A DNA stretch of 64,000 nucleotides from a virus. The notes under the pieces are model-generated. The model was not told the origin of the DNA. It worked only from the letters and a program-made list of their open reading frames with translations, and made no database searches. Positions 1 through 64,000 of the stretch are shown in pieces. Where the stretch lies: IMG/VR virus record IMGVR_UViG_3300025585_000032, positions 62,001 through 126,000 of that record; one strand, 5' to 3'. How positions within the stretch are numbered: the first letter of the stretch is position 1; each line of letters starts with the position of its first letter. Made by a program: the position numbers and the translations under genes.

Positions 1-2
1 AT

Positions 3-1247
3 TCTCTAGTTGGTAGAATTTCAGGATTGACTGTTGTTTATGGTGGTGCAGGATTCACAGTAGATGACAATGTGATCTTTACAGGAACTGGAACAAACGC
101 AAATGCAACGATAGTTACTGTTCTTAGTGACGGGAGTTTTCATCCAAATACATATAATATCAATTCTGATGTTATCAATACATACAATGCAACTGTTATT
201 GGTGCATATAGCAATGGTGCAAGCGGAAATGCAAACACAGCACTTCTACCAACATTGACATTTTTTGCATTATCTGGTCTAGGTCCAATTTCAGCCGTTT
301 CCCTAAACGCTCAAGGAAATGGTTATAATGTTTTGACAACGACGGTTAATGCTACAGGAAATACTTATCTAAGAAATCTTGGTATAATTGGTAGATTGAA
401 GATCAATTCTACAGGTACAGGATATTCAAATGGTAATATTATCACATTTACCAATATTATTGGTGGTTATGGATTTGGTGCAAATGCAACTGTCACAGTA
501 AATGCAACAGGTGCAATTATAGCAACTACGATGACTCCATACTCAAGTGATTCGGGTCATCTAGTTGGTGGTTTTGGATATAGTACAGATGCATTACCTA
601 TCGTTGCTGTATCTGGTTCTGGTTCAGGTGCAAATCTAACGATTGGTGCATTGATAGGAGATGGTGATATCATATCACCAGATACTTTTGCAAATACATC
701 CAATAATGATGGTGATATTATCAAGATTGTTGCTAGAGATTCGACAAATACAAAGTTGCTTGAATTGACAACAAACACTTCAACCTTGATATTCAAGAAT
801 TCTTGGAATCACATAGTTGCAACTTGGGATCTATCTTCAAATTCAAATTGTCATGTATACTTGAATGATATCAATTCAACGAGACTCGACACAATCAATT
901 TCGGTGTAATTGACTATACGGGCGGAAGTAACGTTTCAATTGGTGCTGAAGTAGACTTGAGTCGTGCGTATGATGGTTGCTTGTCCGAAGTTTGGTTTTC
1001 AAATTCACATGTCAATGTTTCAAATGCTACGATAAGAAACTTCTTTATTGGAGCAAATGGTGATCTATTACCAAGTAATATGCTGCAGTCAAATGGATAC
1101 ATGGGTAGAGTGAGTGTAGAGGTCACTCCATCAATCTATCTAAGAAGCAATGCACTTTATGCAAATATCAATAGCGGAATTGCAAATAACTTCACGTTTG
1201 CAAATAATATCACGGATTGCTCAAACTCCTCAAGTACTCCAGCATAA
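3..1247 (+). CDS. Virion protein with LamG-like domain, 5' partial
   Basis: The reading frame is open from the left edge with no stop, so the gene starts outside the window; the first possible internal start is a TTG at 27. The N-terminal half is built of short beta-rich stretches with repeated Gly-Tyr turns (GNGYN, GTGYS) like the module seen in gp8 just downstream. The second half (about residues 230-340) looks like a concanavalin/LamG sandwich: a WNHIVATWD strand, a YLND turn and a DGCLSEVWFS strand. It directly precedes gp8, so it is probably a baseplate or fibre component with a carbohydrate- or protein-binding face. The exact T4 counterpart is not recognisable. Confidence 0.7.
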   Translation, partial: SLVGRISGLTVVYGGAGFTVDDNVIFTGTGTNANATIVTVLSDGSFHPNTYNINSDVINTYNATVIGAYSNGASGNANTALLPTLTFFALSGLGPISAVSLNAQGNGYNVLTTTVNATGNTYLRNLGIIGRLKINSTGTGYSNGNIITFTNIIGGYGFGANATVTVNATGAIIATTMTPYSSDSGHLVGGFGYSTDALPIVAVSGSGSGANLTIGALIGDGDIISPDTFANTSNNDGDIIKIVARDSTNTKLLELTTNTSTLIFKNSWNHIVATWDLSSNSNCHVYLNDINSTRLDTINFGVIDYTGGSNVSIGAEVDLSRAYDGCLSEVWFSNSHVNVSNATIRNFFIGANGDLLPSNMLQSNGYMGRVSVEVTPSIYLRSNALYANINSGIANNFTFANNITDCSNSSSTPA

Positions 1248-1250
1248 ATA
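1243..1250 (+). promoter_or_regulatory. Candidate late promoter, one mismatch (CATAAATA)
   Basis: CATAAATA differs from the T4-type late element TATAAATA at one base and lies 22 bases before the gp8 start, overlapping the end of the upstream gene. Weak on its own; supported only by position. Confidence 0.35.
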
Positions 1251-1272
1251 TGAGTTACAATAGAGTTTTTTA

Positions 1273-2595
1273 ATGACAGCCATAACAACAAGAAATTTAA
1301 GAATCAATTCAGCCGAGCAACTTCTAGAATCGGTCTCAGAACCTGCCGCAACGTATTTGTACGTTGCTTATGGCAAAAATACACCTTGGGCAAATGATTC
1401 TCTTCCCAATACAGCCGTAGATACGACAAGCGACAGAGACGATGTCTGGAGAAACATTATTGGCGGAAAACGAGTTACAGGTAACGATATTACTCTTGCA
1501 ATAAAAAGAGTTAATTGGACAACAAATACAGTATATCAAGCGTATGATGACACTTCAAGCACGCTTTATGATGCCAACACTCAATTTTATGTAATGACAG
1601 ATGACTATAACATCTACAAGTGTCTATACAATAATAATTCAGCAAACTCTACAGTAAAACCAACATATGTTCAAGCAAGTTTCTCAAGCACAGAAGCTGA
1701 TGGATATATTTGGAAATACATGTACACCCTCAATACCAGAGATAGACAAAAATTTCTGACAAATGATTGGATGCCGGTTCGTACATTGACAATTGATGAT
1801 GCATCACAACAGTATGCTGTCGAACAAGCTGCCGTTGATGGTGCAATAGATGTTATTCTTGTCACAAATGGCGGATCAAATTATACAAACACATCAAATG
1901 TTACGGTAACAATTTCTGGTGACGGTAGTGATGCGACAGCAGTTGCATATGTAAATACGATTAGTAACACGATTGCTAATGTCGTTGTAACTACAAGAGG
2001 AACAGGATACACAACCGCAAATGTTACTGTGTCTGGTGGCGGTGGATCAAATGCGTCACTTCGTGCTATAATTGGACCTCAAGGTGGACACGGAAAAGAT
2101 CCTGTTTATGAATTGGGTGGCTCAAACATTCTTATGAGCGTTAGAATTGATGGTGATGAAGATGGAGCATTGATTGCAAACAACGATTATAGACAAGTTA
2201 GTATAATCAAGGATCCATTGATATACAATTCATCAAATGCATTTACAAATACTGTATTTTCACAAACATTGACTTTGTCAATTGCCGGTTCTGGTCCTGA
2301 TTATGTTTCAGACGAATATGTTTATCAGGGTGCGTCTCTCGATTCTGCAACGTTTAGTGCCCGAGTTCTTTCTTGGAATACTTCAACAAACATAATGAAG
2401 GTTACAGAATATACGGGAACACCAACAACAACCACATTGAATGGGCAAGTTTCTGGCGGAAATCGTTTCATAACTTCCATTTCAAATCCAAACTTAAAAA
2501 ATCGTTCTGGACAAGTCATATACATAGACAATATAACACCAGTAACAAGAGTTGATGATCAAGCAGAAATAATGAAGATAGTCATAAAATACTAA
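1273..2595 (+). CDS. 8: Baseplate wedge subunit, gp8-like
   Basis: Resembles T4 gp8 of environmental T4-like phages: an N-terminal YVAYGKNTPW segment, then DDVWRNIIGGKRV and the IKRVNWTTNTVYQAYDD block, followed by YNIYKCLYNN. gp8 is a wedge protein of the contractile-tail baseplate. At 440 residues it is longer than T4 gp8 (334). The extra length includes an inserted beta-rich module at about residues 193-270 with the Gly-Thr-Gly-Tyr turn motif that also occurs in neighbouring genes. It is followed nine bases later by the DUF4815-type protein, in line with a baseplate operon. Family call is from motif recognition; no alignment was run. Confidence 0.82.
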   Translation: MTAITTRNLRINSAEQLLESVSEPAATYLYVAYGKNTPWANDSLPNTAVDTTSDRDDVWRNIIGGKRVTGNDITLAIKRVNWTTNTVYQAYDDTSSTLYDANTQFYVMTDDYNIYKCLYNNNSANSTVKPTYVQASFSSTEADGYIWKYMYTLNTRDRQKFLTNDWMPVRTLTIDDASQQYAVEQAAVDGAIDVILVTNGGSNYTNTSNVTVTISGDGSDATAVAYVNTISNTIANVVVTTRGTGYTTANVTVSGGGGSNASLRAIIGPQGGHGKDPVYELGGSNILMSVRIDGDEDGALIANNDYRQVSIIKDPLIYNSSNAFTNTVFSQTLTLSIAGSGPDYVSDEYVYQGASLDSATFSARVLSWNTSTNIMKVTEYTGTPTTTTLNGQVSGGNRFITSISNPNLKNRSGQVIYIDNITPVTRVDDQAEIMKIVIKY

Positions 2596-2604
2596 GGAAG
2601 TCAG

Positions 2605-5600
2605 ATGACAGATAAGATTGTTCCATCAGAAACCGTATCAACACCATACTATAATGATTATGACGAAACAAAAGATTTCTATAGTGTTTTATTTCGTCCA
2701 GGATTTGCGGTTCAGGCTCGTGAACTAACACAGCTTCAAACAATTCTACAAAAGCAAGTACAGCGCTTTGGTGATCACGTTTTCAAGAATGGTAGCATTG
2801 TAACTGGCGCACAAATTTCAACATCGTTCGCTACTGCTTTAAATCTATCATCTCAATATTCTGGCTCTGACATTACTGTCACAAACTTTGATCGCAAATA
2901 TGTAAACAATACGACAAATACGACTTCAACAATTGCATCCGCATTCGTTCTTAAGACTGAATCTGGCACAACTCCAGTTTTGATGGTCAAGTATATTACC
3001 GGCGATGAGTTTGCAAATGATACGATCAATGCAGCTAACTCTAGTGATTTTGCTGTAGTTTCTGGTCCCCAGGGAACAGGTTCAGTTGCAAGTATTTCAG
3101 AAGGCGTGATGTTTGTTGATGGTTATTTTGCTAGAGTTGCTGATCAAACAATCATTTTGGAAAAATATTCAAAAACACCATCTTATAGAGTTGGTCTAGA
3201 ATTAAACAAGACTATCGTTTCTCCAACTTCAGACACATCTCTTCTTGATCCTGCACTGGAAGCATCGAATTATCAAGCGCCGGGTGCGACAAGATACAAG
3301 TTGGAACTCGTTCTTGCAAAAAGAACACTAACAAGTACTGACGATAGTCAATTCATTGAACTTCTTCGTGTTGAAAATGGTGTGATAAAAAACATCATCA
3401 AATATCCTATCTATTCAGAATTAGAAAAAACATTGGCAAGAAGAACCAATGACGAGTCAGGTAGTTACACTGTACGTCCATTCAATATTCGTCTAAGAGA
3501 TCATGCGAATACGACACCAAATGCTGAATTGTTCACTGTTAGCCTAAGTCCAGGAAAAGCATATGTTCAAGGATTTGAGTATGAATTAGTATCTCAACTA
3601 GACTTGACAAATGAACGTTCTCGCACGACATCAAACGTAAATAATTATCCACTATCATTGAACTATGGTAATTATGTAATTTGTACAAATGCAAATTCAA
3701 CAGGTGGAGCAACAGCAACTGGATTCTTCAAGATTGATGATTCCGGTATTGGTCCACAACTTGTAGACCTGCATTCAGTAATTCGTAGTTCAATTAACAC
3801 CAATAATTCTACTGTATATGCTGCAACAAAAATAGGTACGGCAAGAGTTGTGAGCGTTGACTATGATAGTGCATCAAATACTCAAAATTCACAAACATAT
3901 AATTACAGAGTTTATTTGAATGATTTTACATTTTCAAATGTAACGGGAACCATATTTGCAAATACATCAAATGATAGGATTGTTCTTGCAAATATTGCTA
4001 ATTTAGCAGCTGCACAAACTGTCTCAGCAGTTGCAAATGCATATACTGGTGCAATAATAAGAATTGCAAACGGGTCTCTGTCTGGATTAACAAGAACAAT
4101 CGTGAACTATGACGGTTCAACAAGAACCGCAATCCTAGATTCTAATTTGTCAATGACATCAGTTTCCGCAAATGTAGATCGTTGGTCGATTGATTTCTCG
4201 GCTAAAGATGTTGAAGCATTTGCAAACATCGTCGCCGGAACAACGACAACACCAGTTTCCATTGGTGGTTCGATGGATGTGTCTGCATCAAGTAGAGTTA
4301 CAAATCCATTGACCGCAAATACATCGGGTTCGACGCAGATTACTGACCCAAGATTTAGCAAATATTTGTTTGAACTGCCGCAAAATTATATTGCAACTGG
4401 TATAAGCGATCAGACATACGACTATTTCAAAGTACTTCAAACTGCAGTTCCTTTCACTTCAGGCGTAACTAGCGCAATTAGTGCTGGCGCAGGAGAGGTC
4501 TTCCTTTCAAATGGAACTCAGTCGTCAACCCAAACTCTAGAAAATTTCATTGTCATAATTCGTGACAATCAAGGATCCACAATTGGAGCAAATGGTTCAA
4601 TTCTTCCATTTACGCCAACTGGCGCTTCAATCGTAGTCAACAACGGCGGAACACCAACTGCAACATTTACCGCATATCGTGCAAATACGTTTACTGCAGA
4701 TATTCTTGCAAAGGTTACGATCAATTCTGGCACGAAGATAAACGAAAAGTTAAAAACGTTCATTTCCTCAAACTCTACTCATATTCTGACACAAGGTGGA
4801 ACTGCAAATGCTACATTTGCAAACGTGTCTGTTTATTCAGCAGTGGGTCAGGTTCACTTGTCAAATCCTAATAAGACACCGGGTCTAAAGGATAGTCTAT
4901 ATACTTCAGACGTATATCAAATTGACAAGATTTATGATATTGGAACTGCAGCGTTTACTTCAGGAACCGCATTATCCGCATACACAGATATCACAGCAAG
5001 ATATTCTATTGATACCGGTCAGAGAGACGATCATTATGATCACGGCGGTATCACATTCTTACCAGGATATTCTCCACCTACAGGTAATGTCGTGGTGTGC
5101 TTTAGTTACTTCAAGCACGAATCAGGTAGTAGCGATGGATTGGGCTATTTCTCGGTCGATTCATATCCATTCTATGCAAATATACCACAGTATATAAGTG
5201 CATCTTCTGGCGAAACACACGATTTAAGAGATTGTATCGACTTTAGACCAAGAAGACAAGACAATTCAAATACATCGCCCGGTTATACTCTTCAAAACTT
5301 TAGAATTGGATTACCAAATCAGGAATTCTCTGCCGATTATCAGTACTATTTGGCAAGAAGAGATAAAGTTGTTCTTACAAAAGATAGAGTATTTCAAGTT
5401 ATAAAGGGTGTTCCATCTCTAAATCCAGTCTCACCACGAGAGCCTGAAGGATCAATGGTTCTTTATAACTTGACCGTGCCTCCGTATACAGCAAGTCCTG
5501 CAAACGTAATCATAAAGTTTGTAGAAAACAAGCGTTACACCATGCGAGATATTGGCGCGATTGAAAAGCGTGTTGAAAATCTAGAGTATTATACAGCATT

Positions 5601-7224
5601 GAATCTTCTAGAAAAAGATACCGAAGTCATGTCGATCAAAGATGTCAACGGTCTTGATCGCACAAAGAATGGTATTCTTGTTGATTCATTCAAGGGACAC
5701 TCAATAGGTGATGTAAGAAATCTTGATTATAAGTGTTCTATTGACTTTAGAACAGAAGAATTAAGACCACAAACAAATACAAACGCACATTTCTTGGATT
5801 ATGATTTTTCAACAAGCACCGCAGTTGTTTATAACTCGGGTCTTGTCACTCTTCCATTTACGGAAGAGATCATGATAACTCAAAATGTAGCATCGCAAAC
5901 AGTAACTGTTCAGCCATACTTGTTTGCAAGATTTGTCGGATCTGTATACATGATTCCTGAGTCTGATTGGTACTTTGAAAAGTACGAATTGCCAGATGTC
6001 AATATAAATTACTCGGGTGAAAATGATGGATACTCAAGTCTACAATCTGCTCTCACAGGTGCAGTATCTACGTTTGATACTGAGTTTGGTCATTGGGAAA
6101 CAAGATCAACCGGTGCAGAAATTGTTACATCCGAAGTAAACGAGCAAGGCAGAAACGGTCTTCAAATTTGGGAAAACGGAGTAAATAGAACAACAACAGT
6201 TGGTGGATTCCAAAATGGATTCCTTAGACGTTCATCATTTGATCAAATATCTCAAGTTGTCAATGACCGCGTCGTTAATCTTGGCGTAACACCAATCATG
6301 CGTCAAATTGACATTGACTTTGTCGGAATGTCATTGAAGCCTAGAAAAGTCGTTTATTATTACTTTGACGATGTCAACGTTACGGGTTATGTGCAAAGGG
6401 CAAACGAACTTGTATTTTCTGGTAATAATTTCTTTGATATTGTGAATAGTGAAAAAATTACGTCTGGTGCAAATGCTGCAAACGTGATTCTATCACGAAC
6501 ATTATCTTCAACAAACGTTGCTTATATCACCGATGTCGTAGGAAATGTTCTTGTAGGTCAAACATGGACAGGTGCAAGATCTGCAAATACCGCGACTGTT
6601 GTGTCGTATAGACATTATTCAGGAACAGCAAGAAGTGCAAATTCAACTGCAATAAATCTATCGTTTGATGCGGCAAATACTGATAGTTTTTATGTCGGAA
6701 ATACAATGTATTTTGTTGATGGTCTTGGTGTTGGCGAGTCTTATAGAATCGACTCATATGTCGGCTCAACAAGAACCGCTTCAAACACAGCAGGATTTAC
6801 AACTATACCAGGATCAAATACAAGATATTCGATTGGTAACTCAAAGACAAATGAATTTGGTCAAATTGCAGGTACATTTGTAGTGCCTAAGAATTCAACG
6901 ATCAAGTTTAGAACTGGCGAAAGAAAGTTCAAGATCATTGACGTTGCAAATGGAGTTTCTGCAAATTCAACGACCGTCGGTGAAGGCCGATTCATAGCAC
7001 AGGGTCTACTCGGCGTTTCAATTGGAGTTACAGCAACCAGAGTACCATCACCAACTTATTATCCAAGCGGTTCATATTATTACGATTCTGACGCCATGGG
7101 AGCATCATCTGGACATGGTGGTTTGGGTGATCCTGGTACTATGGGTGGTGGTGGCGGATCATTTGGTCCAGATGGAAACGACGGCTCCGGCGACGGCGCC
7201 GCCGGAGGTGGAATTGGAAATTAA
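2605..7224 (+). CDS. Large DUF4815-type baseplate/fibre protein
   Basis: 1539 residues. The N-terminus (YYNDYDETKDFYSVLFRPGF, then AVQARELTQLQTILQ and FGDHVFKNGSIVTGAQ) is the signature of DUF4815 proteins common in cyanophage-like myoviruses, annotated as virion, baseplate or tail-fibre proteins. The middle is beta-rich with many Asn/Thr/Ser residues; a DLRDCIDFRPRR motif and an EKRVENLEYYTALNLLEKD helix lie in the central region. The last 50 residues are Gly-rich. Downstream, the 7266-8777 gene looks like the part that normally follows in related proteins, so the two may be one functional unit split into two genes. RBS is the AGGAAG at about 2595. Confidence 0.75.
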   Translation: MTDKIVPSETVSTPYYNDYDETKDFYSVLFRPGFAVQARELTQLQTILQKQVQRFGDHVFKNGSIVTGAQISTSFATALNLSSQYSGSDITVTNFDRKYVNNTTNTTSTIASAFVLKTESGTTPVLMVKYITGDEFANDTINAANSSDFAVVSGPQGTGSVASISEGVMFVDGYFARVADQTIILEKYSKTPSYRVGLELNKTIVSPTSDTSLLDPALEASNYQAPGATRYKLELVLAKRTLTSTDDSQFIELLRVENGVIKNIIKYPIYSELEKTLARRTNDESGSYTVRPFNIRLRDHANTTPNAELFTVSLSPGKAYVQGFEYELVSQLDLTNERSRTTSNVNNYPLSLNYGNYVICTNANSTGGATATGFFKIDDSGIGPQLVDLHSVIRSSINTNNSTVYAATKIGTARVVSVDYDSASNTQNSQTYNYRVYLNDFTFSNVTGTIFANTSNDRIVLANIANLAAAQTVSAVANAYTGAIIRIANGSLSGLTRTIVNYDGSTRTAILDSNLSMTSVSANVDRWSIDFSAKDVEAFANIVAGTTTTPVSIGGSMDVSASSRVTNPLTANTSGSTQITDPRFSKYLFELPQNYIATGISDQTYDYFKVLQTAVPFTSGVTSAISAGAGEVFLSNGTQSSTQTLENFIVIIRDNQGSTIGANGSILPFTPTGASIVVNNGGTPTATFTAYRANTFTADILAKVTINSGTKINEKLKTFISSNSTHILTQGGTANATFANVSVYSAVGQVHLSNPNKTPGLKDSLYTSDVYQIDKIYDIGTAAFTSGTALSAYTDITARYSIDTGQRDDHYDHGGITFLPGYSPPTGNVVVCFSYFKHESGSSDGLGYFSVDSYPFYANIPQYISASSGETHDLRDCIDFRPRRQDNSNTSPGYTLQNFRIGLPNQEFSADYQYYLARRDKVVLTKDRVFQVIKGVPSLNPVSPREPEGSMVLYNLTVPPYTASPANVIIKFVENKRYTMRDIGAIEKRVENLEYYTALNLLEKDTEVMSIKDVNGLDRTKNGILVDSFKGHSIGDVRNLDYKCSIDFRTEELRPQTNTNAHFLDYDFSTSTAVVYNSGLVTLPFTEEIMITQNVASQTVTVQPYLFARFVGSVYMIPESDWYFEKYELPDVNINYSGENDGYSSLQSALTGAVSTFDTEFGHWETRSTGAEIVTSEVNEQGRNGLQIWENGVNRTTTVGGFQNGFLRRSSFDQISQVVNDRVVNLGVTPIMRQIDIDFVGMSLKPRKVVYYYFDDVNVTGYVQRANELVFSGNNFFDIVNSEKITSGANAANVILSRTLSSTNVAYITDVVGNVLVGQTWTGARSANTATVVSYRHYSGTARSANSTAINLSFDAANTDSFYVGNTMYFVDGLGVGESYRIDSYVGSTRTASNTAGFTTIPGSNTRYSIGNSKTNEFGQIAGTFVVPKNSTIKFRTGERKFKIIDVANGVSANSTTVGEGRFIAQGLLGVSIGVTATRVPSPTYYPSGSYYYDSDAMGASSGHGGLGDPGTMGGGGGSFGPDGNDGSGDGAAGGGIGN

Positions 7225-7265
7225 TAAAGATATTTACAAATTAGATTGAACAGGAAAAATAAAAA

Positions 7266-8777
7266 ATGCCAGCATTAGTAGCACAAACATTTTCTATAGA
7301 CGCATTTCTCTATCGTGAAGGCGTGTTTCTATCTAGTGTCGATCTATTTTTTGTCAATAAGGATTCCTCAGGCATTCTTCCCATCGAAGTTCAATTACGA
7401 CCAACAAGAAATGGATTTCCTCTTTCTAGTTACGCAATTCCAAATTCGCGTGTTTCGATTGATGCAATTCGTGTAAATACATCTGATTTGCCTGATACGA
7501 CAGATCCTGATACAGCAACAACATTTAAATTTCCTGCTCCAGTTTATCTTGAGCCAGGGGGTGAATATGCACTTGTAGTCTATTCTGATAGTCCTGAGTA
7601 TGTTCTTCACTCCGCTAAAATTGGCACACCAATTCTTGGAACAGATAGACTTGTCTCTAAACAGCCAGCATCAGGTGTGTTATTCAAGCCGCAAAATGCT
7701 TCACAATGGGTTCCTTTTGCAGATGAAGACTTGATGTATGTTCTTCGTAAATGCGTATTTACGACAGGTAGTACTGGAACTGCAATCTTCAATGTTCGTG
7801 CACCATCTTCAAATGTTGAAATGGATGCAATGTATGTTAGAACCGATCAAGTAAAATTTGCAACTTCTAGTGTTGATTACGCATATAAAGCAACATTGAA
7901 ATCAACAGGAACTCTTGATTCTTCTTACACATCCTTTCTAACAAACAAAGACTATGAGTTCATTGATGGTTTTGGTCGCAGAAGAATTGATGTAAATAGA
8001 TCAGATCAGTTTGTTCTCAAGTCTGAAATGTCAACATTAAATGAAGACGTTTCTCCATATGTTGACGTACAGAGAGCGGGTTTGTTTACGATTGAAAACA
8101 TCATCAACAATGCAAATCTATCAAATGCAGTTGTAGTCGTTACCGACGGTGGCGCAGGTCATAATCTATCAAATAGCATGACTGTAACAATCTCTGGTGG
8201 GAATGGAAGCGGAGCGACAGCAGTTGCAAACGTCACACCTTCCGGAACAATTGATAGGATCTATATTACCAGCTTTGGTTCAGGATATACAGAAACACCA
8301 ACAATCACAATAGAAAATGCATTTGCAACAAGAAATGCATCTGCCATCATCTTGGGTGAGACCAGAAGTTCTGGTGGTAATTATCTTGCTCGCTATATTA
8401 GCCGTCGTGTTACCTTAAATGACGGTTTTGAATCAAGTGATCTTCGAGTATTCTTGACTGCATACAAGCCTCCAGCTACAGGTATTGAGGTATATTACAA
8501 GATACTAAATGCCGATGATTCGGATGATTTTGATACGAAACCATATACAAGAATGTTACAATACACACCATCTGGAGTAACATCCACAAACTACAATGAT
8601 TATATTGAATATGAATATCGTCCATCGTTGAACACGGATTCAATTCTTTATACAAGTGGAACTACAACGTATGATACCTTCAAATATTTTGCGATAAAAA
8701 TCGTGCTAAGTAGTTCGGATACAACACTTGTGCCTAAAGTTCGTGACATGAGAGCAATTGCTCTACCAGCAGGATGA
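7266..8777 (+). CDS. Virion protein, likely partner of the DUF4815 protein
   Basis: 503 residues. Opens with a secretion-free beta-rich domain containing FLSSVDLFFVNKDSSG, PVYLEPGGEYALVVYS and a GVLFKPQNASQW segment. As I remember them, large cyanophage tail proteins carry these blocks within a single long polypeptide after DUF4815. A beta module with GSGYTETPTITI at about residues 285-365 matches the insert type seen in gp8. The C-terminal domain (from about residue 370) is another beta-sandwich. It probably forms part of the baseplate periphery or a fibre attachment. Starts 41 bases after the upstream gene with an AGGAA Shine-Dalgarno. Confidence 0.65.
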   Translation: MPALVAQTFSIDAFLYREGVFLSSVDLFFVNKDSSGILPIEVQLRPTRNGFPLSSYAIPNSRVSIDAIRVNTSDLPDTTDPDTATTFKFPAPVYLEPGGEYALVVYSDSPEYVLHSAKIGTPILGTDRLVSKQPASGVLFKPQNASQWVPFADEDLMYVLRKCVFTTGSTGTAIFNVRAPSSNVEMDAMYVRTDQVKFATSSVDYAYKATLKSTGTLDSSYTSFLTNKDYEFIDGFGRRRIDVNRSDQFVLKSEMSTLNEDVSPYVDVQRAGLFTIENIINNANLSNAVVVVTDGGAGHNLSNSMTVTISGGNGSGATAVANVTPSGTIDRIYITSFGSGYTETPTITIENAFATRNASAIILGETRSSGGNYLARYISRRVTLNDGFESSDLRVFLTAYKPPATGIEVYYKILNADDSDDFDTKPYTRMLQYTPSGVTSTNYNDYIEYEYRPSLNTDSILYTSGTTTYDTFKYFAIKIVLSSSDTTLVPKVRDMRAIALPAG

Positions 8778-8778
8778 T

Positions 8779-8988
8779 ATGACAAAAGTCAAAATTACAG
8801 ATACTCAATATGTCCGCGATATTCATTCAAAAGCCATTTTGAATACAAATAAGGCGCAACTTGATGAATACAAGGTAAAGAAGAACATGATGGCCAAAGT
8901 CAATGAAATAAATACATTAAAGCAAGAAGTTTCTGAAATCAAGGATACCATGAACAAGATACTAGCATTGTTGTCGGAGAACAAATAA
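8779..8988 (+). CDS. Small coiled-coil protein
   Basis: 69 residues. The ATG at 8779 follows the previous stop by one base, and an in-frame TTG at 8758 inside the upstream gene is less likely. The C-terminal half (VNEINTLKQEVSEIKDTMNK) has heptad spacing of hydrophobic residues and should form a coiled coil. The stop overlaps the next start (AATAATGG), so translation is probably coupled to the collar fibre gene. Function unknown; a linker or trimerisation helper in the fibre region is possible. Confidence 0.6.
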   Translation: MTKVKITDTQYVRDIHSKAILNTNKAQLDEYKVKKNMMAKVNEINTLKQEVSEIKDTMNKILALLSENK

Positions 8989-9875
8989 TGGCAGTCAGTA
9001 ATGTTGCATTGACAAATACTTTTGATCAATGGAGATTGGTTACCAATCAACTTGCTGTCATTGCAAATGACATCCTCGATGATGGTCGTCAAACATATCG
9101 CAACTTGATTGCAAATGTTGCAACGTCAAATACCGTTGTTTCAAACGTCGTTACAATTTCGGCGATGAATGTTGAACCAACAATTATCGCAGCCTTTGCA
9201 AAGGCTAATGCCGCAAACGTTGCATTTGATGTTGCTAATGCTGGATTTAACAAAGCAAATACTGCTGCATCAATAGGTTCTGCGGCTTTTGACAAGGCAA
9301 ACACTGCTAATGTTGTTGGATCTGGTGCATTTGACAAGGCAAATAGTGCGAATGTTGTAGCAGTCTCCGCGTTCAATGCAGCAAATACAGGTACACCTGC
9401 GGGCGTCATAATGCCTTATGCGGGATCATCTGAACCATCTGGTTGGTTGTTCTGTTCCGGTAATGCTGTTTCCAGAACAACATATTCTGGACTATTTTCT
9501 GCAATTGGAACAACATATGGTCCAGGAGATAATTCAACGACATTCAATCTACCCGATCTTCGTGGTCGTGTAATTGCTGGTCGAGACGACATGGGCGGCA
9601 CTGCAGCATTGCGTGTTACTGATTCTGGCTCAAATGCAAATAGTGGCATTGCTGGAACTACGCTTGGTGCAAATGGCGGTACACAGACACACATACTAAC
9701 AACAGCTCAGCTGCCTACGTTTAACATGAGAAGCACTACAGCCACAAGTTCTCCTGCACATGGTGATTTTGCACCATTCCCTGTTGCTGATGATGTAAAT
9801 GTCACAGTCGGTGAAAATTATCCACACTTGAATATGCAGCCAACAATAATTCTCAATTACATAATTAAAACATAA
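8988..9875 (+). CDS. Tail-collar fibre protein (gp12 / microcystin-dependent type)
   Basis: 295 residues. The N-terminus (SNVALTNTFDQWRLVTNQL) is shared with the fibre at 10309 and probably docks to the same site. Residues about 60-140 are alanine/asparagine repeats of the AFDKAN type. The C-terminal part has the phage tail-collar domain: GVIMPYAGSSEPSGWLFCSG, then FNLPDLRGRVIAGRDDMGG, and a GGTQTHILTTAQLP segment. This domain occurs in T4 gp12 and in microcystin-dependent proteins, where it folds into a trimeric adhesin tip that binds the host surface. It is probably one of the phage's receptor-binding fibres. Confidence 0.8.
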   Translation: MAVSNVALTNTFDQWRLVTNQLAVIANDILDDGRQTYRNLIANVATSNTVVSNVVTISAMNVEPTIIAAFAKANAANVAFDVANAGFNKANTAASIGSAAFDKANTANVVGSGAFDKANSANVVAVSAFNAANTGTPAGVIMPYAGSSEPSGWLFCSGNAVSRTTYSGLFSAIGTTYGPGDNSTTFNLPDLRGRVIAGRDDMGGTAALRVTDSGSNANSGIAGTTLGANGGTQTHILTTAQLPTFNMRSTTATSSPAHGDFAPFPVADDVNVTVGENYPHLNMQPTIILNYIIKT

Positions 9876-9886
9876 CGGAAATTTAA

Positions 9887-10294
9887 ATGTCAAATAGCAC
9901 TCAATTTGAAGCCGAAAAACACAAAAAATTTGCTCTTTTAGTTAGTGAATTTACTTTTGGGTTTTCACACAAAGATTTTTTGTGTGATGGTGTAACATAT
10001 TGTTTTAGTCTACACGAATTTGCACATCTACTTATAGGCTATATCGGTGGTGTTCAAACATTTCCTGTTAGAACACATGACGGAACATTGCTGACATTAA
10101 ATAGACAGCAGCTTGAAAAACTATTTGGTGCAGCATACATGAACGTACTAAAGCAGAGAGATATTGAATTTGCAGCAAATTATAAAAAATGGATTGATTG
10201 CGAGACAATTGAAGATCTGAATAATTTGAATCCAAAAGAAGGATGGAGTTATAGATCAGTCGCACTTGAAGCCTATGAGAATGCTAAAAAATAA
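9887..10294 (+). CDS. Small protein of the fibre cluster, possible fibre chaperone
   Basis: 135 residues, not securely recognised. It has no membrane segment and no repeats. The C-terminal half (LNRQQLEKLFGAAYMNVLKQRDI, split here only for description) is helical and recalls the helical DUF4376-type region of tail-fibre assembly proteins, but the match is loose. It sits alone between two fibre genes, in the position typical of dedicated fibre chaperones. RBS ACGGAAAT. An accessory fibre subunit is the alternative. Confidence 0.4.
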   Translation: MSNSTQFEAEKHKKFALLVSEFTFGFSHKDFLCDGVTYCFSLHEFAHLLIGYIGGVQTFPVRTHDGTLLTLNRQQLEKLFGAAYMNVLKQRDIEFAANYKKWIDCETIEDLNNLNPKEGWSYRSVALEAYENAKK

Positions 10295-10308
10295 CGGAGT
10301 CGATTTAG

Positions 10309-11019
10309 ATGGCCATCAGTAATGTATCACTAACGAATACGTTTGACGAATGGAGAGTGACTACAAATCAGCTTATCGTTGTAACTAACGATTTGCTTGG
10401 TGATGGCTTAACAACATATCGTAGTGTTACTGCAAATGTCGTTACTGCAAATACATTATTTTTTGGTTCATTGAATGTAGTTACACTTTTAGCATCAACA
10501 TTTGATCGTGCAAATGCAGCTAATCTTGTGGCAAATGTTGCATTTGATACAGCAAATGCAGCTTTTGCAAAAGCAAACATAGCAAATAACAATGCTAGCA
10601 ATACGGTCTTAAAAACTGGCGACACGATGACAGGAACACTCGTTGTTCCTACAATAAATGTTAGTCAAAATTTAAGAGTTACTGGCGGAACAGTAGATAT
10701 AACAGCTGCAAATATTCTATCACAAACGCTGACTGACGCAAACACAATTTCTTGGGACGCTTCTCTCGGTCAGATTGCTACAGTAACACTTGGTGGCAAT
10801 AGAACTCTTGCAAATGCAACTAATCTGAGAGTTGGTACATATGTTCTGCACGTTATTCAAGATGGAACTGGTGGTAGAACATTGACATTCTCAAATCAAT
10901 ATAGATTTACAGGAAACGTTTCTCCACCATTAACAGCGAATGCAAATTCGAGAGATATGTTTTCATTTGTATCCGATGGCACTAGATTATATGGCGCTCT
11001 AATACCTGATGTCGGATAA
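10309..11019 (+). CDS. Short tail fibre with shared C-terminal module
   Basis: 236 residues. N-terminus SNVSLTNTFDEWRVTTNQL is nearly the same as in the collar fibre at 8988, so both probably use the same attachment site. Then come AFDRANAAN-type repeats, a VLKTGDTMTGTL segment, and a C-terminal domain (ISWDASLGQIATVTLGGNR, followed by TLANATNLRVGTYVLHV and ending LYGALIPDVG). This domain recurs in the fibres at 22286, 23521 and 27795. It is followed nine bases later by a glycine-rich tip protein, the same arrangement as 27795/28675. Probably a fibre shaft capped by that tip protein. Confidence 0.7.
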   Translation: MAISNVSLTNTFDEWRVTTNQLIVVTNDLLGDGLTTYRSVTANVVTANTLFFGSLNVVTLLASTFDRANAANLVANVAFDTANAAFAKANIANNNASNTVLKTGDTMTGTLVVPTINVSQNLRVTGGTVDITAANILSQTLTDANTISWDASLGQIATVTLGGNRTLANATNLRVGTYVLHVIQDGTGGRTLTFSNQYRFTGNVSPPLTANANSRDMFSFVSDGTRLYGALIPDVG

Positions 11020-11027
11020 TTTCTAGC

Positions 11028-11933
11028 ATGTTTACAACAATAGTCACACGACCAAATCAAGTAATAAGAATTTCAAGCATTGCAAATAATGTGAATTTGC
11101 GTGCAAGTGCAAACACACCAACATATCCTGTAAATCTATTTTGTTTTGTTGATGCAAATGTATCAAGTAATGTTTTTAATGGTCCTGCGCTAAGACTTGG
11201 AACAGGATGGGCCAACTCGACATATTTCTTCATAAGAAATACCGCAAACATTGTTGGTAATGTAGGCAACACGGGAGTTAGTGGGACAGGTGGTGCTGGT
11301 GGAAGAGGTTCCGGTTATAATGGTTCTCCTGTTGATGGACAATCGGGTTCAGCTGGAGGAACAGGATTGGCTGGTGCAAATGGTTCTCCGGGATTTCAAG
11401 CAGAAACAGGCAATCAAGTTCTAAAAATATATTTTAATAATTTAGGAATAGTTAGAGGCGGCACTGGTGGTCCAGGTGGTTTTGGCGGTGGCGGCGGTGG
11501 CGGCGGTGGATCAACTGGTTATCTATTGGTTCCTAGCAAGGGCGTCCCGTACTATAATTATTATGGTGGTGGTGGCGGTGGCGGCGGTGCAGGTGTTTCT
11601 GGAGGAACTGGTGGTGCTGGTGGCGTATCATTGTACGTTCCTTCAGGCTCCGCGGGATCAAACGGAACGGCATCACTAGGTGGAGCTGGTGGTGCAGCAT
11701 CACCTGGCGGCAGTCCGCCCGGCGGCGCTGGGGGTCCTGGCGGAAACACGGCACAAGCAGGATTTGGTGGCGCAAATGGAGGCGGTTATGCATTCAATGC
11801 AACTCTTGGAGCAAAACCGGGAGGCACTGCTGGTGCTACAGGAAATATAGGAAACACAGGCTTTGCTATTGCAGGAAATAATTTAATTACGTTTATTGCT
11901 ATTGGAACTCTAAGCGGCAACACAAGCAATTAA
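11028..11933 (+). CDS. Glycine-rich fibre tip adhesin (paralogue of 28675)
   Basis: 301 residues. A beta N-terminal domain of about 85 residues is followed by a long Gly-rich region with runs of up to nine glycines, an isolated YLLVPSKGVPYYNYY island, and an ending of GNTGFAIAGNNL type. The layout recalls the glycine-rich motifs of T2/S16-type gp38 adhesins, which cap a fibre and determine host range; that link is inference from composition, not detected homology. A second copy at 28675 shares the C-terminal two thirds closely but has a different N-terminal third. The gene ends exactly where the convergent oxygenase gene ends. Confidence 0.65.
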   Translation: MFTTIVTRPNQVIRISSIANNVNLRASANTPTYPVNLFCFVDANVSSNVFNGPALRLGTGWANSTYFFIRNTANIVGNVGNTGVSGTGGAGGRGSGYNGSPVDGQSGSAGGTGLAGANGSPGFQAETGNQVLKIYFNNLGIVRGGTGGPGGFGGGGGGGGGSTGYLLVPSKGVPYYNYYGGGGGGGGAGVSGGTGGAGGVSLYVPSGSAGSNGTASLGGAGGAASPGGSPPGGAGGPGGNTAQAGFGGANGGGYAFNATLGAKPGGTAGATGNIGNTGFAIAGNNLITFIAIGTLSGNTSN

Positions 11934-12551
11934 TTATATAAACTTTGGTCCAACGACCCATATGACAATTGATTTTCTAATTCCTCGTGTCACGGGATTT
12001 ACTCTATGAATGAGATATGAGGGGAAAAATATGATTCTCCCTCTTTTCATGATTACTTTTTCTGGTTCATTTTGATTTCCAACATTTATTTCAAATTCAC
12101 CACCCTCAAAGTCTTTTTCTGGATCTGATAGACACATAACAACTGATAGTTTTCTCGTCGTATTTGGAGTGCTTTGACCATGCAATATGTCCATATGCCA
12201 GTCATATTTTCCATCCTCGGAAGCGTGATATTCGGTATATTGAATATCACGATATCCGTTTAAATTATAGTTATAGTAGTTTTCATTTATCGTTGTTATG
12301 ATTGAATTGAATTTATCAAATATCCAACTTGTGTTTTCATCTTTTGTATAAAAGTGAACTTTTGATTTTCTTATTTTTTCAAGTTCTTGCTCATCTTGGG
12401 TTCCAACAACTGTCGCTTTTTGCAATTCGTTCGAAGAACATATTTCTTCGATTTTTTTTAGTTCATCATCATTAAATCCATTATCCCAATAAGCCCATGA
12501 ATATGTTACATTTGATCTTTCTTCAGGATTGTTGGATAATACTTTGTACAT
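11934..12551 (-). CDS. 2OG-Fe(II) oxygenase (prolyl 4-hydroxylase-like)
   Basis: 205 residues, the only clearly real gene on the - strand. It carries the complete iron/2-oxoglutarate set: H119-x-D121 (DWHMD), distal H182 (LIHRV) and R192 ten residues later (GIRKS), within a typical jelly-roll order (LSVVMCLS, EGGEFEI, GRIIFFPS). Phages of marine T4-like groups often carry such oxygenases; substrates are unknown and could be proteins (fibre proline or other residues), nucleic acid or small molecules. The start is taken at the ATG with complement at 12549-12551, behind a GGAG; a GTG at 12563 is a longer alternative. It abuts the tip adhesin tail-to-tail. Confidence 0.85.
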   Translation of the reverse strand: MYKVLSNNPEERSNVTYSWAYWDNGFNDDELKKIEEICSSNELQKATVVGTQDEQELEKIRKSKVHFYTKDENTSWIFDKFNSIITTINENYYNYNLNGYRDIQYTEYHASEDGKYDWHMDILHGQSTPNTTRKLSVVMCLSDPEKDFEGGEFEINVGNQNEPEKVIMKRGRIIFFPSYLIHRVNPVTRGIRKSIVIWVVGPKFI

Positions 12552-12578
12552 GAAGTTCTCCACATGACAATTTTTTCA

Positions 12579-12586
12579 TATAAATA
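12579..12586 (+). promoter_or_regulatory. Late promoter TATAAATA
   Basis: Exact T4-type late element in the 55-base divergent gap between the - strand oxygenase and the + strand gene at 12619. On + it lies 32 bases before that ATG. The region is AT-rich on both strands, so it may also serve the oxygenase. Confidence 0.6.
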
Positions 12587-12618
12587 TATAGTATATGTAC
12601 TAGAACACGAGGAAAAAG

Positions 12619-13065
12619 ATGGAAGTCAAGTATCGAATAATTGATGTTGATCCCAATCAGCACTCTATCATCGTTAGATATTATACAAATGTATTGACAG
12701 AAGATAGTTTGGCCATTTCGTTCAATACCGACGGATCAATTGCAAGAAGAGCAGATGGCTCTCCGCAAAGATGTCAAACAGACTATCACATCAATATATG
12801 GAAAACAGAAACACCGCCAACGGAAGAAGAAATACAAAAGATTGCGAATGATTCCGCTCCATATGACTGGTTCAAGTTGAAACACGACATTTTGGATCCA
12901 AACATAGATACATCTCTATCAAATGTTTCGTCTCTTGTTGGTAAAGAATTTGCAGCAATAAAACCTGTTATTGCTATCGTTGAAGAAAAAACAACAGAAG
13001 AAAACATTGAAAACGAGATTCAAAAAATAATCGATTCACTAACAGCAAATACATCAAATACCTAA
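12619..13065 (+). CDS. Unknown protein of the fibre cluster
   Basis: 148 residues, not recognised. The N-terminal 60 residues look like a small beta domain (KYRIIDVDPNQHSIIVRYYT), the middle contains WKTETPPTEEEIQKIA, and the C-terminus is an acidic helix (TTEENIENEIQKIIDSL). Size, acidic helix and position behind a late promoter resemble fibre assembly chaperones, but I cannot show homology. Good RBS (AGGAAAAAG). Confidence 0.45.
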   Translation: MEVKYRIIDVDPNQHSIIVRYYTNVLTEDSLAISFNTDGSIARRADGSPQRCQTDYHINIWKTETPPTEEEIQKIANDSAPYDWFKLKHDILDPNIDTSLSNVSSLVGKEFAAIKPVIAIVEEKTTEENIENEIQKIIDSLTANTSNT

Positions 13066-13080
13066 TTAGTTTTTTTCGTC

Positions 13081-14256
13081 ATGAACAAGAAGTTGGGCTT
13101 TTATACTATAGGCACAAGTGTGTTTGAATCCAAGATACAAGCATGTGTTTTGGCAAATAAAGTCTTGAAAGAAATGAATCAAAGTATTCATCCTTTGAGA
13201 TTGCTACAGTGGAATTTCAATGATGAAGTATTTGAAGCATATGACTGGACAAAAGAGCCAGAAAAAACTCTTGACGAATTATACAATGCAAGGGCGCGAG
13301 ACATTCGTGAAAAATATGATCATGTGATTGTTAGTTATAGTGGAGGTGCTGATAGTCATAACATGCTTATGGCTTTTCTAAGACAAGATCTATTTGTCGA
13401 TGAAATCATAGTCACGCACATGAATAAGGCCATGAATGATTATGCTATAATTGATCCATCCGAAAAATCAGCAAGGTATGCATATTCATCTGAATATGCT
13501 CTTCAAACGATTCCAAGATTAAAAGAAATATCAAATCTTTCTCCACAAACAAAGATAAGAATATTTGATGTAAGCGATTCTGTGTTCAACGCATTTGCAA
13601 GACATAATGATGAAAGTTGGATCTTTCAAGTCAGGGAAGAATTGAATCCTATAGATGCATCGCGATACAATTATCTTCAATTTCCAGAATTCAAGAAGCA
13701 GCTTGATCACGACAAGAAAACAGCAATAATTCTTGGTGTTGATAAACCAAAGATTCGCATATTTGAAGACACAAAAAAAGTTTGTATGTATTTTAGCGAT
13801 AGAATGGCAAACATAACACCAATAGGTGAATATGCTAAAGATTATACAAACACGACAATTGAATATTTTTATTGGTCACCTGATGCATGTGACATGATAT
13901 GCAAACAAGCACATGTCATCATGAATTGGTTGAGAATAAACACGAAGTTTCAACCTTTTTTTTACAAGATGCCAAAGCCCCTTGAAATGGGAAGAATACC
14001 TTCCGAGAGAATCATAAGACCCTTGTTATACACAACGTGGAATGGTTCATGGTTTCAAGCCAATAAGGCAATGTTTGATTGGTATTCTGAGTTTGATTAC
14101 TGGTTCATAGAAAATCATAGAAACACCATTGAATATTCTTTATGGAAAAAAGGTCTTGCTCATGTCATAAAAAATTGCGACTTGTACATACAAAATAGAC
14201 ATAGACCCGATGCTTTAATGACTATTGAAAAGCAATATTTTGTTGGTTTGATGTAA
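13081..14256 (+). CDS. PP-loop ATPase (adenine nucleotide alpha hydrolase-like)
   Basis: 391 residues. A central PP-loop SGGADS at residues 87-92 follows a VIVSY strand and is followed by a VDEIIVTHM strand, the Rossmann-like order of the N-type ATP pyrophosphatase family (asparagine synthetase, GMP synthetase, NAD synthetase, PAPS reductase-like). Such enzymes adenylate a substrate before amidation or thiolation. The C-terminal 230 residues are rich in Trp, Tyr and Phe and match no domain I know. The gene lies among fibre genes, so it might modify a virion component or surface molecule. It is not closely similar to the PP-loop protein at 52967. Confidence 0.6.
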   Translation: MNKKLGFYTIGTSVFESKIQACVLANKVLKEMNQSIHPLRLLQWNFNDEVFEAYDWTKEPEKTLDELYNARARDIREKYDHVIVSYSGGADSHNMLMAFLRQDLFVDEIIVTHMNKAMNDYAIIDPSEKSARYAYSSEYALQTIPRLKEISNLSPQTKIRIFDVSDSVFNAFARHNDESWIFQVREELNPIDASRYNYLQFPEFKKQLDHDKKTAIILGVDKPKIRIFEDTKKVCMYFSDRMANITPIGEYAKDYTNTTIEYFYWSPDACDMICKQAHVIMNWLRINTKFQPFFYKMPKPLEMGRIPSERIIRPLLYTTWNGSWFQANKAMFDWYSEFDYWFIENHRNTIEYSLWKKGLAHVIKNCDLYIQNRHRPDALMTIEKQYFVGLM

Positions 14257-14286
14257 AATAGCATTTGTCTTGTTTTTCTTGATATA

Positions 14287-14293
14287 CTAAATA
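14287..14293 (+). promoter_or_regulatory. Candidate late promoter (CTAAATA)
   Basis: CTAAATA 17 bases before the ATG at 14311. This shorter late-like motif is reported, as I recall, for cyanophage late genes. It is a low-complexity heptamer in an AT-rich gap. Confidence 0.3.
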
Positions 14294-14310
14294 GTCAAAA
14301 AGGCACGAAG

Positions 14311-14646
14311 ATGGCATCTTACGCGGAACTAATAGTCGATCAGGGCTCTACTTTTAGCACGATTTTGACGCTAACTGACGATACAACCAATTTACCGATT
14401 AATGTTTCGGGTTATTCAATCAATGCAAATATCAAGAAATCATATTATTCTGCAAACAATACTGCAGTTTTCACTTCTGTAATAAATGATGCTGCAAATG
14501 GAAATGTAAGTATTTCACTTTCGGCAGACACTTCCTTAAATATAAAGGCAGGTAGATATGTTTATGATGTAAAAACAACAAGCACGGGAAATGTTGTTAC
14601 TAGAATTATTGAGGGTATTCTAACGGTAACACCAAGAGTATCATGA
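14311..14646 (+). CDS. Small beta-sandwich virion protein
   Basis: 111 residues. YAELIVDQGSTFSTILTLTD followed by LPINVSGYSINANIKKSYYS and a KAGRYVYDVKTT strand gives an immunoglobulin-like beta-sandwich pattern, as in the BppU N-terminal domain and small structural proteins of T4-like marine phages. It starts a chain of three tightly packed genes (14311, 14648, 14845), probably one fibre assembly. RBS weak (GGCACGAAG). Confidence 0.55.
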   Translation: MASYAELIVDQGSTFSTILTLTDDTTNLPINVSGYSINANIKKSYYSANNTAVFTSVINDAANGNVSISLSADTSLNIKAGRYVYDVKTTSTGNVVTRIIEGILTVTPRVS

Positions 14647-14647
14647 T

Positions 14648-14845
14648 ATGGCAATATCCGTAAAAATAAATTCGCAGAATCAACAAAAAGTGAGAACTAT
14701 CGCACCTGTTGCAGCGGCTACTTTAGTAGGGCTTACCGATATTTCAATTGTAGATTCCGTAAATAATGCCACAGTTGTATACAATACAAATACATCAAAA
14801 TATGAAATAAAAGCACTTCCTGTAATATTTGGCGGTACGTTCTAA
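14648..14845 (+). CDS. Small protein of the fibre cluster
   Basis: 65 residues, one base after the previous stop and overlapping the next start by one base, so co-translated. Contains VGLTDISIVDSVNNATVVYN and KYEIKALPVIFGGTF, a beta pattern often seen at fibre N-termini. No family recognised; a small structural subunit is likely. Confidence 0.5.
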   Translation: MAISVKINSQNQQKVRTIAPVAAATLVGLTDISIVDSVNNATVVYNTNTSKYEIKALPVIFGGTF

Positions 14846-15867
14846 TGGCAAATACCACCACTATAATTTTAAAGAATTCAGGAACTATAGGCAATACACC
14901 AACTGCAGCTAATTTACAGTTTGGAGAACTTGCGCTAAACTATGCTGATGGTTTGTTATTTTATAAATCAGCAAATGGAACAGTTCTTAGCATAAGTGGA
15001 AGTGGGGGTGGTGGCGGTACAGGTAATGGTCAGGCTGCATTTGATCAGGCCAACTTAGCATATAATCAAGCAAATACATCCGCGTTAGTAGCAAACTTAG
15101 CATTCGACAAAGCAAATACGGCTAACGTTATTGCTTCTGCAGCATTTGATGCTGCCAATGCTGCTGGTTCGTCTGCTACAGTTACTGCAGCATTTAACAA
15201 AGCAAATAGCGCAAACATAATTGCAGATGCTTCTTTTGCTCGCGCTAACGCAGCTAACTTGATTGCCAATCTTGCATTCGACAAAGCAAATACGGCTAAC
15301 GTTATTGCTTCTGCAGCATTTGATGCAGCCAATGCTGCTGGTTCACCTGCTGTAGTTGCTGCAGCATTTGATAAAGCAAATACAGCAAACATAATTGCAG
15401 ATGCTTCTTTTGCAAAAGCAAATGCAGTAAACTTGATTGCTAATCTAGCATTTGACAAAGCAAACACAGCCAACATAATTGCAAATGCTTCCTTTGCTCG
15501 CGCTAACGCAGCTAACTTGATCGCAAATCTTGCATTTGACAAAGCAAATACAGCTAACGTATTTGCAGTTTCGGCATTTGCGGCACAAAACGTCACATCT
15601 GGTGTAGCAAATGCAGCATTCAATGCAGCAAACACTATGGTGATGAAGACTGGTAACACCATGACTGGACAACTGGTCATGGCTGTTGGAGTACCTTCAA
15701 CATCACAAAATACAGGTTCAATAATTATAAATGGTGGACTTGGTTTATCTGGAAATGTCTATGTAAGTAATTCATCATACTATGGATTTGCAAACACATC
15801 AAACGTTTCTGTTGCAAAAATTCAATACAATGCTGCTTGTAATTCTATTGACTTTGTGTTTGGCTAA
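14845..15867 (+). CDS. Tail fibre with FDKAN repeats
   Basis: 340 residues. The N-terminus (TIGNTPTAANLQFGELALNY, then a short LLFYKSANG turn) resembles the small domain at the start of many phage fibres and of the major tropism determinant. Residues about 65-255 are near-perfect 14-residue repeats (AFDKANTANVIASA and variants), probably a long trimeric helical shaft. Then VMKTGNTMTGQLVMA leads to a short C-terminal domain. The repeats are also high at DNA level, which makes this gene prone to slippage and recombination with 16900. One-base overlap with the next gene. Confidence 0.7.
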   Translation: MANTTTIILKNSGTIGNTPTAANLQFGELALNYADGLLFYKSANGTVLSISGSGGGGGTGNGQAAFDQANLAYNQANTSALVANLAFDKANTANVIASAAFDAANAAGSSATVTAAFNKANSANIIADASFARANAANLIANLAFDKANTANVIASAAFDAANAAGSPAVVAAAFDKANTANIIADASFAKANAVNLIANLAFDKANTANIIANASFARANAANLIANLAFDKANTANVFAVSAFAAQNVTSGVANAAFNAANTMVMKTGNTMTGQLVMAVGVPSTSQNTGSIIINGGLGLSGNVYVSNSSYYGFANTSNVSVAKIQYNAACNSIDFVFG

Positions 15868-16868
15868 TGTCAGTAAATGCAAGATTATTCAACACGGGTG
15901 TTTTTAATTCAAACACATACTTTGATGAGATAACATCTACAGGTAAGTTTCAAGTTACTACAGCTGCATCTCTCGCGTCTACATTTGATGAAATCTCTTC
16001 TATAGATGTTCCACTAAGAGTTTTGGGGGATGGTATATTGACATCAAATAATTATTTTGATGAGATAAATGTCATTACTAACCCTGTTCCTATAGCAATT
16101 ACTGATTCTCCATATTTGGTTCTTGAAACTGTAGCAACTTATCTTAGAGACTACTTAAGCACAAGTTTAAGAACTCCAAACTTCAATGCATATAGTCTTG
16201 ATGGACCATCATCGTTTACAACATATGAAATTAGTCCATATTTTATTCTTGATGGTGGTGGTGACATGTTTGATAGTGGAAATTATACTGCACCATGGCT
16301 ATATTCAAACACAAATTATACCTCAAGTTCAGCAATTCCTACCAATTTGTGTATAAACTACGGTAATACAAAATCAAACATTACTGATACTAATTTTTAC
16401 TACACAAGTTTGGGATATTCGAATACCGCCAGACCTCTGACAGTTATTGGTGCTAGAAGCAACACCGGTTCTCCTGTGGGATTTCAAAAAGCAGGAAATA
16501 GTGGTGCGGATGGTGCCGGCCTAAGAGCAAACGGTGAAATTTATGCGGGCAATACAGTAAACGGATTTACTGTATATGCAACATATACACAGAGTTATAA
16601 TACAACTGATCCTATCGTTTGTGATGTTTTTATTCTTTTAGGTCATTCATATTGGAACTCTACATTTGATAAAATTAGAAGAATTGAAGTTTCGGGTACT
16701 GGTGCTCAAAGTGGAGCACTTGTTGCTTTTGGAGCAAACACAGCAAACGTTATGGCTATCACGACATTGATTTCAAAGCCGGCAACTACACAAATACCAG
16801 TTGGCGACATACAAAATCTAGTAAATACTTACACTACTCTTGTTGGACAATCGCTAAACTTTTTCTAA
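15867..16868 (+). CDS. Fibre-cluster protein, possible receptor-binding domain
   Basis: 333 residues. Three N-terminal repeats with the core NSNTYFDEI / FDEISSIDVP / SNNYFDEINV suggest a short repeated attachment unit. From about residue 75 it is a mixed globular domain (YLVLETVATYLRDYLSTSLR and others) unlike other proteins in the window. Coupled to the FDKAN fibre upstream by a one-base overlap, so it may sit at that fibre's tip. No family recognised. Confidence 0.5.
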   Translation: MSVNARLFNTGVFNSNTYFDEITSTGKFQVTTAASLASTFDEISSIDVPLRVLGDGILTSNNYFDEINVITNPVPIAITDSPYLVLETVATYLRDYLSTSLRTPNFNAYSLDGPSSFTTYEISPYFILDGGGDMFDSGNYTAPWLYSNTNYTSSSAIPTNLCINYGNTKSNITDTNFYYTSLGYSNTARPLTVIGARSNTGSPVGFQKAGNSGADGAGLRANGEIYAGNTVNGFTVYATYTQSYNTTDPIVCDVFILLGHSYWNSTFDKIRRIEVSGTGAQSGALVAFGANTANVMAITTLISKPATTQIPVGDIQNLVNTYTTLVGQSLNFF

Positions 16869-16874
16869 TAAATA
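16867..16874 (+). promoter_or_regulatory. Candidate late promoter (AATAAATA)
   Basis: One mismatch to TATAAATA, 25 bases before the giant fibre gene at 16900 and overlapping the previous stop codon. Plausible by position only. Confidence 0.35.
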
Positions 16875-16899
16875 GTAAAAATATTTTTTGGGCAAATAA

Positions 16900-19800
16900 A
16901 TGGCATTACTTAAAGACGGCACGCGAATATTTGGTACGTTGAATGTAAACACCGAAATTGTGGTAAGCAATACATCTATTCTTGCTACAGTAAATAGTGT
17001 TTTTATTCTTGCGAATAATACAAATACAATCACAATTTCTTCATTTTCAAAAGCAAACTCCGCCTTTGATATTGGCAATGCTGCGTTTAATCAAGCAAAC
17101 ACATCTTATAATGTTTCAAATTCAGCTTTTGACAAGGCAAATGTATCGACCAGCATTGCAAGCGCAGCTTTTAACGCTGCCAATTCGGCATCCGGCGGTA
17201 GCATAACTGATGCATATGATCAAGCAAATACGGCAAGAAATCAAGCCAACGCGGCATATGATGCCGCAAATAATTTTAGCGCAATAACATCATCATCTTT
17301 CGACAAGGCAAATAGCGCAATCACAGTTGCAATATCATCATATGATTATGCAAATACCAGATTATCAGCCAATGGTGGTACAATATTTGGTAGTTTGATT
17401 GTTTCTGGTAATCTTACTATTTCTGGAAATACAGTATTCAATAATGTTCAATCATATAGAATTGATGACCCATTAATTTATCTTGCAGCGAACAACTATA
17501 CAGCAGATCTAGTAGATATAGGATTTATTGCAAATTATGTAAATACGACAGGATCTAATGTTCATACTGGTTTGATGCGTGATGCCGGATCTAAAGAATA
17601 CTATCTATTTCAGGGATACGATCAAGAACCCCAAAATAATCATATAGATCCTTCAGGTAATAATTTTACGATTGCATTCCTAAATGCAAATGTTCGTTCA
17701 ACTAATATTATATTAAATGGAATAAATGTTTCTAGTATATTGATATCTTCATATGATCAAGCAAACATAGCAAGATCACATGCAAATGCTGCTTTTGTAA
17801 ATTCAAACTCTTCTGGTATAATTGCTTCAGCATCATTTGATCAGGCTAATGTATCAAGAACACACGCCAATGGTGCATTTGGTCAAGCCAACGTAACTGC
17901 TGCCATAGCAAACGCGGCATTTGATAAGGCCAATTTAGCGTCAACAATTGCATCCGCATCATATGATCAAGCAAATACAGCTTCGTTAGCATTTAATAAA
18001 GCAAATGATTCATCTTTAATTTCTTCTTCCGCATTTAATCAAGCCAATACCGCAAGAGATCAATCAAACACTTTTTCAATTGTTGCTCAAGCAGCATTTA
18101 ATCAAGCAAATACTGATCTTTTAATTGCTAATCTTGCGTTCGATAAAGCAAATAGTGCAAGTGTTATAAGTAGTGCTGCATTTGGTCAAGCCAATACGGC
18201 AACAGATAACGCCGCAGGTTCATTAATTGTTGCCATAGCTGCTTTTGACAAAGCAAATCTGGCTTCGGCTAATGCGGGTACCGAATTAGCAACTGCAGCG
18301 TACAATCAAGCCAATACTGCAAGATTACACGCCAATGGTGCATTTGCAAATGCAAATAGTGCTGGAATTATTGCGTCGGCAGCTTTTGATGCTGCTAATG
18401 CTGCTGGTTCATCTGCTACAGTTGCTGCAGCATTTGATAAAGCAAATAGTGCAAATATTATTGCGTCGGCAGCTTTTGATGCTGCTAATGCTGCTGGTTC
18501 ATCTGCTACAGTTGCTGCAGCATTTGATAAAGCAAATAGTGCAAATATTATTGCGTCTAATGCATATGATAAAGCAAATACGGTCAATACAACTGCAGAT
18601 TCGGCTTATGCACAATCAAATACTGCAAGATCACACGCCAATGGTGCATTTGCAAATGCAAATAGTGCTGGAATTATTGCGTCGGCAGCTTTTGATGCAG
18701 CCAATACTTCATCAACAATTGCATATGCATCATTTGATCAGGCTAATGTATCAAGATCACACGCGAATGGTGCATTTGGTCAAGCCAATGTAACTGCTGC
18801 CATAGCAAACGCGGCATTTGATAAATCTAACGCAGCATCCACGATAGGATCAGCCGCATTTGATCAAGCAAATACAGCCAGAAATTTAGCAAATACGTCT
18901 ACTGTTAATGGCGGTGCGTCATTTGATCAAGCAAATACGGCAAGAGATCAAGCAAATGCTGCATCCACGATAGGATCAGCCGCATTTGATCAAGCAAATA
19001 CAGCAAGAACACACGCCAATGGTGCATTTGGTCAAGCCAACGTAACTGCTGCCATAGCAAATGCTGCATTTGACAAGGCTAATTCTGGATCAACAATTGC
19101 ATCTGCATCATTCGATCAAGCAAATACAGCAAGAGATTTGGCAAATACATCGACAGTAAATGGTGGTGCATCATATGATCAGGCTAATACAGCCAGAGAT
19201 CAAGCCAATACAGCAAGAACACATGCAAACTCAGCATTTGACAAGGCTAATTCTGGGTCAACAATTTCATCTGCATCATATGATCAAGCAAATACAGCAA
19301 GAACACATGCTAATGGTGCATTTGGTCAAGCCAATGTAACTGCTGCCATAGCAAATGCAGCATTTGATCAAGCCAACACAGCTAGAACACAAGCCAACAC
19401 AGCTAGAACACATGCCAATGGTGCATTTGGTCAAGCCAATGTAACTGCTGCTATAGCAAACGCGGCATTTAACAAAGCCAATACTGCAAATACAATTGCT
19501 GTCTTGGCATATGATCATGCTAATATAAAATTAAATATTAGCGGTGGCATAATTACTGGCGATTTAACTGTTTCTGGTAATCTTACTATTTCTGGAAATA
19601 CAGTATTCAACAACGTTACGACGTATCGCATTGATGATCCATTAATTTATCTTGCGGCAAACAACTATACAGCAGATCTAGTAGATATAGGATTTATTGC
19701 AAATTATGTAAATACGACAGGATCTAATGTTCATACTGGTTTGATGCGTGATGCTGGATCCAAGGAATATTATCTATTTTTTGGATATGATAAAGAACCA

Positions 19801-20700
19801 GAAAACAATCATATAGATCCTAATGCAAACAATTTTACCATTGCATTCCTAAATGCAAATGTTCGTTCAACTAATATCATACTTAATAATACACCAGTAT
19901 CAAGTTGGATAAAATCATCATATGATCAAGCAAATACGGCAAGAGATTTAGGAAATACATCTACTATAAACGGTGGTGCATCATACGATCAAGCAAATAC
20001 AGCAAGAACACACGCCAATGGTGCATTTGGTCAAGCCAATGTAACTGCTGCTATAGCAAATGCAGCATTTGATAAGGCCAATTTAGCGTCAACAATTGCA
20101 TCTGCATCATTTGATCAAGCAAATACAGCAAGAACACATGCTAATGGTGCATTTGGTCAAGCCAATGTAACTGCTGCTATAGCAAACGCGGCATTTGATA
20201 AGGCTAATTCTGGATCAACAATTGCATCTGCATCATACGATCAAGCAAATACAGCAAGAACACACGCCAATGGTGCATTTGGTCAAGCCAATCTAGCATT
20301 TGATCGTGCAAATACGGCTAATCTACTTCCAGTTCAGAAGTCGGGTACTATAATTGGAACTAGAAATGCCCTAAACTTTATTGAAGGCGGAAATGTAACG
20401 TTAACGATTACTGATGATAGTATCGGCAATAGGATCAATGTTACAGTAGCAGCTGCCGGTGGTGGCGGAACTTCTACAAATTCTGTCGTGTTTATTTCGG
20501 ATACGGCACCAAGTGATGTTGCAAACGGAACACTATGGTGGAATTCAGATGATGGCTCACTATATATTAAATATCCAGATAGTAATAGCACTCAATGGGT
20601 TGTTACGTCTTCTGGTGGTGATGGTGGTGGCGGTAGCAGTGGTGGCGGTGGAGTCACTACAGGTAAAGCAATAGCAATGGCAATAGTTTTCGGAGGATAA
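16900..20700 (+). CDS. Giant repetitive tail fibre (1266 aa)
   Basis: The longest fibre of the cluster. It has about 50 copies of a 14-residue alanine/asparagine unit (AFDQANTARTHANG, AFGQANVTAAIANA and similar), which I read as a long trimeric helical shaft. Two nearly identical globular islands of about 125 residues (from about 17374 and about 19549), each beginning SGNLTISGNTVFNN and containing YRIDDPLIYLAANNYTADLV, interrupt the shaft. The C-terminal end holds FISDTAPSDVANGTLWWNS and a YIKYPDSNSTQWVV strand, a module reused in the fibres at 22286 and 27795, then a Gly-rich tail. Perfect tandem DNA repeats show recent expansion. Confidence 0.8.
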   Translation: MALLKDGTRIFGTLNVNTEIVVSNTSILATVNSVFILANNTNTITISSFSKANSAFDIGNAAFNQANTSYNVSNSAFDKANVSTSIASAAFNAANSASGGSITDAYDQANTARNQANAAYDAANNFSAITSSSFDKANSAITVAISSYDYANTRLSANGGTIFGSLIVSGNLTISGNTVFNNVQSYRIDDPLIYLAANNYTADLVDIGFIANYVNTTGSNVHTGLMRDAGSKEYYLFQGYDQEPQNNHIDPSGNNFTIAFLNANVRSTNIILNGINVSSILISSYDQANIARSHANAAFVNSNSSGIIASASFDQANVSRTHANGAFGQANVTAAIANAAFDKANLASTIASASYDQANTASLAFNKANDSSLISSSAFNQANTARDQSNTFSIVAQAAFNQANTDLLIANLAFDKANSASVISSAAFGQANTATDNAAGSLIVAIAAFDKANLASANAGTELATAAYNQANTARLHANGAFANANSAGIIASAAFDAANAAGSSATVAAAFDKANSANIIASAAFDAANAAGSSATVAAAFDKANSANIIASNAYDKANTVNTTADSAYAQSNTARSHANGAFANANSAGIIASAAFDAANTSSTIAYASFDQANVSRSHANGAFGQANVTAAIANAAFDKSNAASTIGSAAFDQANTARNLANTSTVNGGASFDQANTARDQANAASTIGSAAFDQANTARTHANGAFGQANVTAAIANAAFDKANSGSTIASASFDQANTARDLANTSTVNGGASYDQANTARDQANTARTHANSAFDKANSGSTISSASYDQANTARTHANGAFGQANVTAAIANAAFDQANTARTQANTARTHANGAFGQANVTAAIANAAFNKANTANTIAVLAYDHANIKLNISGGIITGDLTVSGNLTISGNTVFNNVTTYRIDDPLIYLAANNYTADLVDIGFIANYVNTTGSNVHTGLMRDAGSKEYYLFFGYDKEPENNHIDPNANNFTIAFLNANVRSTNIILNNTPVSSWIKSSYDQANTARDLGNTSTINGGASYDQANTARTHANGAFGQANVTAAIANAAFDKANLASTIASASFDQANTARTHANGAFGQANVTAAIANAAFDKANSGSTIASASYDQANTARTHANGAFGQANLAFDRANTANLLPVQKSGTIIGTRNALNFIEGGNVTLTITDDSIGNRINVTVAAAGGGGTSTNSVVFISDTAPSDVANGTLWWNSDDGSLYIKYPDSNSTQWVVTSSGGDGGGGSSGGGGVTTGKAIAMAIVFGG
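17491..17585 (+). repeat. 95-bp direct repeat, copy 1
   Basis: Identical base for base, by eye, to 19660-19754 within the same fibre gene. It encodes the core of the duplicated globular island. Confidence 0.85.
18367..18546 (+). repeat. Two perfect tandem 90-bp copies
   Basis: 18367-18456 and 18457-18546 are identical, each coding 30 residues (two FDKAN-type units), followed by the first bases of a third copy. Perfect identity, including third codon positions, indicates very recent duplication by slippage or unequal recombination. Confidence 0.9.
19660..19754 (+). repeat. 95-bp direct repeat, copy 2
   Basis: Second copy of 17491-17585, spaced 2169 bases downstream in the same reading frame. 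The flanking bases differ mainly at synonymous positions, so part of the duplicated island has been homogenised. Confidence 0.85.
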
Positions 20701-20703
20701 TAT

Positions 20704-21063
20704 ATGGCGGCGCCAAATATAGTAAATGTAGCAACAATAAATGGTAAAACTGCGGTGGCTAATGTGTCTACTATTGCAGCCGATATTGTAACCAATTCTG
20801 CTGCCAGTGGTAAAGTTTTCAAGATAAATTCATTGGTTGTTTCAAACATTGATGGTTCAGCAGCTGCGGATATAACTGCAAGTGTATACAGATCTACTGT
20901 AGAATATAAACTTGCACACACAATTGCAGTACCAGCTGATGCTGCATTGGTTGTAATATCTAAAGACACATCAATTTATTTGGAAGAAGGTGATTCAATT
21001 AGATTAACTGCTAGTGCAAATGGTGATTTGCAAGCTGTATGTTCTTATGAGGAAATTAGCTGA
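20704..21063 (+). CDS. Small beta-sandwich structural protein
   Basis: 119 residues. Alternating strands (VFKINSLVVSNIDGSAAADI, YKLAHTIAVPADAALVVI) ending with LEEGDSIRLTASANGDLQAV give the pattern of a small jelly-roll or Ig-like virion protein widespread in marine T4-like phages. It follows the giant fibre by three bases and overlaps the LamG protein by one base, so it is part of the same fibre operon. Exact role unknown. Confidence 0.6.
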   Translation: MAAPNIVNVATINGKTAVANVSTIAADIVTNSAASGKVFKINSLVVSNIDGSAAADITASVYRSTVEYKLAHTIAVPADAALVVISKDTSIYLEEGDSIRLTASANGDLQAVCSYEEIS

Positions 21064-21851
21064 TGCGTAATAACTCAGGAATTATTGGTTCAAGACAAAC
21101 TCCTTCTACATCTGCTGCTTCTGGTTTTTTTTCTTTAATTGATCAACAGGTAATTCGTGGCGCAGGGCTTTGGCCGTCAGCGCCGTCACAAGATCCTGCA
21201 TACAGCATTTTTTTTGATGGTACTGCCGATTGGATAGAATTTCCGGCATCAGGTGATTTTGCTAAAGATACTTTTTTTGGTTCGGGAAAAACATTTACTA
21301 TTGAAACCTGGATCTACCCTACGTCTTTGGTTACTGCAACAAATTATGCTAGCATAGTACTTGGAGATGGAGCCCCTACCAGTTTTCAAATGTGTTGGAG
21401 TGTAGGCATGAGTGATGCCAGAAAACCACATTTTTTCTGGTATGATGGTAGTTCTAGATCTGCATCTGTTAGCACAGCACTTACTTTAAACACCTGGACA
21501 CATTTGGCTTGGGTGGCATCGGCGGGTTCGGTATCTATCTACGTCAATGGAGTTAGCCAGGCTCTTACGGGAACTACATCATTAACCAATGCCAGTGAAA
21601 CTATAAAAATGGAGATTGGTGTAGATCGTAGCCAAACTTGGGCCGGGTATCTATCCAATCTGCGAGCTGTCAGAGGAACTGCAATATATACCAGTAATTT
21701 TACACCACCAACTACAACTCTTCAAGCAGTAACAGGTACTTCATTACTATTAGGAACAACTAATTCGTTAACTGACGCAAGTTCACCACCAAAAACGCTT
21801 ACGATTCAGGGTCAGGTTGCCATTTCAGCAAATGTTGTTCCATGGGTTTAG
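21063..21851 (+). CDS. LamG/concanavalin-like lectin domain protein
   Basis: 262 residues. From about residue 45 a full LamG-type sandwich is visible: YSIFFDGTADWIEFP, then FTIETWIYPTSLV, LNTWTHLAWVASAGSVSIYV with NGVSQ, and WAGYLSNLRAVRGTAIYTSN. Such domains on phage fibres bind carbohydrates or other surface ligands. Coupled translationally (TGATG) to the gene before it; followed by a chaperone-like gene, a common adhesin-plus-chaperone pair. Confidence 0.75.
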   Translation: MRNNSGIIGSRQTPSTSAASGFFSLIDQQVIRGAGLWPSAPSQDPAYSIFFDGTADWIEFPASGDFAKDTFFGSGKTFTIETWIYPTSLVTATNYASIVLGDGAPTSFQMCWSVGMSDARKPHFFWYDGSSRSASVSTALTLNTWTHLAWVASAGSVSIYVNGVSQALTGTTSLTNASETIKMEIGVDRSQTWAGYLSNLRAVRGTAIYTSNFTPPTTTLQAVTGTSLLLGTTNSLTDASSPPKTLTIQGQVAISANVVPWV

Positions 21852-21860
21852 GAGTAAAAA

Positions 21861-22280
21861 ATGTATTACACAAAAAATGGCGAATATCCAAAACTACTAC
21901 CAAATAGAATAAGATTGTTAAACGGTCAAACTAGAACTTTGCCTTTTACCGAAGAAGACATTAGTTTTGCTGGTTATAGATTAGTAGATCCACCGCCAAA
22001 CGTAGATATTTCACAAAAACTAGAATGGACAGGTGTCAATTGGTTAGTATCAAACAAGTCACAGCAAGAAATTGACTCTCATTGGAATGAAGTAAGAAGA
22101 CAACGTGATGAAAAAATCAAAGAAGTTGAATGGCGTTACAATAGATTTTATAGACATGAAAGATTAGGTCTTGCTCAAGTTGATTCTATACAAAATCTAG
22201 ATGCATATGTACAGGCTTTGGCAGATATTACGAAACAAGAAAATCCTTTTAGCATAGTTTGGCCGAGTTTACAGGATTGA
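21861..22280 (+). CDS. Tail fibre assembly chaperone-like protein
   Basis: 139 residues. The C-terminal part shows the Phage_tail_APC-like pattern: HWNEVRRQRDEKIKEVEWRY, a RHERLG turn, then LDAYVQALADITKQENPF and a WPSL end, comparable to the W..vR..R....D......YR..L.dI...P pattern of tail assembly chaperones. It would bind the C-terminal tip of a fibre (most likely the LamG protein just upstream) during trimerisation. RBS is the GGAGT before the ATG. Confidence 0.6.
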   Translation: MYYTKNGEYPKLLPNRIRLLNGQTRTLPFTEEDISFAGYRLVDPPPNVDISQKLEWTGVNWLVSNKSQQEIDSHWNEVRRQRDEKIKEVEWRYNRFYRHERLGLAQVDSIQNLDAYVQALADITKQENPFSIVWPSLQD

Positions 22281-22285
22281 CATAG

Positions 22286-23509
22286 ATGGCAATTAATTTT
22301 CCTAATTCACCAATAGCAGGAGAGTATTTTGTAACTGGTAATTTGACATACCAGTATACAGGAACAGTTTGGGTATCAGTAAATACAAAGACAAACAATG
22401 CTTTCAATCAAGCAAATACTGCATTTGATAAAGCAAATACTGCAAATGTAATTGCGTCGGCTGCTTTTAATAAAGCGAATGGTGCTGCTCAACTATCATT
22501 TACTACTATAGTTGCAAATGGCACATCACTTGTAGCTGATTCTAACGCAGACACATTGACAATTAGAACGACAGGAAACGTTGCCATAACTGCCGACGCA
22601 TCTGGTGACAATCTAACATTTGATTTGACAACTACTGGTGTTACTGCTACCACATATGGTAATGCAACAATAATACCTGTTATTACAGTTGATTCACGCG
22701 GTCGTTTAACTTCTGTAAGCAATGTTACAGTTGTTAGTTCTACACCAACAAATTCAATAGTATACGTTTCTGATACAGCACCAAGTGGTGTTTCAAATGG
22801 TACTCTGTGGTGGAATTCAAATAGTGCTACCCTATACATAAACTATGGAGATGGAGATACAACGCAATGGATCTCAACATCTGAAGGTGCTTTTGGTACT
22901 ATAACAATTAGTTCAAATGCAATTGCTGTTGCCGCATTTGATAAAGCAAATGCCGCGGTATTGAAAACAGGAAATACCATGACAGGAAATCTTGTCATGT
23001 CGAGTGCAAACATTGCTTTTGCTACGTCAGTCAATAATGGTATATACTGGAATGGCACTTCGTTTATTCATTCACCAGAGGCAAATGTATTAATATTTGG
23101 AACTTCTGCAGTTGAAGATTTTCGTATTGATTCTAACGGAAATTTAAATGTTGCAGTTGGTTTGTATGTTACAGGTACAGTTAGTGATTCAAAAGCAAAT
23201 GTTTTATCACAAACATTGTCTGATAGCGCATCAATTTCATGGGATGCATCTTTAGGTAGAATAGCAATAGTAACATTGGGTGGCGCAAGAACGCTTGCAA
23301 ACGCAACCAATATTCGTGTGGGCACATACGTTCTTAAAGTACAACAAAATACTACTGGTAATAGCACTTTGACTTTTGGAACACAATATAAGTTTACTGC
23401 AAACGTAACACCAACTTTGACATCGGCTGCAAATAGTGTAGATATATTTTCGTTTGTTTGTGATGGAACAAATATGTATGGCGCAATGATACCAGATGTT
23501 AGATCATAA
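22286..23509 (+). CDS. Tail fibre with shared NGTLWW and C-terminal modules
   Basis: 407 residues. The N-terminus AINFPNSPIAGEYFVTGNLT is shared with 23521 and 27795 and probably the docking domain. It contains FDKAN repeats, the SDTAPSGVSNGTLWWNS module, a VLKTGNTMTGNLVMS segment with YWNGTSFIHSPEAN, and the C-terminal ISWDASLGRIAIVTLGG domain ending YGAMIPDVRS. The modules recur in different combinations across the cluster, which points to domain shuffling. Confidence 0.7.
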   Translation: MAINFPNSPIAGEYFVTGNLTYQYTGTVWVSVNTKTNNAFNQANTAFDKANTANVIASAAFNKANGAAQLSFTTIVANGTSLVADSNADTLTIRTTGNVAITADASGDNLTFDLTTTGVTATTYGNATIIPVITVDSRGRLTSVSNVTVVSSTPTNSIVYVSDTAPSGVSNGTLWWNSNSATLYINYGDGDTTQWISTSEGAFGTITISSNAIAVAAFDKANAAVLKTGNTMTGNLVMSSANIAFATSVNNGIYWNGTSFIHSPEANVLIFGTSAVEDFRIDSNGNLNVAVGLYVTGTVSDSKANVLSQTLSDSASISWDASLGRIAIVTLGGARTLANATNIRVGTYVLKVQQNTTGNSTLTFGTQYKFTANVTPTLTSAANSVDIFSFVCDGTNMYGAMIPDVRS

Positions 23510-23520
23510 TAGGTAAAAAA

Positions 23521-24255
23521 ATGGCAATCAATTTTCCCAATTCACCAAACGTCGGAGATGTTTTTACAGTCAATGATTTGCAATATGAGTGGAATGGATC
23601 CGCATGGATTTCAATCAATTTAGTTCTACAATCCTCATTTGATAAAGCAAACTCAGCTAATATTTCTGCTGATGCTGCTGTAAAAAAAGTTGGCAATACC
23701 ATGACAGGAAATCTTGTCATGTCAGGTGCCAATATTGCATTTGTTGATGCAACTAATTCTGGAATATATTGGAGTGGAACTGGTTCTTCTTTTATACATT
23801 CACCATTAGCAAATACGTTAGTATTTGGTACAGCATTTGCTGAAGATATGAGATTAGATTCTAGTGGTAGACTTGGTATTGGAGTATCTTCTCCTCGCTC
23901 AAAATTTGACATCATAGGCGCTGCTGCTGGCGGCGTAACTACATTGACTGATGGCGCAACGATTACACCAGACTTTGCATCAAATAACAGCTTTACAGTA
24001 ACATTGGGCGGTAATAGAACATTGGCAAATGCAACAAATACGACTATAGGTCAATCTGGTGTGATATATGTTGCACAAGATGGCACTGGTAGTAGAACAT
24101 TATCGTTTGGGCTAGCATACAAGTTTGTGGATAATTCAGCACCAACATTGACAACGACTGCAAATGCTGTTGATGCGATCATATATTCTGTGCGTACAAC
24201 GAATTCATATGTATGTCAAGTTCTATTGAATGTTGGTAATATAAATGATACTTGA
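23521..24255 (+). CDS. Short tail fibre paralogue
   Basis: 244 residues. Same N-terminus (AINFPNSPNVGDVFTVNDLQ) as 22286 but without the NGTLWW module; keeps the NTMTGNLVMSGANIAF and FIHSPLANTLVFGT blocks and a diverged C-terminal domain (FTVTLGGNRTLANATNT). The C-terminus no longer ends in the PDV motif. It looks like a shortened copy of its upstream neighbour. RBS AGGTAAAAA. Confidence 0.65.
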   Translation: MAINFPNSPNVGDVFTVNDLQYEWNGSAWISINLVLQSSFDKANSANISADAAVKKVGNTMTGNLVMSGANIAFVDATNSGIYWSGTGSSFIHSPLANTLVFGTAFAEDMRLDSSGRLGIGVSSPRSKFDIIGAAAGGVTTLTDGATITPDFASNNSFTVTLGGNRTLANATNTTIGQSGVIYVAQDGTGSRTLSFGLAYKFVDNSAPTLTTTANAVDAIIYSVRTTNSYVCQVLLNVGNINDT

Positions 24256-24264
24256 GGTTATGAA

Positions 24265-27200
24265 ATGATTCCGGGCAGTGTTCATCCTCTTCTTGCAGGT
24301 GGAACGAGTTATTCTATAGCATATTCAATGCGTTTTAGACCAGGCAGTAGTGTTTTGTCTAGAAGTTTGGCTGCAAGTGGAAATCTTGATAAATGGACAT
24401 GGAGTTGTTGGATCAAGCGAGGTGGTCCTTTTGCAACTTTTTATCCTTTATTAGCTGGAACAATAGGTGGAAGCACATATTATCAATCTGTTTTTGGTAT
24501 AAATTCATCAGATCAACTTTGGTATTATCAATTTACAAATGCTGTTGGTTACTATGTAAACGTAACAAGCACTGGAGTTTTACGGGATCCATCAGCTTGG
24601 TATCATATCGTTTTGAAGTATGATCGTCTTGGATCAAATATGGTGGCTTGGGTAAACAATCAAGAATATATAAACACATCTTCATATACCACAACAGTTC
24701 AGTATATAAATTCTTCTTCAGCCACTCAATATTATGGTAACTACACATATCAGAGTAATCCTGGCGGTGTTTATGATGGCTATATGTCTGATTTACATTT
24801 CATTGATAATCAAGCATTGACGCCGTCTTCTTTTGCTGAAACAGATCCCGTAACTGGTGTTTGGAGACCAAAAAAATATCTTGGAACTTATACAGGAACA
24901 AGTCATAGACTAGAGTTTGCAAATAGTTCAAACTTTGGCGTAGACACCAGCGGAAATGCAAACAATTGGACTCAAAGTGCTGGTGTTGCATCAACTGATC
25001 AAATGACTGATACACCCACATTGAATTATGCTATTTTAAACGTTGTAGATAAAGGTACTAGCATAACAACAGCGAATGGTAATTTACAAGTAAAAAATTC
25101 TAGTGGTGGTTCCTTTGAAAGAATAAGATCGTCTATTGGTATGACCACAGGAAAATGGTATGCTGAGTTTGTAATTAATTCAGAAGGTAATCCGAGTAGA
25201 ATTCAGTCAGGTTTAATGTCGGGTTCGGCCAGTATTACTATAAGTTATCTTGGCAACGGCGATGCTCTATCCTGGTCAATATTGGAAAGCGTCGGAAGTC
25301 TTTATAAAATAACTAATAGTACTACAACATTGTATGTTTCTGGAGGAACTTTAGATCCTGGAGATATACACATGTTAGCCTATGACGCGGATGCTGGAAA
25401 ATTTTGGTACGGAAAAAATGGCTCTTGGTTTGCTAGTGGAAATCCCGCCGCAGGAACTAATGAAATGTTTTCTGGTGTTTCTGTTTCAGGTCAAGCCATA
25501 TTTTTTGCATCAAGTGCTTATAATACATCGGACTCTGGTACTTGGAATTTTGGTCAAAGACCCTTCGTTTATACCCCACCAACAGGATTTGTGGCACTAA
25601 ATTCAAATAATCTTTTAGCACCAACAATCAAAAAAGGCAATACATATTTTGATGTAATCACATATACAGGTAATGGATCAACATCAAATGTTAGTATTAC
25701 AGGTACAGCTTTTACACCAGATTTTATTTGGTTCAAGAGAAGAAATTCAACAACGAATGGTGATCATGTAATAATAGACAGTTCACGTTTTAGTGGATTG
25801 ACTGCAGCAAATACATTTATTTCTAATACAGGATTGAATTGGGCTGGTGATACTGCAAATTGGCAATGGGGTATTGACACAGCAAATTCTGGTGTGAGAG
25901 GTGGCGGATCTCTTGGAACAAATGTAAGAACTGGCATATATTATGATGTTGATATTGATGCAAATACTCCATTTGAAGTTGAATATCAATTAAGAGGTAT
26001 TGACGCAGCAAATTCTGCGGGTATAGTTGCAATTTATAGAAAAGAAGATCAGGGAAATATAGGAACTACCGGTAATCGCTTTGCATTAGGCATGTTTTCT
26101 CAAACATCTACTCATTGGGTCGGTGGTGTAGATCCTGCGCCAACTATTGGACTTTCATTTCAGCATTCAAGTACACCAGCGGCTGAAGCAGCTGAAGAAA
26201 AGTACGCAAATGTTGTCTCGTTGACATCAAATGTCGCAACGACTAACGTGTTTGTACTTACTCGCGAAGCCGATGGTAACTTGAGAGCGTATAGAACAAA
26301 CTCATCCGGAAATCGTATTTTGGTCAAGACACATTATGAAAAAACAAATTCAGCAATGAGGGTTGCCATAGGATCTGGTTCAGAAGGTAATTTCTTAGGT
26401 CTTCAATATCTAAAAATAAATCTAGTTGGTGCAAGTTCTACGGCCACAAGATATTCTTCTCAATACACAAATCTTACTACATTTGACAAGATTGAAGAAG
26501 AGTTTGTTTCATTTAACTCAAATGGATTTACAATTAAAAATAATGGAATTAATGCTGCAGCTGATGGTGCTAGAATAACTTCACGATTAAATATAAACAC
26601 AGCAACTATGGTGTCGTGGGCATGGAAAAAAAGTCCTACATCAGGATTTGACATTGTCACATATACGGGAACTGGGGCAAACACAAATGTAAGTCATTCT
26701 CTTGGTGTTGCACCATCAATGATAATTGTCAAACAACGCGCATCAAATACAACAACTAATTGGGCTGTTTGGCACACCAGCATTGCAAACACAAATTATC
26801 TTTTGTTGAATGGCACTGCTGCAGCAGCCGCGGGAGCGACATATTGGAATAATATAACTGCAAATTCTACAACGTTTAGTCTAGGTACTCATCTTGATGT
26901 AAATTTCAATAATGCCAGATATGTTGCTTATCTTTGGTCTGAGGTTGCAGGATTTAGTAGATTTGGATCATATGTTGGAAATAATAGTACAGATGGTCCG
27001 TTTGTTTGGTGTGGATTTAGACCAAGATTTTTACTTCTTCGCACAAACGCATTGGCAAATTGGGTTTTAGTTGATGCTGTAAGAAGTACAACAAATCCTA
27101 TATCATTGTCTCTACAAGCCGATAACACTACTGTAGAGACAAGTTTCGCATATTTAGATATTTTATCTAATGGATTTAAAATTAAAAGTACATCTGGTGG

Positions 27201-27279
27201 CGGAATAAATTCAGCATCAACAACAACATTTTTTGCAGCATTTGCTGAGACACCATTCAAATATGCAAGAGCAAGATAA
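24265..27279 (+). CDS. Large multidomain adhesin (LamG, SPRY-like, DUF7483-like)
   Basis: 1004 residues. A LamG-like domain (about 20-190: WTWSCWIKRGG, WYHIVLKYDR, GYMSDLHFIDNQALTPS) is followed by a SPRY-like domain (about 285-415: GKWYAEFVINSEGNPSRIQS, then GDIHMLAYDADAGKFWYGKN). A middle beta domain covers about residues 540-740. Near the C-terminus is a block of the type GFDIVTYTGTGANTNVSHSL with PSMIIVKQRAS, typical of DUF7483 domains of phage tail proteins, partly repeated at about residue 465. It probably acts as a multivalent surface-binding fibre or spike. Confidence 0.65.
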   Translation: MIPGSVHPLLAGGTSYSIAYSMRFRPGSSVLSRSLAASGNLDKWTWSCWIKRGGPFATFYPLLAGTIGGSTYYQSVFGINSSDQLWYYQFTNAVGYYVNVTSTGVLRDPSAWYHIVLKYDRLGSNMVAWVNNQEYINTSSYTTTVQYINSSSATQYYGNYTYQSNPGGVYDGYMSDLHFIDNQALTPSSFAETDPVTGVWRPKKYLGTYTGTSHRLEFANSSNFGVDTSGNANNWTQSAGVASTDQMTDTPTLNYAILNVVDKGTSITTANGNLQVKNSSGGSFERIRSSIGMTTGKWYAEFVINSEGNPSRIQSGLMSGSASITISYLGNGDALSWSILESVGSLYKITNSTTTLYVSGGTLDPGDIHMLAYDADAGKFWYGKNGSWFASGNPAAGTNEMFSGVSVSGQAIFFASSAYNTSDSGTWNFGQRPFVYTPPTGFVALNSNNLLAPTIKKGNTYFDVITYTGNGSTSNVSITGTAFTPDFIWFKRRNSTTNGDHVIIDSSRFSGLTAANTFISNTGLNWAGDTANWQWGIDTANSGVRGGGSLGTNVRTGIYYDVDIDANTPFEVEYQLRGIDAANSAGIVAIYRKEDQGNIGTTGNRFALGMFSQTSTHWVGGVDPAPTIGLSFQHSSTPAAEAAEEKYANVVSLTSNVATTNVFVLTREADGNLRAYRTNSSGNRILVKTHYEKTNSAMRVAIGSGSEGNFLGLQYLKINLVGASSTATRYSSQYTNLTTFDKIEEEFVSFNSNGFTIKNNGINAAADGARITSRLNINTATMVSWAWKKSPTSGFDIVTYTGTGANTNVSHSLGVAPSMIIVKQRASNTTTNWAVWHTSIANTNYLLLNGTAAAAAGATYWNNITANSTTFSLGTHLDVNFNNARYVAYLWSEVAGFSRFGSYVGNNSTDGPFVWCGFRPRFLLLRTNALANWVLVDAVRSTTNPISLSLQADNTTVETSFAYLDILSNGFKIKSTSGGGINSASTTTFFAAFAETPFKYARAR

Positions 27280-27290
27280 AAACAATTCAT

Positions 27291-27298
27291 TATAAATA
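27291..27298 (+). promoter_or_regulatory. Late promoter TATAAATA
   Basis: Exact T4-type late element in the short gap before the gene at 27323, placed 24 bases before its ATG. It would drive the last fibre set (27323-29589). Confidence 0.65.
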
Positions 27299-27322
27299 TA
27301 AAAAGAAATAAAAAGGTAAAAT

Positions 27323-27778
27323 ATGTTTGTATTAGATGGAAAACCGCTACAAGTTGATGTTCCTTTCATACACAATGGTATTCAATATCCAGCAAATTGG
27401 CTAAGACTTACCACATGGGAAGAAAAATCAGCAATTGGTATTACTGAAGTTTCAGATCCTGTAAGACCCGATGATCGCTTTTATTATGTTAGTATGCAAG
27501 GTGATCCTGTACCAAAAGACCTAGATTCATTGAAAGAAACTTTTAAAAACCAAGTAAATACTACTACATACGCAATATTACAAACAACTGATTGGTATGT
27601 AATTAGAAAGCAAGAAACAGGAGTTGAAATACCAGAAAAGATTGCAACTCATAGAAGTGCTGTTAGAGCTGCTTCAGAAGCAAACAAAACTGCGCTAAAC
27701 GCAGCAACGAATCTAGAAGAGTTTATTGCTGCCGTTGAACAGATATATTCATCTTGGCCTGTTTTAGAACCAAAGTAA
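27323..27778 (+). CDS. Tail assembly chaperone-like protein
   Basis: 151 residues. The N-terminal half (FIHNGIQYPANWLRLTTWEE, DDRFYYVS) has the layout of chaperones whose first domain mimics the fibre; the C-terminal half is helical with ATHRSAVRAASEANKTALNA, TNLEEFIAAVEQIYSSWP. Similar in plan to 21861, though sequences differ strongly. It lies just downstream of the 1004-residue adhesin and could serve it, but it has its own late promoter. Family assignment is tentative. Confidence 0.5.
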   Translation: MFVLDGKPLQVDVPFIHNGIQYPANWLRLTTWEEKSAIGITEVSDPVRPDDRFYYVSMQGDPVPKDLDSLKETFKNQVNTTTYAILQTTDWYVIRKQETGVEIPEKIATHRSAVRAASEANKTALNAATNLEEFIAAVEQIYSSWPVLEPK

Positions 27779-27794
27779 AAAAGAAAAATGACAC

Positions 27795-28661
27795 ATGGCA
27801 ATTAATTTCCCTATTAATCCTGTAGACGGTGATAGATTTACTCAGAGCGGTTTATCTTTCACATATAGTGCTACAATCGGAGCATGGGAAAAAACCCCTA
27901 AGATTTTGATATCCGACGAAGCACCTGCCAATACATCAAACGGCACATTATGGTGGAATTCAAATGATGGTGCATTATATATTAATTATAACGATAGCAA
28001 TAGTTCACAATGGGTTGTGACATTTCCGCGAGGTAGCGGATCAACATCAAATAGTCCTAATTCAAATGGAGTCTATTTGACTGTTTCTAGTGCGGTATTA
28101 AAGACAGGCAACACCATGACAGGTGATCTTGTCATGTCTTCTGCAAACATCACATTTTTAACAACATCAAATAGCGGTGTATACTGGAATAATACTTCAT
28201 TTATTCATTCACCTTCGGCAAATGTAGTAGTTTTAGGAACATCTTCTACCGAAGACATTAGAATAGATTCAACAGGTAATGTTGGCATAAAAACATCATC
28301 ACCTGCCGCAAGTCTTGATGTAGTTGGATCAATATCTGATGCGAAAGCCAATAACATATCTCAAACCTTGACGGATGGTGTGTCAATAACATGGGATGGT
28401 TCCCTAGGCAGAATAGCGACTGTAACATTAGGCGGAAATAGAACACTTGCAAATGCAACAAACCTGAGAGTTGGTACATACATTCTTCATGTTATACAAG
28501 ATTCAGTTGGTAGTCGAACATTAACATTTTCAAATCAATACAAGTTTACTGCAAATGTTCAACCAACTTTGACAACTGCAGCAAATAGTAGAGATCTTTT
28601 CTCGTTTGTTTCAGACGGAACAAACATGTATGGCGCAATGATACCAGACGTTAGATCTTGA
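27795..28661 (+). CDS. Tail fibre partner of the second tip adhesin
   Basis: 288 residues. AINFPINPVDGDRFTQSGLS N-terminus, SDEAPANTSNGTLWWNS module, VLKTGNTMTGDLVMSSANIT segment, and C-terminal ITWDGSLGRIATVTLGGNR domain ending YGAMIPDVRS. It lacks the long FDKAN shaft. It precedes the glycine-rich protein at 28675 by 13 bases, mirroring 10309/11028, so it is likely the fibre that the tip protein caps. Confidence 0.7.
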   Translation: MAINFPINPVDGDRFTQSGLSFTYSATIGAWEKTPKILISDEAPANTSNGTLWWNSNDGALYINYNDSNSSQWVVTFPRGSGSTSNSPNSNGVYLTVSSAVLKTGNTMTGDLVMSSANITFLTTSNSGVYWNNTSFIHSPSANVVVLGTSSTEDIRIDSTGNVGIKTSSPAASLDVVGSISDAKANNISQTLTDGVSITWDGSLGRIATVTLGGNRTLANATNLRVGTYILHVIQDSVGSRTLTFSNQYKFTANVQPTLTTAANSRDLFSFVSDGTNMYGAMIPDVRS

Positions 28662-28674
28662 GGTTAAACCCACA

Positions 28675-29589
28675 ATGTTTGTAACGATAATATCAAGACC
28701 TTATGCACTACTGAATATAACATCAACTTCAAATAATTATAATCTTAGGTCGGCAACAGGAACTGCGATAGGAGTACCTCATCCTAATTTTCCAATAAAT
28801 GTAATTTCATTTATTACTGCAAATGTTTCGGGAAATTCAAATACAGTTCCCGCATATAGAACGGCAAATGGTTGGCATGGCGGAACTTCAATATTTGTTA
28901 GAAATAGAGCAACAATAACTGGAGCAACGGGACCAACTGGAGTTGCTGGCACAGGCGGTGCCGGAGGCGGTGGATCTGGTTATCCTACTAATCCAGGTTC
29001 AGCAGGTTCATCTGGTGGTACTGGTGGAATTGGAAATTTAGGCGGATCTGCTTTTACTGCTGATGCTGCAAATAATGTTAAAATTATAGTTGATAATTTG
29101 GGAACAATTACAGGAGGTGCCGGTGGTCCAGGCGGTCCTGGTGGTGGCGGTGGCGGTGGCGGCGGTGTTTTGGGATATCTATTGGTTCCTAGTAAAGGCG
29201 TGCCATATTATAACTATTATGGCGGTGGCGGTGGTGGTGGCGGTGCTGGTATTCCTGGTGGAACTGGTGGCGTTGGCGGAGGTTCTTTATTTGTACCAAA
29301 TGGATCGACAGGATCAAACGGAACGGCATCACTAGGTGGTGCAGGTGGTGCAGCGTCTCCAGGCGGAAGTCCTGCTGCTGGTGCTGGCGGCCCTGGTGGT
29401 AATACAGCACAAGCAGGATTTGGTGGTGCAAATGGCGGTGGTGGTTACGCATTCAATACAACATACGGTGCAAAACCTGGAGGTGCCGCAGGAGCAACTG
29501 GTAACATAGGCGATACAGGATTTGCTGTTACAGGTAACACAAATATCATTTACATTACTTTAGGAACAAGAAACGGACCAGTTTCTTAA
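28675..29589 (+). CDS. Glycine-rich fibre tip adhesin (paralogue of 11028)
   Basis: 304 residues. N-terminal domain diverged from 11028 but with the same plan (FVTIISRPYALLNITST versus FTTIVTRPNQVIRISS). From the Gly-rich region to the end it matches closely, including YLLVPSKGVPYYNYY, GSNGTASLGGAGGAASPGGS and GNTAQAGFGGANGGG. Short stretches are identical at DNA level, for example around 29310-29336 compared with 11657-11684, which suggests exchange between copies. Likely receptor-binding cap of the 27795 fibre. Confidence 0.65.
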   Translation: MFVTIISRPYALLNITSTSNNYNLRSATGTAIGVPHPNFPINVISFITANVSGNSNTVPAYRTANGWHGGTSIFVRNRATITGATGPTGVAGTGGAGGGGSGYPTNPGSAGSSGGTGGIGNLGGSAFTADAANNVKIIVDNLGTITGGAGGPGGPGGGGGGGGGVLGYLLVPSKGVPYYNYYGGGGGGGGAGIPGGTGGVGGGSLFVPNGSTGSNGTASLGGAGGAASPGGSPAAGAGGPGGNTAQAGFGGANGGGGYAFNTTYGAKPGGAAGATGNIGDTGFAVTGNTNIIYITLGTRNGPVS

Positions 29590-29599
29590 AATAAATATA

Positions 29600-29746
29600 A
29601 TGAAAAATAAAATTGTAATTGAACTTTCGATAGAAGAACTAAACCAGATATTGGGTGCTTTGGCTAAATTACCATATGAAGTATCCGTAAGTATTATAAA
29701 CAAATTAGTAAAAATAGCACAAGAGCAACTAAAAAACAATGAATAG
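29600..29746 (+). CDS. Small conserved-position protein before gp13
   Basis: 48 residues: a short strand (KIVIELSIEEL) followed by helices (NQILGALAKLPYEVSVSIIN and KLVKIAQEQ). It fills the gap between the tip adhesin and gp13 and is followed by an AGGTAAT Shine-Dalgarno for gp13. Composition is that of a real small protein, not random AT-rich sequence. Function unknown. Confidence 0.55.
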   Translation: MKNKIVIELSIEELNQILGALAKLPYEVSVSIINKLVKIAQEQLKNNE

Positions 29747-29754
29747 GTAATAAA

Positions 29755-30714
29755 ATGGCAACACCAAGTTCTCGTACCGCACTCATAGATTATTGCAAGC
29801 GTCGTCTTGGATTTCCCGTCATTGAAATCAATGTTGATGACGATCAAGTTGAAGATCGTATTGATGATGCACTACAATACTTTCAAGATTATCACTACGA
29901 TGCAATTCAAAAAGTCTATCTAAAGCATCTTGTAACTCAAACGGATGTTGATCGTCAATATATTGACATGACTCAAGCATCTGGTGCTGCTACAGTTGTT
30001 TCTGGAAATGCAACAGTTACTGGTTCGGGTACAAATTTTGCCGCAGAATTTACCGCAGGTGTAACACAGCTTACGATCAACGGTGAAACAAAAACCGTGT
30101 CTACAATAAATGACAAGGGTTCAATGGTGATGAACTCCGTGTTCTCATCAAGTGCAAATTCAGTTCCTATTACAATTTATGGCGCGTCTGATCTAATTAC
30201 AGGTGTAACAAGAATATTTCCGTTGTCATCAACAAATGCAACTGTCAATATGTTTGATCTTCGTTATCAGCTTCGCCTACACGAACTATATGACTTCACA
30301 TCAACATCATATGTCAATTATGTATTGACGCAGCAACATCTTCGCACGTTGGATATGCTATTTTCTGGCGAGCAACCAATTCGCTTCAATCGTCATCAGA
30401 ATAGATTGTATATCGATCTTCAATGGGGAACGGATATACAGACAAATGAATACTTGATCATAGAAGCATATAGAATTGTTGATCCGGATTCATATAATGA
30501 TGTATATAATGATCGTTGGTTGAAGAGATACTCAACCGCATTGATCAAGCGTCAATGGGGATTGAACTTGAAGAAGTTTGGTGGTATTCAATTACCCGGT
30601 GGTGTTCAGTTGAATGGTCAGCAAATATATGACGAAGCTGAATCTGAAATTGCTACACTAGAACAAGAGATGCAAGACAAGTACGAAGTTCCACCAGAGT
30701 TTATACTGGGCTAA
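29755..30714 (+). CDS. 13: Neck protein gp13
   Basis: 319 residues (T4 gp13: 309). The N-terminus PSSRTALIDYCKRRLGFPVI, followed by INVDDDQVEDRIDDALQYFQ and DYHYDAIQKVYL, is characteristic of gp13 in environmental T4-like phages. An inserted beta region (about 80-140) is followed by FDLRYQLRLHELYDFTSTSY and a LQWGTDI / IIEAYRIVDPD segment. It forms the head-tail connector with gp14 and is added after DNA packaging. Start of the neck-terminase-tail operon. Confidence 0.88.
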   Translation: MATPSSRTALIDYCKRRLGFPVIEINVDDDQVEDRIDDALQYFQDYHYDAIQKVYLKHLVTQTDVDRQYIDMTQASGAATVVSGNATVTGSGTNFAAEFTAGVTQLTINGETKTVSTINDKGSMVMNSVFSSSANSVPITIYGASDLITGVTRIFPLSSTNATVNMFDLRYQLRLHELYDFTSTSYVNYVLTQQHLRTLDMLFSGEQPIRFNRHQNRLYIDLQWGTDIQTNEYLIIEAYRIVDPDSYNDVYNDRWLKRYSTALIKRQWGLNLKKFGGIQLPGGVQLNGQQIYDEAESEIATLEQEMQDKYEVPPEFILG

Positions 30715-30722
30715 GGCACTCG

Positions 30723-31607
30723 ATGGCAACCAATCATTATTTTCATAACTATCCTGGTGTTGTTACACCCGAACAGCTTCTTGTAGAAGATTTGATAATA
30801 GAATCAATCAAGCAGTATGGTTCTGACGTTTATTACATTCCAAGAAAATCTTTAAGTGATGAAGATGGAATATACGGTGAAGATCCTGTAAAATTATATG
30901 ATGCTGCATATCCTATGGAAATGTATTTGCAGTCAGTTGCTGGATTTGAAGGACCTGGTGAATTCTTTAGTAAGTTTGGTCTTGAAATTCGTGACTCCAT
31001 GCGTGTTGTTGTTGCAAGACGAGTATATGAAAAGTATGCACCAACTTCTGTTTATCCAAGACCACGTGAAGGAGATCTTGTTTATATTCCGGCTCTTTCA
31101 AACATGTTTGAAATAAAATATGTGGAAGAAGAAAGAAATTTCTACACATTAGGTCGTCGTCCACCTTTATTCTATTATTATGAACTATCTCTTGAACTAT
31201 ATAAATTTTCTAATGAAAGATTTAATACTGGTGTGAATGAGATTGATGAAATTGCTCGTAAATATTCTTATACACAAAATATGGCAATGACTGCTGGTGG
31301 AACAGGTGCATTTACACAAGGTGAAACGGTATATCAAGGTGCAAATCTTTCTTCGTCTTCTGTTACTGCAATTGTCAAAAATTGGTTTCCTGCCAATAAT
31401 ACACTACAACTAATAAACATGAAAGGCATCTTCTCTACAGCAACAGCTATTCGTGGCGCAACATCAAATGCAAACTTTACATTGTCATCGTTTGATAGAC
31501 AGAACTTTGATGGCATATCTGATGAATTGACAAACAATCTTGAAATACAAACAGATGCAAATGGCATCATTGACTTTACGGAAACCAATCCGTTCGGAGA
31601 ACCTTGA
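30723..31607 (+). CDS. 14: Neck protein gp14
   Basis: 294 residues (T4 gp14: 256). HYFHNYPGVVTPEQLLVEDL, then IKQYGSDVYYIPRKSL and EDPVKLYDAAYPMEMYL, are typical of gp14 of T4-like phages. A short inserted beta segment (about 195-260) ends with a C-terminal DFTETNPFGEP, which is a common gp14 ending. Works with gp13 to finish the head before tail joining. Overlaps gp15 by one base (TGATG). Confidence 0.88.
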   Translation: MATNHYFHNYPGVVTPEQLLVEDLIIESIKQYGSDVYYIPRKSLSDEDGIYGEDPVKLYDAAYPMEMYLQSVAGFEGPGEFFSKFGLEIRDSMRVVVARRVYEKYAPTSVYPRPREGDLVYIPALSNMFEIKYVEEERNFYTLGRRPPLFYYYELSLELYKFSNERFNTGVNEIDEIARKYSYTQNMAMTAGGTGAFTQGETVYQGANLSSSSVTAIVKNWFPANNTLQLINMKGIFSTATAIRGATSNANFTLSSFDRQNFDGISDELTNNLEIQTDANGIIDFTETNPFGEP

Positions 31608-32665
31608 TGTCAGGTGTATTCGGTAATCATTTCTATCATCGCATAACACGCAAGATTGTTGTTGCATTTGGTTCACTATTCAATGACATTCAGTTGATAA
31701 GATATAACAAAGCAGGAACAACTGAACTTGAACGTATGCTTGTTCCAATCGTTTATGCACAAAAGGAAAAATTTTATAATCGTATCAAAGGTGATCCAAA
31801 TTTGACTAAGGATATTCAGGTTACTTTACCTAGAATTTCTTTTGAAATCATTGGCGTTGAATATGATCCGACAAGAAAACAAAATAGTTTGATACGCAAT
31901 ACAAACATAGCCACTGCTACAAGTACAACGCAAAAAACTCAATATATGGGTGTTCCATACAACTATGAGTTTAGTTTGTCAATTTATGTTAGAAACATTG
32001 AAGACGGATGGCAAATAGTTGAACAAATACTTCCTATTTTCAATCCTGATTATACATTGACTTTGGATCTTGTGAGCACAATGGGAATCAAAAAAGATGT
32101 CCCAATCATGTTGAATTCGGTCGCATATACTGTTGATTATGAAAGTTCACACGACGAAGATACTACAAGAATGGTAATATTTGATCTTACGTTTACTGTA
32201 AGAGCAATGCTATTTGGACCAATTTCAGATTCAAAGATCATCACAAAAGCAAATACAAATATCTATGGATCATTCAATTCAGGTACTTCTGGTGGACTAC
32301 CAATATACGTTCTTGATCTTCAATCTGGTGGATTTAGTGTGTTTAAGGAAGGAGAGTTGATATGGCAAGGTGGCACATATCAGTTTCCTGATGCAAAAGC
32401 TGAGGTCATTGAACACGATACGTCAAATAGAAAACTCTATATAAAAGATGTTTATGGTTCAAAAAATGGTCTTGGTGCATTTAGGTCAAACGTAGAAATA
32501 ACTGGAGCATCTTCTGGTGCATCATGGAATGTTGCAAGTTCATATGTTTCAAATATCAAACTTGTTATTGGATCAGTTACACCAGATCCATTGACTGCAA
32601 ATGTAAATAGTGACTTCGGCTTTACCGAAACAATTATAGAATTTCCAAATACGTTAGGTCAGTAA
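31607..32665 (+). CDS. 15: Tail terminator / sheath stabiliser gp15
   Basis: 352 residues (T4 gp15: 272). The ATG at 31607 overlaps the gp14 stop; an in-frame TTG three bases earlier is unlikely. GNHFYHRITRKIVVAFGSLF, NDIQLIRYN and ERMLVPIVYAQKEKF are classic gp15 blocks, as is QYMGVPYNYEFSLSIYVRNI. It caps the contracted sheath and links tail to neck. The C-terminal 100 residues, with a small beta domain (GGLPIYVLDLQSGGFSVFKE), are an extension relative to T4. Confidence 0.88.
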   Translation: MSGVFGNHFYHRITRKIVVAFGSLFNDIQLIRYNKAGTTELERMLVPIVYAQKEKFYNRIKGDPNLTKDIQVTLPRISFEIIGVEYDPTRKQNSLIRNTNIATATSTTQKTQYMGVPYNYEFSLSIYVRNIEDGWQIVEQILPIFNPDYTLTLDLVSTMGIKKDVPIMLNSVAYTVDYESSHDEDTTRMVIFDLTFTVRAMLFGPISDSKIITKANTNIYGSFNSGTSGGLPIYVLDLQSGGFSVFKEGELIWQGGTYQFPDAKAEVIEHDTSNRKLYIKDVYGSKNGLGAFRSNVEITGASSGASWNVASSYVSNIKLVIGSVTPDPLTANVNSDFGFTETIIEFPNTLGQ

Positions 32666-33075
32666 TGAGCAAAATTGATGATAATCTAAGTGAAATATTG
32701 AATATAGAACCAATAACAAAAACAAGTCAAGAAGTTGTTCCAGTTATTGAGCCAACTAACGACGCACAAACCGATTATGATTTGACACGACAAACCATTC
32801 GTAGTCTTATGCGTAAAGGTGAAGAAGCACTTGATGAATTACTCTTTGTAGCAAAACAAAGCGAATCACCTAGAGCATACGAAGTCGTTGCTGGTATGAT
32901 CAAGAACATTTCAGAAGTGACAAAAGAACTTATAGATCTACAAAAGAAAATGAAAGATCTAAACGAAGAAACTTCAAAGTCTTCTTCTGGTGTAAATGTA
33001 CAAAATGCAGTATTTGTTGGATCAACTGCAGAATTGCAAAAGCTGCTAAGACAAAGCAAAGAACAAGATGGCTGA
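32665..33075 (+). CDS. 16: Small terminase gp16
   Basis: 136 residues, mostly helical: TDYDLTRQTIRSLMRKGEEA, LDELLFVAKQSESPRAYEVV and a central coiled coil (NISEVTKELIDLQKKMKDL), ending VFVGSTAELQKLL as in other T4-like gp16. It forms the ring that recognises concatemeric DNA and stimulates gp17. Overlaps gp15 by one base and gp17 by eight bases, so the terminase pair is co-translated. Confidence 0.88.
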   Translation: MSKIDDNLSEILNIEPITKTSQEVVPVIEPTNDAQTDYDLTRQTIRSLMRKGEEALDELLFVAKQSESPRAYEVVAGMIKNISEVTKELIDLQKKMKDLNEETSKSSSGVNVQNAVFVGSTAELQKLLRQSKEQDG

Positions 33076-34735
33076 AATTACCTCATACATGTCTAATCCC
33101 AATCTAAAACGCGCAGGCGTAAAGATTGAGTGGACACAAGATCAAATCAAGGAATATGTAAAGTGTTCGGAAGATCCCGTATACTTTGCATTGAACTACA
33201 TGCGTATCGTCAATGTAGATACTGGTCTTGTTCCATTTAGAATGTGGGACTTTCAAAAACACATGTTGGAAACATTTCACAAGAATCGTTTCGTCGTGTG
33301 TAAGATGCCTCGTCAGGTTGGTAAGTCAACGACAATCATTGCATATCTCCTACATCAAATTCTATTTCGCGATAATACAAGCGTTGCGATGCTTGCAAAC
33401 AAAGGATCAACTGCAAGAGAATTATTGAGTCGCCTACAGCTCGCATATGAAAATCTACCTATTTGGTTGCAACAAGGTATCGTGACTTGGAACAAGGGTA
33501 ACATTGAACTAGAGAACGGGTCCAAGGTTCTTGCAGCTGCAACATCATCAAGTGCAGTTCGTGGTGGTTCATATAATATCCTGTTCCTTGACGAATATGC
33601 ATTCGTGCCAAACAATCAGGCAGACCAGTTCTTCAATTCGGTTTATCCTACAATTTCTTCTGGTAAGACATCACAGGTTCTTGTCGTTTCTACACCAAAC
33701 GGTTTGAATCATTTCTATCGCATGTGGTCTGATGCAACGAATAAGAGAAGCAATTATGTGCCTATTGAAGTTCATTGGTCACAAGTTCCCGGTCGTGACG
33801 AGAGATGGAAAGAAGAAACGATACGCAATACGTCGCTTGATCAATTCCGAGTTGAGTTTGAAACAGAATTTGTTGGTTCGTCTCACACATTGATCTCTGG
33901 TGCTAAACTCAAAACACTTGTATTCAATAACCCAATTCGTCAAGACAATAAACTTGACATTCTTGAAGAGCCACAAAAAGACCACACATATGTCGTGACT
34001 GTTGACGTTTCTCGTGGACAGGGTCTTGATTATTCGGCATTTTCAATTATGGATGTGACAAGCATACCCTATAAACAAGTTGCAAAGTATCGCGATAAAG
34101 ATATATCACCTCTTCTTTATCCTACACTAATATTCAATGCAGCTACGGCTTATAACAATGCTTACATTTTGGTTGAAATCAATGACATTGGTCAACAGAT
34201 AGCTGACATTCTACATCATGAACTTGAATACGAAAATCTAGTCAAGATACAGATAAAACCGCGCCAGGGTCAGCAGATGTCTTACGGACACACAAAAAAG
34301 ATTCAGTTTGGTGTCAAGACATCTGTGGCTACAAAACGAATTGGGTGTTCAAACTTGAAAACTCTTGTCGAGAGCGATAAGTTACTAATAAATGACGCTG
34401 ATACGATCATGGAATTGATGACTTTTGTTGCTTCCCGTGAATCGTTTGCTGCCGAAGAGGGTAGTCATGATGATCTAGCCATGACACTTGTTCTATTTGC
34501 ATGGTTCATTGCACAGAGAAACTTTAGGGAATCATTGAATGGGGATATACGATCTGTGCTACAAAGAGAGCAATTGAACATTGCTCAAGAAGATTTGGTG
34601 CCCTTTGGGGTCATTGATGATGGTATAAATGATAGAGATATGGAAGTGGTCGATATAGAAAGACAGTGGCTTGAGGAAAGAAAATTGAAAGCGCCATTGG
34701 ATAGTTATGATTATGACTGGAGAAGTCGTTTTTGA
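33068..34735 (+). CDS. 17: Large terminase gp17 (ATPase-nuclease)
   Basis: 555 residues. ATPase domain: adenine-binding FRMWDFQKHML, Walker A CKMPRQVGKSTT, Walker B NILFLDEYAF and a coupling motif (VVSTPNG). RNase H-like nuclease domain: VTVDVSRGQGLDYSAF for the first acidic residue, VEINDIGQ for the second, and GSHDDLAMTLVLFAW for the third. It is the packaging motor that cuts and pumps DNA through the portal gp20. Slightly shorter than T4 gp17 (610). Confidence 0.95.
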   Translation: MAEITSYMSNPNLKRAGVKIEWTQDQIKEYVKCSEDPVYFALNYMRIVNVDTGLVPFRMWDFQKHMLETFHKNRFVVCKMPRQVGKSTTIIAYLLHQILFRDNTSVAMLANKGSTARELLSRLQLAYENLPIWLQQGIVTWNKGNIELENGSKVLAAATSSSAVRGGSYNILFLDEYAFVPNNQADQFFNSVYPTISSGKTSQVLVVSTPNGLNHFYRMWSDATNKRSNYVPIEVHWSQVPGRDERWKEETIRNTSLDQFRVEFETEFVGSSHTLISGAKLKTLVFNNPIRQDNKLDILEEPQKDHTYVVTVDVSRGQGLDYSAFSIMDVTSIPYKQVAKYRDKDISPLLYPTLIFNAATAYNNAYILVEINDIGQQIADILHHELEYENLVKIQIKPRQGQQMSYGHTKKIQFGVKTSVATKRIGCSNLKTLVESDKLLINDADTIMELMTFVASRESFAAEEGSHDDLAMTLVLFAWFIAQRNFRESLNGDIRSVLQREQLNIAQEDLVPFGVIDDGINDRDMEVVDIERQWLEERKLKAPLDSYDYDWRSRF

Positions 34736-34748
34736 AAAACTGCTTTTC

Positions 34749-34756
34749 TATAAATA
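34749..34756 (+). promoter_or_regulatory. Late promoter TATAAATA before gp18
   Basis: Exact late element, 46 bases before the sheath gene and 13 bases after the gp17 stop. T4-type late promoters are recognised by gp55-loaded RNA polymerase with the gp45 clamp; both proteins are encoded in this window. Confidence 0.75.
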
Positions 34757-34802
34757 TTATCATATAAGTATCAAAATTCTCTACTTCTGAAAGGAGTAAA
34801 CA

Positions 34803-36554
34803 ATGCCATTTCAATTGAGTCCGGGCGTAGTTACTACTGAAATTGATCTAACAACCGTCATTCCTGCCGTTTCTACTACAAACGGTGGCTTCGTAGGCGA
34901 TTTTCCTTGGGGTCCAGCAAATACGGTAGTTACTGTAGATAGCGAAAACACTCTTGCTGCTATTTTTGGCAAGCCAGACAATACGACATTTATTCCATTC
35001 ATGACTGCAGCAAGTTTCTTGGCTTACGGAAACAATTTGAAACTTGTTCGTGCAATCAATACAAGTTCTAAGAATGCAACTGCAAATGGAACTGGACTAT
35101 TGATCGAAAATAACGATTCTTGGTTCAACAATTATAGAACTTCCGTAACTGCAAATAGTGGTTGGGCAAGCACTAATTTCTTGGGTGTTGCAGCTAAACA
35201 TCCTGGTACGCTAGGAAACTCAATTAAAGTTGCATATGTTTCAGCAGGAAACGCTGCTGTGTTCTCCTCATGGGCTTACGCATCATTCTTTGATGATGCT
35301 CCAGGAACATCTCTATATGCAAGTTCTCGTGGTGCATCAAATGACGAAATTCATATTGCGGTGATTGATGCTACAGGAACGATTGCCCAAGGTGGTACAC
35401 CAGCGGGAACAAATGCTGCCGGAGCAGTTCTAGAAACATTTCCAAATCTATCAGTAGCATCTGATGCAAAGAATTCTGATGGTTCACCAAACTTCTACGT
35501 TGATGTTCTTGCCACACGTTCAAATTGGATTCGTTGGCTTGCACATCCAGCTAACACATCAAACTGGGGTGTTGCTACAGCGAACGGTGTAACGTATGTT
35601 GGTGTTGGTGGAATGAGTCCAGCTGTTGCAAACGGAACAACGCTTTCTGGCGGTGCATATACAGCAGCGACTGATGCAGACAAGCAAACTGCTTGGGGTA
35701 AACTAAGAAATGCTGATGAAGTTGATGTTTCCTTACTTGTTACCGGAGATGCAAGCGGAACTCTAGCACAATACATTATCGATAATGTTGCTGAATATAG
35801 AAAAGATTGCGTTGCTTTCATTTCTCCAGCCTCAGCAAACGTTGTTAATAATCCAGGTAACGAAGTAACAGCGATAACAACGCAAAAGAATACAAACATT
35901 AATCGCTCAAGTTCTTATGCAGTATTTGATTCTGCATGGAAATATATGTTTGACAAGTATAATAACACGTATCGTTATGTTCCTCTAAATGGAGATATTG
36001 CAGGTCTATGTGTTCGCACAGACAATACAAATGATCCATGGTTCTCTCCTGCAGGATTGAATAGAGGACAAATTAAAAATGTTGTCAAGTTGTCTTGGAA
36101 TCCAAATAAGACAAATAGAGATGATCTCTACAAGGTTGGAGTAAATCCTGTTGTGTCCTTCCCTGGTGAAGGTACTGTATTGTTTGGCGATAAAACAATG
36201 TTGACAAAACCTAGCGCGTTTGACCGCATCAATGTTCGTCGTCTATTCATTGTACTTGAAAAGGCAATTGCAACTGCAGCAAAGTATTCACTGTTTGAGT
36301 TCAATGACGAATTTACACGTTCACAGTTTGTATCTCTAGTAGATCCATATCTTCGTGACGTTCAAGGTCGTCGCGGAATCTTTGACTATAGAGTTGTCTG
36401 TGACGAAACAAACAATACTCCAGAAATAATTGATCGCAACGAGTTTGTAGGTGACATCTATATTAAACCAGCACGTTCAATCAACTTTATTCAGTTGAAC
36501 TTTGTTGCTGTAAGAACTGGTGTTTCATTTGACGAAATTGTTGGAAGATTCTAA
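34803..36554 (+). CDS. 18: Tail sheath protein gp18
   Basis: 583 residues (T4 gp18: 659). N-terminus FQLSPGVVTTEIDLTTVIPA with GGFVGDFPWGPA is the conserved sheath start. The C-terminal domain contains DKTMLTKPSAFDRINVRRLF, LEKAIATAAKYSLFEFND, YLRDVQGRRGIFDYRVVCDE and a GDIYIKPARSINFIQLNFVA ending, the contractile-core signature. The protein forms the contractile outer tube. Preceded by a strong AAAGGAG Shine-Dalgarno, as expected for a highly expressed gene. Confidence 0.95.
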   Translation: MPFQLSPGVVTTEIDLTTVIPAVSTTNGGFVGDFPWGPANTVVTVDSENTLAAIFGKPDNTTFIPFMTAASFLAYGNNLKLVRAINTSSKNATANGTGLLIENNDSWFNNYRTSVTANSGWASTNFLGVAAKHPGTLGNSIKVAYVSAGNAAVFSSWAYASFFDDAPGTSLYASSRGASNDEIHIAVIDATGTIAQGGTPAGTNAAGAVLETFPNLSVASDAKNSDGSPNFYVDVLATRSNWIRWLAHPANTSNWGVATANGVTYVGVGGMSPAVANGTTLSGGAYTAATDADKQTAWGKLRNADEVDVSLLVTGDASGTLAQYIIDNVAEYRKDCVAFISPASANVVNNPGNEVTAITTQKNTNINRSSSYAVFDSAWKYMFDKYNNTYRYVPLNGDIAGLCVRTDNTNDPWFSPAGLNRGQIKNVVKLSWNPNKTNRDDLYKVGVNPVVSFPGEGTVLFGDKTMLTKPSAFDRINVRRLFIVLEKAIATAAKYSLFEFNDEFTRSQFVSLVDPYLRDVQGRRGIFDYRVVCDETNNTPEIIDRNEFVGDIYIKPARSINFIQLNFVAVRTGVSFDEIVGRF

Positions 36555-36562
36555 TCTAAATA
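36555..36562 (+). promoter_or_regulatory. Candidate late promoter (TCTAAATA) before gp19
   Basis: One mismatch to TATAAATA, beginning at the base after the gp18 stop and 24 bases before the gp19 ATG. The sheath and tube genes may thus be transcribed both together and separately. Confidence 0.4.
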
Positions 36563-36585
36563 GATAAAAGATAGGAGTATCTTAG

Positions 36586-37152
36586 ATGGCTTTTAATATC
36601 ACGGATTTTCGTTCAACGCTAACTAGAGATGGTGCTAGACCAAATCTATTTGAAGTTACGATGAATTTTCCTACTAATGTCGTTACAAATGGCGCGATTG
36701 CATCAAGAAAATTTACTTTCATGTGTAGATCTGCACAACTACCAGGATCAAGTATTGGATCTGTAGTAGTTCCATACTTCGGAAGAGAAGTAAAACTTGC
36801 AGGTAATCGCGTATTTGCTGACTGGACCGTAACAATCATAAATGATGAAGATTTTGCTATCAAAAATGCATTTGAATTGTGGATGAATGGAATCAATAGT
36901 CATTTTGGAAATAGAAGAAATGGTTCTTTTGCATCGGCAACTTCTTACACCAGTGATGCTACTGTCAAACAGTATGGAAAAACTGGAAGTAGAATAAAAG
37001 ATTATCAGTTTGTTGGTATGTTTCCGATTGATCTTGCTCCAATTGATCTTGATTGGGGTGCAAATGATGCGATTGAAGAATACGCAGTAACATTCCAATA
37101 TCAGTATTGGTTGTCAAATACTACAGATAGAAGATCTTCGGTTTTTGGCTAA
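36586..37152 (+). CDS. 19: Tail tube protein gp19
   Basis: 188 residues (T4 gp19: 163). FNITDFRSTLTRDGARPNLF, EVTMNFP, a FMCRSAQLPGSSIGSVVVPY segment and DWTVTIINDEDFAIKNAFEL are the standard tube fold markers; the C-terminal DLDWGANDAIEEYAVTFQYQ strand is also typical. It stacks as hexamers to form the inner tube through which DNA passes. RBS TAGGAGTAT. Confidence 0.93.
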   Translation: MAFNITDFRSTLTRDGARPNLFEVTMNFPTNVVTNGAIASRKFTFMCRSAQLPGSSIGSVVVPYFGREVKLAGNRVFADWTVTIINDEDFAIKNAFELWMNGINSHFGNRRNGSFASATSYTSDATVKQYGKTGSRIKDYQFVGMFPIDLAPIDLDWGANDAIEEYAVTFQYQYWLSNTTDRRSSVFG

Positions 37153-37200
37153 GATATAATAAAAAGTTTTATATCATGATATTTTTGAAGGGAAAAGTAA

Positions 37201-38970
37201 ATGGCTAATTGGAAGTTATTTGGATTCCAGATAACGAACGAAAAAACCAAGAAGCAGGAAGGGCAACAGGACGCCAAGAATATAACAGAAAAGTCCTTTG
37301 CCCTTCCTCAAAACGACGATGGTGCCGTTACGCTTCAGACCGGAGCGTATTTTGGCACCTACGTTGATTTGGAAGGTGTTGTTCGTAACGAAATAGAACT
37401 CATTACACGTTATCGTGAAATGGCAATGCAGCCTGAACTGGAGACTGCAATTGACGATATTGTCAATGAAGCCATTGTCATGCAAGGACACACTCAACCA
37501 CTAACAATCAATCTTGATGATCTCAAGCAACCAGATTCAATCAAGAAAAAGATTCGCGAAGAATTTTCAAACGTTCTCAAGATGTTGAACTTTGGTAACA
37601 TGGGTTCAGAACTATTTCGTCGTTGGTACATTGACGGAAGAATGTTCTATCATGTGATCATTGATGAATCTAGACCAAGAGATGGTATCAAGGAACTCCG
37701 TTATATTGATCCAAGACGCATTCGTAAAGTGCGTGAAATTCAAAAGACAAAAGATGCAGCAACTGCTGCAGATATTATCAAGACAGTAAGAGAGTATTAT
37801 CTCTACAATGAACGCGGTATCATTGGCGCACACTCAAACTTGGGCATGAGAATTGCTCCAGACTCTGTCATCAATGTGAATTCTGGATTGATGGATTCTC
37901 GTCGTGCAATGGTTCTATCATACTTACACAAGGCAATCAAGCCATTGAATCAGCTTCGTATGGTTGAAGATGCTACAGTCATCTATCGTCTATCAAGAGC
38001 ACCAGAACGTCGTGTATTCTACATCGACGTTGGTAATCTACCAAAGGTCAAGGCTGAGCAATATCTTCGTGACTTGATGGTCAAGTATCGTAACAAACTT
38101 GTGTATGATTCAAGCACAGGTGAAATCAGAGATGATCGCAAGCATCTATCAATGCTTGAAGACTTTTGGCTACCCCGCCGTGAGGGTGGCAAAGGTACCG
38201 AGATCCAAACTCTTCCAGGCGGACAGAATCTTGGTGAAATGGAAGATGTCAAGTACTTTGAACGCAAACTATACAAGTCATTAAGCATTCCTATTTCTCG
38301 TCTTGAGATGCAACAGGGCTTCTCAATTGGCCGCACATCGGAAATTACTAGAGATGAATTGAAATTCTCAAAGTTTGTGTTTAGGCTTCGTAACAAGTTT
38401 TCCACACTATTTGACGAAGCACTCCGTGTTCAATTGTCACTAAAAGGTATTTGCACAGTTGAGGAGTGGGAAGACTTTAAAGAAAACATCTATTATGATT
38501 TCATTACGGATAACAACTTCGATGAGTTGAAGAAGGCAGAACTTATCCAGAATCGTATCACGGTTCTACAATTGGCAGATCCATACATTGGCAAATACTT
38601 CTCGATTGAATGGGCTCGCAAGAACATTCTCAATCAAACAGATGATGAAATTGCTGAAATCAAGAAGCAAATTGAAGAAGAACAAGAAGAAATGATGGTA
38701 ATGGCGCAGAAACAAGCCGAATTAGCACAAGCAGCTACGCCACAAGATCCTCAAGCACAACAGCAACAACAAGCTGATCCAAACAATCCTATTGCACCAC
38801 AACAAGATGGTCAACAACAGCAGCTTGATGTAGACACAGCATTTCAAAACACGACATCTCCAGGAGTCTCTCCATTGGATGATGCGGCATCTCAGCAATT
38901 GAAAGTTGAGAATAAAACCAATCTAAATAATATACTAAGAATAATCAAAGATCGGAGAAATGTTCTATGA
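37201..38970 (+). CDS. 20: Portal protein gp20
   Basis: 589 residues. Characteristic T4-like portal blocks: LITRYREMAMQPELETAIDD followed by IVNEAIV, ELFRRWYIDGRMFYHVIID, IKELRYIDPRRIRKVREIQK, VIYRLSRAPERRVFYIDVGN, and EDFWLPRREGGKGTEIQTLP leading to GGQNLGEMEDV. The dodecameric portal is the DNA entry/exit vertex and docks gp17. The C-terminus carries a Gln-rich low-complexity tail (about residues 515-550) not present in T4. RBS GAAGGGAAAAG. The stop overlaps the next gene by four bases. Confidence 0.95.
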   Translation: MANWKLFGFQITNEKTKKQEGQQDAKNITEKSFALPQNDDGAVTLQTGAYFGTYVDLEGVVRNEIELITRYREMAMQPELETAIDDIVNEAIVMQGHTQPLTINLDDLKQPDSIKKKIREEFSNVLKMLNFGNMGSELFRRWYIDGRMFYHVIIDESRPRDGIKELRYIDPRRIRKVREIQKTKDAATAADIIKTVREYYLYNERGIIGAHSNLGMRIAPDSVINVNSGLMDSRRAMVLSYLHKAIKPLNQLRMVEDATVIYRLSRAPERRVFYIDVGNLPKVKAEQYLRDLMVKYRNKLVYDSSTGEIRDDRKHLSMLEDFWLPRREGGKGTEIQTLPGGQNLGEMEDVKYFERKLYKSLSIPISRLEMQQGFSIGRTSEITRDELKFSKFVFRLRNKFSTLFDEALRVQLSLKGICTVEEWEDFKENIYYDFITDNNFDELKKAELIQNRITVLQLADPYIGKYFSIEWARKNILNQTDDEIAEIKKQIEEEQEEMMVMAQKQAELAQAATPQDPQAQQQQQADPNNPIAPQQDGQQQQLDVDTAFQNTTSPGVSPLDDAASQQLKVENKTNLNNILRIIKDRRNVL

Positions 38971-39350
38971 GCAATGCAGTTGTAAGAACAATCGTAGAAA
39001 ATATTGTCAATGACAAGTTTGAAAGTCTAAAAGAAGATCTTTCCAAAGCAGTTTCTGCCAAAGCAGTAAATGTTCTTGAAAGCAAGAAAGCAATGATTGG
39101 TAAAACATTCTTTGAAGAAAAAAAAAAGATAAATGAAGGCTTTAAGATAGGTGACAATGTAAAAATTCATCAAGATTTGAACGACACTGGTAAAATTGTA
39201 GGATCTGATGATCACAATTATCATGTTGATGTTGGTTCAAAATTGAGAAGACATTTTGTTGGAGATCCGCGTAGCAACGTTATACACATGCCAAAAAATA
39301 ATATTCATCAATTAAATAAATATCGCGCAGGAATTCCGCATAATAATTAA
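38967..39350 (+). CDS. Small protein between portal and prohead genes
   Basis: 127 residues, overlapping gp20 by ATGA. The N-terminal half is helical and charged (VRTIVENIVNDKFESLKEDL, KKAMIGKTFFEEKKKINE), like prohead core components such as gp67. The C-terminal half (FKIGDNVKIHQDLNDTGKIV) looks like a small KOW/SH3-like beta unit. It occupies the place where T4 has the core proteins gp67/gp68, so a head-assembly role is likely but not shown. Confidence 0.5.
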   Translation: MSNAVVRTIVENIVNDKFESLKEDLSKAVSAKAVNVLESKKAMIGKTFFEEKKKINEGFKIGDNVKIHQDLNDTGKIVGSDDHNYHVDVGSKLRRHFVGDPRSNVIHMPKNNIHQLNKYRAGIPHNN

Positions 39351-39368
39351 GATAGAAGACTATAAGAA

Positions 39369-39866
39369 ATGAAGACACTAAGCAAATTTTTTTCTGAAAC
39401 CGAGCAATCAAATATTGATGATTCTATAGTCATGGAAGATCTTTCTTTCAAGTCAGATCCCCCAAACATCATTATGTTGAAACGCAAGGCTATTCGCGTT
39501 TTTCCGGACGGAAGAAAAGTTGCTTTATATTATGCAGATAAGATTCATCAGTATGTAACAATACCTTATTCTGACATGATGCACGGAAATAAAGGCATTG
39601 TTCAAGTGCATGAAGCAAAACAAGATCGTAGAGGCAACATGCCTGCTCTTCAAGATATAGTTCAAAAAGGTAATCCTGGAATGTTGACATTTGATAACGG
39701 CGGTCAACAAAAAGTTGATGTCATGACTGCACAAGCAATCATCAATGTTTACAACAAAGTAAATTTGACCAATCGCTACAAGATTGAAAGAATGATTAAT
39801 AAAGATCAAAATAACTTTGCCAAAGTTGCAGCATTTGCACATGGCGCACATACGGATGGAATGTAA
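39369..39866 (+). CDS. Unknown head-region protein
   Basis: 165 residues, not recognised. The sequence AIRVFPDGRKVALYYADKIH followed by QYVTIPYSDMM looks like a short beta domain, and the C-terminal 50 residues (DVMTAQAIINVYNKVNLTNR) are helical. Related proteins are known to me only as uncharacterised genes of the portal-prohead interval in cyanophage-like phages. Follows its neighbour by 18 bases and precedes the next gene by two, so it belongs to the head operon. Confidence 0.5.
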   Translation: MKTLSKFFSETEQSNIDDSIVMEDLSFKSDPPNIIMLKRKAIRVFPDGRKVALYYADKIHQYVTIPYSDMMHGNKGIVQVHEAKQDRRGNMPALQDIVQKGNPGMLTFDNGGQQKVDVMTAQAIINVYNKVNLTNRYKIERMINKDQNNFAKVAAFAHGAHTDGM

Positions 39867-39868
39867 AG

Positions 39869-40339
39869 ATGGCAAATACATCACAGAAACTTGTGGATTC
39901 TGAAAGAAGAGTTGTATACAAGTGGACAGGTAATACTGCTGAATCTGCTGTATTAAAAATTGATGCGGGTGCGTTGAATTTTTCATTGAATGCAAACAAT
40001 CAACTTCTTGGCAGTGGCACGGATCGTAAAACAGCATATAGATTATCATTGAAAAAAGTTATCTATGATGTTGTAGCAGGTCAAGCAGGAAATGGTTACG
40101 TTGAACTTTATTGGACCGGTACACCAAATCAAACTTTGGTAACTTTGTCTGGTCAAGGTCAAATGGATTTTGCTGAAGGTGGTGATGGCATCATAATATT
40201 GAACAACGCATCTGGTGCTGGTTCAAATGGAAATGTAGGATTGCAAACTGTAAATTTTGCTGCTACAGGTTGCTCTTATACAATTGTTGCTGATTTTAGA
40301 AAACATTCTGAAGACTATTCAACCTTTGATAGGGACTAA
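39869..40339 (+). CDS. Beta-rich virion protein, possible head decoration
   Basis: 156 residues. Alternating strands (RRVVYKWTGNTAESAVLKID, YRLSLKKVIYDVVAGQAGNG, YVELYWTG, TQTLVTLSGQGQ-like segments) predict a beta-sandwich; ends in a GCSYTIVADFRKHSEDYSTF tail. Proteins of this type are frequent structural proteins in marine T4-like phages; a capsid surface or tail role is possible. Not assigned to a T4 gene. Confidence 0.5.
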   Translation: MANTSQKLVDSERRVVYKWTGNTAESAVLKIDAGALNFSLNANNQLLGSGTDRKTAYRLSLKKVIYDVVAGQAGNGYVELYWTGTPNQTLVTLSGQGQMDFAEGGDGIIILNNASGAGSNGNVGLQTVNFAATGCSYTIVADFRKHSEDYSTFDRD

Positions 40340-40343
40340 ATAA

Positions 40344-40808
40344 ATGTCATCAACTAAAAAAATAATAGAATCTATCATACTAGATGACTTTAATAGCGCA
40401 AATGAAAGTCTTTCAGAATCATTTGTTGAAATTTTGAAAGACAAACTTTCAGAGGCAAAGAAGATTGTTGCTGCAAAGTATGGTGTAGCTGAACTTGCTG
40501 AAGCACTAGAATCAATTGATGAAGAAAATCTTGATGAAGGAACAAGAATTAGAATTGTAAAAGCGCGTTTGCGTAGAAAAAATGGAAAAATTGTTGTACA
40601 ACGTCGCAAAAAAGTTCTTGGTTCTGGTTTGAAAGGCAAAGGCTACAAGATGGGGCCAGATGGTAGACCAGTTCGCATGTCTGCCGGCGAAAGACTTCGT
40701 CGTCGTCGCGCAAGACTAAAGGCCGAAAGAAAAAGAAAAAGTATTCTTGCCAGAATACGAAGAAATAGAAAAATGACTATGAGAAAAAGAACAGGTATGG
40801 GACTATGA
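40344..40808 (+). CDS. Prohead core protein, gp68-like
   Basis: 154 residues with a strongly split composition: an acidic helical N-terminal half (SANESLSESFVEILKDKLSE, LAEALESIDEENLDEG) and a very basic C-terminal half full of Arg/Lys clusters (GERLRRRRARLKAERKRKS). This matches the basic internal core protein gp68, encoded just before gp21 in T4, which is cleaved during head maturation. Overlaps gp21 by four bases (ATGA). Confidence 0.6.
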   Translation: MSSTKKIIESIILDDFNSANESLSESFVEILKDKLSEAKKIVAAKYGVAELAEALESIDEENLDEGTRIRIVKARLRRKNGKIVVQRRKKVLGSGLKGKGYKMGPDGRPVRMSAGERLRRRRARLKAERKRKSILARIRRNRKMTMRKRTGMGL

Positions 40809-41452
40809 AACTCATAAAAGAAGTCGTAGAAGAAGTTCGTTATTTGACTGAAGAAGGTCCTGCAGGAAATAAAGAACACTTCATTGAAGGTGTTTTCTTG
40901 CAAGCCGAGCGTCAAAATCGTAATGGTAGAGTATATCCAATGGATATCCTACAAAGAGAAGTATCTCGTTATACTACAAACTATATCATGCAAAATCGTG
41001 CATTTGGTGAACTGGGTCATCCAGATACACCAACAATCAATCTTGATCGTGTATCACACATGATCAAGGATTTGAAACAAGAAGGCACAAATTATGTGGG
41101 TAAAGCCAAGATTTTGGATACTCCTTATGGAAAGATTGTGAAGAATCTAATTGATGAGGGCGCCAGATTGGGCGTATCTTCTAGAGGACTGGGATCGCTA
41201 AAGCCTAAGAATGGTGTAAATCTCGTACAGGATGATTTTTATTTGGCTACAGCGGCAGACATAGTTGCAGATCCTTCTGCACCTGATGCTTTTGTTAGAG
41301 GTATCATGGAAGGCAAAGAATGGATTATTGAAAATGGTCAATGGAAAGAAGTTGACTACGATCATGCAAAAAAGGCTTTGAATGAGGCTAATAGAAGAGA
41401 CATGGAAGATGTCAAACTTCGCCTATTCAAAAATTTTCTCTCAAAACTCTAA
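40805..41452 (+). CDS. 21: Prohead core protease gp21
   Basis: 215 residues (T4: 212). Serine protease of the herpesvirus assemblin-like fold: the catalytic His is in FGELGHPD and the Ser in LGVSSRGLG; the substrate strand FIEGVFLQAERQNRNGRVYP and the block INLDRVSHMIKDL are typical. It matures the prohead by cleaving scaffold and capsid proteins after Glu. Context between the core protein, scaffold gp22 and capsid gp23 is the standard T4 order. Confidence 0.93.
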   Translation: MKLIKEVVEEVRYLTEEGPAGNKEHFIEGVFLQAERQNRNGRVYPMDILQREVSRYTTNYIMQNRAFGELGHPDTPTINLDRVSHMIKDLKQEGTNYVGKAKILDTPYGKIVKNLIDEGARLGVSSRGLGSLKPKNGVNLVQDDFYLATAADIVADPSAPDAFVRGIMEGKEWIIENGQWKEVDYDHAKKALNEANRRDMEDVKLRLFKNFLSKL

Positions 41453-41456
41453 AATA

Positions 41457-41464
41457 TATAAATA
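41457..41464 (+). promoter_or_regulatory. Late promoter TATAAATA before gp22
   Basis: Exact late element in the 38-base gap between gp21 and gp22, 26 bases before the gp22 ATG. Probably drives the scaffold and major capsid genes. Confidence 0.75.
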
Positions 41465-41490
41465 GTCTAATATAAAGGAGCAAAAACAAA

Positions 41491-42696
41491 ATGGCAAAGA
41501 AAAATCTAGCAGAAGCAGCTGCCGCAATTCTTTCAGGCAACATGGCTTCTCTAAAACCAATGTCAAAGGGTGGCGAGGCTTTCGGTCAAGCCGGTGCTAC
41601 ACCAGCTGTAGCCACACCTGGTCAAGAAGGTTCACCACAAACAATTCAGCCTGCTATTGCATCAGCTGACGAAGCCGGCGTATCAAAGGCTACCGCTGCT
41701 GCTCCAACAGCAACTCCTCCAGGAGCAAAGCCAGCTCCAGCTGAGCCAATGCAGAAGGCTCCACCTCAAGTCAATGAAGAAGACGATGAGGAAGAAAAGA
41801 AAATGCATAATGAAGAATCTGATGATATGAAAAAAGAAACATATCACATGAAAAATGAAGAGAAAGACGAAGACGAGGAAGAAGAGAAGTCTGAAAAAGA
41901 CGAAGACGAGAAAGAAGACGATGAAGACGACAAGAAGGCCATGAAAGAAGATCTTGACGCTCTTTTCCACGGCGAAAATCTTTCCGAAGATTTCATGAAC
42001 AAGGCTGCAACCATTTTTGAAGCTGCTGTAACTGCAAGAGTCAATTCTCTTGAAGAGAAGATCCAGGAACAGTATGCTGAAATCCTTGAGCAAGTAACAG
42101 AAGAACTCAAGGAAGAACTAACAACAAAGGTTGACGACTATCTAAATTATGTCGTTGAAGAATGGGTTAAGGAAAACGAATTGGCAGTAGAGTCTGGTCT
42201 ACGTTCAGAGTTGACCGAAGACTTCATTGCTGGTCTCCGCAACCTATTCGTTGAACACTACATTGACATTCCAGAAGAGAAAGTTGATGTAGTTGAGGAA
42301 ATGACCTCAAAGGTCGTTGAACTTGAAAGCAAATTGAATGAACAGATCTCTTCTGCAGTTGAGATGAGAAAACTAATCATCGAATACGCAAAGAGAGAAG
42401 CATTCCATGATATTTGTGAAGGACTAACATCAACTCAAGTTGAGAAGATGAAGTCATTGTCTGAAGGTGTTGAATTCTCAACAGTTGAAGACTACACACA
42501 AAGTCTCTTGACTCTTCGCGAAAATTATTTCCCAACAAAGTCTCCAGCAAAGTCAAACAACGAAAGACTTGATGAAGAAACTGATGTTGTGGAAGAGACA
42601 CAGAGAACGAGTCTTGAAGAAGCAAAGGCTAACAAGATTGCTGACCCAGTAATGGAAGCATATGTTAAGTCAATCAGTCGCACAATAGTAAAATAA
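41491..42696 (+). CDS. 22: Prohead scaffold protein gp22
   Basis: 401 residues, clearly longer than T4 gp22 (269). The N-terminal 95 residues are Ala/Pro/Gly-rich, followed by an extremely acidic and Lys-rich low-complexity stretch (about 96-155, runs of E, D and K), then the conserved helical scaffold core starting DLDALFHGENLSEDFMNKAA and TIFEAAVTARVNSLEEKI. The protein fills the prohead core and is degraded by gp21. The acidic region is likely a flexible insertion specific to this lineage. RBS AAAGGAG. Confidence 0.9.
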   Translation: MAKKNLAEAAAAILSGNMASLKPMSKGGEAFGQAGATPAVATPGQEGSPQTIQPAIASADEAGVSKATAAAPTATPPGAKPAPAEPMQKAPPQVNEEDDEEEKKMHNEESDDMKKETYHMKNEEKDEDEEEEKSEKDEDEKEDDEDDKKAMKEDLDALFHGENLSEDFMNKAATIFEAAVTARVNSLEEKIQEQYAEILEQVTEELKEELTTKVDDYLNYVVEEWVKENELAVESGLRSELTEDFIAGLRNLFVEHYIDIPEEKVDVVEEMTSKVVELESKLNEQISSAVEMRKLIIEYAKREAFHDICEGLTSTQVEKMKSLSEGVEFSTVEDYTQSLLTLRENYFPTKSPAKSNNERLDEETDVVEETQRTSLEEAKANKIADPVMEAYVKSISRTIVK

Positions 42697-42719
42697 ATTT
42701 TTTAAAGGAGTTAACTTAA

Positions 42720-44057
42720 ATGCAACTTACTGAACAATTAGTACAAAAGTGGGGTCCAGTTCTGGAACATCCAGATCTCCCAAAGATTGCCGATCCGTAT
42801 AAGAGAGCTGTTACGGCTATGGTACTTGAGAACCAACAGATTGCTTCTGCTCAGCAGGCAGCATTCATGGGTGGTGATCGTAGTTTCCTAGCAGAATCAG
42901 CACCAACAAACGCAACCGGCGCATCAATCAGCAACTACGATCCAATCCTAATCTCATTGGTTCGTCGTGCGCTTCCAAACTTGATCGCATACGATATCTG
43001 CGGCGTTCAGCCAATGACAGGCCCAACAGGCTTGATTTTCGCAATGCGCGCAAAGTACGATTCACAGACTGGTACAGAAGCCCTGTTCACAGAAGCAAAT
43101 ACCAAGTTCTCTGCTGCTAACAAACTTGGTGCAAATGGTGCATCTCAGAATCATCAGTCTTCTGGTGGCGAAGGTTATGTTGACTATACTCTTGCCAACA
43201 CAGGTAACGGTATGACAACAGCCCAGGGTGAAGCACTAGGTGACTCTGGTACAAATCTATTTGCTGAAATGGCATTCTCAATCGAGAAAGTTACAGTAAC
43301 TGCTCGTGAGCGTGCATTGAAGGCAGAATACACTCTAGAACTTGCACAAGACTTGAAGGCAATTCATGGTCTTGATGCTGAGACAGAACTTGCAAACATT
43401 CTGTCAACAGAAATTCTAGCAGAAATCAACCGTGAAGTTATCCGCACAATCTATGCAACAGCAAAGTTGGGCTGCTCTTCAGGTACAACAACTGCCGGTA
43501 CATTTGACTTGGATACCGACTCAAATGGTCGTTGGTCAGTTGAAAAGTTCAAGGGTCTTATCTTCCAGATCGAACGCGAAGCAAACGTAATTGCTCGTGC
43601 AACTCGTCGTGGCAAGGGTAACATCGTAGTATGCTCATCTGACGTTGCTTCTGCAATGGCAATGGCTGGCGTTCTACAGTACACCCCAGCACTTCAGGCC
43701 GATCTACAGGTAGACGACACAGGTAACACATTTGCTGGTCTTCTACACAACCGTATCAAGGTCTACATTGATCCTTACTACGGTCAGACATCTGGTGCAA
43801 CAAATGCAGCAGAACTTGTAACAGTTGGTTATAAGGGAACATCACCTTATGACGCTGGCTTGTTCTACTGCCCATACGTTCCACTACAGATGGTTCGTGC
43901 AATCGGACAAGACACATTCCAGCCACGTATCGGATTCAAGACACGTTACGGAATGGTAGCAAATCCGTTCGCAGAAGGTGCAACAGCAGGTTTGGGCGTG
44001 CTTTCAAATCGCTCAAACAACTACTATCGTATCTTCAGAGTTACAAACTTGATGTAA
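42720..44057 (+). CDS. 23: Major capsid protein gp23
   Basis: 445 residues. T4-like capsid signatures: LVRRALPNLIAYDICGVQPM, TGPTGLIFAMRAKYDSQTG, EMAFSIEKVTVTARERALKA, EYTLELAQDLKAIHGLDAET and a C-terminal PFQPRIGFKTRYG-type block (FQPRIGFKTRYGMVANPFAE). HK97-fold hexamer protein of the head. The codons are somewhat richer in C at third positions than in neighbouring genes, as is common for the most highly expressed phage gene. No separate vertex protein gp24 follows. Good RBS (AAAGGAG); strong terminator after it. Confidence 0.96.
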   Translation: MQLTEQLVQKWGPVLEHPDLPKIADPYKRAVTAMVLENQQIASAQQAAFMGGDRSFLAESAPTNATGASISNYDPILISLVRRALPNLIAYDICGVQPMTGPTGLIFAMRAKYDSQTGTEALFTEANTKFSAANKLGANGASQNHQSSGGEGYVDYTLANTGNGMTTAQGEALGDSGTNLFAEMAFSIEKVTVTARERALKAEYTLELAQDLKAIHGLDAETELANILSTEILAEINREVIRTIYATAKLGCSSGTTTAGTFDLDTDSNGRWSVEKFKGLIFQIEREANVIARATRRGKGNIVVCSSDVASAMAMAGVLQYTPALQADLQVDDTGNTFAGLLHNRIKVYIDPYYGQTSGATNAAELVTVGYKGTSPYDAGLFYCPYVPLQMVRAIGQDTFQPRIGFKTRYGMVANPFAEGATAGLGVLSNRSNNYYRIFRVTNLM

Positions 44058-44091
44058 TTCTAAGAACAAAAAGAAAGCAAGACTACAACTT

Positions 44092-44120
44092 GAGGGGGAA
44101 CTTCGGTTCCCCCTCTTTTT
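44092..44120 (+). terminator. Rho-independent terminator after gp23
   Basis: Perfect 10-bp stem GAGGGGGAAC / GTTCCCCCTC closed by a TTCG tetraloop (44102-44105) and followed by five T. This is the strongest terminator in the window and insulates the capsid operon from the next gene. Confidence 0.93.
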
Positions 44121-44123
44121 GTT

Positions 44124-44131
44124 TATAAATA
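44124..44131 (+). promoter_or_regulatory. Late promoter TATAAATA
   Basis: Exact late element directly behind the gp23 terminator and 15 bases before the ATG at 44147, so the next gene has independent late expression. Confidence 0.75.
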
Positions 44132-44146
44132 TCGTAGAGGTAAAAC

Positions 44147-44665
44147 ATGGCAAAACTAAACAAGCAACCAGAAAATACAAGTTTTCTACAACCAACAAAA
44201 TTTCAGTTGACATTCACAAGAATGCCACACTTGACTTATTTTTGCCAAACGTTCAATCTACCTGGTTTGTCAATGTCAGAAATTGTGCAAAACACTCCAT
44301 TTGTAGATCTATATGTACATGGTGACAAAGTTCAATATGAACCATTGGATTTGACTTTCATGGTAGATGAAGATCTTCGTTCGTGGTTGGAGATGCACAA
44401 CTGGATAACTGGACTTACATTTCCTAAAAACTTTGAACAGTATCGTCGTCTATTGAAAGACAATCAAGACTATGGTGGCACTGTATCAGATGCAATCATG
44501 ACGATAATGTCAAATAAGAATACACCGAATATTCGTATAACATTTAGAGACTGTTTTCCTACCATGGTATCTTCAGTCTCATTTGATTACACGATGGATG
44601 CAAGCATGACACTAACAGCTTCTGCAACATTCCGATATAACTATTTTGATGTTGACATTCTTTGA
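44147..44665 (+). CDS. Tail-tube superfamily protein (gp19/gp54-like)
   Basis: 172 residues. FQLTFTRMPHLTYFCQTFNL with PGLSMSEIVQNTPF, VQYEPLDLTFMVDEDLRSW and EMHNWITGLTFPKNFEQYR are the fold pattern of tail tube and tube-initiator proteins (gp19, gp54, gp48-type), where a beta-sandwich binds the neighbouring ring. It is clearly not the main tube protein, which is at 36586. A baseplate-tube junction or tube cap role fits. The end of the gene holds the promoter of uvsY. Confidence 0.65.
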   Translation: MAKLNKQPENTSFLQPTKFQLTFTRMPHLTYFCQTFNLPGLSMSEIVQNTPFVDLYVHGDKVQYEPLDLTFMVDEDLRSWLEMHNWITGLTFPKNFEQYRRLLKDNQDYGGTVSDAIMTIMSNKNTPNIRITFRDCFPTMVSSVSFDYTMDASMTLTASATFRYNYFDVDIL

Positions 44666-44680
44666 TTTATAGTGTATAGT
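44652..44680 (+). promoter_or_regulatory. Sigma70-like promoter of uvsY
   Basis: TTGACA at 44652-44657, 17-base spacer, TATAGT at 44675-44680; 26 bases before the uvsY ATG. The -35 lies inside the last codons of the tail-tube-like gene. Confidence 0.75.
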
Positions 44681-44706
44681 CACTATATTTCCAAGAATGG
44701 TGGATT

Positions 44707-45150
44707 ATGATCAGAAACATTGATGACTTGATGGAAGCATGGAAGAAAGATTCACAGATTGATAGCACCGAGTTGGGCACAGAGTCCATTCGTCTATCGT
44801 CTCTACATGCCAAATACATAGAAGTATATAAGCATCAGAAGATGCGCGAACAGAAACTTCAGTTTGATCTCAACAAATTGACCAAGTTGAAATGGAGATA
44901 TTATGATGGCAAACTCAATGGCACAGAAGAACTTGAGCAACTTGGTTGGGAACCCATGCGTGAAAAGTATCTTCGCGCCGACATTGGCACCATGATTGAT
45001 GGTGACGATGACGTTCTTGAGATCAAGAACAAGTTATCATATACGGAACTTTTCGTTGACTGTTGCGAAAAGATCATCAAGGAAATCCACCAGCGTTCAT
45101 TCAATTTGAAGAATGCTATAGAATGGCAGAAGTTTACGCAAGGTGTCTGA
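44707..45150 (+). CDS. uvsY: Recombination mediator UvsY
   Basis: 147 residues (T4: 137). IDDLMEAWKKDSQIDSTELG, SLHAKYIEVYKHQKMREQKL, LTKLKWRYYDGKLNGTEELE and the C-terminal helix DCCEKIIKEIHQRSFNLKNA match UvsY. It loads the UvsX recombinase on gp32-coated single-stranded DNA. It overlaps uvsW by eight bases, so both are co-translated. Confidence 0.93.
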   Translation: MIRNIDDLMEAWKKDSQIDSTELGTESIRLSSLHAKYIEVYKHQKMREQKLQFDLNKLTKLKWRYYDGKLNGTEELEQLGWEPMREKYLRADIGTMIDGDDDVLEIKNKLSYTELFVDCCEKIIKEIHQRSFNLKNAIEWQKFTQGV

Positions 45151-46630
45151 GAAAATAATCGTTGCAAAAAAGAATGAAGCATACATAATGATCTCTTGCG
45201 AGCGTAGTGTCGCACGGGAAATTTCTGACTACTTCACATTCTATGTTCCAGGATATCAATTTACTCCAGCGTTTCGCAATCGTCTCTGGGACGGCAAGAT
45301 ACGCATGTATGACACTAGAGATTCTACTCTCTATTATGGTCTAATACCGCATCTACAATCTTTTGCCGAAGAACGCAACTACAAGATTATCTTTGATGAC
45401 AAGGTTCTTCAAACAACTTCTTTCTCTTTGCATGAAGCAAAAGAATATGCTGAGTCTTTGCAAATACAAAGCCGCAACAAGGATATTGAGGCTAGAGATT
45501 ATCAAATAGAAGCATTTGCACATTGTATTCGTAATCGTAGACAAATGTTGATATCTCCAACAGCATCAGGTAAATCACTTATTGCATATCTTATCACGCG
45601 ACATATGACAGATCAAGATAAAAAAGGATTGATCATTGTTCCTACGACATCTCTAGTTGAGCAGTTATATACAGATTTCCAAGATTACTCAACGAAAAAT
45701 GGTTGGAGTGTTGAAGATAATATTCATAGAATCTATTCTGGTCGTGAAAAGTCTTCCGATAAACTTGTGACAATATCTACTTGGCAATCTCTATATACTT
45801 TGCCAAAAAACTATTTCAATTATGAATGGGTTATCGGAGACGAAGCACATAACTTCAAGGCCAAGTCGCTCACAACGATCATGACCAATCTAGACAATGC
45901 TTCTCTACGCATTGGCATGACTGGAACACTTGATGGAACAAAGACGCACAAACTTGTTCTTGAAGGTCTGTTTGGTCCTGTACGCAAGACAGTAACCACA
46001 AAAGAACTTATTGACAAGAAACAACTGTCCGACTTTGAGATCAAGTGTCTCGTCCTAAAATATCCAGAAGAGATCTCTCGTCTTCTCAAGGATGCAAAAT
46101 ATATTGACGAGATGAAATATATCGTGACGAGCGATGCACGAAACAAGTTCATTCGGAATCTTGTTCTATCGCTTGAGGGCAATACTCTCATTCTTTTCCA
46201 ATATGTTGACAATCATGGAAAAGGATTGCATAAATTGATTGAAGAAAAAGCTGAAGGTAGAAAAGTCTTTTTTGTCCATGGTGGAACAGAAACGGAAACC
46301 AGAGAAGAGATTCGTGCAATCGTTGAAAAGGAAAACAATGCAATCATAGTTGCATCATATGGCACATTCTCCACTGGTATCAATGTTCGCAATCTTCACA
46401 ACATCATCTTTGCCTCACCATCCAAGAGTCGCATTCGCAATCTGCAGTCCATTGGTCGTGGATTGAGACTTGGTGACAACAAGAAAAAGGCTGTACTTTT
46501 TGATATAGCTGATGATCTACGATACAAGAAACATGAGAACTTTACCTTGAAACATTTCCGGGATCGTGTTAGAATATACAATGAAGAGCGTTTTGAATAC
46601 AAACTATATAACATAGAACTCAAGGTATAA
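45143..46630 (+). CDS. uvsW: Helicase UvsW
   Basis: 495 residues with a GTG start (GTGTCTGAG) inside the end of uvsY. SF2 helicase: Q-like RDYQIEAFAHCI, Walker A SPTASGKSLIAYL, DEAH box (IGDEAHNFK), motif III GMTGTLDG, motif V ASYGTFSTGINVRNL and motif VI QSIGRGLRLG. The N-terminal 100 residues form the small UvsW DNA-binding domain (RNRLWDGKIRMYD). UvsW unwinds branched DNA and R-loops and shifts replication from origin- to recombination-dependent mode. Confidence 0.93.
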   Translation: MSEKIIVAKKNEAYIMISCERSVAREISDYFTFYVPGYQFTPAFRNRLWDGKIRMYDTRDSTLYYGLIPHLQSFAEERNYKIIFDDKVLQTTSFSLHEAKEYAESLQIQSRNKDIEARDYQIEAFAHCIRNRRQMLISPTASGKSLIAYLITRHMTDQDKKGLIIVPTTSLVEQLYTDFQDYSTKNGWSVEDNIHRIYSGREKSSDKLVTISTWQSLYTLPKNYFNYEWVIGDEAHNFKAKSLTTIMTNLDNASLRIGMTGTLDGTKTHKLVLEGLFGPVRKTVTTKELIDKKQLSDFEIKCLVLKYPEEISRLLKDAKYIDEMKYIVTSDARNKFIRNLVLSLEGNTLILFQYVDNHGKGLHKLIEEKAEGRKVFFVHGGTETETREEIRAIVEKENNAIIVASYGTFSTGINVRNLHNIIFASPSKSRIRNLQSIGRGLRLGDNKKKAVLFDIADDLRYKKHENFTLKHFRDRVRIYNEERFEYKLYNIELKV

Positions 46631-46632
46631 CC

Positions 46633-46992
46633 ATGGAAATACTTTATATAAAACTAAAGAATGGTACGGATCTCATCTCCAATACCTCAATAAAGGGAAA
46701 GAATGTTACCCTTGAGAATCCTATGGCTGTGCGTCAATATGCAGATCAGACTGGACGTATTTCTCTTTCATTTCATGAATGGGTACCATCTGATTTCGTG
46801 GATGTATCTTCCTTTGTTATTGATAAGGAAGAAACGCTCATCATCTGCAGCACCTCTGTTAGAATAAAGGAATTCTACAAGGAGTGTATCAAGCCAGCAG
46901 ATACAACAGATGAAGACGGTGAAGAAGCATCAACCGATGCATATTCAAGTCTCATGAAGTTACTGAGTAGTAATAGAAAACTATTGCATTGA
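46633..46992 (+). CDS. Small protein between uvsW and gp55
   Basis: 119 residues. The first 75 residues have the strand order of an Sm-like barrel (LYIKLKNGTDLISNTSIKGK, VTLENPMAVRQY, ISLSFHEWVPSD), followed by an acidic linker and a C-terminal helix (DAYSSLMKLLSSNRK). Genes of this type occur at the same place in cyanophage genomes as uncharacterised proteins. The Sm-like reading is an inference from pattern only; RNA or protein binding is possible. Confidence 0.5.
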   Translation: MEILYIKLKNGTDLISNTSIKGKNVTLENPMAVRQYADQTGRISLSFHEWVPSDFVDVSSFVIDKEETLIICSTSVRIKEFYKECIKPADTTDEDGEEASTDAYSSLMKLLSSNRKLLH

Positions 46993-47045
46993 GCTGAACA
47001 TTACAAATGTACCGCTTTGTCAAGTGAAAGTCAAGAGAAATCGTC

Positions 47046-47621
47046 ATGAAAAAAACCCCATCCAATCACTACATAGATAACAATGAGTTCCTAGCAGTTC
47101 TGGTCAAGTACCAGAAAGATGTGCGAAGAGCAAAACGCAATAAGGAAAACAAACCGCCCATACCAAACTACATAGGCGAATGTTTCATGAAGATTGCGGA
47201 ACATCTATCGTATCGTCCCAACTTTGCGAACTATTCGTATCGTGATGAGATGATAGCCGATGCGATTGAAAATTGTCTCATGTATTTCGAGAACTTTGAT
47301 CCAAAGAAATCAAAGAATCCTTTTGCATACTTCACGCAAATAGTGTATTATGCATTCATTCGTAGAATATCTAAAGAGAAGAAACAACAGTATGTGAAAT
47401 ACAAGTCTTTGGAGAACTCAAGAATATTTGATGAAATTACTGGTGAGGATCTTGAATTATTGGGATCTGAACTCAAATCTAATATCGTCAAAGGTCAAGA
47501 GATCTACGACAACATGGCAGAGTTCATAGAGAACTTTGAACAGACACGCAAGGTAAAGAAAGAAAAGTCGTCCAAGAAAGTAGGAATAGAAAAGTTTTAC
47601 GAAGGAGATACCAATGGCTGA
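47046..47621 (+). CDS. 55: Late transcription sigma factor gp55
   Basis: 191 residues (T4: 185). NNEFLAVLVKYQKDVRRAKR, the helical sigma region 2-like block YSYRDEMIADAIENCLMYFE with NFDPKKSKNPFAYFTQIVYY and AFIRRISKEKKQQ are diagnostic. gp55 replaces sigma70 and reads TATAAATA late promoters, several of which are present here, when tethered to the gp45 clamp. Overlaps the small downstream gene by eight bases. Confidence 0.93.
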   Translation: MKKTPSNHYIDNNEFLAVLVKYQKDVRRAKRNKENKPPIPNYIGECFMKIAEHLSYRPNFANYSYRDEMIADAIENCLMYFENFDPKKSKNPFAYFTQIVYYAFIRRISKEKKQQYVKYKSLENSRIFDEITGEDLELLGSELKSNIVKGQEIYDNMAEFIENFEQTRKVKKEKSSKKVGIEKFYEGDTNG

Positions 47622-47820
47622 ACAGGAGCCACTACCAGCATCAATAGAATACTTGATCAAGAACATGTTGGATTCAAACCAAGATGTGTGGCGTCGTCAA
47701 CCGTTTCGTCAACGTCTTGCCAGAATGCGCGATTTGATTGATGAAAAGATCGTCAAGTATGATGCTGAATATACAAAAGCAAATAAAAATGTGACTCCGT
47801 TCAAGAGAGTATCTAAGTGA
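47614..47820 (+). CDS. Small basic protein between gp55 and gp47
   Basis: 68 residues, overlapping gp55 by eight and gp47 by four bases. IEYLIKNMLDSNQDVWRRQP, FRQRLARMRDLIDEKIVKYD suggest two helices with a basic face. Unrecognised; the tight coupling suggests a real gene of the same operon. Confidence 0.55.
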   Translation: MAEQEPLPASIEYLIKNMLDSNQDVWRRQPFRQRLARMRDLIDEKIVKYDAEYTKANKNVTPFKRVSK

Positions 47821-48884
47821 AGATTGCCATCATCAACGATACTCATGCAGGCGCAAGAAATGACTCTCTTGCGTTTGATGATTATTTTTTTCGTTTTTGG
47901 GATAATGTTTTCTTTCCATACTTGAAAGAGAATAATATCACCACTGTGTTTCATCTTGGCGATATCGTTGATCGGCGCAAGTTCATCAATTATGTGATTC
48001 TCAATCGCTGGAGAAACAAGTTCTTTGGTCGCATGAAAGACATGGATCTCAAGCTGCATGTCTTGGTGGGAAATCACGATGTGCCATACAAGAACACGAA
48101 CGACATCAATGCGATTGAAGAATTGTTTGAACAGAATGAATACATTCAAGTTTATAAAGAACCGCGCGACATAGTTGTCGATGGTGTTGAGATTTGTTTA
48201 TTGCCATGGATCAATGTCGAGAATCATCAGAGAACAGTTGAGCATATCAAGTCCAGTAGAGCACAGATAGCATTTGGGCATCTGGAGATTGCTGGATTTG
48301 AAATGGATCGTGGTAATATTTGCCATGATGGCATGAGTCGTTCCGTGTTCGACAAGTTTGAAACTGTATTGTCTGGTCATTTTCATCACAAGTCATCAGA
48401 TGGTCATATCACATATCTCGGAAATCAATATCAAATGACATGGGCAGACTATGGTGACAAGCGTGGCTTTCATGTGTTTGATACAAACACCAGAGAGTTG
48501 TCATTTGTAGAAAATCCATATCAGATGTTCTACAAGATATCATATGACGACAAGAGTGATTTGGACTTTGATAAGTTGAAGACGATTGATTTTTCACAAT
48601 ATTCTGGAACATATGTGAAAGTATTGGTGCTAAACAAGACCAATCCATTTCTATTTGAGAGATTCATGCAGAAGTTGACTGATGCTGCACCATTGGACAT
48701 AAGCATCGTGGAAGACTTTTCCGAATTGACAAATGGTGCTGATGACGATATAATAAATGAAGGTGAAGATACGATGACCATACTAGACAAGTATGTAGAC
48801 GGTCTTCAAATGGAATCATCGGACAAACTCAAGTCTATTCTTAGAGAGTTGTATCTTGAAGCGGTAAATTTGGAAAAAGTATGA
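47817..48884 (+). CDS. 47: Recombination nuclease subunit gp47 (Mre11/SbcD-like)
   Basis: 355 residues from a GTG start overlapping the previous stop (GTGA). Metallophosphoesterase motifs: IINDTHAGARND, FHLGDIVDRR, VLVGNHDVPY, FGHLEIAGFEM and SGHFHHKS. With gp46 it processes double-strand ends for recombination-dependent replication and host DNA breakdown. Overlaps gp46 by four bases. Confidence 0.93.
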   Translation: MKIAIINDTHAGARNDSLAFDDYFFRFWDNVFFPYLKENNITTVFHLGDIVDRRKFINYVILNRWRNKFFGRMKDMDLKLHVLVGNHDVPYKNTNDINAIEELFEQNEYIQVYKEPRDIVVDGVEICLLPWINVENHQRTVEHIKSSRAQIAFGHLEIAGFEMDRGNICHDGMSRSVFDKFETVLSGHFHHKSSDGHITYLGNQYQMTWADYGDKRGFHVFDTNTRELSFVENPYQMFYKISYDDKSDLDFDKLKTIDFSQYSGTYVKVLVLNKTNPFLFERFMQKLTDAAPLDISIVEDFSELTNGADDDIINEGEDTMTILDKYVDGLQMESSDKLKSILRELYLEAVNLEKV

Positions 48885-50596
48885 TCTTCTTTGAAACCAT
48901 CCGTTGGAAGAACTTTCTCAGTACGGGAAACGACTTCACGGAGATAAAACTCAACAAGTCATCCACGACATTGATCGTGGGTAACAACGGTAGCGGAAAG
49001 TCAACACTCTTGGATGCGTTGACTTTCGCGCTATTTGGTAAGCCATTTCGTGGCATCAACAAACCAGGGCTATTGAATAGCGTCAATGAAAAAGACTGTG
49101 TTGTAGAGATTGAGTTCAAGATCGGAAAAAAGTCATACAAGATTGTTCGTGGCATAAAGCCGGGGAAATTTGAAATCTATTGCGACGATCAACTTGTCAA
49201 TCAGGATGCTTCATCCAGAGACTACCAAGAACACCTGGAGAAGTTCATTCTCAAGATGAATTTCAAATCGTTCACGCAGATCGTTGTTCTTGGCTCATCT
49301 ACATTCGTGCCATTCATGCAGTTGTCTGCATCTGATCGTCGTGCAATCATTGAAGATCTTTTGGATATTCAAATCTTTTCGTCCATGAATGCTGTGCTCA
49401 AGCAGAAACTTGTTGCACTCAAGGACATGATGAATGATGTCTCACATCGTCGTGAATTGACTAAGGTGAAGATTGAATCGACCAAGAAGTTGATTGAAGA
49501 ATTGGACAATACAAATGTTATTCAGATTGAAAAGATCAATCGTGATATTGCAAATAGCAATGTTCAAATAACAACATTGACAACTGAATACAATGATCTT
49601 CAGGCTGAGATTGAAGAATTGAGCAAGTCAATCTCTGACGAGAGAAAGACAAACAACAAGTTGTCCAAACTAAATGATCTATCGGTCAAGATCAACTACA
49701 ATATCTCAAAGACTCAAACCGATATTGATTTCTATCATGAAAATGATAATTGTCCAACATGTCGTCAATCAATTGAAGAAGACTTCAAGGCCGAACAAAT
49801 CAAGTCGTATGACGAGAAGATTCTGGAGTACAAAAGAGGTCTCGGCGATATTGACAAGGAAATGAAGAAGGTCAATGATAGGATTGACGAGATAAAGAAG
49901 ATTGCAAAGAAGATAGTTGACAAGTCGTCGGAAATGCACAAGAAAACTGCAACCATAACTGCTGTTCGTGGTTATATTGATCGTCTTGTCAAGGACAAGG
50001 AAAACATTGAAACCAATAGAACGATTGATACTACGCACACGGATGACTTGAAGAACTTGGAAAACAAGTTGTTGGAACTTGATGAAGAAGAAAAGAAGAT
50101 CGTGAATGACAAGCATCATCACGAACAAGTTGCCATTCTTCTAAAAGATAGTGGCATCAAGACAAAGATCATCAAGCAATATTTGCCAATCATGAACAAG
50201 CTGATCAACAAGTATTTGGCTTCGATGGAATTCTTTGTCAACTTCAACATCAATGAGAACTTTGAGGAAGTCATCAAGAGTCGTCATCGTGACGAATTCT
50301 CCTATGAGAATTTTTCTGAAGGCGAGAAGCAGAAGATTGATTTGTCGCTATTGTTCACTTGGCGCGCGATAGCAAAGATGAAGAATAGTGTTAGCACCAA
50401 TCTTCTTGTGTTGGACGAGATCTTTGATAGTTCTCTGGATTCAAATGGTACGGAAGAACTTCTAAAGATCTTGAATTCCATAAGCACGGATACGAATGTA
50501 TTTGTGATCTCACACAAGGGTGATATTCTTTTTGACAAGTTTAGATCAGTTGTTAGATTTGAAAAGGTAAATAACTTCTCAAGGATAATGAAATGA
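48881..50596 (+). CDS. 46: Recombination nuclease subunit gp46 (Rad50/SbcC-like)
   Basis: 571 residues (T4: 560). Walker A VGNNGSGKSTLLDAL, Q-loop region (VVLGSSTFVPFMQLS), long coiled coils on both sides of a zinc hook (NDNCPTCRQS), ABC signature FSEGEKQKIDLSLLF and Walker B LLVLDEIFDSSLD. ATPase partner of gp47. The order gp55, small gene, gp47, gp46 is compact with overlapping starts throughout. Confidence 0.94.
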   Translation: MIFFETIRWKNFLSTGNDFTEIKLNKSSTTLIVGNNGSGKSTLLDALTFALFGKPFRGINKPGLLNSVNEKDCVVEIEFKIGKKSYKIVRGIKPGKFEIYCDDQLVNQDASSRDYQEHLEKFILKMNFKSFTQIVVLGSSTFVPFMQLSASDRRAIIEDLLDIQIFSSMNAVLKQKLVALKDMMNDVSHRRELTKVKIESTKKLIEELDNTNVIQIEKINRDIANSNVQITTLTTEYNDLQAEIEELSKSISDERKTNNKLSKLNDLSVKINYNISKTQTDIDFYHENDNCPTCRQSIEEDFKAEQIKSYDEKILEYKRGLGDIDKEMKKVNDRIDEIKKIAKKIVDKSSEMHKKTATITAVRGYIDRLVKDKENIETNRTIDTTHTDDLKNLENKLLELDEEEKKIVNDKHHHEQVAILLKDSGIKTKIIKQYLPIMNKLINKYLASMEFFVNFNINENFEEVIKSRHRDEFSYENFSEGEKQKIDLSLLFTWRAIAKMKNSVSTNLLVLDEIFDSSLDSNGTEELLKILNSISTDTNVFVISHKGDILFDKFRSVVRFEKVNNFSRIMK

Positions 50597-50937
50597 CATC
50601 AAATATTGATTGGACTTCGCCCCGGGCGACACTTCAAACTTATCAAGACTTTGCTAAAGGCAATGATCGGTTTGAGTCTTTGACTGTCGACACAAAGATG
50701 ATTACTGTTACGCACAAGGTTACTGAATTTGAAGATATAACAAAAGATGAAAAGCGTTATGAACAATACATCAAGGAAAAAATGGCACTTGAGATTGCCA
50801 ATTTGATCTTGAAAGACGATCTTGTTTTGTTTACGAAACAAAACGATGTTGCAACATACACAAAAACATATCGTGCGCGAGCATTCTTGGCAAACAAAGA
50901 TATTGTATCTATTCTCGTAAAGTCCGATATAAAATAA
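50593..50937 (+). CDS. Unknown small protein after gp46
   Basis: 114 residues, start overlapping the gp46 stop (ATGA). SLTVDTKMITVTHKVTEFED followed by EQYIKEKMALEIANLILKDD and TYTKTYRARAFLANKDI suggest a strand-helix-strand domain. Position and shape match uncharacterised proteins found downstream of gp46 in marine T4-like phages. No function assigned. Confidence 0.55.
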   Translation: MTSNIDWTSPRATLQTYQDFAKGNDRFESLTVDTKMITVTHKVTEFEDITKDEKRYEQYIKEKMALEIANLILKDDLVLFTKQNDVATYTKTYRARAFLANKDIVSILVKSDIK

Positions 50938-50950
50938 AGGAAAGTAAAAA

Positions 50951-51526
50951 ATGATAGAAGGTGGTATGCTAAAAATCAATACGGCGGCGCAAACGATTCG
51001 TCCGTATGAAATCTATGATCTTGTGAAATCAACTGATCCAGTTCTCAAGCAAATCTGCAAGCCATTTGATTTTGCAAATCCCCCTATTGATCCAATTCAT
51101 CTCTCATCGTCTTTGTTTGAGACGATGTTCAAGCATAGTGGTCTTGGATTGTCTGCGCCACAAGTTGGAATACCATATCGTGTATTTGTCATTGGATATG
51201 ATAACACGAACAAGCAAGTGTTTTTCAATCCAGAGATCATTGAGAAATCAGAGCGTGAAGACGATCATCTTGAAGGATGCTTATCATTCAAAAGATTGTT
51301 TTTCAAGATTTCTCGTCCGCAAGAAATCAAGATCAAGTATCAGCATGTTAGCGGCAAATGGGATGAAACTAAGTTCGTAGGCTTGACCGCTAGATGTATT
51401 CAGCATGAGATGGATCATCTTGATGGCATTTGTTTTACGGATAGAGTTGGTAAGACAACTCTTATGATGGCAAGAGAAAAAGAACGCAAATTGAGAATAA
51501 AGATGACCAGAGATGCTAGAAAGTGA
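50951..51526 (+). CDS. def: Peptide deformylase
   Basis: 191 residues. All three deformylase motifs are present: GLGLSAPQVG (64-73), EGCLS (108-112) and QHEMDHLDG (151-159), giving the Cys-His-His metal site with catalytic Glu153. The enzyme removes the N-formyl group from nascent proteins. Deformylase genes are frequent in cyanophages, where they are thought to aid host protein turnover during infection. The enzyme could start at Met6; the ATG at 50951 has an AAAGGAAAG Shine-Dalgarno. Confidence 0.9.
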   Translation: MIEGGMLKINTAAQTIRPYEIYDLVKSTDPVLKQICKPFDFANPPIDPIHLSSSLFETMFKHSGLGLSAPQVGIPYRVFVIGYDNTNKQVFFNPEIIEKSEREDDHLEGCLSFKRLFFKISRPQEIKIKYQHVSGKWDETKFVGLTARCIQHEMDHLDGICFTDRVGKTTLMMAREKERKLRIKMTRDARK

Positions 51527-51719
51527 TTGGAGATACTGGGAGAAGCATGACATGAAAGATAGTGAGTTTCTTTTTTGGTTGAGAGATAGACTCATCAATG
51601 TCTACGGTGAAGATCCACATATCGACTATGTTCAAAAACTATATTCCATAGCCAGAAAAGTGGAAGATGATGAGAACTATTGGAATAGAGTAATAGATAG
51701 TTCTAGACAAACAGACTAA
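51513..51719 (+). CDS. Small acidic protein after deformylase
   Basis: 68 residues, overlapping the deformylase gene by 14 bases. Rich in Trp, Tyr and acidic residues (DWRYWEKHDMKDSEFLFWLR, YGEDPHIDYVQKLY). Helical, soluble, unrecognised. Its last codons contain the -35 box of the promoter for the modification cassette. Confidence 0.5.
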   Translation: MLESDWRYWEKHDMKDSEFLFWLRDRLINVYGEDPHIDYVQKLYSIARKVEDDENYWNRVIDSSRQTD

Positions 51720-51732
51720 ATCATGTTATGAT
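51704..51732 (+). promoter_or_regulatory. Sigma70-like promoter of the modification cassette
   Basis: TAGACA at 51704-51709, 17-base spacer, TATGAT at 51727-51732; each hexamer differs from consensus at one base. The -10 also forms one arm of a small inverted repeat TATGAT/ATCATA (51727-51746) with an eight-base loop. The cassette start codon is 24 bases after the -10. Confidence 0.65.
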
Positions 51733-51756
51733 TGTTTTTTATCATAGGATATCGTG

Positions 51757-52989
51757 ATGTACCAAAAATATACCGTTGATGATGTAAAGAAGTCTTCCGC
51801 TCGTAAATTGTTCAATGTGATTTCCACGTTTGCTGGCGGCGGTGGCTCTTCTACTGGATATCGTCTTGCTGGTGGTAATATCATCGCAATCAATGAATTC
51901 GTTGAAGAAGCAATCAAGACATACTCAACGAACTTTCCTGACACCAAGATCATACCCGGCGACATCAAGAAATTGACTGCAAAAGACTTTCTTGATACAG
52001 CTGGACTCAAGCCTGGCGAACTTGATATTCTTGATGGATCTCCACCGTGTTCAGCATTCTCTGTTGCAGGTAAGCGCGAGAAGGGTTGGGCTGGACATGT
52101 CACAGATACACGCAAGTCATACTTTGACGATGATGGTAATATCATTGAAGAAGGCGAACTTCTTGTTCAAGAAGGTATCAAGAAGTACTCTGATGGCAAG
52201 ACCGTAGAAGCCATTGAAGATCTATTTTTGGAATTCATTCGTATCGCAAAAGAGATCAAGCCAAAGGTAATCGTTGCCGAGAACGTCAAAGGCATCACGT
52301 TTGGTGAAGCCAAAAGCAAACTATATGAGTTTGTCAATTCGTTTGAAAAGATTGGATATCAAGTTACATATCAGGTATTGAATGCAGCAGATTTTGGTGT
52401 GCCACAAGCAAGAGAGCGTACTCTATTTGTCTGCATACGCGAAGATGTATGTGATGCAATTGGCTTGAACTTCCTCAATATTCACTCTACTGTTTTTCCT
52501 AATGCAACATATGCAAAGCACATATCTTTGCGCGAGGCAATTGAAGACATAGAGAATGATCCGAACGAATTGCAGGAACTCTATGACTATGTGCAAAATG
52601 GCTTTCAAAAAGATTGGATCACGAAACTACCTTTCAATCCAACAAGACATACAAAGCCATCGGACAAGGAATTTCGCGATTGGAATCCCAAGGCATCATG
52701 CTTCAACATGATTCGCCCATGTCCAGATCTTCCGTCTCCAACTTTGACTCAGCGCGGACAACAGAAGTCCGTATCTGGCGTGTTTCACTATGCCGAGAAT
52801 AGAAAGTTCACGATCAAGGAATTGAAGCGTATCATGAGTCTACCCGAAGACTTTGTTCTTACAGGCACGTTTGATCAACAGGCTGAGAGAATTGGACGCA
52901 TGGTTGCACCAAAGATGATGGCTGCTCTTGCAGGTAGCATCTATGAAAATGTTTTGAAGCCATATAATGATAGCCAAGTTACTAAGTGA
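51757..52989 (+). CDS. Cytosine-C5 DNA methyltransferase with motif X Asn-to-Arg; predicted Cx-SAM user
   Basis: 410 residues. All C5-methyltransferase motifs are visible: motif I FAGGGG (25-30), motif IV GSPPCSAFS with catalytic Cys98, motif VI ENV (175-177), motif VIII QARER (217-221), and a target-recognition region of about 130 residues. In motif X the usual Gly-Asn-x-Val reads IGRMVAP, with Arg381 (codon CGC at 52897-52899) instead of Asn. In M.MpeI, as I recall, engineered basic residues at this Asn permit carboxy-SAM use. The downstream overlapping genes include a carboxy-SAM synthase homologue, so I infer it writes 5-carboxymethylcytosine rather than plain 5-methylcytosine. A GTG three bases upstream is an alternative start. 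Confidence 0.9.
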   Translation: MYQKYTVDDVKKSSARKLFNVISTFAGGGGSSTGYRLAGGNIIAINEFVEEAIKTYSTNFPDTKIIPGDIKKLTAKDFLDTAGLKPGELDILDGSPPCSAFSVAGKREKGWAGHVTDTRKSYFDDDGNIIEEGELLVQEGIKKYSDGKTVEAIEDLFLEFIRIAKEIKPKVIVAENVKGITFGEAKSKLYEFVNSFEKIGYQVTYQVLNAADFGVPQARERTLFVCIREDVCDAIGLNFLNIHSTVFPNATYAKHISLREAIEDIENDPNELQELYDYVQNGFQKDWITKLPFNPTRHTKPSDKEFRDWNPKASCFNMIRPCPDLPSPTLTQRGQQKSVSGVFHYAENRKFTIKELKRIMSLPEDFVLTGTFDQQAERIGRMVAPKMMAALAGSIYENVLKPYNDSQVTK

Positions 52990-53758
52990 AGAAATAGAAA
53001 AAGCATCAAACGATATCAACGTCGCTGTACTTTTGTCTGGCGGCGTTGATAGCATTTCTGTGGCATTAGCAGCACATCGTGTTGGTAAGAAGATTACTGC
53101 ATACACGTTTCATCTAAAAGACCAGCCGACATATGATGCAAGTAAAGCACAAGAAATAAGTAAGATCATGGGTTGGTCGTGCAAGACGATTGAAATTCCT
53201 GTTGACAATGTTATACGGGATTTCATTCGCCTTCGTCGTGAAGTAGATTGTCAGAAGAAGACACACTATGAATGCTGCTTTCCTTTTCTATATGTCTATC
53301 CGCAAATAGAAGAGAAAGAAGTGCTTAGTGGATGGGCTGCCGATGGTTACTATGGCGTATCCAAGAAAGCCAATCTACACTACAAGCATACGATGGAAAA
53401 GTTCAACGAATTTCGTGAAGATTATTTTCTGCTTGATCACTGTGCTGGCTATCTTTGGCACAAGAGGATTGCTGATATGCACAACAAGATCTTTATCACA
53501 CCATATCTAACCGAGCCAGTAAAACAGTTTTTTTGGACCAAAGACTGGTATGAATTGAATCAGCCATTTCAGAAACACCATGTAGTAGAAGCATTTGATG
53601 AATTTTCTAGATTTGGTGCCGTAAAGAAACACATCAATCTGCAATTGGGCTCAGGTGTTGACAAACTGTTTGAATCTGTTATAATACCTGACAAGACGAT
53701 CAACTATCGTAATAGAAAACGCATCATGGATATTTGCAAGGATTGGAGAAATAGATGA
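52967..53758 (+). CDS. Asparagine synthetase-like PP-loop ligase
   Basis: 263 residues. PP-loop SGGVDS at 24-29 after a VAVLL strand, and a second ATP-site motif SGWAADGYYG (121-130) at the position of the SGxGxDExxGGY motif of asparagine and beta-lactam synthetases. These enzymes adenylate a carboxylate and then add ammonia or an amine. There is no N-terminal glutaminase domain, so nitrogen would come from free ammonia, a separate amidase or another amine. It overlaps the methyltransferase by 23 bases and the CmoA-like gene by four. In this context the natural substrate could be the carboxymethyl group on DNA; that is inference. Confidence 0.75.
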   Translation: MIAKLLSEEIEKASNDINVAVLLSGGVDSISVALAAHRVGKKITAYTFHLKDQPTYDASKAQEISKIMGWSCKTIEIPVDNVIRDFIRLRREVDCQKKTHYECCFPFLYVYPQIEEKEVLSGWAADGYYGVSKKANLHYKHTMEKFNEFREDYFLLDHCAGYLWHKRIADMHNKIFITPYLTEPVKQFFWTKDWYELNQPFQKHHVVEAFDEFSRFGAVKKHINLQLGSGVDKLFESVIIPDKTINYRNRKRIMDICKDWRNR

Positions 53759-54441
53759 CACAAAAATTTACATTTGCCCAGCGCGAAGAGGGTTTTGACA
53801 ATCACATTAGCCAGTCCATTCGCGGATACAACGACTTGATTGGTGATGTCATCAATCTCTCGCAGTATTTTGTAGAGAACGATACTGTCGTCTATGATAT
53901 CGGCTGTTCAACTGGCAAGATGCTTCGTGCAATGATTGGTCAGAACGAGAAAATTGCACCTCGTGCCAATTATGTAGGAATTGAGATTGAAGAAGATTTC
54001 TTCAAGTTCTTTGATGAGAATGTTCAGAGTAATTTGGAGTTCATTCGGAATGATGTGCGTGATGTAAGTTTTGCTGTCAATACATCTTTGATCACTTCTA
54101 TTTTCACTCTTCAGTTCATGCCCAGACAAGATCGTCAGGATGTCATCAATCAAATCTATAACTGTTTGATTCCCGGTGGGGCGTTCATCTTTGCCGAGAA
54201 GACGATTGGCAACAATCCGATGATTCATGAGATGCGTACATTCACCTACTATGATTTCAAGAAACTCAGTTTCACCTATGACGATATCATGACGAAGGAA
54301 AAGAAACTGCGTTCCATGTTGAAGTCCAATAGTCGTCAGGAATTGATTGAAATGTGTGAGATTGCTGGATTCAATCCCAATTCAATTGATTCGTTCTGGC
54401 AAAACTTTGCGTTTACTGGATTCATTGCAATCAAGAACTGA
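53755..54441 (+). CDS. CmoA-like carboxy-SAM synthase
   Basis: 228 residues (E. coli CmoA: 247). It aligns by eye along its whole length with CmoA, not only in the SAM fold: SIRGY (21-25, CmoA SVPGY), YDIGCSTG (47-54, YDLGCSLG), FTLQF (117-121, identical), a long IPGGAFIFAEK block (139-149), YDFKK near 166-170, RSML (186-189) containing the Arg equivalent to CmoA Arg199, and FWQNFAF near the end (WFQCFNF). CmoA makes carboxy-SAM from SAM and prephenate. No CmoB, its tRNA partner, is visible. Coupled to the preceding gene by ATGA. Confidence 0.85.
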   Translation: MTQKFTFAQREEGFDNHISQSIRGYNDLIGDVINLSQYFVENDTVVYDIGCSTGKMLRAMIGQNEKIAPRANYVGIEIEEDFFKFFDENVQSNLEFIRNDVRDVSFAVNTSLITSIFTLQFMPRQDRQDVINQIYNCLIPGGAFIFAEKTIGNNPMIHEMRTFTYYDFKKLSFTYDDIMTKEKKLRSMLKSNSRQELIEMCEIAGFNPNSIDSFWQNFAFTGFIAIKN

Positions 54442-54470
54442 TTGGGAATTCCAATATACATATGTGGTAG

Positions 54471-54489
54471 ATGCATAGCTGCTATGCAT
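54471..54489. promoter_or_regulatory. Perfect 9-bp inverted repeat, possible operator
   Basis: ATGCATAGC, one T, GCTATGCAT: a perfect palindrome with a one-base centre. No T-run follows, and a one-base loop cannot form a good RNA hairpin, so a protein-binding site is more likely than a terminator. It lies 21 bases upstream of the -35 of the next promoter, between the modification cassette and the cobT-like gene. Confidence 0.55.
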
Positions 54490-54509
54490 TGGGAAAACAA
54501 AGATTGTCC

Positions 54510-54538
54510 TTGTTTCCAAGAAACGATCAGAGTATACT
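54510..54538 (+). promoter_or_regulatory. Sigma70-like promoter of the cobT-like gene
   Basis: TTGTTT at 54510-54515, 17-base spacer, TATACT at 54533-54538. The ATG at 54545 falls six bases after the -10, which would make the transcript leaderless or nearly so. The -35 is only partly consensus. Confidence 0.55.
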
Positions 54539-54544
54539 GACCAC

Positions 54545-56803
54545 ATGATCGAGAAAAAGACACCCACCATTCACCGGGAAGCCAAGTCACAGCTTGCGCG
54601 TCTCATGGCCAACGAGAACCTCACGGTCGAGCATCGTGCAGTTCGTACAGCGTCCTTCGACACGAATAATCGTGTTCTGACGCTTCCAATCTGGACTGAC
54701 ATGACTGGCGATATCTATGATACGCTGGTTGGTCACGAGGTTGGACATGCGCTGGATACTCCAGCGGGTGTCGATGCCATTCTTTCCGCAATCAAGGCGA
54801 TTGACGCCAACAACATGCATGGCGCCAAGATGTTCCTCAATGTGGTTGAGGATGCTCGCATTGAAAAGATGGTGCGTCGTCGTTATCCTGGTATGCGTCG
54901 TTCCTTCTCTCTCGGCTACAAGCAGCTGTTGGATCGGAACTTCTTTGGCACGATTGGTCGTGACCTGAAGACGTACAAGCTGATTGACCGCGTCAATCTG
55001 TACTTCAAGCTGGGTTCGGCTGCGATCATTGACTTCTCTCCCAAGGAGATGGAGTTGGTTCGCATGGTTGACAACAGCGAATCCTTTGAGGACGTTGTCG
55101 CCGCAGCCAAGGCGCTCTATCAATATGCCAAGGATCATAAGGAAGACCAGCCTGATCAGGACGGCGATCAGGACGAAGACTATGACATGTATCCGGATGA
55201 CGACGGAAACTATTACATGGAGAGCGAGTCTTCTGACGAAAATGACGAGGAGGATGAGTCTGACGACGAGACTGGTTCTCCTTCCGATCGGGACGATGAG
55301 GACGACGAGTCCATGTCCAAGTCCGAGGCTGAAGATGGTGAGGATGGGTCCGATGATGAGGACTCAGATTCTGAGGATGCCTCTGACTCTGAGGATGAGC
55401 CGATTGATGATGTAGGCACTTCGGAAAACAATCCGACTTCCGAGACTCAGGAGTCTTGGGAAAACCAGAAGGACAAGCTGCTCTCTGGTGCGGTTCGCGG
55501 TTACCTTTACTGCAACATTCCCGAGATTGATGGTCATAATTGGATTGTGCCTTACAAGCAGATCCATTATGGAAATGGTAAGACTGGCGAGGGGCGCATC
55601 GACGGCCTGTCTACGGTTGTTCAAGCGGAAGGCTGGAATGGTCTTCGTGGTCCGAACGAGGCCGAGCGTTTTGCCATGCTCAACAAGTTCAAGAGCGAAA
55701 ATGCACCCATCATTTCCTTCATGGTGAAGGAGTTTGAAATGCGTAAGGCTGCTGAGCAGTATGCTCGTCAGTCTATCGCCAAGACTGGCGTGATCAACAC
55801 CAACAAACTCCATACCTACAAGTACAATGACGATATCTTCCGTCGCATCACCAATGTGCCGACTGGCAAGAATCATGGTCTTGTTCTTATTCTGGATTGG
55901 TCTGGTTCCATGGGTCAGCAGATTACGGGCACCATTGAGCAGCTTCTGAACATGGCACTCTTCTGCCGTCGTGTCCAGATTCCGTTTGAGGTGTTTGCAT
56001 TCAGCGATGGTTATCACCCGCATCCTGAAGGGGCAAGTAATTTCAAGTATGATAATGGCGATATGATGATCACCTATGGACTCTCGCTTCTTCAGCTTCT
56101 GTCCTCTACCATGAAGCCGAAGGAACTCAATGATGCCATGGGCAATCTTCTCGCTCTTGGAGAAAACTTCAGGCCGGGTAATCGCAATACTCGTCCCATG
56201 GGGTACTTCCATCTCAATGGAACTCCGCTTGATGGTGCGTTGCTTTGCCTTCCGAGCATCGTGAATGCTTTCCGCAAGCGTAACAAGCTGCAGATCGTCA
56301 ATACGATCATCCTTACCGATGGTGAGAATTCCTATAGTCCCGAGATCAATGACAAGGAATATGCCCGTTGGGGTAATAAGGTTCTTGTGGTTCGCGACAA
56401 GGTGACCAAGGCTGAGTATACCTGTTCTATGCATGGTGGTGAAGAACTTACCAAGATTCTCCTCAAGAACCTTGAGGATCGTACCAATGCAAACGTCATT
56501 GGTTACTATCTGGTCAGTGGATCTTCTCGTACCCTGAGGCAGGCTATTAGTCCGTATTTTCCTGACGATATTGAGAATGCGTTCAATAAGTTCAATGAAA
56601 AGAGGTACGTGGAGATCACCAGTAGGGGTTACACCTACTACTATGTGATCAAGGGTAACAATCTTCAGATTGAAACTGAGGAGCTGGATATCGGTCGTGC
56701 AACTTCTGCCAAGGCTATTGCCAAGGCATTTGGAAAGTACTCCAAGAACAAGTTGGACAATCGTGTCATGCTTTCCAGGTTCATTGAAAAGATTTCGGCT
56801 TGA
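54545..56803 (+). CDS. CobT-like protein with HEXXH and VWA domains
   Basis: 752 residues. An HEVGH zinc-protease-type motif (64-68) is followed by EDARIE (102-107), whose first Glu could be the third ligand. About residues 198-300 are extremely acidic (Asp/Glu/Ser). The C-terminal VWA domain has a complete MIDAS start DWSGSMG (451-457) and a later LTDGENSYS. This order (N-terminal domain, acidic linker, VWA) is that of cobaltochelatase CobT and CobT-like phage proteins; its partner CobS is the next gene. Role could be cobalt insertion for B12 or a phage-specific AAA/VWA remodelling pair. Base composition is richer in GC than neighbouring genes. Confidence 0.75.
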   Translation: MIEKKTPTIHREAKSQLARLMANENLTVEHRAVRTASFDTNNRVLTLPIWTDMTGDIYDTLVGHEVGHALDTPAGVDAILSAIKAIDANNMHGAKMFLNVVEDARIEKMVRRRYPGMRRSFSLGYKQLLDRNFFGTIGRDLKTYKLIDRVNLYFKLGSAAIIDFSPKEMELVRMVDNSESFEDVVAAAKALYQYAKDHKEDQPDQDGDQDEDYDMYPDDDGNYYMESESSDENDEEDESDDETGSPSDRDDEDDESMSKSEAEDGEDGSDDEDSDSEDASDSEDEPIDDVGTSENNPTSETQESWENQKDKLLSGAVRGYLYCNIPEIDGHNWIVPYKQIHYGNGKTGEGRIDGLSTVVQAEGWNGLRGPNEAERFAMLNKFKSENAPIISFMVKEFEMRKAAEQYARQSIAKTGVINTNKLHTYKYNDDIFRRITNVPTGKNHGLVLILDWSGSMGQQITGTIEQLLNMALFCRRVQIPFEVFAFSDGYHPHPEGASNFKYDNGDMMITYGLSLLQLLSSTMKPKELNDAMGNLLALGENFRPGNRNTRPMGYFHLNGTPLDGALLCLPSIVNAFRKRNKLQIVNTIILTDGENSYSPEINDKEYARWGNKVLVVRDKVTKAEYTCSMHGGEELTKILLKNLEDRTNANVIGYYLVSGSSRTLRQAISPYFPDDIENAFNKFNEKRYVEITSRGYTYYYVIKGNNLQIETEELDIGRATSAKAIAKAFGKYSKNKLDNRVMLSRFIEKISA

Positions 56804-56828
56804 CATTCCCAATCTTGTATTGTATTCT
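56800..56828 (+). promoter_or_regulatory. Sigma70-like promoter of the cobS-like gene
   Basis: TTGACA at 56800-56805, 17-base spacer, TATTCT at 56823-56828. The -35 overlaps the TGA stop codon of the cobT-like gene. The cobS-like ATG is 26 bases after the -10, with an AGAGGAAA Shine-Dalgarno. Confidence 0.75.
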
Positions 56829-56853
56829 TAGATCATAACCTGAGAGGAAATAA

Positions 56854-58065
56854 ATGTCTCTGACCAACAAGCAGATTGCCTTCATCAAGCTGGCAAACGC
56901 AAACGGTTTTACCAGCACGATTTCCCGCAAGGACGCAAAGGCGCTTTGCAAGGCTAATGACTTCAAGTGGCCGCGATGGATTGCGATTGACGACCAGTAT
57001 CGTCACGCTCGCGGCGTCTATAGGCTTCCCAAGATTGATAGTGAGGTAAGTGTGCCTAAGGTTTCTCGGATTGATACGCCCGTGCAGCAGGCTCCTGCAC
57101 CGACCATGAATCTTCAGGTTCTTGGTACGAATGTGGCGGAATCGCTCATTCCAATGCCCAATCGCAAGTATGTGCCATTTGGCAACTTTGCCGATGTTGA
57201 GGCTATCATTTCTTCCACTCTATTCTATCCGATCTATGTCACGGGTCTGTCTGGCAACGGCAAGACCATGATGATTGAGCAGGTCTGTGCCAAGGCTCGG
57301 CGCGAGATGGTTCGCGTCAATATCACGGCCGAGACTGACGAAGACGATCTTATCGGCGGCTTCCGTCTGATTGATGGTCAGACCGTGTGGCATAATGGTC
57401 CTGTGGTCATGGCCATGGAGCGTGGTGCTGTACTGCTCCTGGACGAGGTTGACCTTGGTTCAATTAAGCTGATGTGCCTTCAGCCCGTGCTTGAGGGTAA
57501 GCCGATCTTCATCAAAAAGATCAACAAGCTGGTTCAGCCTGCCAAGGGCTTCACGGTTGTTGCTACTGCAAACACCAAGGGTAAGGGTTCAGACGATGGT
57601 CGCTTCATTGGCACCAACGTGATGAACGAGGCTTTCCTTGAGCGTTTTTCCATCACCCTTGAGCAGGAGTATCCGCCTGCTGTAACCGAGAAGAAGATCC
57701 TTCTCAACATCCTGGATCGCTCTGCGGACAATGACAAGGAGTTTGCCGAGCTGCTTATCAAGTGGGCAGAGGCAATTCGCCGCACCTATTATGATGGTGG
57801 TGTGACCGAGATCATTTCCACTCGTCGTTTGGTGCATATCTGCGAGGCGTATAACATCTTCTCCAAGGATCGCAAGAAGGCGATTCAGCTCTGTCTCAAT
57901 CGGTTTGATGCGGACACCAAGAATTCGTTCATGGATCTGTATACCAAGATTGATGCTGAGGTCAATCCTCCTGTGGTTGCTGCGCCTGGCACCGACAGCC
58001 CGACTGTTCAGGCTGAGATGTCGCTTGAGGACAAGATCAAGGCGGCTGACGAAATTCCCTTCTGA
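56854..58065 (+). CDS. cobS: CobS-like AAA+ ATPase
   Basis: 403 residues. Walker A GLSGNGKTMM (131-140), Walker B VLLLDEVDLGS, sensor 1 VVATANTKG and an arginine-finger region (EAFLERFSITL), all of the MoxR/CobS AAA+ class. An N-terminal domain of about 65 residues (LTNKQIAFIKLANANGF, FKWPRWIAIDDQ) precedes it. CobS is common in cyanophages and some alphaproteobacterial T4-like phages. Here it is paired with a CobT-like VWA partner, which most such phages lack as far as I recall. GC-rich like its neighbour. Confidence 0.85.
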   Translation: MSLTNKQIAFIKLANANGFTSTISRKDAKALCKANDFKWPRWIAIDDQYRHARGVYRLPKIDSEVSVPKVSRIDTPVQQAPAPTMNLQVLGTNVAESLIPMPNRKYVPFGNFADVEAIISSTLFYPIYVTGLSGNGKTMMIEQVCAKARREMVRVNITAETDEDDLIGGFRLIDGQTVWHNGPVVMAMERGAVLLLDEVDLGSIKLMCLQPVLEGKPIFIKKINKLVQPAKGFTVVATANTKGKGSDDGRFIGTNVMNEAFLERFSITLEQEYPPAVTEKKILLNILDRSADNDKEFAELLIKWAEAIRRTYYDGGVTEIISTRRLVHICEAYNIFSKDRKKAIQLCLNRFDADTKNSFMDLYTKIDAEVNPPVVAAPGTDSPTVQAEMSLEDKIKAADEIPF

Positions 58066-58071
58066 AAATAC

Positions 58072-58100
58072 TTGACATTCCATTTCAACATTGATATAAT
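58072..58100 (+). promoter_or_regulatory. Consensus sigma70 promoter
   Basis: TTGACA at 58072-58077, 17-base spacer, TATAAT at 58095-58100: both hexamers and spacing are perfect. It begins six bases after the cobS-like stop and would give an RNA with about a 75-base leader before the ATG at 58181. Confidence 0.9.
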
Positions 58101-58180
58101 GTTGAATAATGGAGCGACGTTCTTGGTTGCTCGTCACTCCGTTTCTCTCTAGTGCAACCTTTTGTTATGGAGTAAAATAT

Positions 58181-58450
58181 ATGGCTAAGATCTCTGCTAA
58201 GACTCGTATGCTTCAGGCTCTCAAGGGCAATGGCGCATACAACACCTTCTCGGTTGCTCAGGGTCGCAATCGTTTCGGTGTGACGAATGTTTCAGCTCGT
58301 ATCGCTGAGCTGCGTCAGGATGGTCATTCCATCTATACGAACGTTCGTCGTCGTGGCGATGGCAGCAAGGTCCGCGTCTATCGTCTTGGCACTCCGACCA
58401 AGGCCATGAAGGCTGCGGCTCGCAAGACGAAGACTCGTCGTTCTGCCTGA
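58181..58450 (+). CDS. Small basic helix-turn-helix protein
   Basis: 89 residues. I chose the ATG at 58181 because it has a GGAG Shine-Dalgarno; an upstream in-frame ATG at 58109 would give an unlikely N-terminus. FSVAQGRNRFGVTNVSARIA followed by ELRQDGHSIYTN has the pattern of a small helix-turn-helix domain (PF14090-like from memory), and the C-terminus is strongly basic (KAAARKTKTRRSA). With a perfect early-type promoter in front and a terminator behind, it is a monocistronic, probably abundant, DNA-binding protein; a regulator of host or phage transcription is likely. Confidence 0.7.
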   Translation: MAKISAKTRMLQALKGNGAYNTFSVAQGRNRFGVTNVSARIAELRQDGHSIYTNVRRRGDGSKVRVYRLGTPTKAMKAAARKTKTRRSA

Positions 58451-58474
58451 TTCAATAGTTCATATTGAGTCCAT

Positions 58475-58507
58475 GAAGGGGAAGAGAAATCTTCCCCTTC
58501 TTCATTT
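58475..58507 (+). terminator. Rho-independent terminator
   Basis: Perfect 11-bp stem GAAGGGGAAGA / TCTTCCCCTTC with a GAAA tetraloop (58486-58489) and a short T-rich tail (TTCATTT). It closes the helix-turn-helix gene and marks the right border of the GC-rich block. Confidence 0.9.
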
Positions 58508-58512
58508 GCTAA

Positions 58513-58519
58513 CTAAATA
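58513..58519 (+). promoter_or_regulatory. Candidate late promoter (CTAAATA)
   Basis: CTAAATA directly behind the terminator and 41 bases before the glycosyltransferase start. Weak motif; no clear sigma70 element is visible in this gap. Confidence 0.3.
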
Positions 58520-58560
58520 GGAGTATGGTTTAGTAATTACTTTTTTGATTGGAGTACACT

Positions 58561-59376
58561 ATGGAAATTTCTATCTCTGTTGACGAACTACGCAAAAGAA
58601 AGTTGTTTATCGCCACACCAATGTATGGTGGTATGGCAAATGGACTTTACATGAAGTCCTGTCTAGATCTACAGTCTATACTAAATCAATATGGCGTTGA
58701 AGCCAAGTTTTCATTTCTATTCAACGAATCCCTCATCACTCGCGCAAGAAATTATTTGACTGATGAGTTTTTGAGAAATGAACAGTTTACTCATCTTCTA
58801 TTTTTGGATTCGGATATTCACTTTAATCCACAAGATGTTGTCACGATGCTTGCACTTGACAAGGACATCATTGGTGGACCATATCCCAAGAAGTCAATCA
58901 ATTGGGGTAATGTTGCAAACGCCGTAAGAAGCAAGCCTGATATTGAGGCTGGAGAACTTGAAGGATTGGTTGGCGAATTTGTATTCAATCCTGTTGCTGG
59001 AACAAAGCAGTTCTCTATTACTGAACCACTTGAAGTCATGGAAATCGGAACAGGTTTCATGATGATCAAGCGAGAGGTCTTCAAGAAGTTTGAAGACGCA
59101 TATCCAGAGTATCGTTACAAGCCAGATCATGTTGGTCAAAAGCATTTTGACGGCTCGCGATACATTCATGCATATTTTGATACGATCATTGATCGTGGAC
59201 CAAATGCTCCTGGCTCATCCGAGAGATACCTTTCAGAAGATTATTTCTTCTGTCAGATGAGCCGTAAAATCGGCATCAAGATTTGGTTGTGCCCGTGGAT
59301 GAAGACGCAACACGTTGGCACATATGCGTTTACTGGTGATCTTCCAAGAATTGCACAGTATACGGGACGTATATGA
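58561..59376 (+). CDS. GT-A type glycosyltransferase
   Basis: 271 residues from the ATG at 58561 (GGAG eight bases before); a TTG at 58549 is less likely. KLFIATPMYGGMANGLYMKS is the nucleotide-sugar fold start, HLLFLDSDIHFNP carries the DxD-type metal site, and SEDYFFCQMSRKIGIKIWL is a GT-A C-terminal motif with the possible catalytic acidic pair. Genes of this kind are widespread in cyanophage-like myoviruses; the acceptor is unknown and might be modified DNA, a virion protein or the host surface. Overlaps the next gene by four bases. Confidence 0.75.
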   Translation: MEISISVDELRKRKLFIATPMYGGMANGLYMKSCLDLQSILNQYGVEAKFSFLFNESLITRARNYLTDEFLRNEQFTHLLFLDSDIHFNPQDVVTMLALDKDIIGGPYPKKSINWGNVANAVRSKPDIEAGELEGLVGEFVFNPVAGTKQFSITEPLEVMEIGTGFMMIKREVFKKFEDAYPEYRYKPDHVGQKHFDGSRYIHAYFDTIIDRGPNAPGSSERYLSEDYFFCQMSRKIGIKIWLCPWMKTQHVGTYAFTGDLPRIAQYTGRI

Positions 59377-59981
59377 TTATTGGATTTGTTGGTACTATCG
59401 GTAGCGGTAAAGGAACTGCTGGCGATATATTGGCGCAGCGGGGCTTCTTTACTGAAAGTTTCGCTGCGCCTCTAAAGGATATAACTGCAAGTCTTTTCGG
59501 TTGGCCAAGACATCTTGTCGAAGGTGATACAACTGAGTCTCGCGAATTTCGTGAAACAAGAGACGAGTGGTGGTCCAATAGATTCGGCAAAGATATCACT
59601 CCGCGTTTGATATTGCAGCTCATTGGTACTGAGTGTATGCGCGAGTGTATACACTCAGACTTCTGGGTTGCGTGTCTCGAAAGACGAATAAAGCAGAATC
59701 ACGATTATGTGATTACAGATGTTCGTTTTCCTAACGAGATTGATTCCATTCACAAGATGGGTGGAAAGATTGTAGAGATTCAACGCGGAAAACCTGCGGA
59801 TTGGTATGTACATGCTTGCATGTATAACAATGGCGATTCTGGTGTAAAGCCTAGTGCTCATTATTCGGAGTGGGCATGGATGGGATACAAGACTGACTAC
59901 ACATTGAACAATGATGGGTCTTTGGAAGACCTTGAAAATGACATTGAATTGATGCTTGAGTGCTTGACACCACCAAGGTAA
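59373..59981 (+). CDS. 1: Deoxynucleoside monophosphate kinase (gp1-like)
   Basis: 202 residues. P-loop GTIGSGKGT (8-16), then LKDITASLFGWPRHLVEGDT, RLILQLIGTECMRE and the YVITDVRFPNEIDSI strand are those of T4 gp1 dNMP kinase. It raises dNMPs toward triphosphates for phage replication. Coupled to the glycosyltransferase by ATGA. Its last codons carry the -35 box of the clamp promoter. Confidence 0.85.
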   Translation: MIIGFVGTIGSGKGTAGDILAQRGFFTESFAAPLKDITASLFGWPRHLVEGDTTESREFRETRDEWWSNRFGKDITPRLILQLIGTECMRECIHSDFWVACLERRIKQNHDYVITDVRFPNEIDSIHKMGGKIVEIQRGKPADWYVHACMYNNGDSGVKPSAHYSEWAWMGYKTDYTLNNDGSLEDLENDIELMLECLTPPR

Positions 59982-59992
59982 AGTGATACTAT
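59964..59992 (+). promoter_or_regulatory. Sigma70-like promoter of gp45
   Basis: TTGACA at 59964-59969, 17-base spacer, TACTAT at 59987-59992, 28 bases before the sliding clamp ATG. The -35 is inside the dNMP kinase gene. Confidence 0.75.
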
Positions 59993-60020
59993 TATCTTCA
60001 TACAACTATGGAGTTTTGTT

Positions 60021-60686
60021 ATGAAATTCTCACAAGAGACGATGAATGTCTTGAAGAACTTCTCCCAAATCAATCAGGGAATCTTCTTCAAGAAGGGTGA
60101 TGTAGTTTCAACTATCTCACCTCAGAAAAACATTTTGGCCGAGGCTACAATCAAGGAAAGTTTTCCAAGAGACTTCGGCATCTATGATCTTCCAAACTTT
60201 CTGAGTGTGCTTTCTCTTAGCAAGGAAGATCCAGAAGTTGCTTTTGAAGACAAGCAGCTTACCCTCATTGGCAACAATGGTCGTGCGACGATCACCTATC
60301 GTTATACTGATGCATCTATGATTGTTTGTCCGCCAGACAAGAAGCTGACTGTACCATCTGCAACGGTATCGTTTGATCTTACTGAAGTTGATCTTGCTTG
60401 GGTATCTCGTTGTGCTGCAGTACTTCAGCAGCCAAACGTATCCATCGAGAGTGATGGTGAAAAGGTGTATGTGTCTACATTCGATTCAACAAATGATTCC
60501 ACACATACACAGAAACTCACGATTGCTGATGGCAATGGTGAGACATACAAGTTTGTTCTTCGCACCGAAAACCTGAAGCTGCTGCCAGCAGATTACAAGG
60601 TTGAGGCTACCAAGGGAATTATCACATTCTCCGCGAAGAACTCGGCAATCAAGTATTGGATTGCAACTGAAAAGACAAAGGAGTGA
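60021..60686 (+). CDS. 45: DNA polymerase sliding clamp gp45
   Basis: 221 residues (T4: 228). FSQETMNVLKNFSQINQGIF, KKGDVVSTISPQKNILAEA, FGIYDLPNFLSVLSL and the C-terminal KVEATKGIITFSAKNSAIKY strand match gp45. It forms the trimeric clamp for the replicase and is also the mobile enhancer that activates late transcription with gp55. Start of the clamp-loader operon. Confidence 0.95.
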   Translation: MKFSQETMNVLKNFSQINQGIFFKKGDVVSTISPQKNILAEATIKESFPRDFGIYDLPNFLSVLSLSKEDPEVAFEDKQLTLIGNNGRATITYRYTDASMIVCPPDKKLTVPSATVSFDLTEVDLAWVSRCAAVLQQPNVSIESDGEKVYVSTFDSTNDSTHTQKLTIADGNGETYKFVLRTENLKLLPADYKVEATKGIITFSAKNSAIKYWIATEKTKE

Positions 60687-60689
60687 TCA

Positions 60690-60971
60690 ATGTCTACAAT
60701 TGGAAACAATAGTGGTGTTCCTTCTCTGGATCCAGAGGAGATCAAGAAGATTGTTGATGCCGTCAATGTCATCAATGATAGCATGACGCGAGTTGCTGCC
60801 GAGCGTGATCTTGTAAAAGAGACAGTCAATAGGATTCATGAGGAAACAGGTTTTCCTAAGAAGCTGTTGCGTCGTATTGCAAAGACACATTATCAGAGAT
60901 CCTTTGAAATGGATCTACAAGAAAATCGTGACTTTGAAAGCACATACGAGACGATCACCAACAAGAAGTAA
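60690..60971 (+). CDS. DsbA-like double-stranded DNA-binding protein
   Basis: 93 residues. The C-terminal 60 residues (ERDLVKETVNRIHEETGFPK, LLRRIAKTHYQRSFEMDLQE) have the helical layout of T4 DsbA, a small double-stranded DNA-binding protein linked to late transcription; a typical ending is E..E....YE. Start is three bases after gp45 with a good Shine-Dalgarno overlapping its stop. The assignment rests on pattern and length. Confidence 0.6.
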   Translation: MSTIGNNSGVPSLDPEEIKKIVDAVNVINDSMTRVAAERDLVKETVNRIHEETGFPKKLLRRIAKTHYQRSFEMDLQENRDFESTYETITNKK

Positions 60972-60976
60972 GTTCT

Positions 60977-61396
60977 ATGGCTAAACAGAGATACGCCACA
61001 TGCACTTGTGAAGGTTGTTACGTCAGATTGCCAAAAAATGAGGCATATTATGATGATGTAACAGTTGAAATAGGTGGATGGGAAGGATCTTCTGAAGGCT
61101 CTTACTCTGGAAGTGGGCGTAGATCATCCAAAAATAATTATGGTTGGTCTAGTTATGGGTCTACTCGTAGTTCCAGTTCCAGTAGAACACATTATCGGCA
61201 TCGTAGATTGTGGTACTGTTTTGACTGCTACAATAATCTGCTAGAAGCAAGAGTAAAGGCCGAAGAGGAAAGAGAAGAGCGAGAAAGACGAGAAGCTGAA
61301 AGAAGAAGACTTGAAAAAGAGCAGAGAAGACCCTTTGTTATCTTCATTTGGTTCTGTATAATAACCCTCATCATCATGTTGTTCGCAAAGCCGTAG
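60977..61396 (+). CDS. Membrane-anchored zinc-binding protein
   Basis: 139 residues. N-terminal CTCEGC (9-14) and a later WYCFDCY (about 79-85) form two Cys pairs of a zinc ribbon, split by a Ser/Gly/Tyr-rich loop. A highly charged Glu/Arg helix (about 92-118) leads to a C-terminal hydrophobic segment (FVIFIWFCIITLIIMLF) predicted to span the membrane. No family recognised. It lies inside the replisome operon, which is an unusual place for a membrane protein. Confidence 0.65.
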   Translation: MAKQRYATCTCEGCYVRLPKNEAYYDDVTVEIGGWEGSSEGSYSGSGRRSSKNNYGWSSYGSTRSSSSSRTHYRHRRLWYCFDCYNNLLEARVKAEEEREERERREAERRRLEKEQRRPFVIFIWFCIITLIIMLFAKP

Positions 61397-61406
61397 GAGA
61401 TTTGGA

Positions 61407-62348
61407 ATGTCTAATAATGATCAATTCTTGTGGACCGAGAAGTATCGCCCACAGAAAGTTGCAGATTGCATTCTACCAGAAAGCATCAAGAGTGCATTTC
61501 AGGAATATGTAAATCAAAAAAACATTCCAAATCTTCTTTTGACAGGTGGTCCTGGCGTTGGTAAGACGACTATCGCCAAGGCCATGTGCAATGAAGTTGG
61601 TTGTGACTTCATGGTCATCAATGGTTCGGATGAACGAGGCATTGATGTTCTTCGTACCAAGATCAAGACGTATGCATCTTCCATGAGTTTTTCTGGCGGC
61701 AGAAAAGTCGTCATCATTGATGAAGCGGACTATCTAACGCCAGAAGCACAAGCAGCCATGCGAGCTGCTATTGAAGAGTTTGCATCCAATTGTTCTTTCA
61801 TCTTTACCTGCAATTACAAGGCTCGCTTGATTGAAGCCATTCATTCACGTTGTTCCGTGATTGAGTTCAAGATCAAGAATGGCAACAAGGTGAAGATGGC
61901 GGCTGGCTTTCTAAAAAGAATTCAGAGTATTCTTGATCAGGAAAAGATCAAGTATGACAATGGTGCTCTTGTTCAGATCATTCAAAAGCACTTTCCAGAC
62001 TATCGTCGCGTATTGAATGAGTTGCAGAGATATGCCGTTCGTGGCGAGATTGACTCTGGCGTACTTGCACAAGTTGGTGATGTCAACCTCAAGGAACTTG
62101 TTGGTTTCTTGAAGGAGAAAGACTTCACGGCTATGCGTAAGTGGGTTGCGACAAACTCTGATGCTGATCAAAACAAGATCTTCCGTCAGATCTATGATGC
62201 GATGTATGATACCATGCAGCCACAGTCTATTCCACAGGCTGTGATCGTGTTGGCTGATTATCAATACAAGTCGGCGTTTGTTGCTGATCAAGAAATCAAC
62301 ATGGTTGCATGTTTGACAACCATCATGATGGAGTGTTCGTTTAAATAA
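61407..62348 (+). CDS. 44: Clamp loader ATPase subunit gp44
   Basis: 313 residues (T4: 319). WTEKYRPQKVADCILPE start, Walker A GGPGVGKTT (47-55), Walker B VVIIDEADYL, sensor 1 SFIFTCNYK and the SRC motif (HSRCSVIEF) of AAA+ clamp loaders. With gp62 it opens and loads gp45. The stop overlaps the start of the next gene by one base (TAATG). Confidence 0.95.
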   Translation: MSNNDQFLWTEKYRPQKVADCILPESIKSAFQEYVNQKNIPNLLLTGGPGVGKTTIAKAMCNEVGCDFMVINGSDERGIDVLRTKIKTYASSMSFSGGRKVVIIDEADYLTPEAQAAMRAAIEEFASNCSFIFTCNYKARLIEAIHSRCSVIEFKIKNGNKVKMAAGFLKRIQSILDQEKIKYDNGALVQIIQKHFPDYRRVLNELQRYAVRGEIDSGVLAQVGDVNLKELVGFLKEKDFTAMRKWVATNSDADQNKIFRQIYDAMYDTMQPQSIPQAVIVLADYQYKSAFVADQEINMVACLTTIMMECSFK

Positions 62349-62923
62349 TGCTAAATCCTAGACAGCTTAAAGTATTAAAGTCGTTTAATTGGAATAATAT
62401 ATTTTCCGATGCTCTTGCATGTGATGCCTTAAACGAGGCTCAAAATAGATTTTTGAAAGGTAGAATCATAGAGAAATCGATTGAATGGAATAGTAATGGT
62501 CATTTGACATACATTGGTGATAAGCATAAGGATTTTGATTGGGTCGAAGAGAAATTTGAAGTTGAAATGAAAAGTGTAACATCTTATAGGATTTATGGTA
62601 AAAAAGGTCAGATAAAAGGAAAATTTGAAATACTACTTAGCAGTGTGATGGGCAATAAGAAACAGACACCTATTGAATCCGAAATATGCGATCTTATATT
62701 GATACTTTATCGTGATGGTGCATTTGTTCTTGAGAAAGAAAATGTACTTAAAAACATACAATCTTATGAGGATGGATTACGAGTTAGAGGACATACGTCA
62801 TGCTTGATTCCATTGACTGGATTAATTCAAGAGAAAAATATTGTAAAGAATCCAAAGTTTTTGAATTTTCCTATTCACTTGAATAAATTGATAGAGAGTG
62901 CTATAAAAGATTCATATGCTTGA
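62348..62923 (+). CDS. Putative PD-(D/E)XK endonuclease-like protein
   Basis: 191 residues, inserted between the two clamp loader subunits. FLKGRIIEKSIEW could be the first helix, and D64 followed by EVEMK (E73, K75) in an alternating strand gives a possible D-X8-E-X-K active site; CDLILILY is a following core strand. This pattern fits restriction-like nucleases, but the motif is short and could be chance. More AT-rich than its neighbours and with different codon use, so it may be a recent insertion such as a freestanding homing-type nuclease. Otherwise unrecognised. Confidence 0.5.
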   Translation: MLNPRQLKVLKSFNWNNIFSDALACDALNEAQNRFLKGRIIEKSIEWNSNGHLTYIGDKHKDFDWVEEKFEVEMKSVTSYRIYGKKGQIKGKFEILLSSVMGNKKQTPIESEICDLILILYRDGAFVLEKENVLKNIQSYEDGLRVRGHTSCLIPLTGLIQEKNIVKNPKFLNFPIHLNKLIESAIKDSYA

Positions 62924-62934
62924 GGTTTATGATA

Positions 62935-63363
62935 ATGGACTTGTTTAAAGATATTTTACCATCAATTCAAAAGACAAAGAAGGATTTGTCAGATGAGCCA
63001 GACTTTAAAAAGTCGTATAATGCATTTGTGGTCAATCGTGCGCTATCATATCATGTGGATTCTATACTCCACGCCAATGAAATGAATAGTAGGCATGGAT
63101 TGGACGAAAATCTACAATATCATTTTTATCTAAATAGTATACGATCTATGAAACGCAAGTTTCAGCCGTGGGTCAAAAAAGAGAAGAATGATATTCTGGA
63201 GGCCGTAAAAGAGTACTACCAGTTTTCCAGCGCAAAGGCATTAGAGGCGATGCGTCTTCTCTCCACTGATCAGGTTGATCATATAATAAGTATAACAAAA
63301 AAAGGTGGAGTGGGTAATGTGGAGCGTAGAAGACATGGTGGAGGTGACGCTAAAAGAGCGTGA
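62935..63363 (+). CDS. 62: Clamp loader small subunit gp62
   Basis: 142 residues. I chose the ATG at 62935 because the TGAGG Shine-Dalgarno is then nine bases away and because relatives begin with a short Met-x-Leu-Phe-Lys-Asp sequence, as here MDLFKDILPSIQ; ATG 62929 and TTG 62920 are alternatives. FVVNRALSYHVDSILHANEM and HFYLNSIRSMKRKFQPW are typical of gp62. Shorter than T4 gp62 (187), as in other environmental T4-like phages. Overlaps regA. Confidence 0.88.
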   Translation: MDLFKDILPSIQKTKKDLSDEPDFKKSYNAFVVNRALSYHVDSILHANEMNSRHGLDENLQYHFYLNSIRSMKRKFQPWVKKEKNDILEAVKEYYQFSSAKALEAMRLLSTDQVDHIISITKKGGVGNVERRRHGGGDAKRA

Positions 63364-63724
63364 TGACTTCCTAAAGGTCAAGGAAACATTGACCAGAATT
63401 GGCGTAGCCTCAAAGAAGGATCAGACACTCTATCAATCTTGTCATATTCTTCACAAGCAGGGTAAGTACTATATCGCACATTTCAAGGAGTTATTTGCAC
63501 TTGATGGCAAGCCAACAAATTTCTCCGAAGGCGATATTGCAAGAAGAAACTCAATTGCAAATCTATTGGCTGAATGGGGTCTTGTTGGGCTAGTAAAGCC
63601 AGAGAGAACAGCAGATCCAGTATCGCCACTAAATCAAATCAAGATACTGGCCTTCAAAGACAAAAATGATTGGCAACTTGTAGCAAAATATAATATTGGT
63701 AAGAAAAAGATTGAAACTGAATAA
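63335..63724 (+). CDS. regA: Translational repressor RegA
   Basis: 129 residues. VEVTLKERDDFLKVKETLTR followed by IGVASKKDQTLYQSCHILHK and YYIAHFKELFALDG are almost the textbook RegA sequence; the C-terminus ends KYNIGKKK like T4. RegA binds the start region of its own and other early mRNAs and blocks initiation. The start is placed at the ATG aligning with T4 RegA; ATG 63317 has a stronger Shine-Dalgarno and GTG 63305 is also in frame. Confidence 0.92.
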   Translation: MVEVTLKERDDFLKVKETLTRIGVASKKDQTLYQSCHILHKQGKYYIAHFKELFALDGKPTNFSEGDIARRNSIANLLAEWGLVGLVKPERTADPVSPLNQIKILAFKDKNDWQLVAKYNIGKKKIETE

Positions 63725-63741
63725 TTGAAGGAGTTTATATC

Positions 63742-64000
63742 ATGGCAACAAAATTGAAGTACTACAAGATACATCCGCAAGTACAAGCACCAGTCTATTC
63801 AACGACTGATGCTGCTTGTTTTGATATCTTTCTATGTACATTTGGTGTAATGTCGTTTGAAGGATATGATGATACGGGAAAGAAGTTTAGTCGGCTATTA
63901 ACAAGCGATGGTGGTGTAACGATATGTCCAAGAGATCGTGTGCTTGCACCCACTGGATTGATCTTTGATATTCCAAAAGAATACTCAGTACGCATTCATC
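63742..64000 (+). CDS. dut: dUTPase, 3' partial
   Basis: 86 residues before the window ends. PVYSTTDAACFDIF is dUTPase motif 1 (A-x-x-D type) and RDRVLAPTGLIFDIPKEYSV matches the strand before motif 2. dUTPase removes dUTP and supplies dUMP for thymidylate synthesis. Preceded by a GAAGGAG Shine-Dalgarno 12 bases before the ATG. Family call is good although most motifs lie beyond the window. Confidence 0.85.
   Translation, partial: MATKLKYYKIHPQVQAPVYSTTDAACFDIFLCTFGVMSFEGYDDTGKKFSRLLTSDGGVTICPRDRVLAPTGLIFDIPKEYSVRIH

Follow-up and report, generated by a model that had tools for sequence, protein, structure and literature searches.

A three-gene cassette in a T4-like virus of bacteria very probably (at about 0.92 by our estimate) constitutes a CmoA-CmoX-CmoY DNA hypermodification system, with the full predicted pathway to 5-glycylcarboxymethylcytosine (5gcxmC) and glycine as the most likely amine. 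We infer the reactions in this phage from the protein sequences, the conserved residues and the association of the genes. The cassette is most likely a further example of the already described CmoX-CmoY-CmoA system of Synechococcus phage S-B43 (Yang et al., Nat Commun, 7 December 2025; PMC12783734). Thus, the statement of an earlier, sequence-only reading of this DNA that no natural example had been described does not hold; our literature searches returned no further paper on a natural example besides that one. In S-B43, SAM and prephenate are the substrates from which CmoA forms carboxy-SAM (Cx-SAM); CmoX, which rejects SAM, forms 5-carboxymethylcytosine (5cxmC) at GC motifs; CmoY uses glycine and ATP and ligates the amino acid to 5cxmC; and 5gcxmC was detected in virion DNA (PMC12783734). 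The same study listed 5,615 candidate CmoX sequences (SPPC + Arg) in viral databases and demonstrated that CmoX-treated DNA resists HhaI in vitro (PMC12783734). With the present cassette, 5cxmC hypermodification, reported only recently and from cyanophage S-B43, would also occur in another T4-like lineage, in which the genes are ordered differently.

The cassette and its genome setting

The window, i.e., the whole stretch of 64,000 nucleotides analysed here, spans bases 62001-126000 in a virus record of 142,041 bases. The cassette consists of the following genes:

51757..52989, + strand: CmoX gene, 410 aa from ATG; predicted DNA cytosine-C5 carboxymethyltransferase; SPPC with Cys98, QARER, motif X ERIGR with Arg381
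52967..53758, + strand: CmoY gene, 263 aa; predicted AMP-forming amide ligase, PP-loop SGGVDS, asparagine-synthetase-like, no glutaminase domain
53755..54441, + strand: CmoA gene, 228 aa; predicted Cx-SAM synthase (SAM + prephenate), phage subtype

An ORF check of the window found all three genes intact at these coordinates, and together with matches to PF00145, PF00733 and TIGR00740 this confirms the earlier claim of three overlapping genes for a C5-methyltransferase, a glutaminase-free ligase and a full-length CmoA homologue. The CmoX and CmoY genes overlap by 23 bp and the CmoY and CmoA genes by 4 bp (ATGA), while an in-frame GTG is present at 51754, ahead of the CmoX ATG. On the 5' side the cassette is preceded, on the + strand, by a peptide deformylase gene (50951-51526, PF01327) and then by an ORF of 68 aa. 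The surroundings are T4-like, with a gp55-like late sigma factor, a gp47/gp46-like nuclease, and clamp and clamp loader; the portal, sheath, terminase and capsid-scaffold genes lie further left.

Cassettes with identical proteins are present in three IMG/VR contigs, and the gene order X-Y-A is the same in homologous cassettes of other viral contigs. In comparison with cassettes in three other viral contigs, the number of changes at codon position 3 was 74-115 for CmoA, 89-105 for CmoY and 111-183 for CmoX, with far fewer base changes at positions 1 and 2 in all three genes; this third-position bias indicates that the cassette genes are under protein-level (purifying) selection.

Two other features of the record were observed. 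A 2OG-Fe(II) oxygenase gene (PF13640) is located on the - strand at 11934-12563 of the window, inside a run of + strand genes. Outside the window, the same record carries a permuted tmRNA of the alphaproteobacterial type (L185:3374-3742; RF01849, 127 bits; ARAGORN tag ANDNYASEMALAA), and this type suggests an alphaproteobacterial host.

Promoter candidates

The sequence-only reading had placed the three genes behind one promoter. Two candidate sites are relevant here:

51704..51732, + strand: candidate cassette promoter, TAGACA-17-TGTTATGAT (TATGAT)
53658..53685, + strand: candidate internal CmoA promoter within the cmoY frame, perfect sigma-70 TTGACA-16-TGTTATAAT (TATAAT) with a TG extension

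Given the upstream site, a single promoter driving all three genes is plausible. However, promoter-like sites in the region are not above chance (7 versus 8.9 +/- 3.0 in shuffles). A different promoter-like TGTATAAT occurs at approximately the same place in four relatives (L007, L009, L013, L017). The internal site is intact in five of eight related cassettes (L006, L037, L007, L008, L017) and degenerate in the remaining ones (L009, L010, L013).

CmoX carries the arginine of a carboxymethyltransferase

CmoX belongs to the C5-methyltransferase family (PF00145, E=6e-58) and has its standard motifs. Its best match in the PDB is S-B43 CmoX itself (8yf3; E=1e-110, 373 bits, residues 4-401), with the next structure, M.HaeIII, at 94 bits; pairwise identity to the S-B43 enzyme is 49% over essentially the full length. 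In S-B43 CmoX, Arg350 occupies the position of M.HhaI Asn304 and contacts the carboxylate of Cx-SAM (PMC12783734). Alignment by phmmer and MAFFT places Arg381 of the window CmoX in this column, and F25, E47, F48, D69 and C98 are identical in both residue and number between the two proteins. Viral contigs retrieved by means of CmoA yielded 109 CmoX frames (66 distinct), and the Arg is kept in every one. The earlier proposal that the phage makes its own Cx-SAM to feed the adjacent C5 enzyme is therefore supported, both by Arg381 and by the one-to-one homology with S-B43.

The target motif is a different matter. The loop following SPPC comprises 40 residues in the window CmoX versus 21 in S-B43 CmoX (19 longer), and the specificity region is only 28-29% identical, in comparison to 62% for the conserved core. 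With such divergence the GC motif may not carry over from S-B43, and the window CmoX may recognize a motif other than GC. The GC dinucleotide, examined as a hint of the target motif, is not depleted in the window (rho(GC) 1.16). In some relatives in the lineage of the window phage, CmoX is present as a tandem pair of overlapping genes that differ in the specificity region (L119, L120, L121, L122, L124, L140, L094/L146, L099, L101/L150), and both copies retain SPPC and the Arg; the L119 pair is 59% and 37% identical to the window specificity region. It thus appears that target motifs have diversified among CmoX enzymes; the tandem copies, together with the divergence of the specificity regions, suggest a series of carboxymethyltransferases that differ in the DNA motif recognized. 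Such enzymes would be useful for site-specific DNA labelling, with the carboxylate as handle, and could serve to test whether the modification protects DNA from restriction.

CmoA is of the phage subtype with a shifted arginine

The CmoA protein matches TIGR00740 over its full length (E=6e-28) with 98 bits, below the equivalog cut-off of 193, and by this profile it is a divergent member of the family. It is 46% identical to S-B43 CmoA over essentially the full length, and 28% identical to E. coli CmoA. When its predicted structure was searched with Foldseek, the CmoA proteins of E. coli and H. influenzae ranked first (TM 0.80-0.83).

In E. coli CmoA, Arg199 forms a salt bridge to the Cx-SAM carboxylate (PMC3663124), and the sequence-only reading had named this carboxylate-binding Arg as a feature to be checked in a structure-based alignment. 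The corresponding column in the window CmoA holds Glu182, with Arg186 four residues on, i.e., one turn further along the same helix; the predicted structure shows no break in this lid helix (residues 175-188). The Arg is therefore not in register, but the active S-B43 CmoA has the same shift, and the register failure thus does not refute CmoA activity. The carboxylate-binding Arg has probably moved by one helical turn with its role kept. The window CmoA and the proven SpCmoA have a KEKxLRxML lid helix in common, and the Glu/Arg arrangement occurs in 98 of 99 related CmoAs from viral contigs. Phage CmoA proteins fall into two classes: KRxxLEGV, as in E. coli, is found in PaBG, Dickeya AD1, Erwinia Y3 and Alcaligenes Afa-NA1, and KxxxLRxx in the window, S-B43, S-CRM01 and staphylococcal phages. 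S-B43 CmoA, a member of the latter class, is approximately 10x faster than the E. coli enzyme (PMC12783734).

CmoY and the choice of amine

A profile search assigned CmoY to PF00733 (Asn_synthase, E=5e-12) and revealed no glutaminase domain. A search of PDB sequences gave nothing useful (best E=0.3); the predicted structure (pLDDT 89.8) matched beta-lactam and asparagine synthetase domains in Foldseek. CmoY is 51% identical to S-B43 CmoY over 262 columns, essentially the full length (E=5e-82). Since the SpCmoY cluster was defined by a threshold of 1e-56 (PMC12783734), the window CmoY very probably belongs to it, and members of this cluster are said to retain the residues that bind the glycine carboxylate (PMC12783734). 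Use of glycine was shown for the glutaminase-free type (PMC12783734), while the glutaminase-fused type is predicted to use ammonia. Glycine is therefore most likely the amine joined by the window CmoY. Of the earlier suggestions for the ligase step, conjugation fits the homology to S-B43 CmoY, but plain amidation to carbamoylmethyl-dC is not the first expectation for a ligase of the glycine-using, glutaminase-free type.

Gene association in viral contigs

With CmoA as bait, CmoX was found within 4 kb of CmoA in 79 of 80 CmoA loci in viral contigs, which bears out the expected co-occurrence of CmoA and C5-methyltransferase genes. CmoY was within the same distance in 47 of these 80 loci. When CmoY served as bait, neither partner was present within 4 kb in 60 of 81 loci. 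A check of twelve larger contigs showed CmoA in six, lying some way off in several of these; those lacking it were fragments of 24-52 kb. The ligase gene is thus often not adjacent to its partners. No ParB-domain partner, a common neighbour of CmoX (PMC12783734), was found in the sister 197-kb record or in S-B43. In Dickeya phage AD1 (L022:3156-5855), the gene of a DUF1611 protein lies between CmoA and a CmoY-like gene, and this protein possibly performs a further modification step.

Proposed pathway and alternative explanations

In the proposed pathway, CmoA would produce Cx-SAM from SAM and prephenate. CmoX would flip cytosine out of its target motif, with Cys98 attacking C6, and transfer the carboxymethyl group of Cx-SAM, held by Arg381, to C5. 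CmoY would then adenylate the carboxylate of the resulting 5-carboxymethylcytosine with ATP and couple it through an amide bond to a small amine, glycine being the most likely one, to give 5-glycylcarboxymethylcytosine. A genome modified in this way would be protected from host restriction, which we infer to be the selective pressure. At 46-51% identity, homology speaks well for the reactions, moderately for the amine and poorly for the DNA motif. The amine is the main point at which a departure from this scheme has to be considered: CmoX and CmoA could act as proposed while CmoY joins another amine (an amino acid, ammonia or a polyamine) and creates a base other than 5gcxmC. The identity of only 51% to S-B43 CmoY would allow this, as would the other ligase clusters reported, whose pocket residues differ and whose amines had yet to be tested (PMC12783734). 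Nevertheless, we regard it as unlikely, given the strength of the S-B43 match and the very probable SpCmoY membership, and the lack of a glutaminase domain argues against ammonia in particular. That a non-GC motif of CmoX and a non-glycine amine of CmoY should coincide, placing an undescribed hypermodified cytosine in the virion, seems quite improbable.

Two further explanations would dissociate the genes. Since CmoA proteins are known chiefly from tRNA modification, and the record contains six tRNAs, including tRNA-Leu(UAG) and tRNA-Leu(UAA), CmoA might act in the cmo5U34 modification of the wobble position in tRNAs of the phage or its host, next to an ordinary 5mC methyltransferase. No CmoB was found in the sister 197-kb record (NF011650), and a PF08003 search of the window's own 142-kb record matched only CmoA itself; as these records could be partial, this absence carries little weight. 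In addition, CmoX has the Arg of S-B43 CmoX, an enzyme taking only Cx-SAM (PMC12783734), and related CmoA loci adjoin CmoX in all cases but one; we consider a tRNA role highly improbable. It is also conceivable, from the PF00145 match and the standard motifs, that the methyltransferase is an ordinary SAM-using phage enzyme surrounded by unrelated moron genes. However, Arg381 stands where M.HhaI has Asn, the S-B43 enzyme with this Arg does not use SAM (PMC12783734), and the gene association is conserved, so that this possibility can hardly be credited.

Comparison with known and divergent systems

The predicted DNA hypermodification cassette of the window resembles that of S-B43 in having the same three families, adjacent and overlapping on one strand and matching one-to-one, with the diagnostic Arg, SPPC, the cofactor residues, a glutaminase-free ligase and the shifted-Arg CmoA subtype. 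It differs in gene order (A-Y-X in S-B43, X-Y-A in the window), in sequence (46-51% identity, with the longer post-SPPC loop and the diverged specificity region) and in phage lineage, and the permuted tmRNA suggests another host. Synechococcus phage S-CRM01 also has adjacent CmoA and CmoX genes, each approximately 51% identical to those of the window, but CmoY was not found within its 10.7-kb locus; 5cxmC may be the end product there, or the ligase may be encoded elsewhere. The CmoA/CmoB cmo5U34 pathway of E. coli shares the Cx-SAM synthase family and chemistry; however, its target is tRNA and not DNA, the cassette has neither CmoB nor a hydroxylation step, and the Arg is shifted by one helical turn from the E. 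coli position.

In three jumbo phages, Dickeya phage AD1 (L029), Erwinia phage Y3 (L030) and Yersinia phage fHe-Yen9-02 (L031), the CmoX-like methyltransferases carry an intein-like insert exactly at the catalytic cysteine (SPP/CFTE...VVHN/CKGFS). The CmoX Arg is retained in these proteins (ERLGR), and their genes lie approximately 13-17 kb away from CmoA and CmoY. C5-methyltransferase genes also adjoin CmoA in a Staphylococcus phage SPbeta-like sequence (L019, 4675-5673) and in vB-SscS-F1 (L020, 6461-7468), the latter with CmoY as well. In both of these enzymes motif X reads VGGVIN, without the CmoX Arg, and SPPC is replaced by SPCQ; judged by these residues, they are a divergent class, which would escape the SPPC+Arg filter of PMC12783734.
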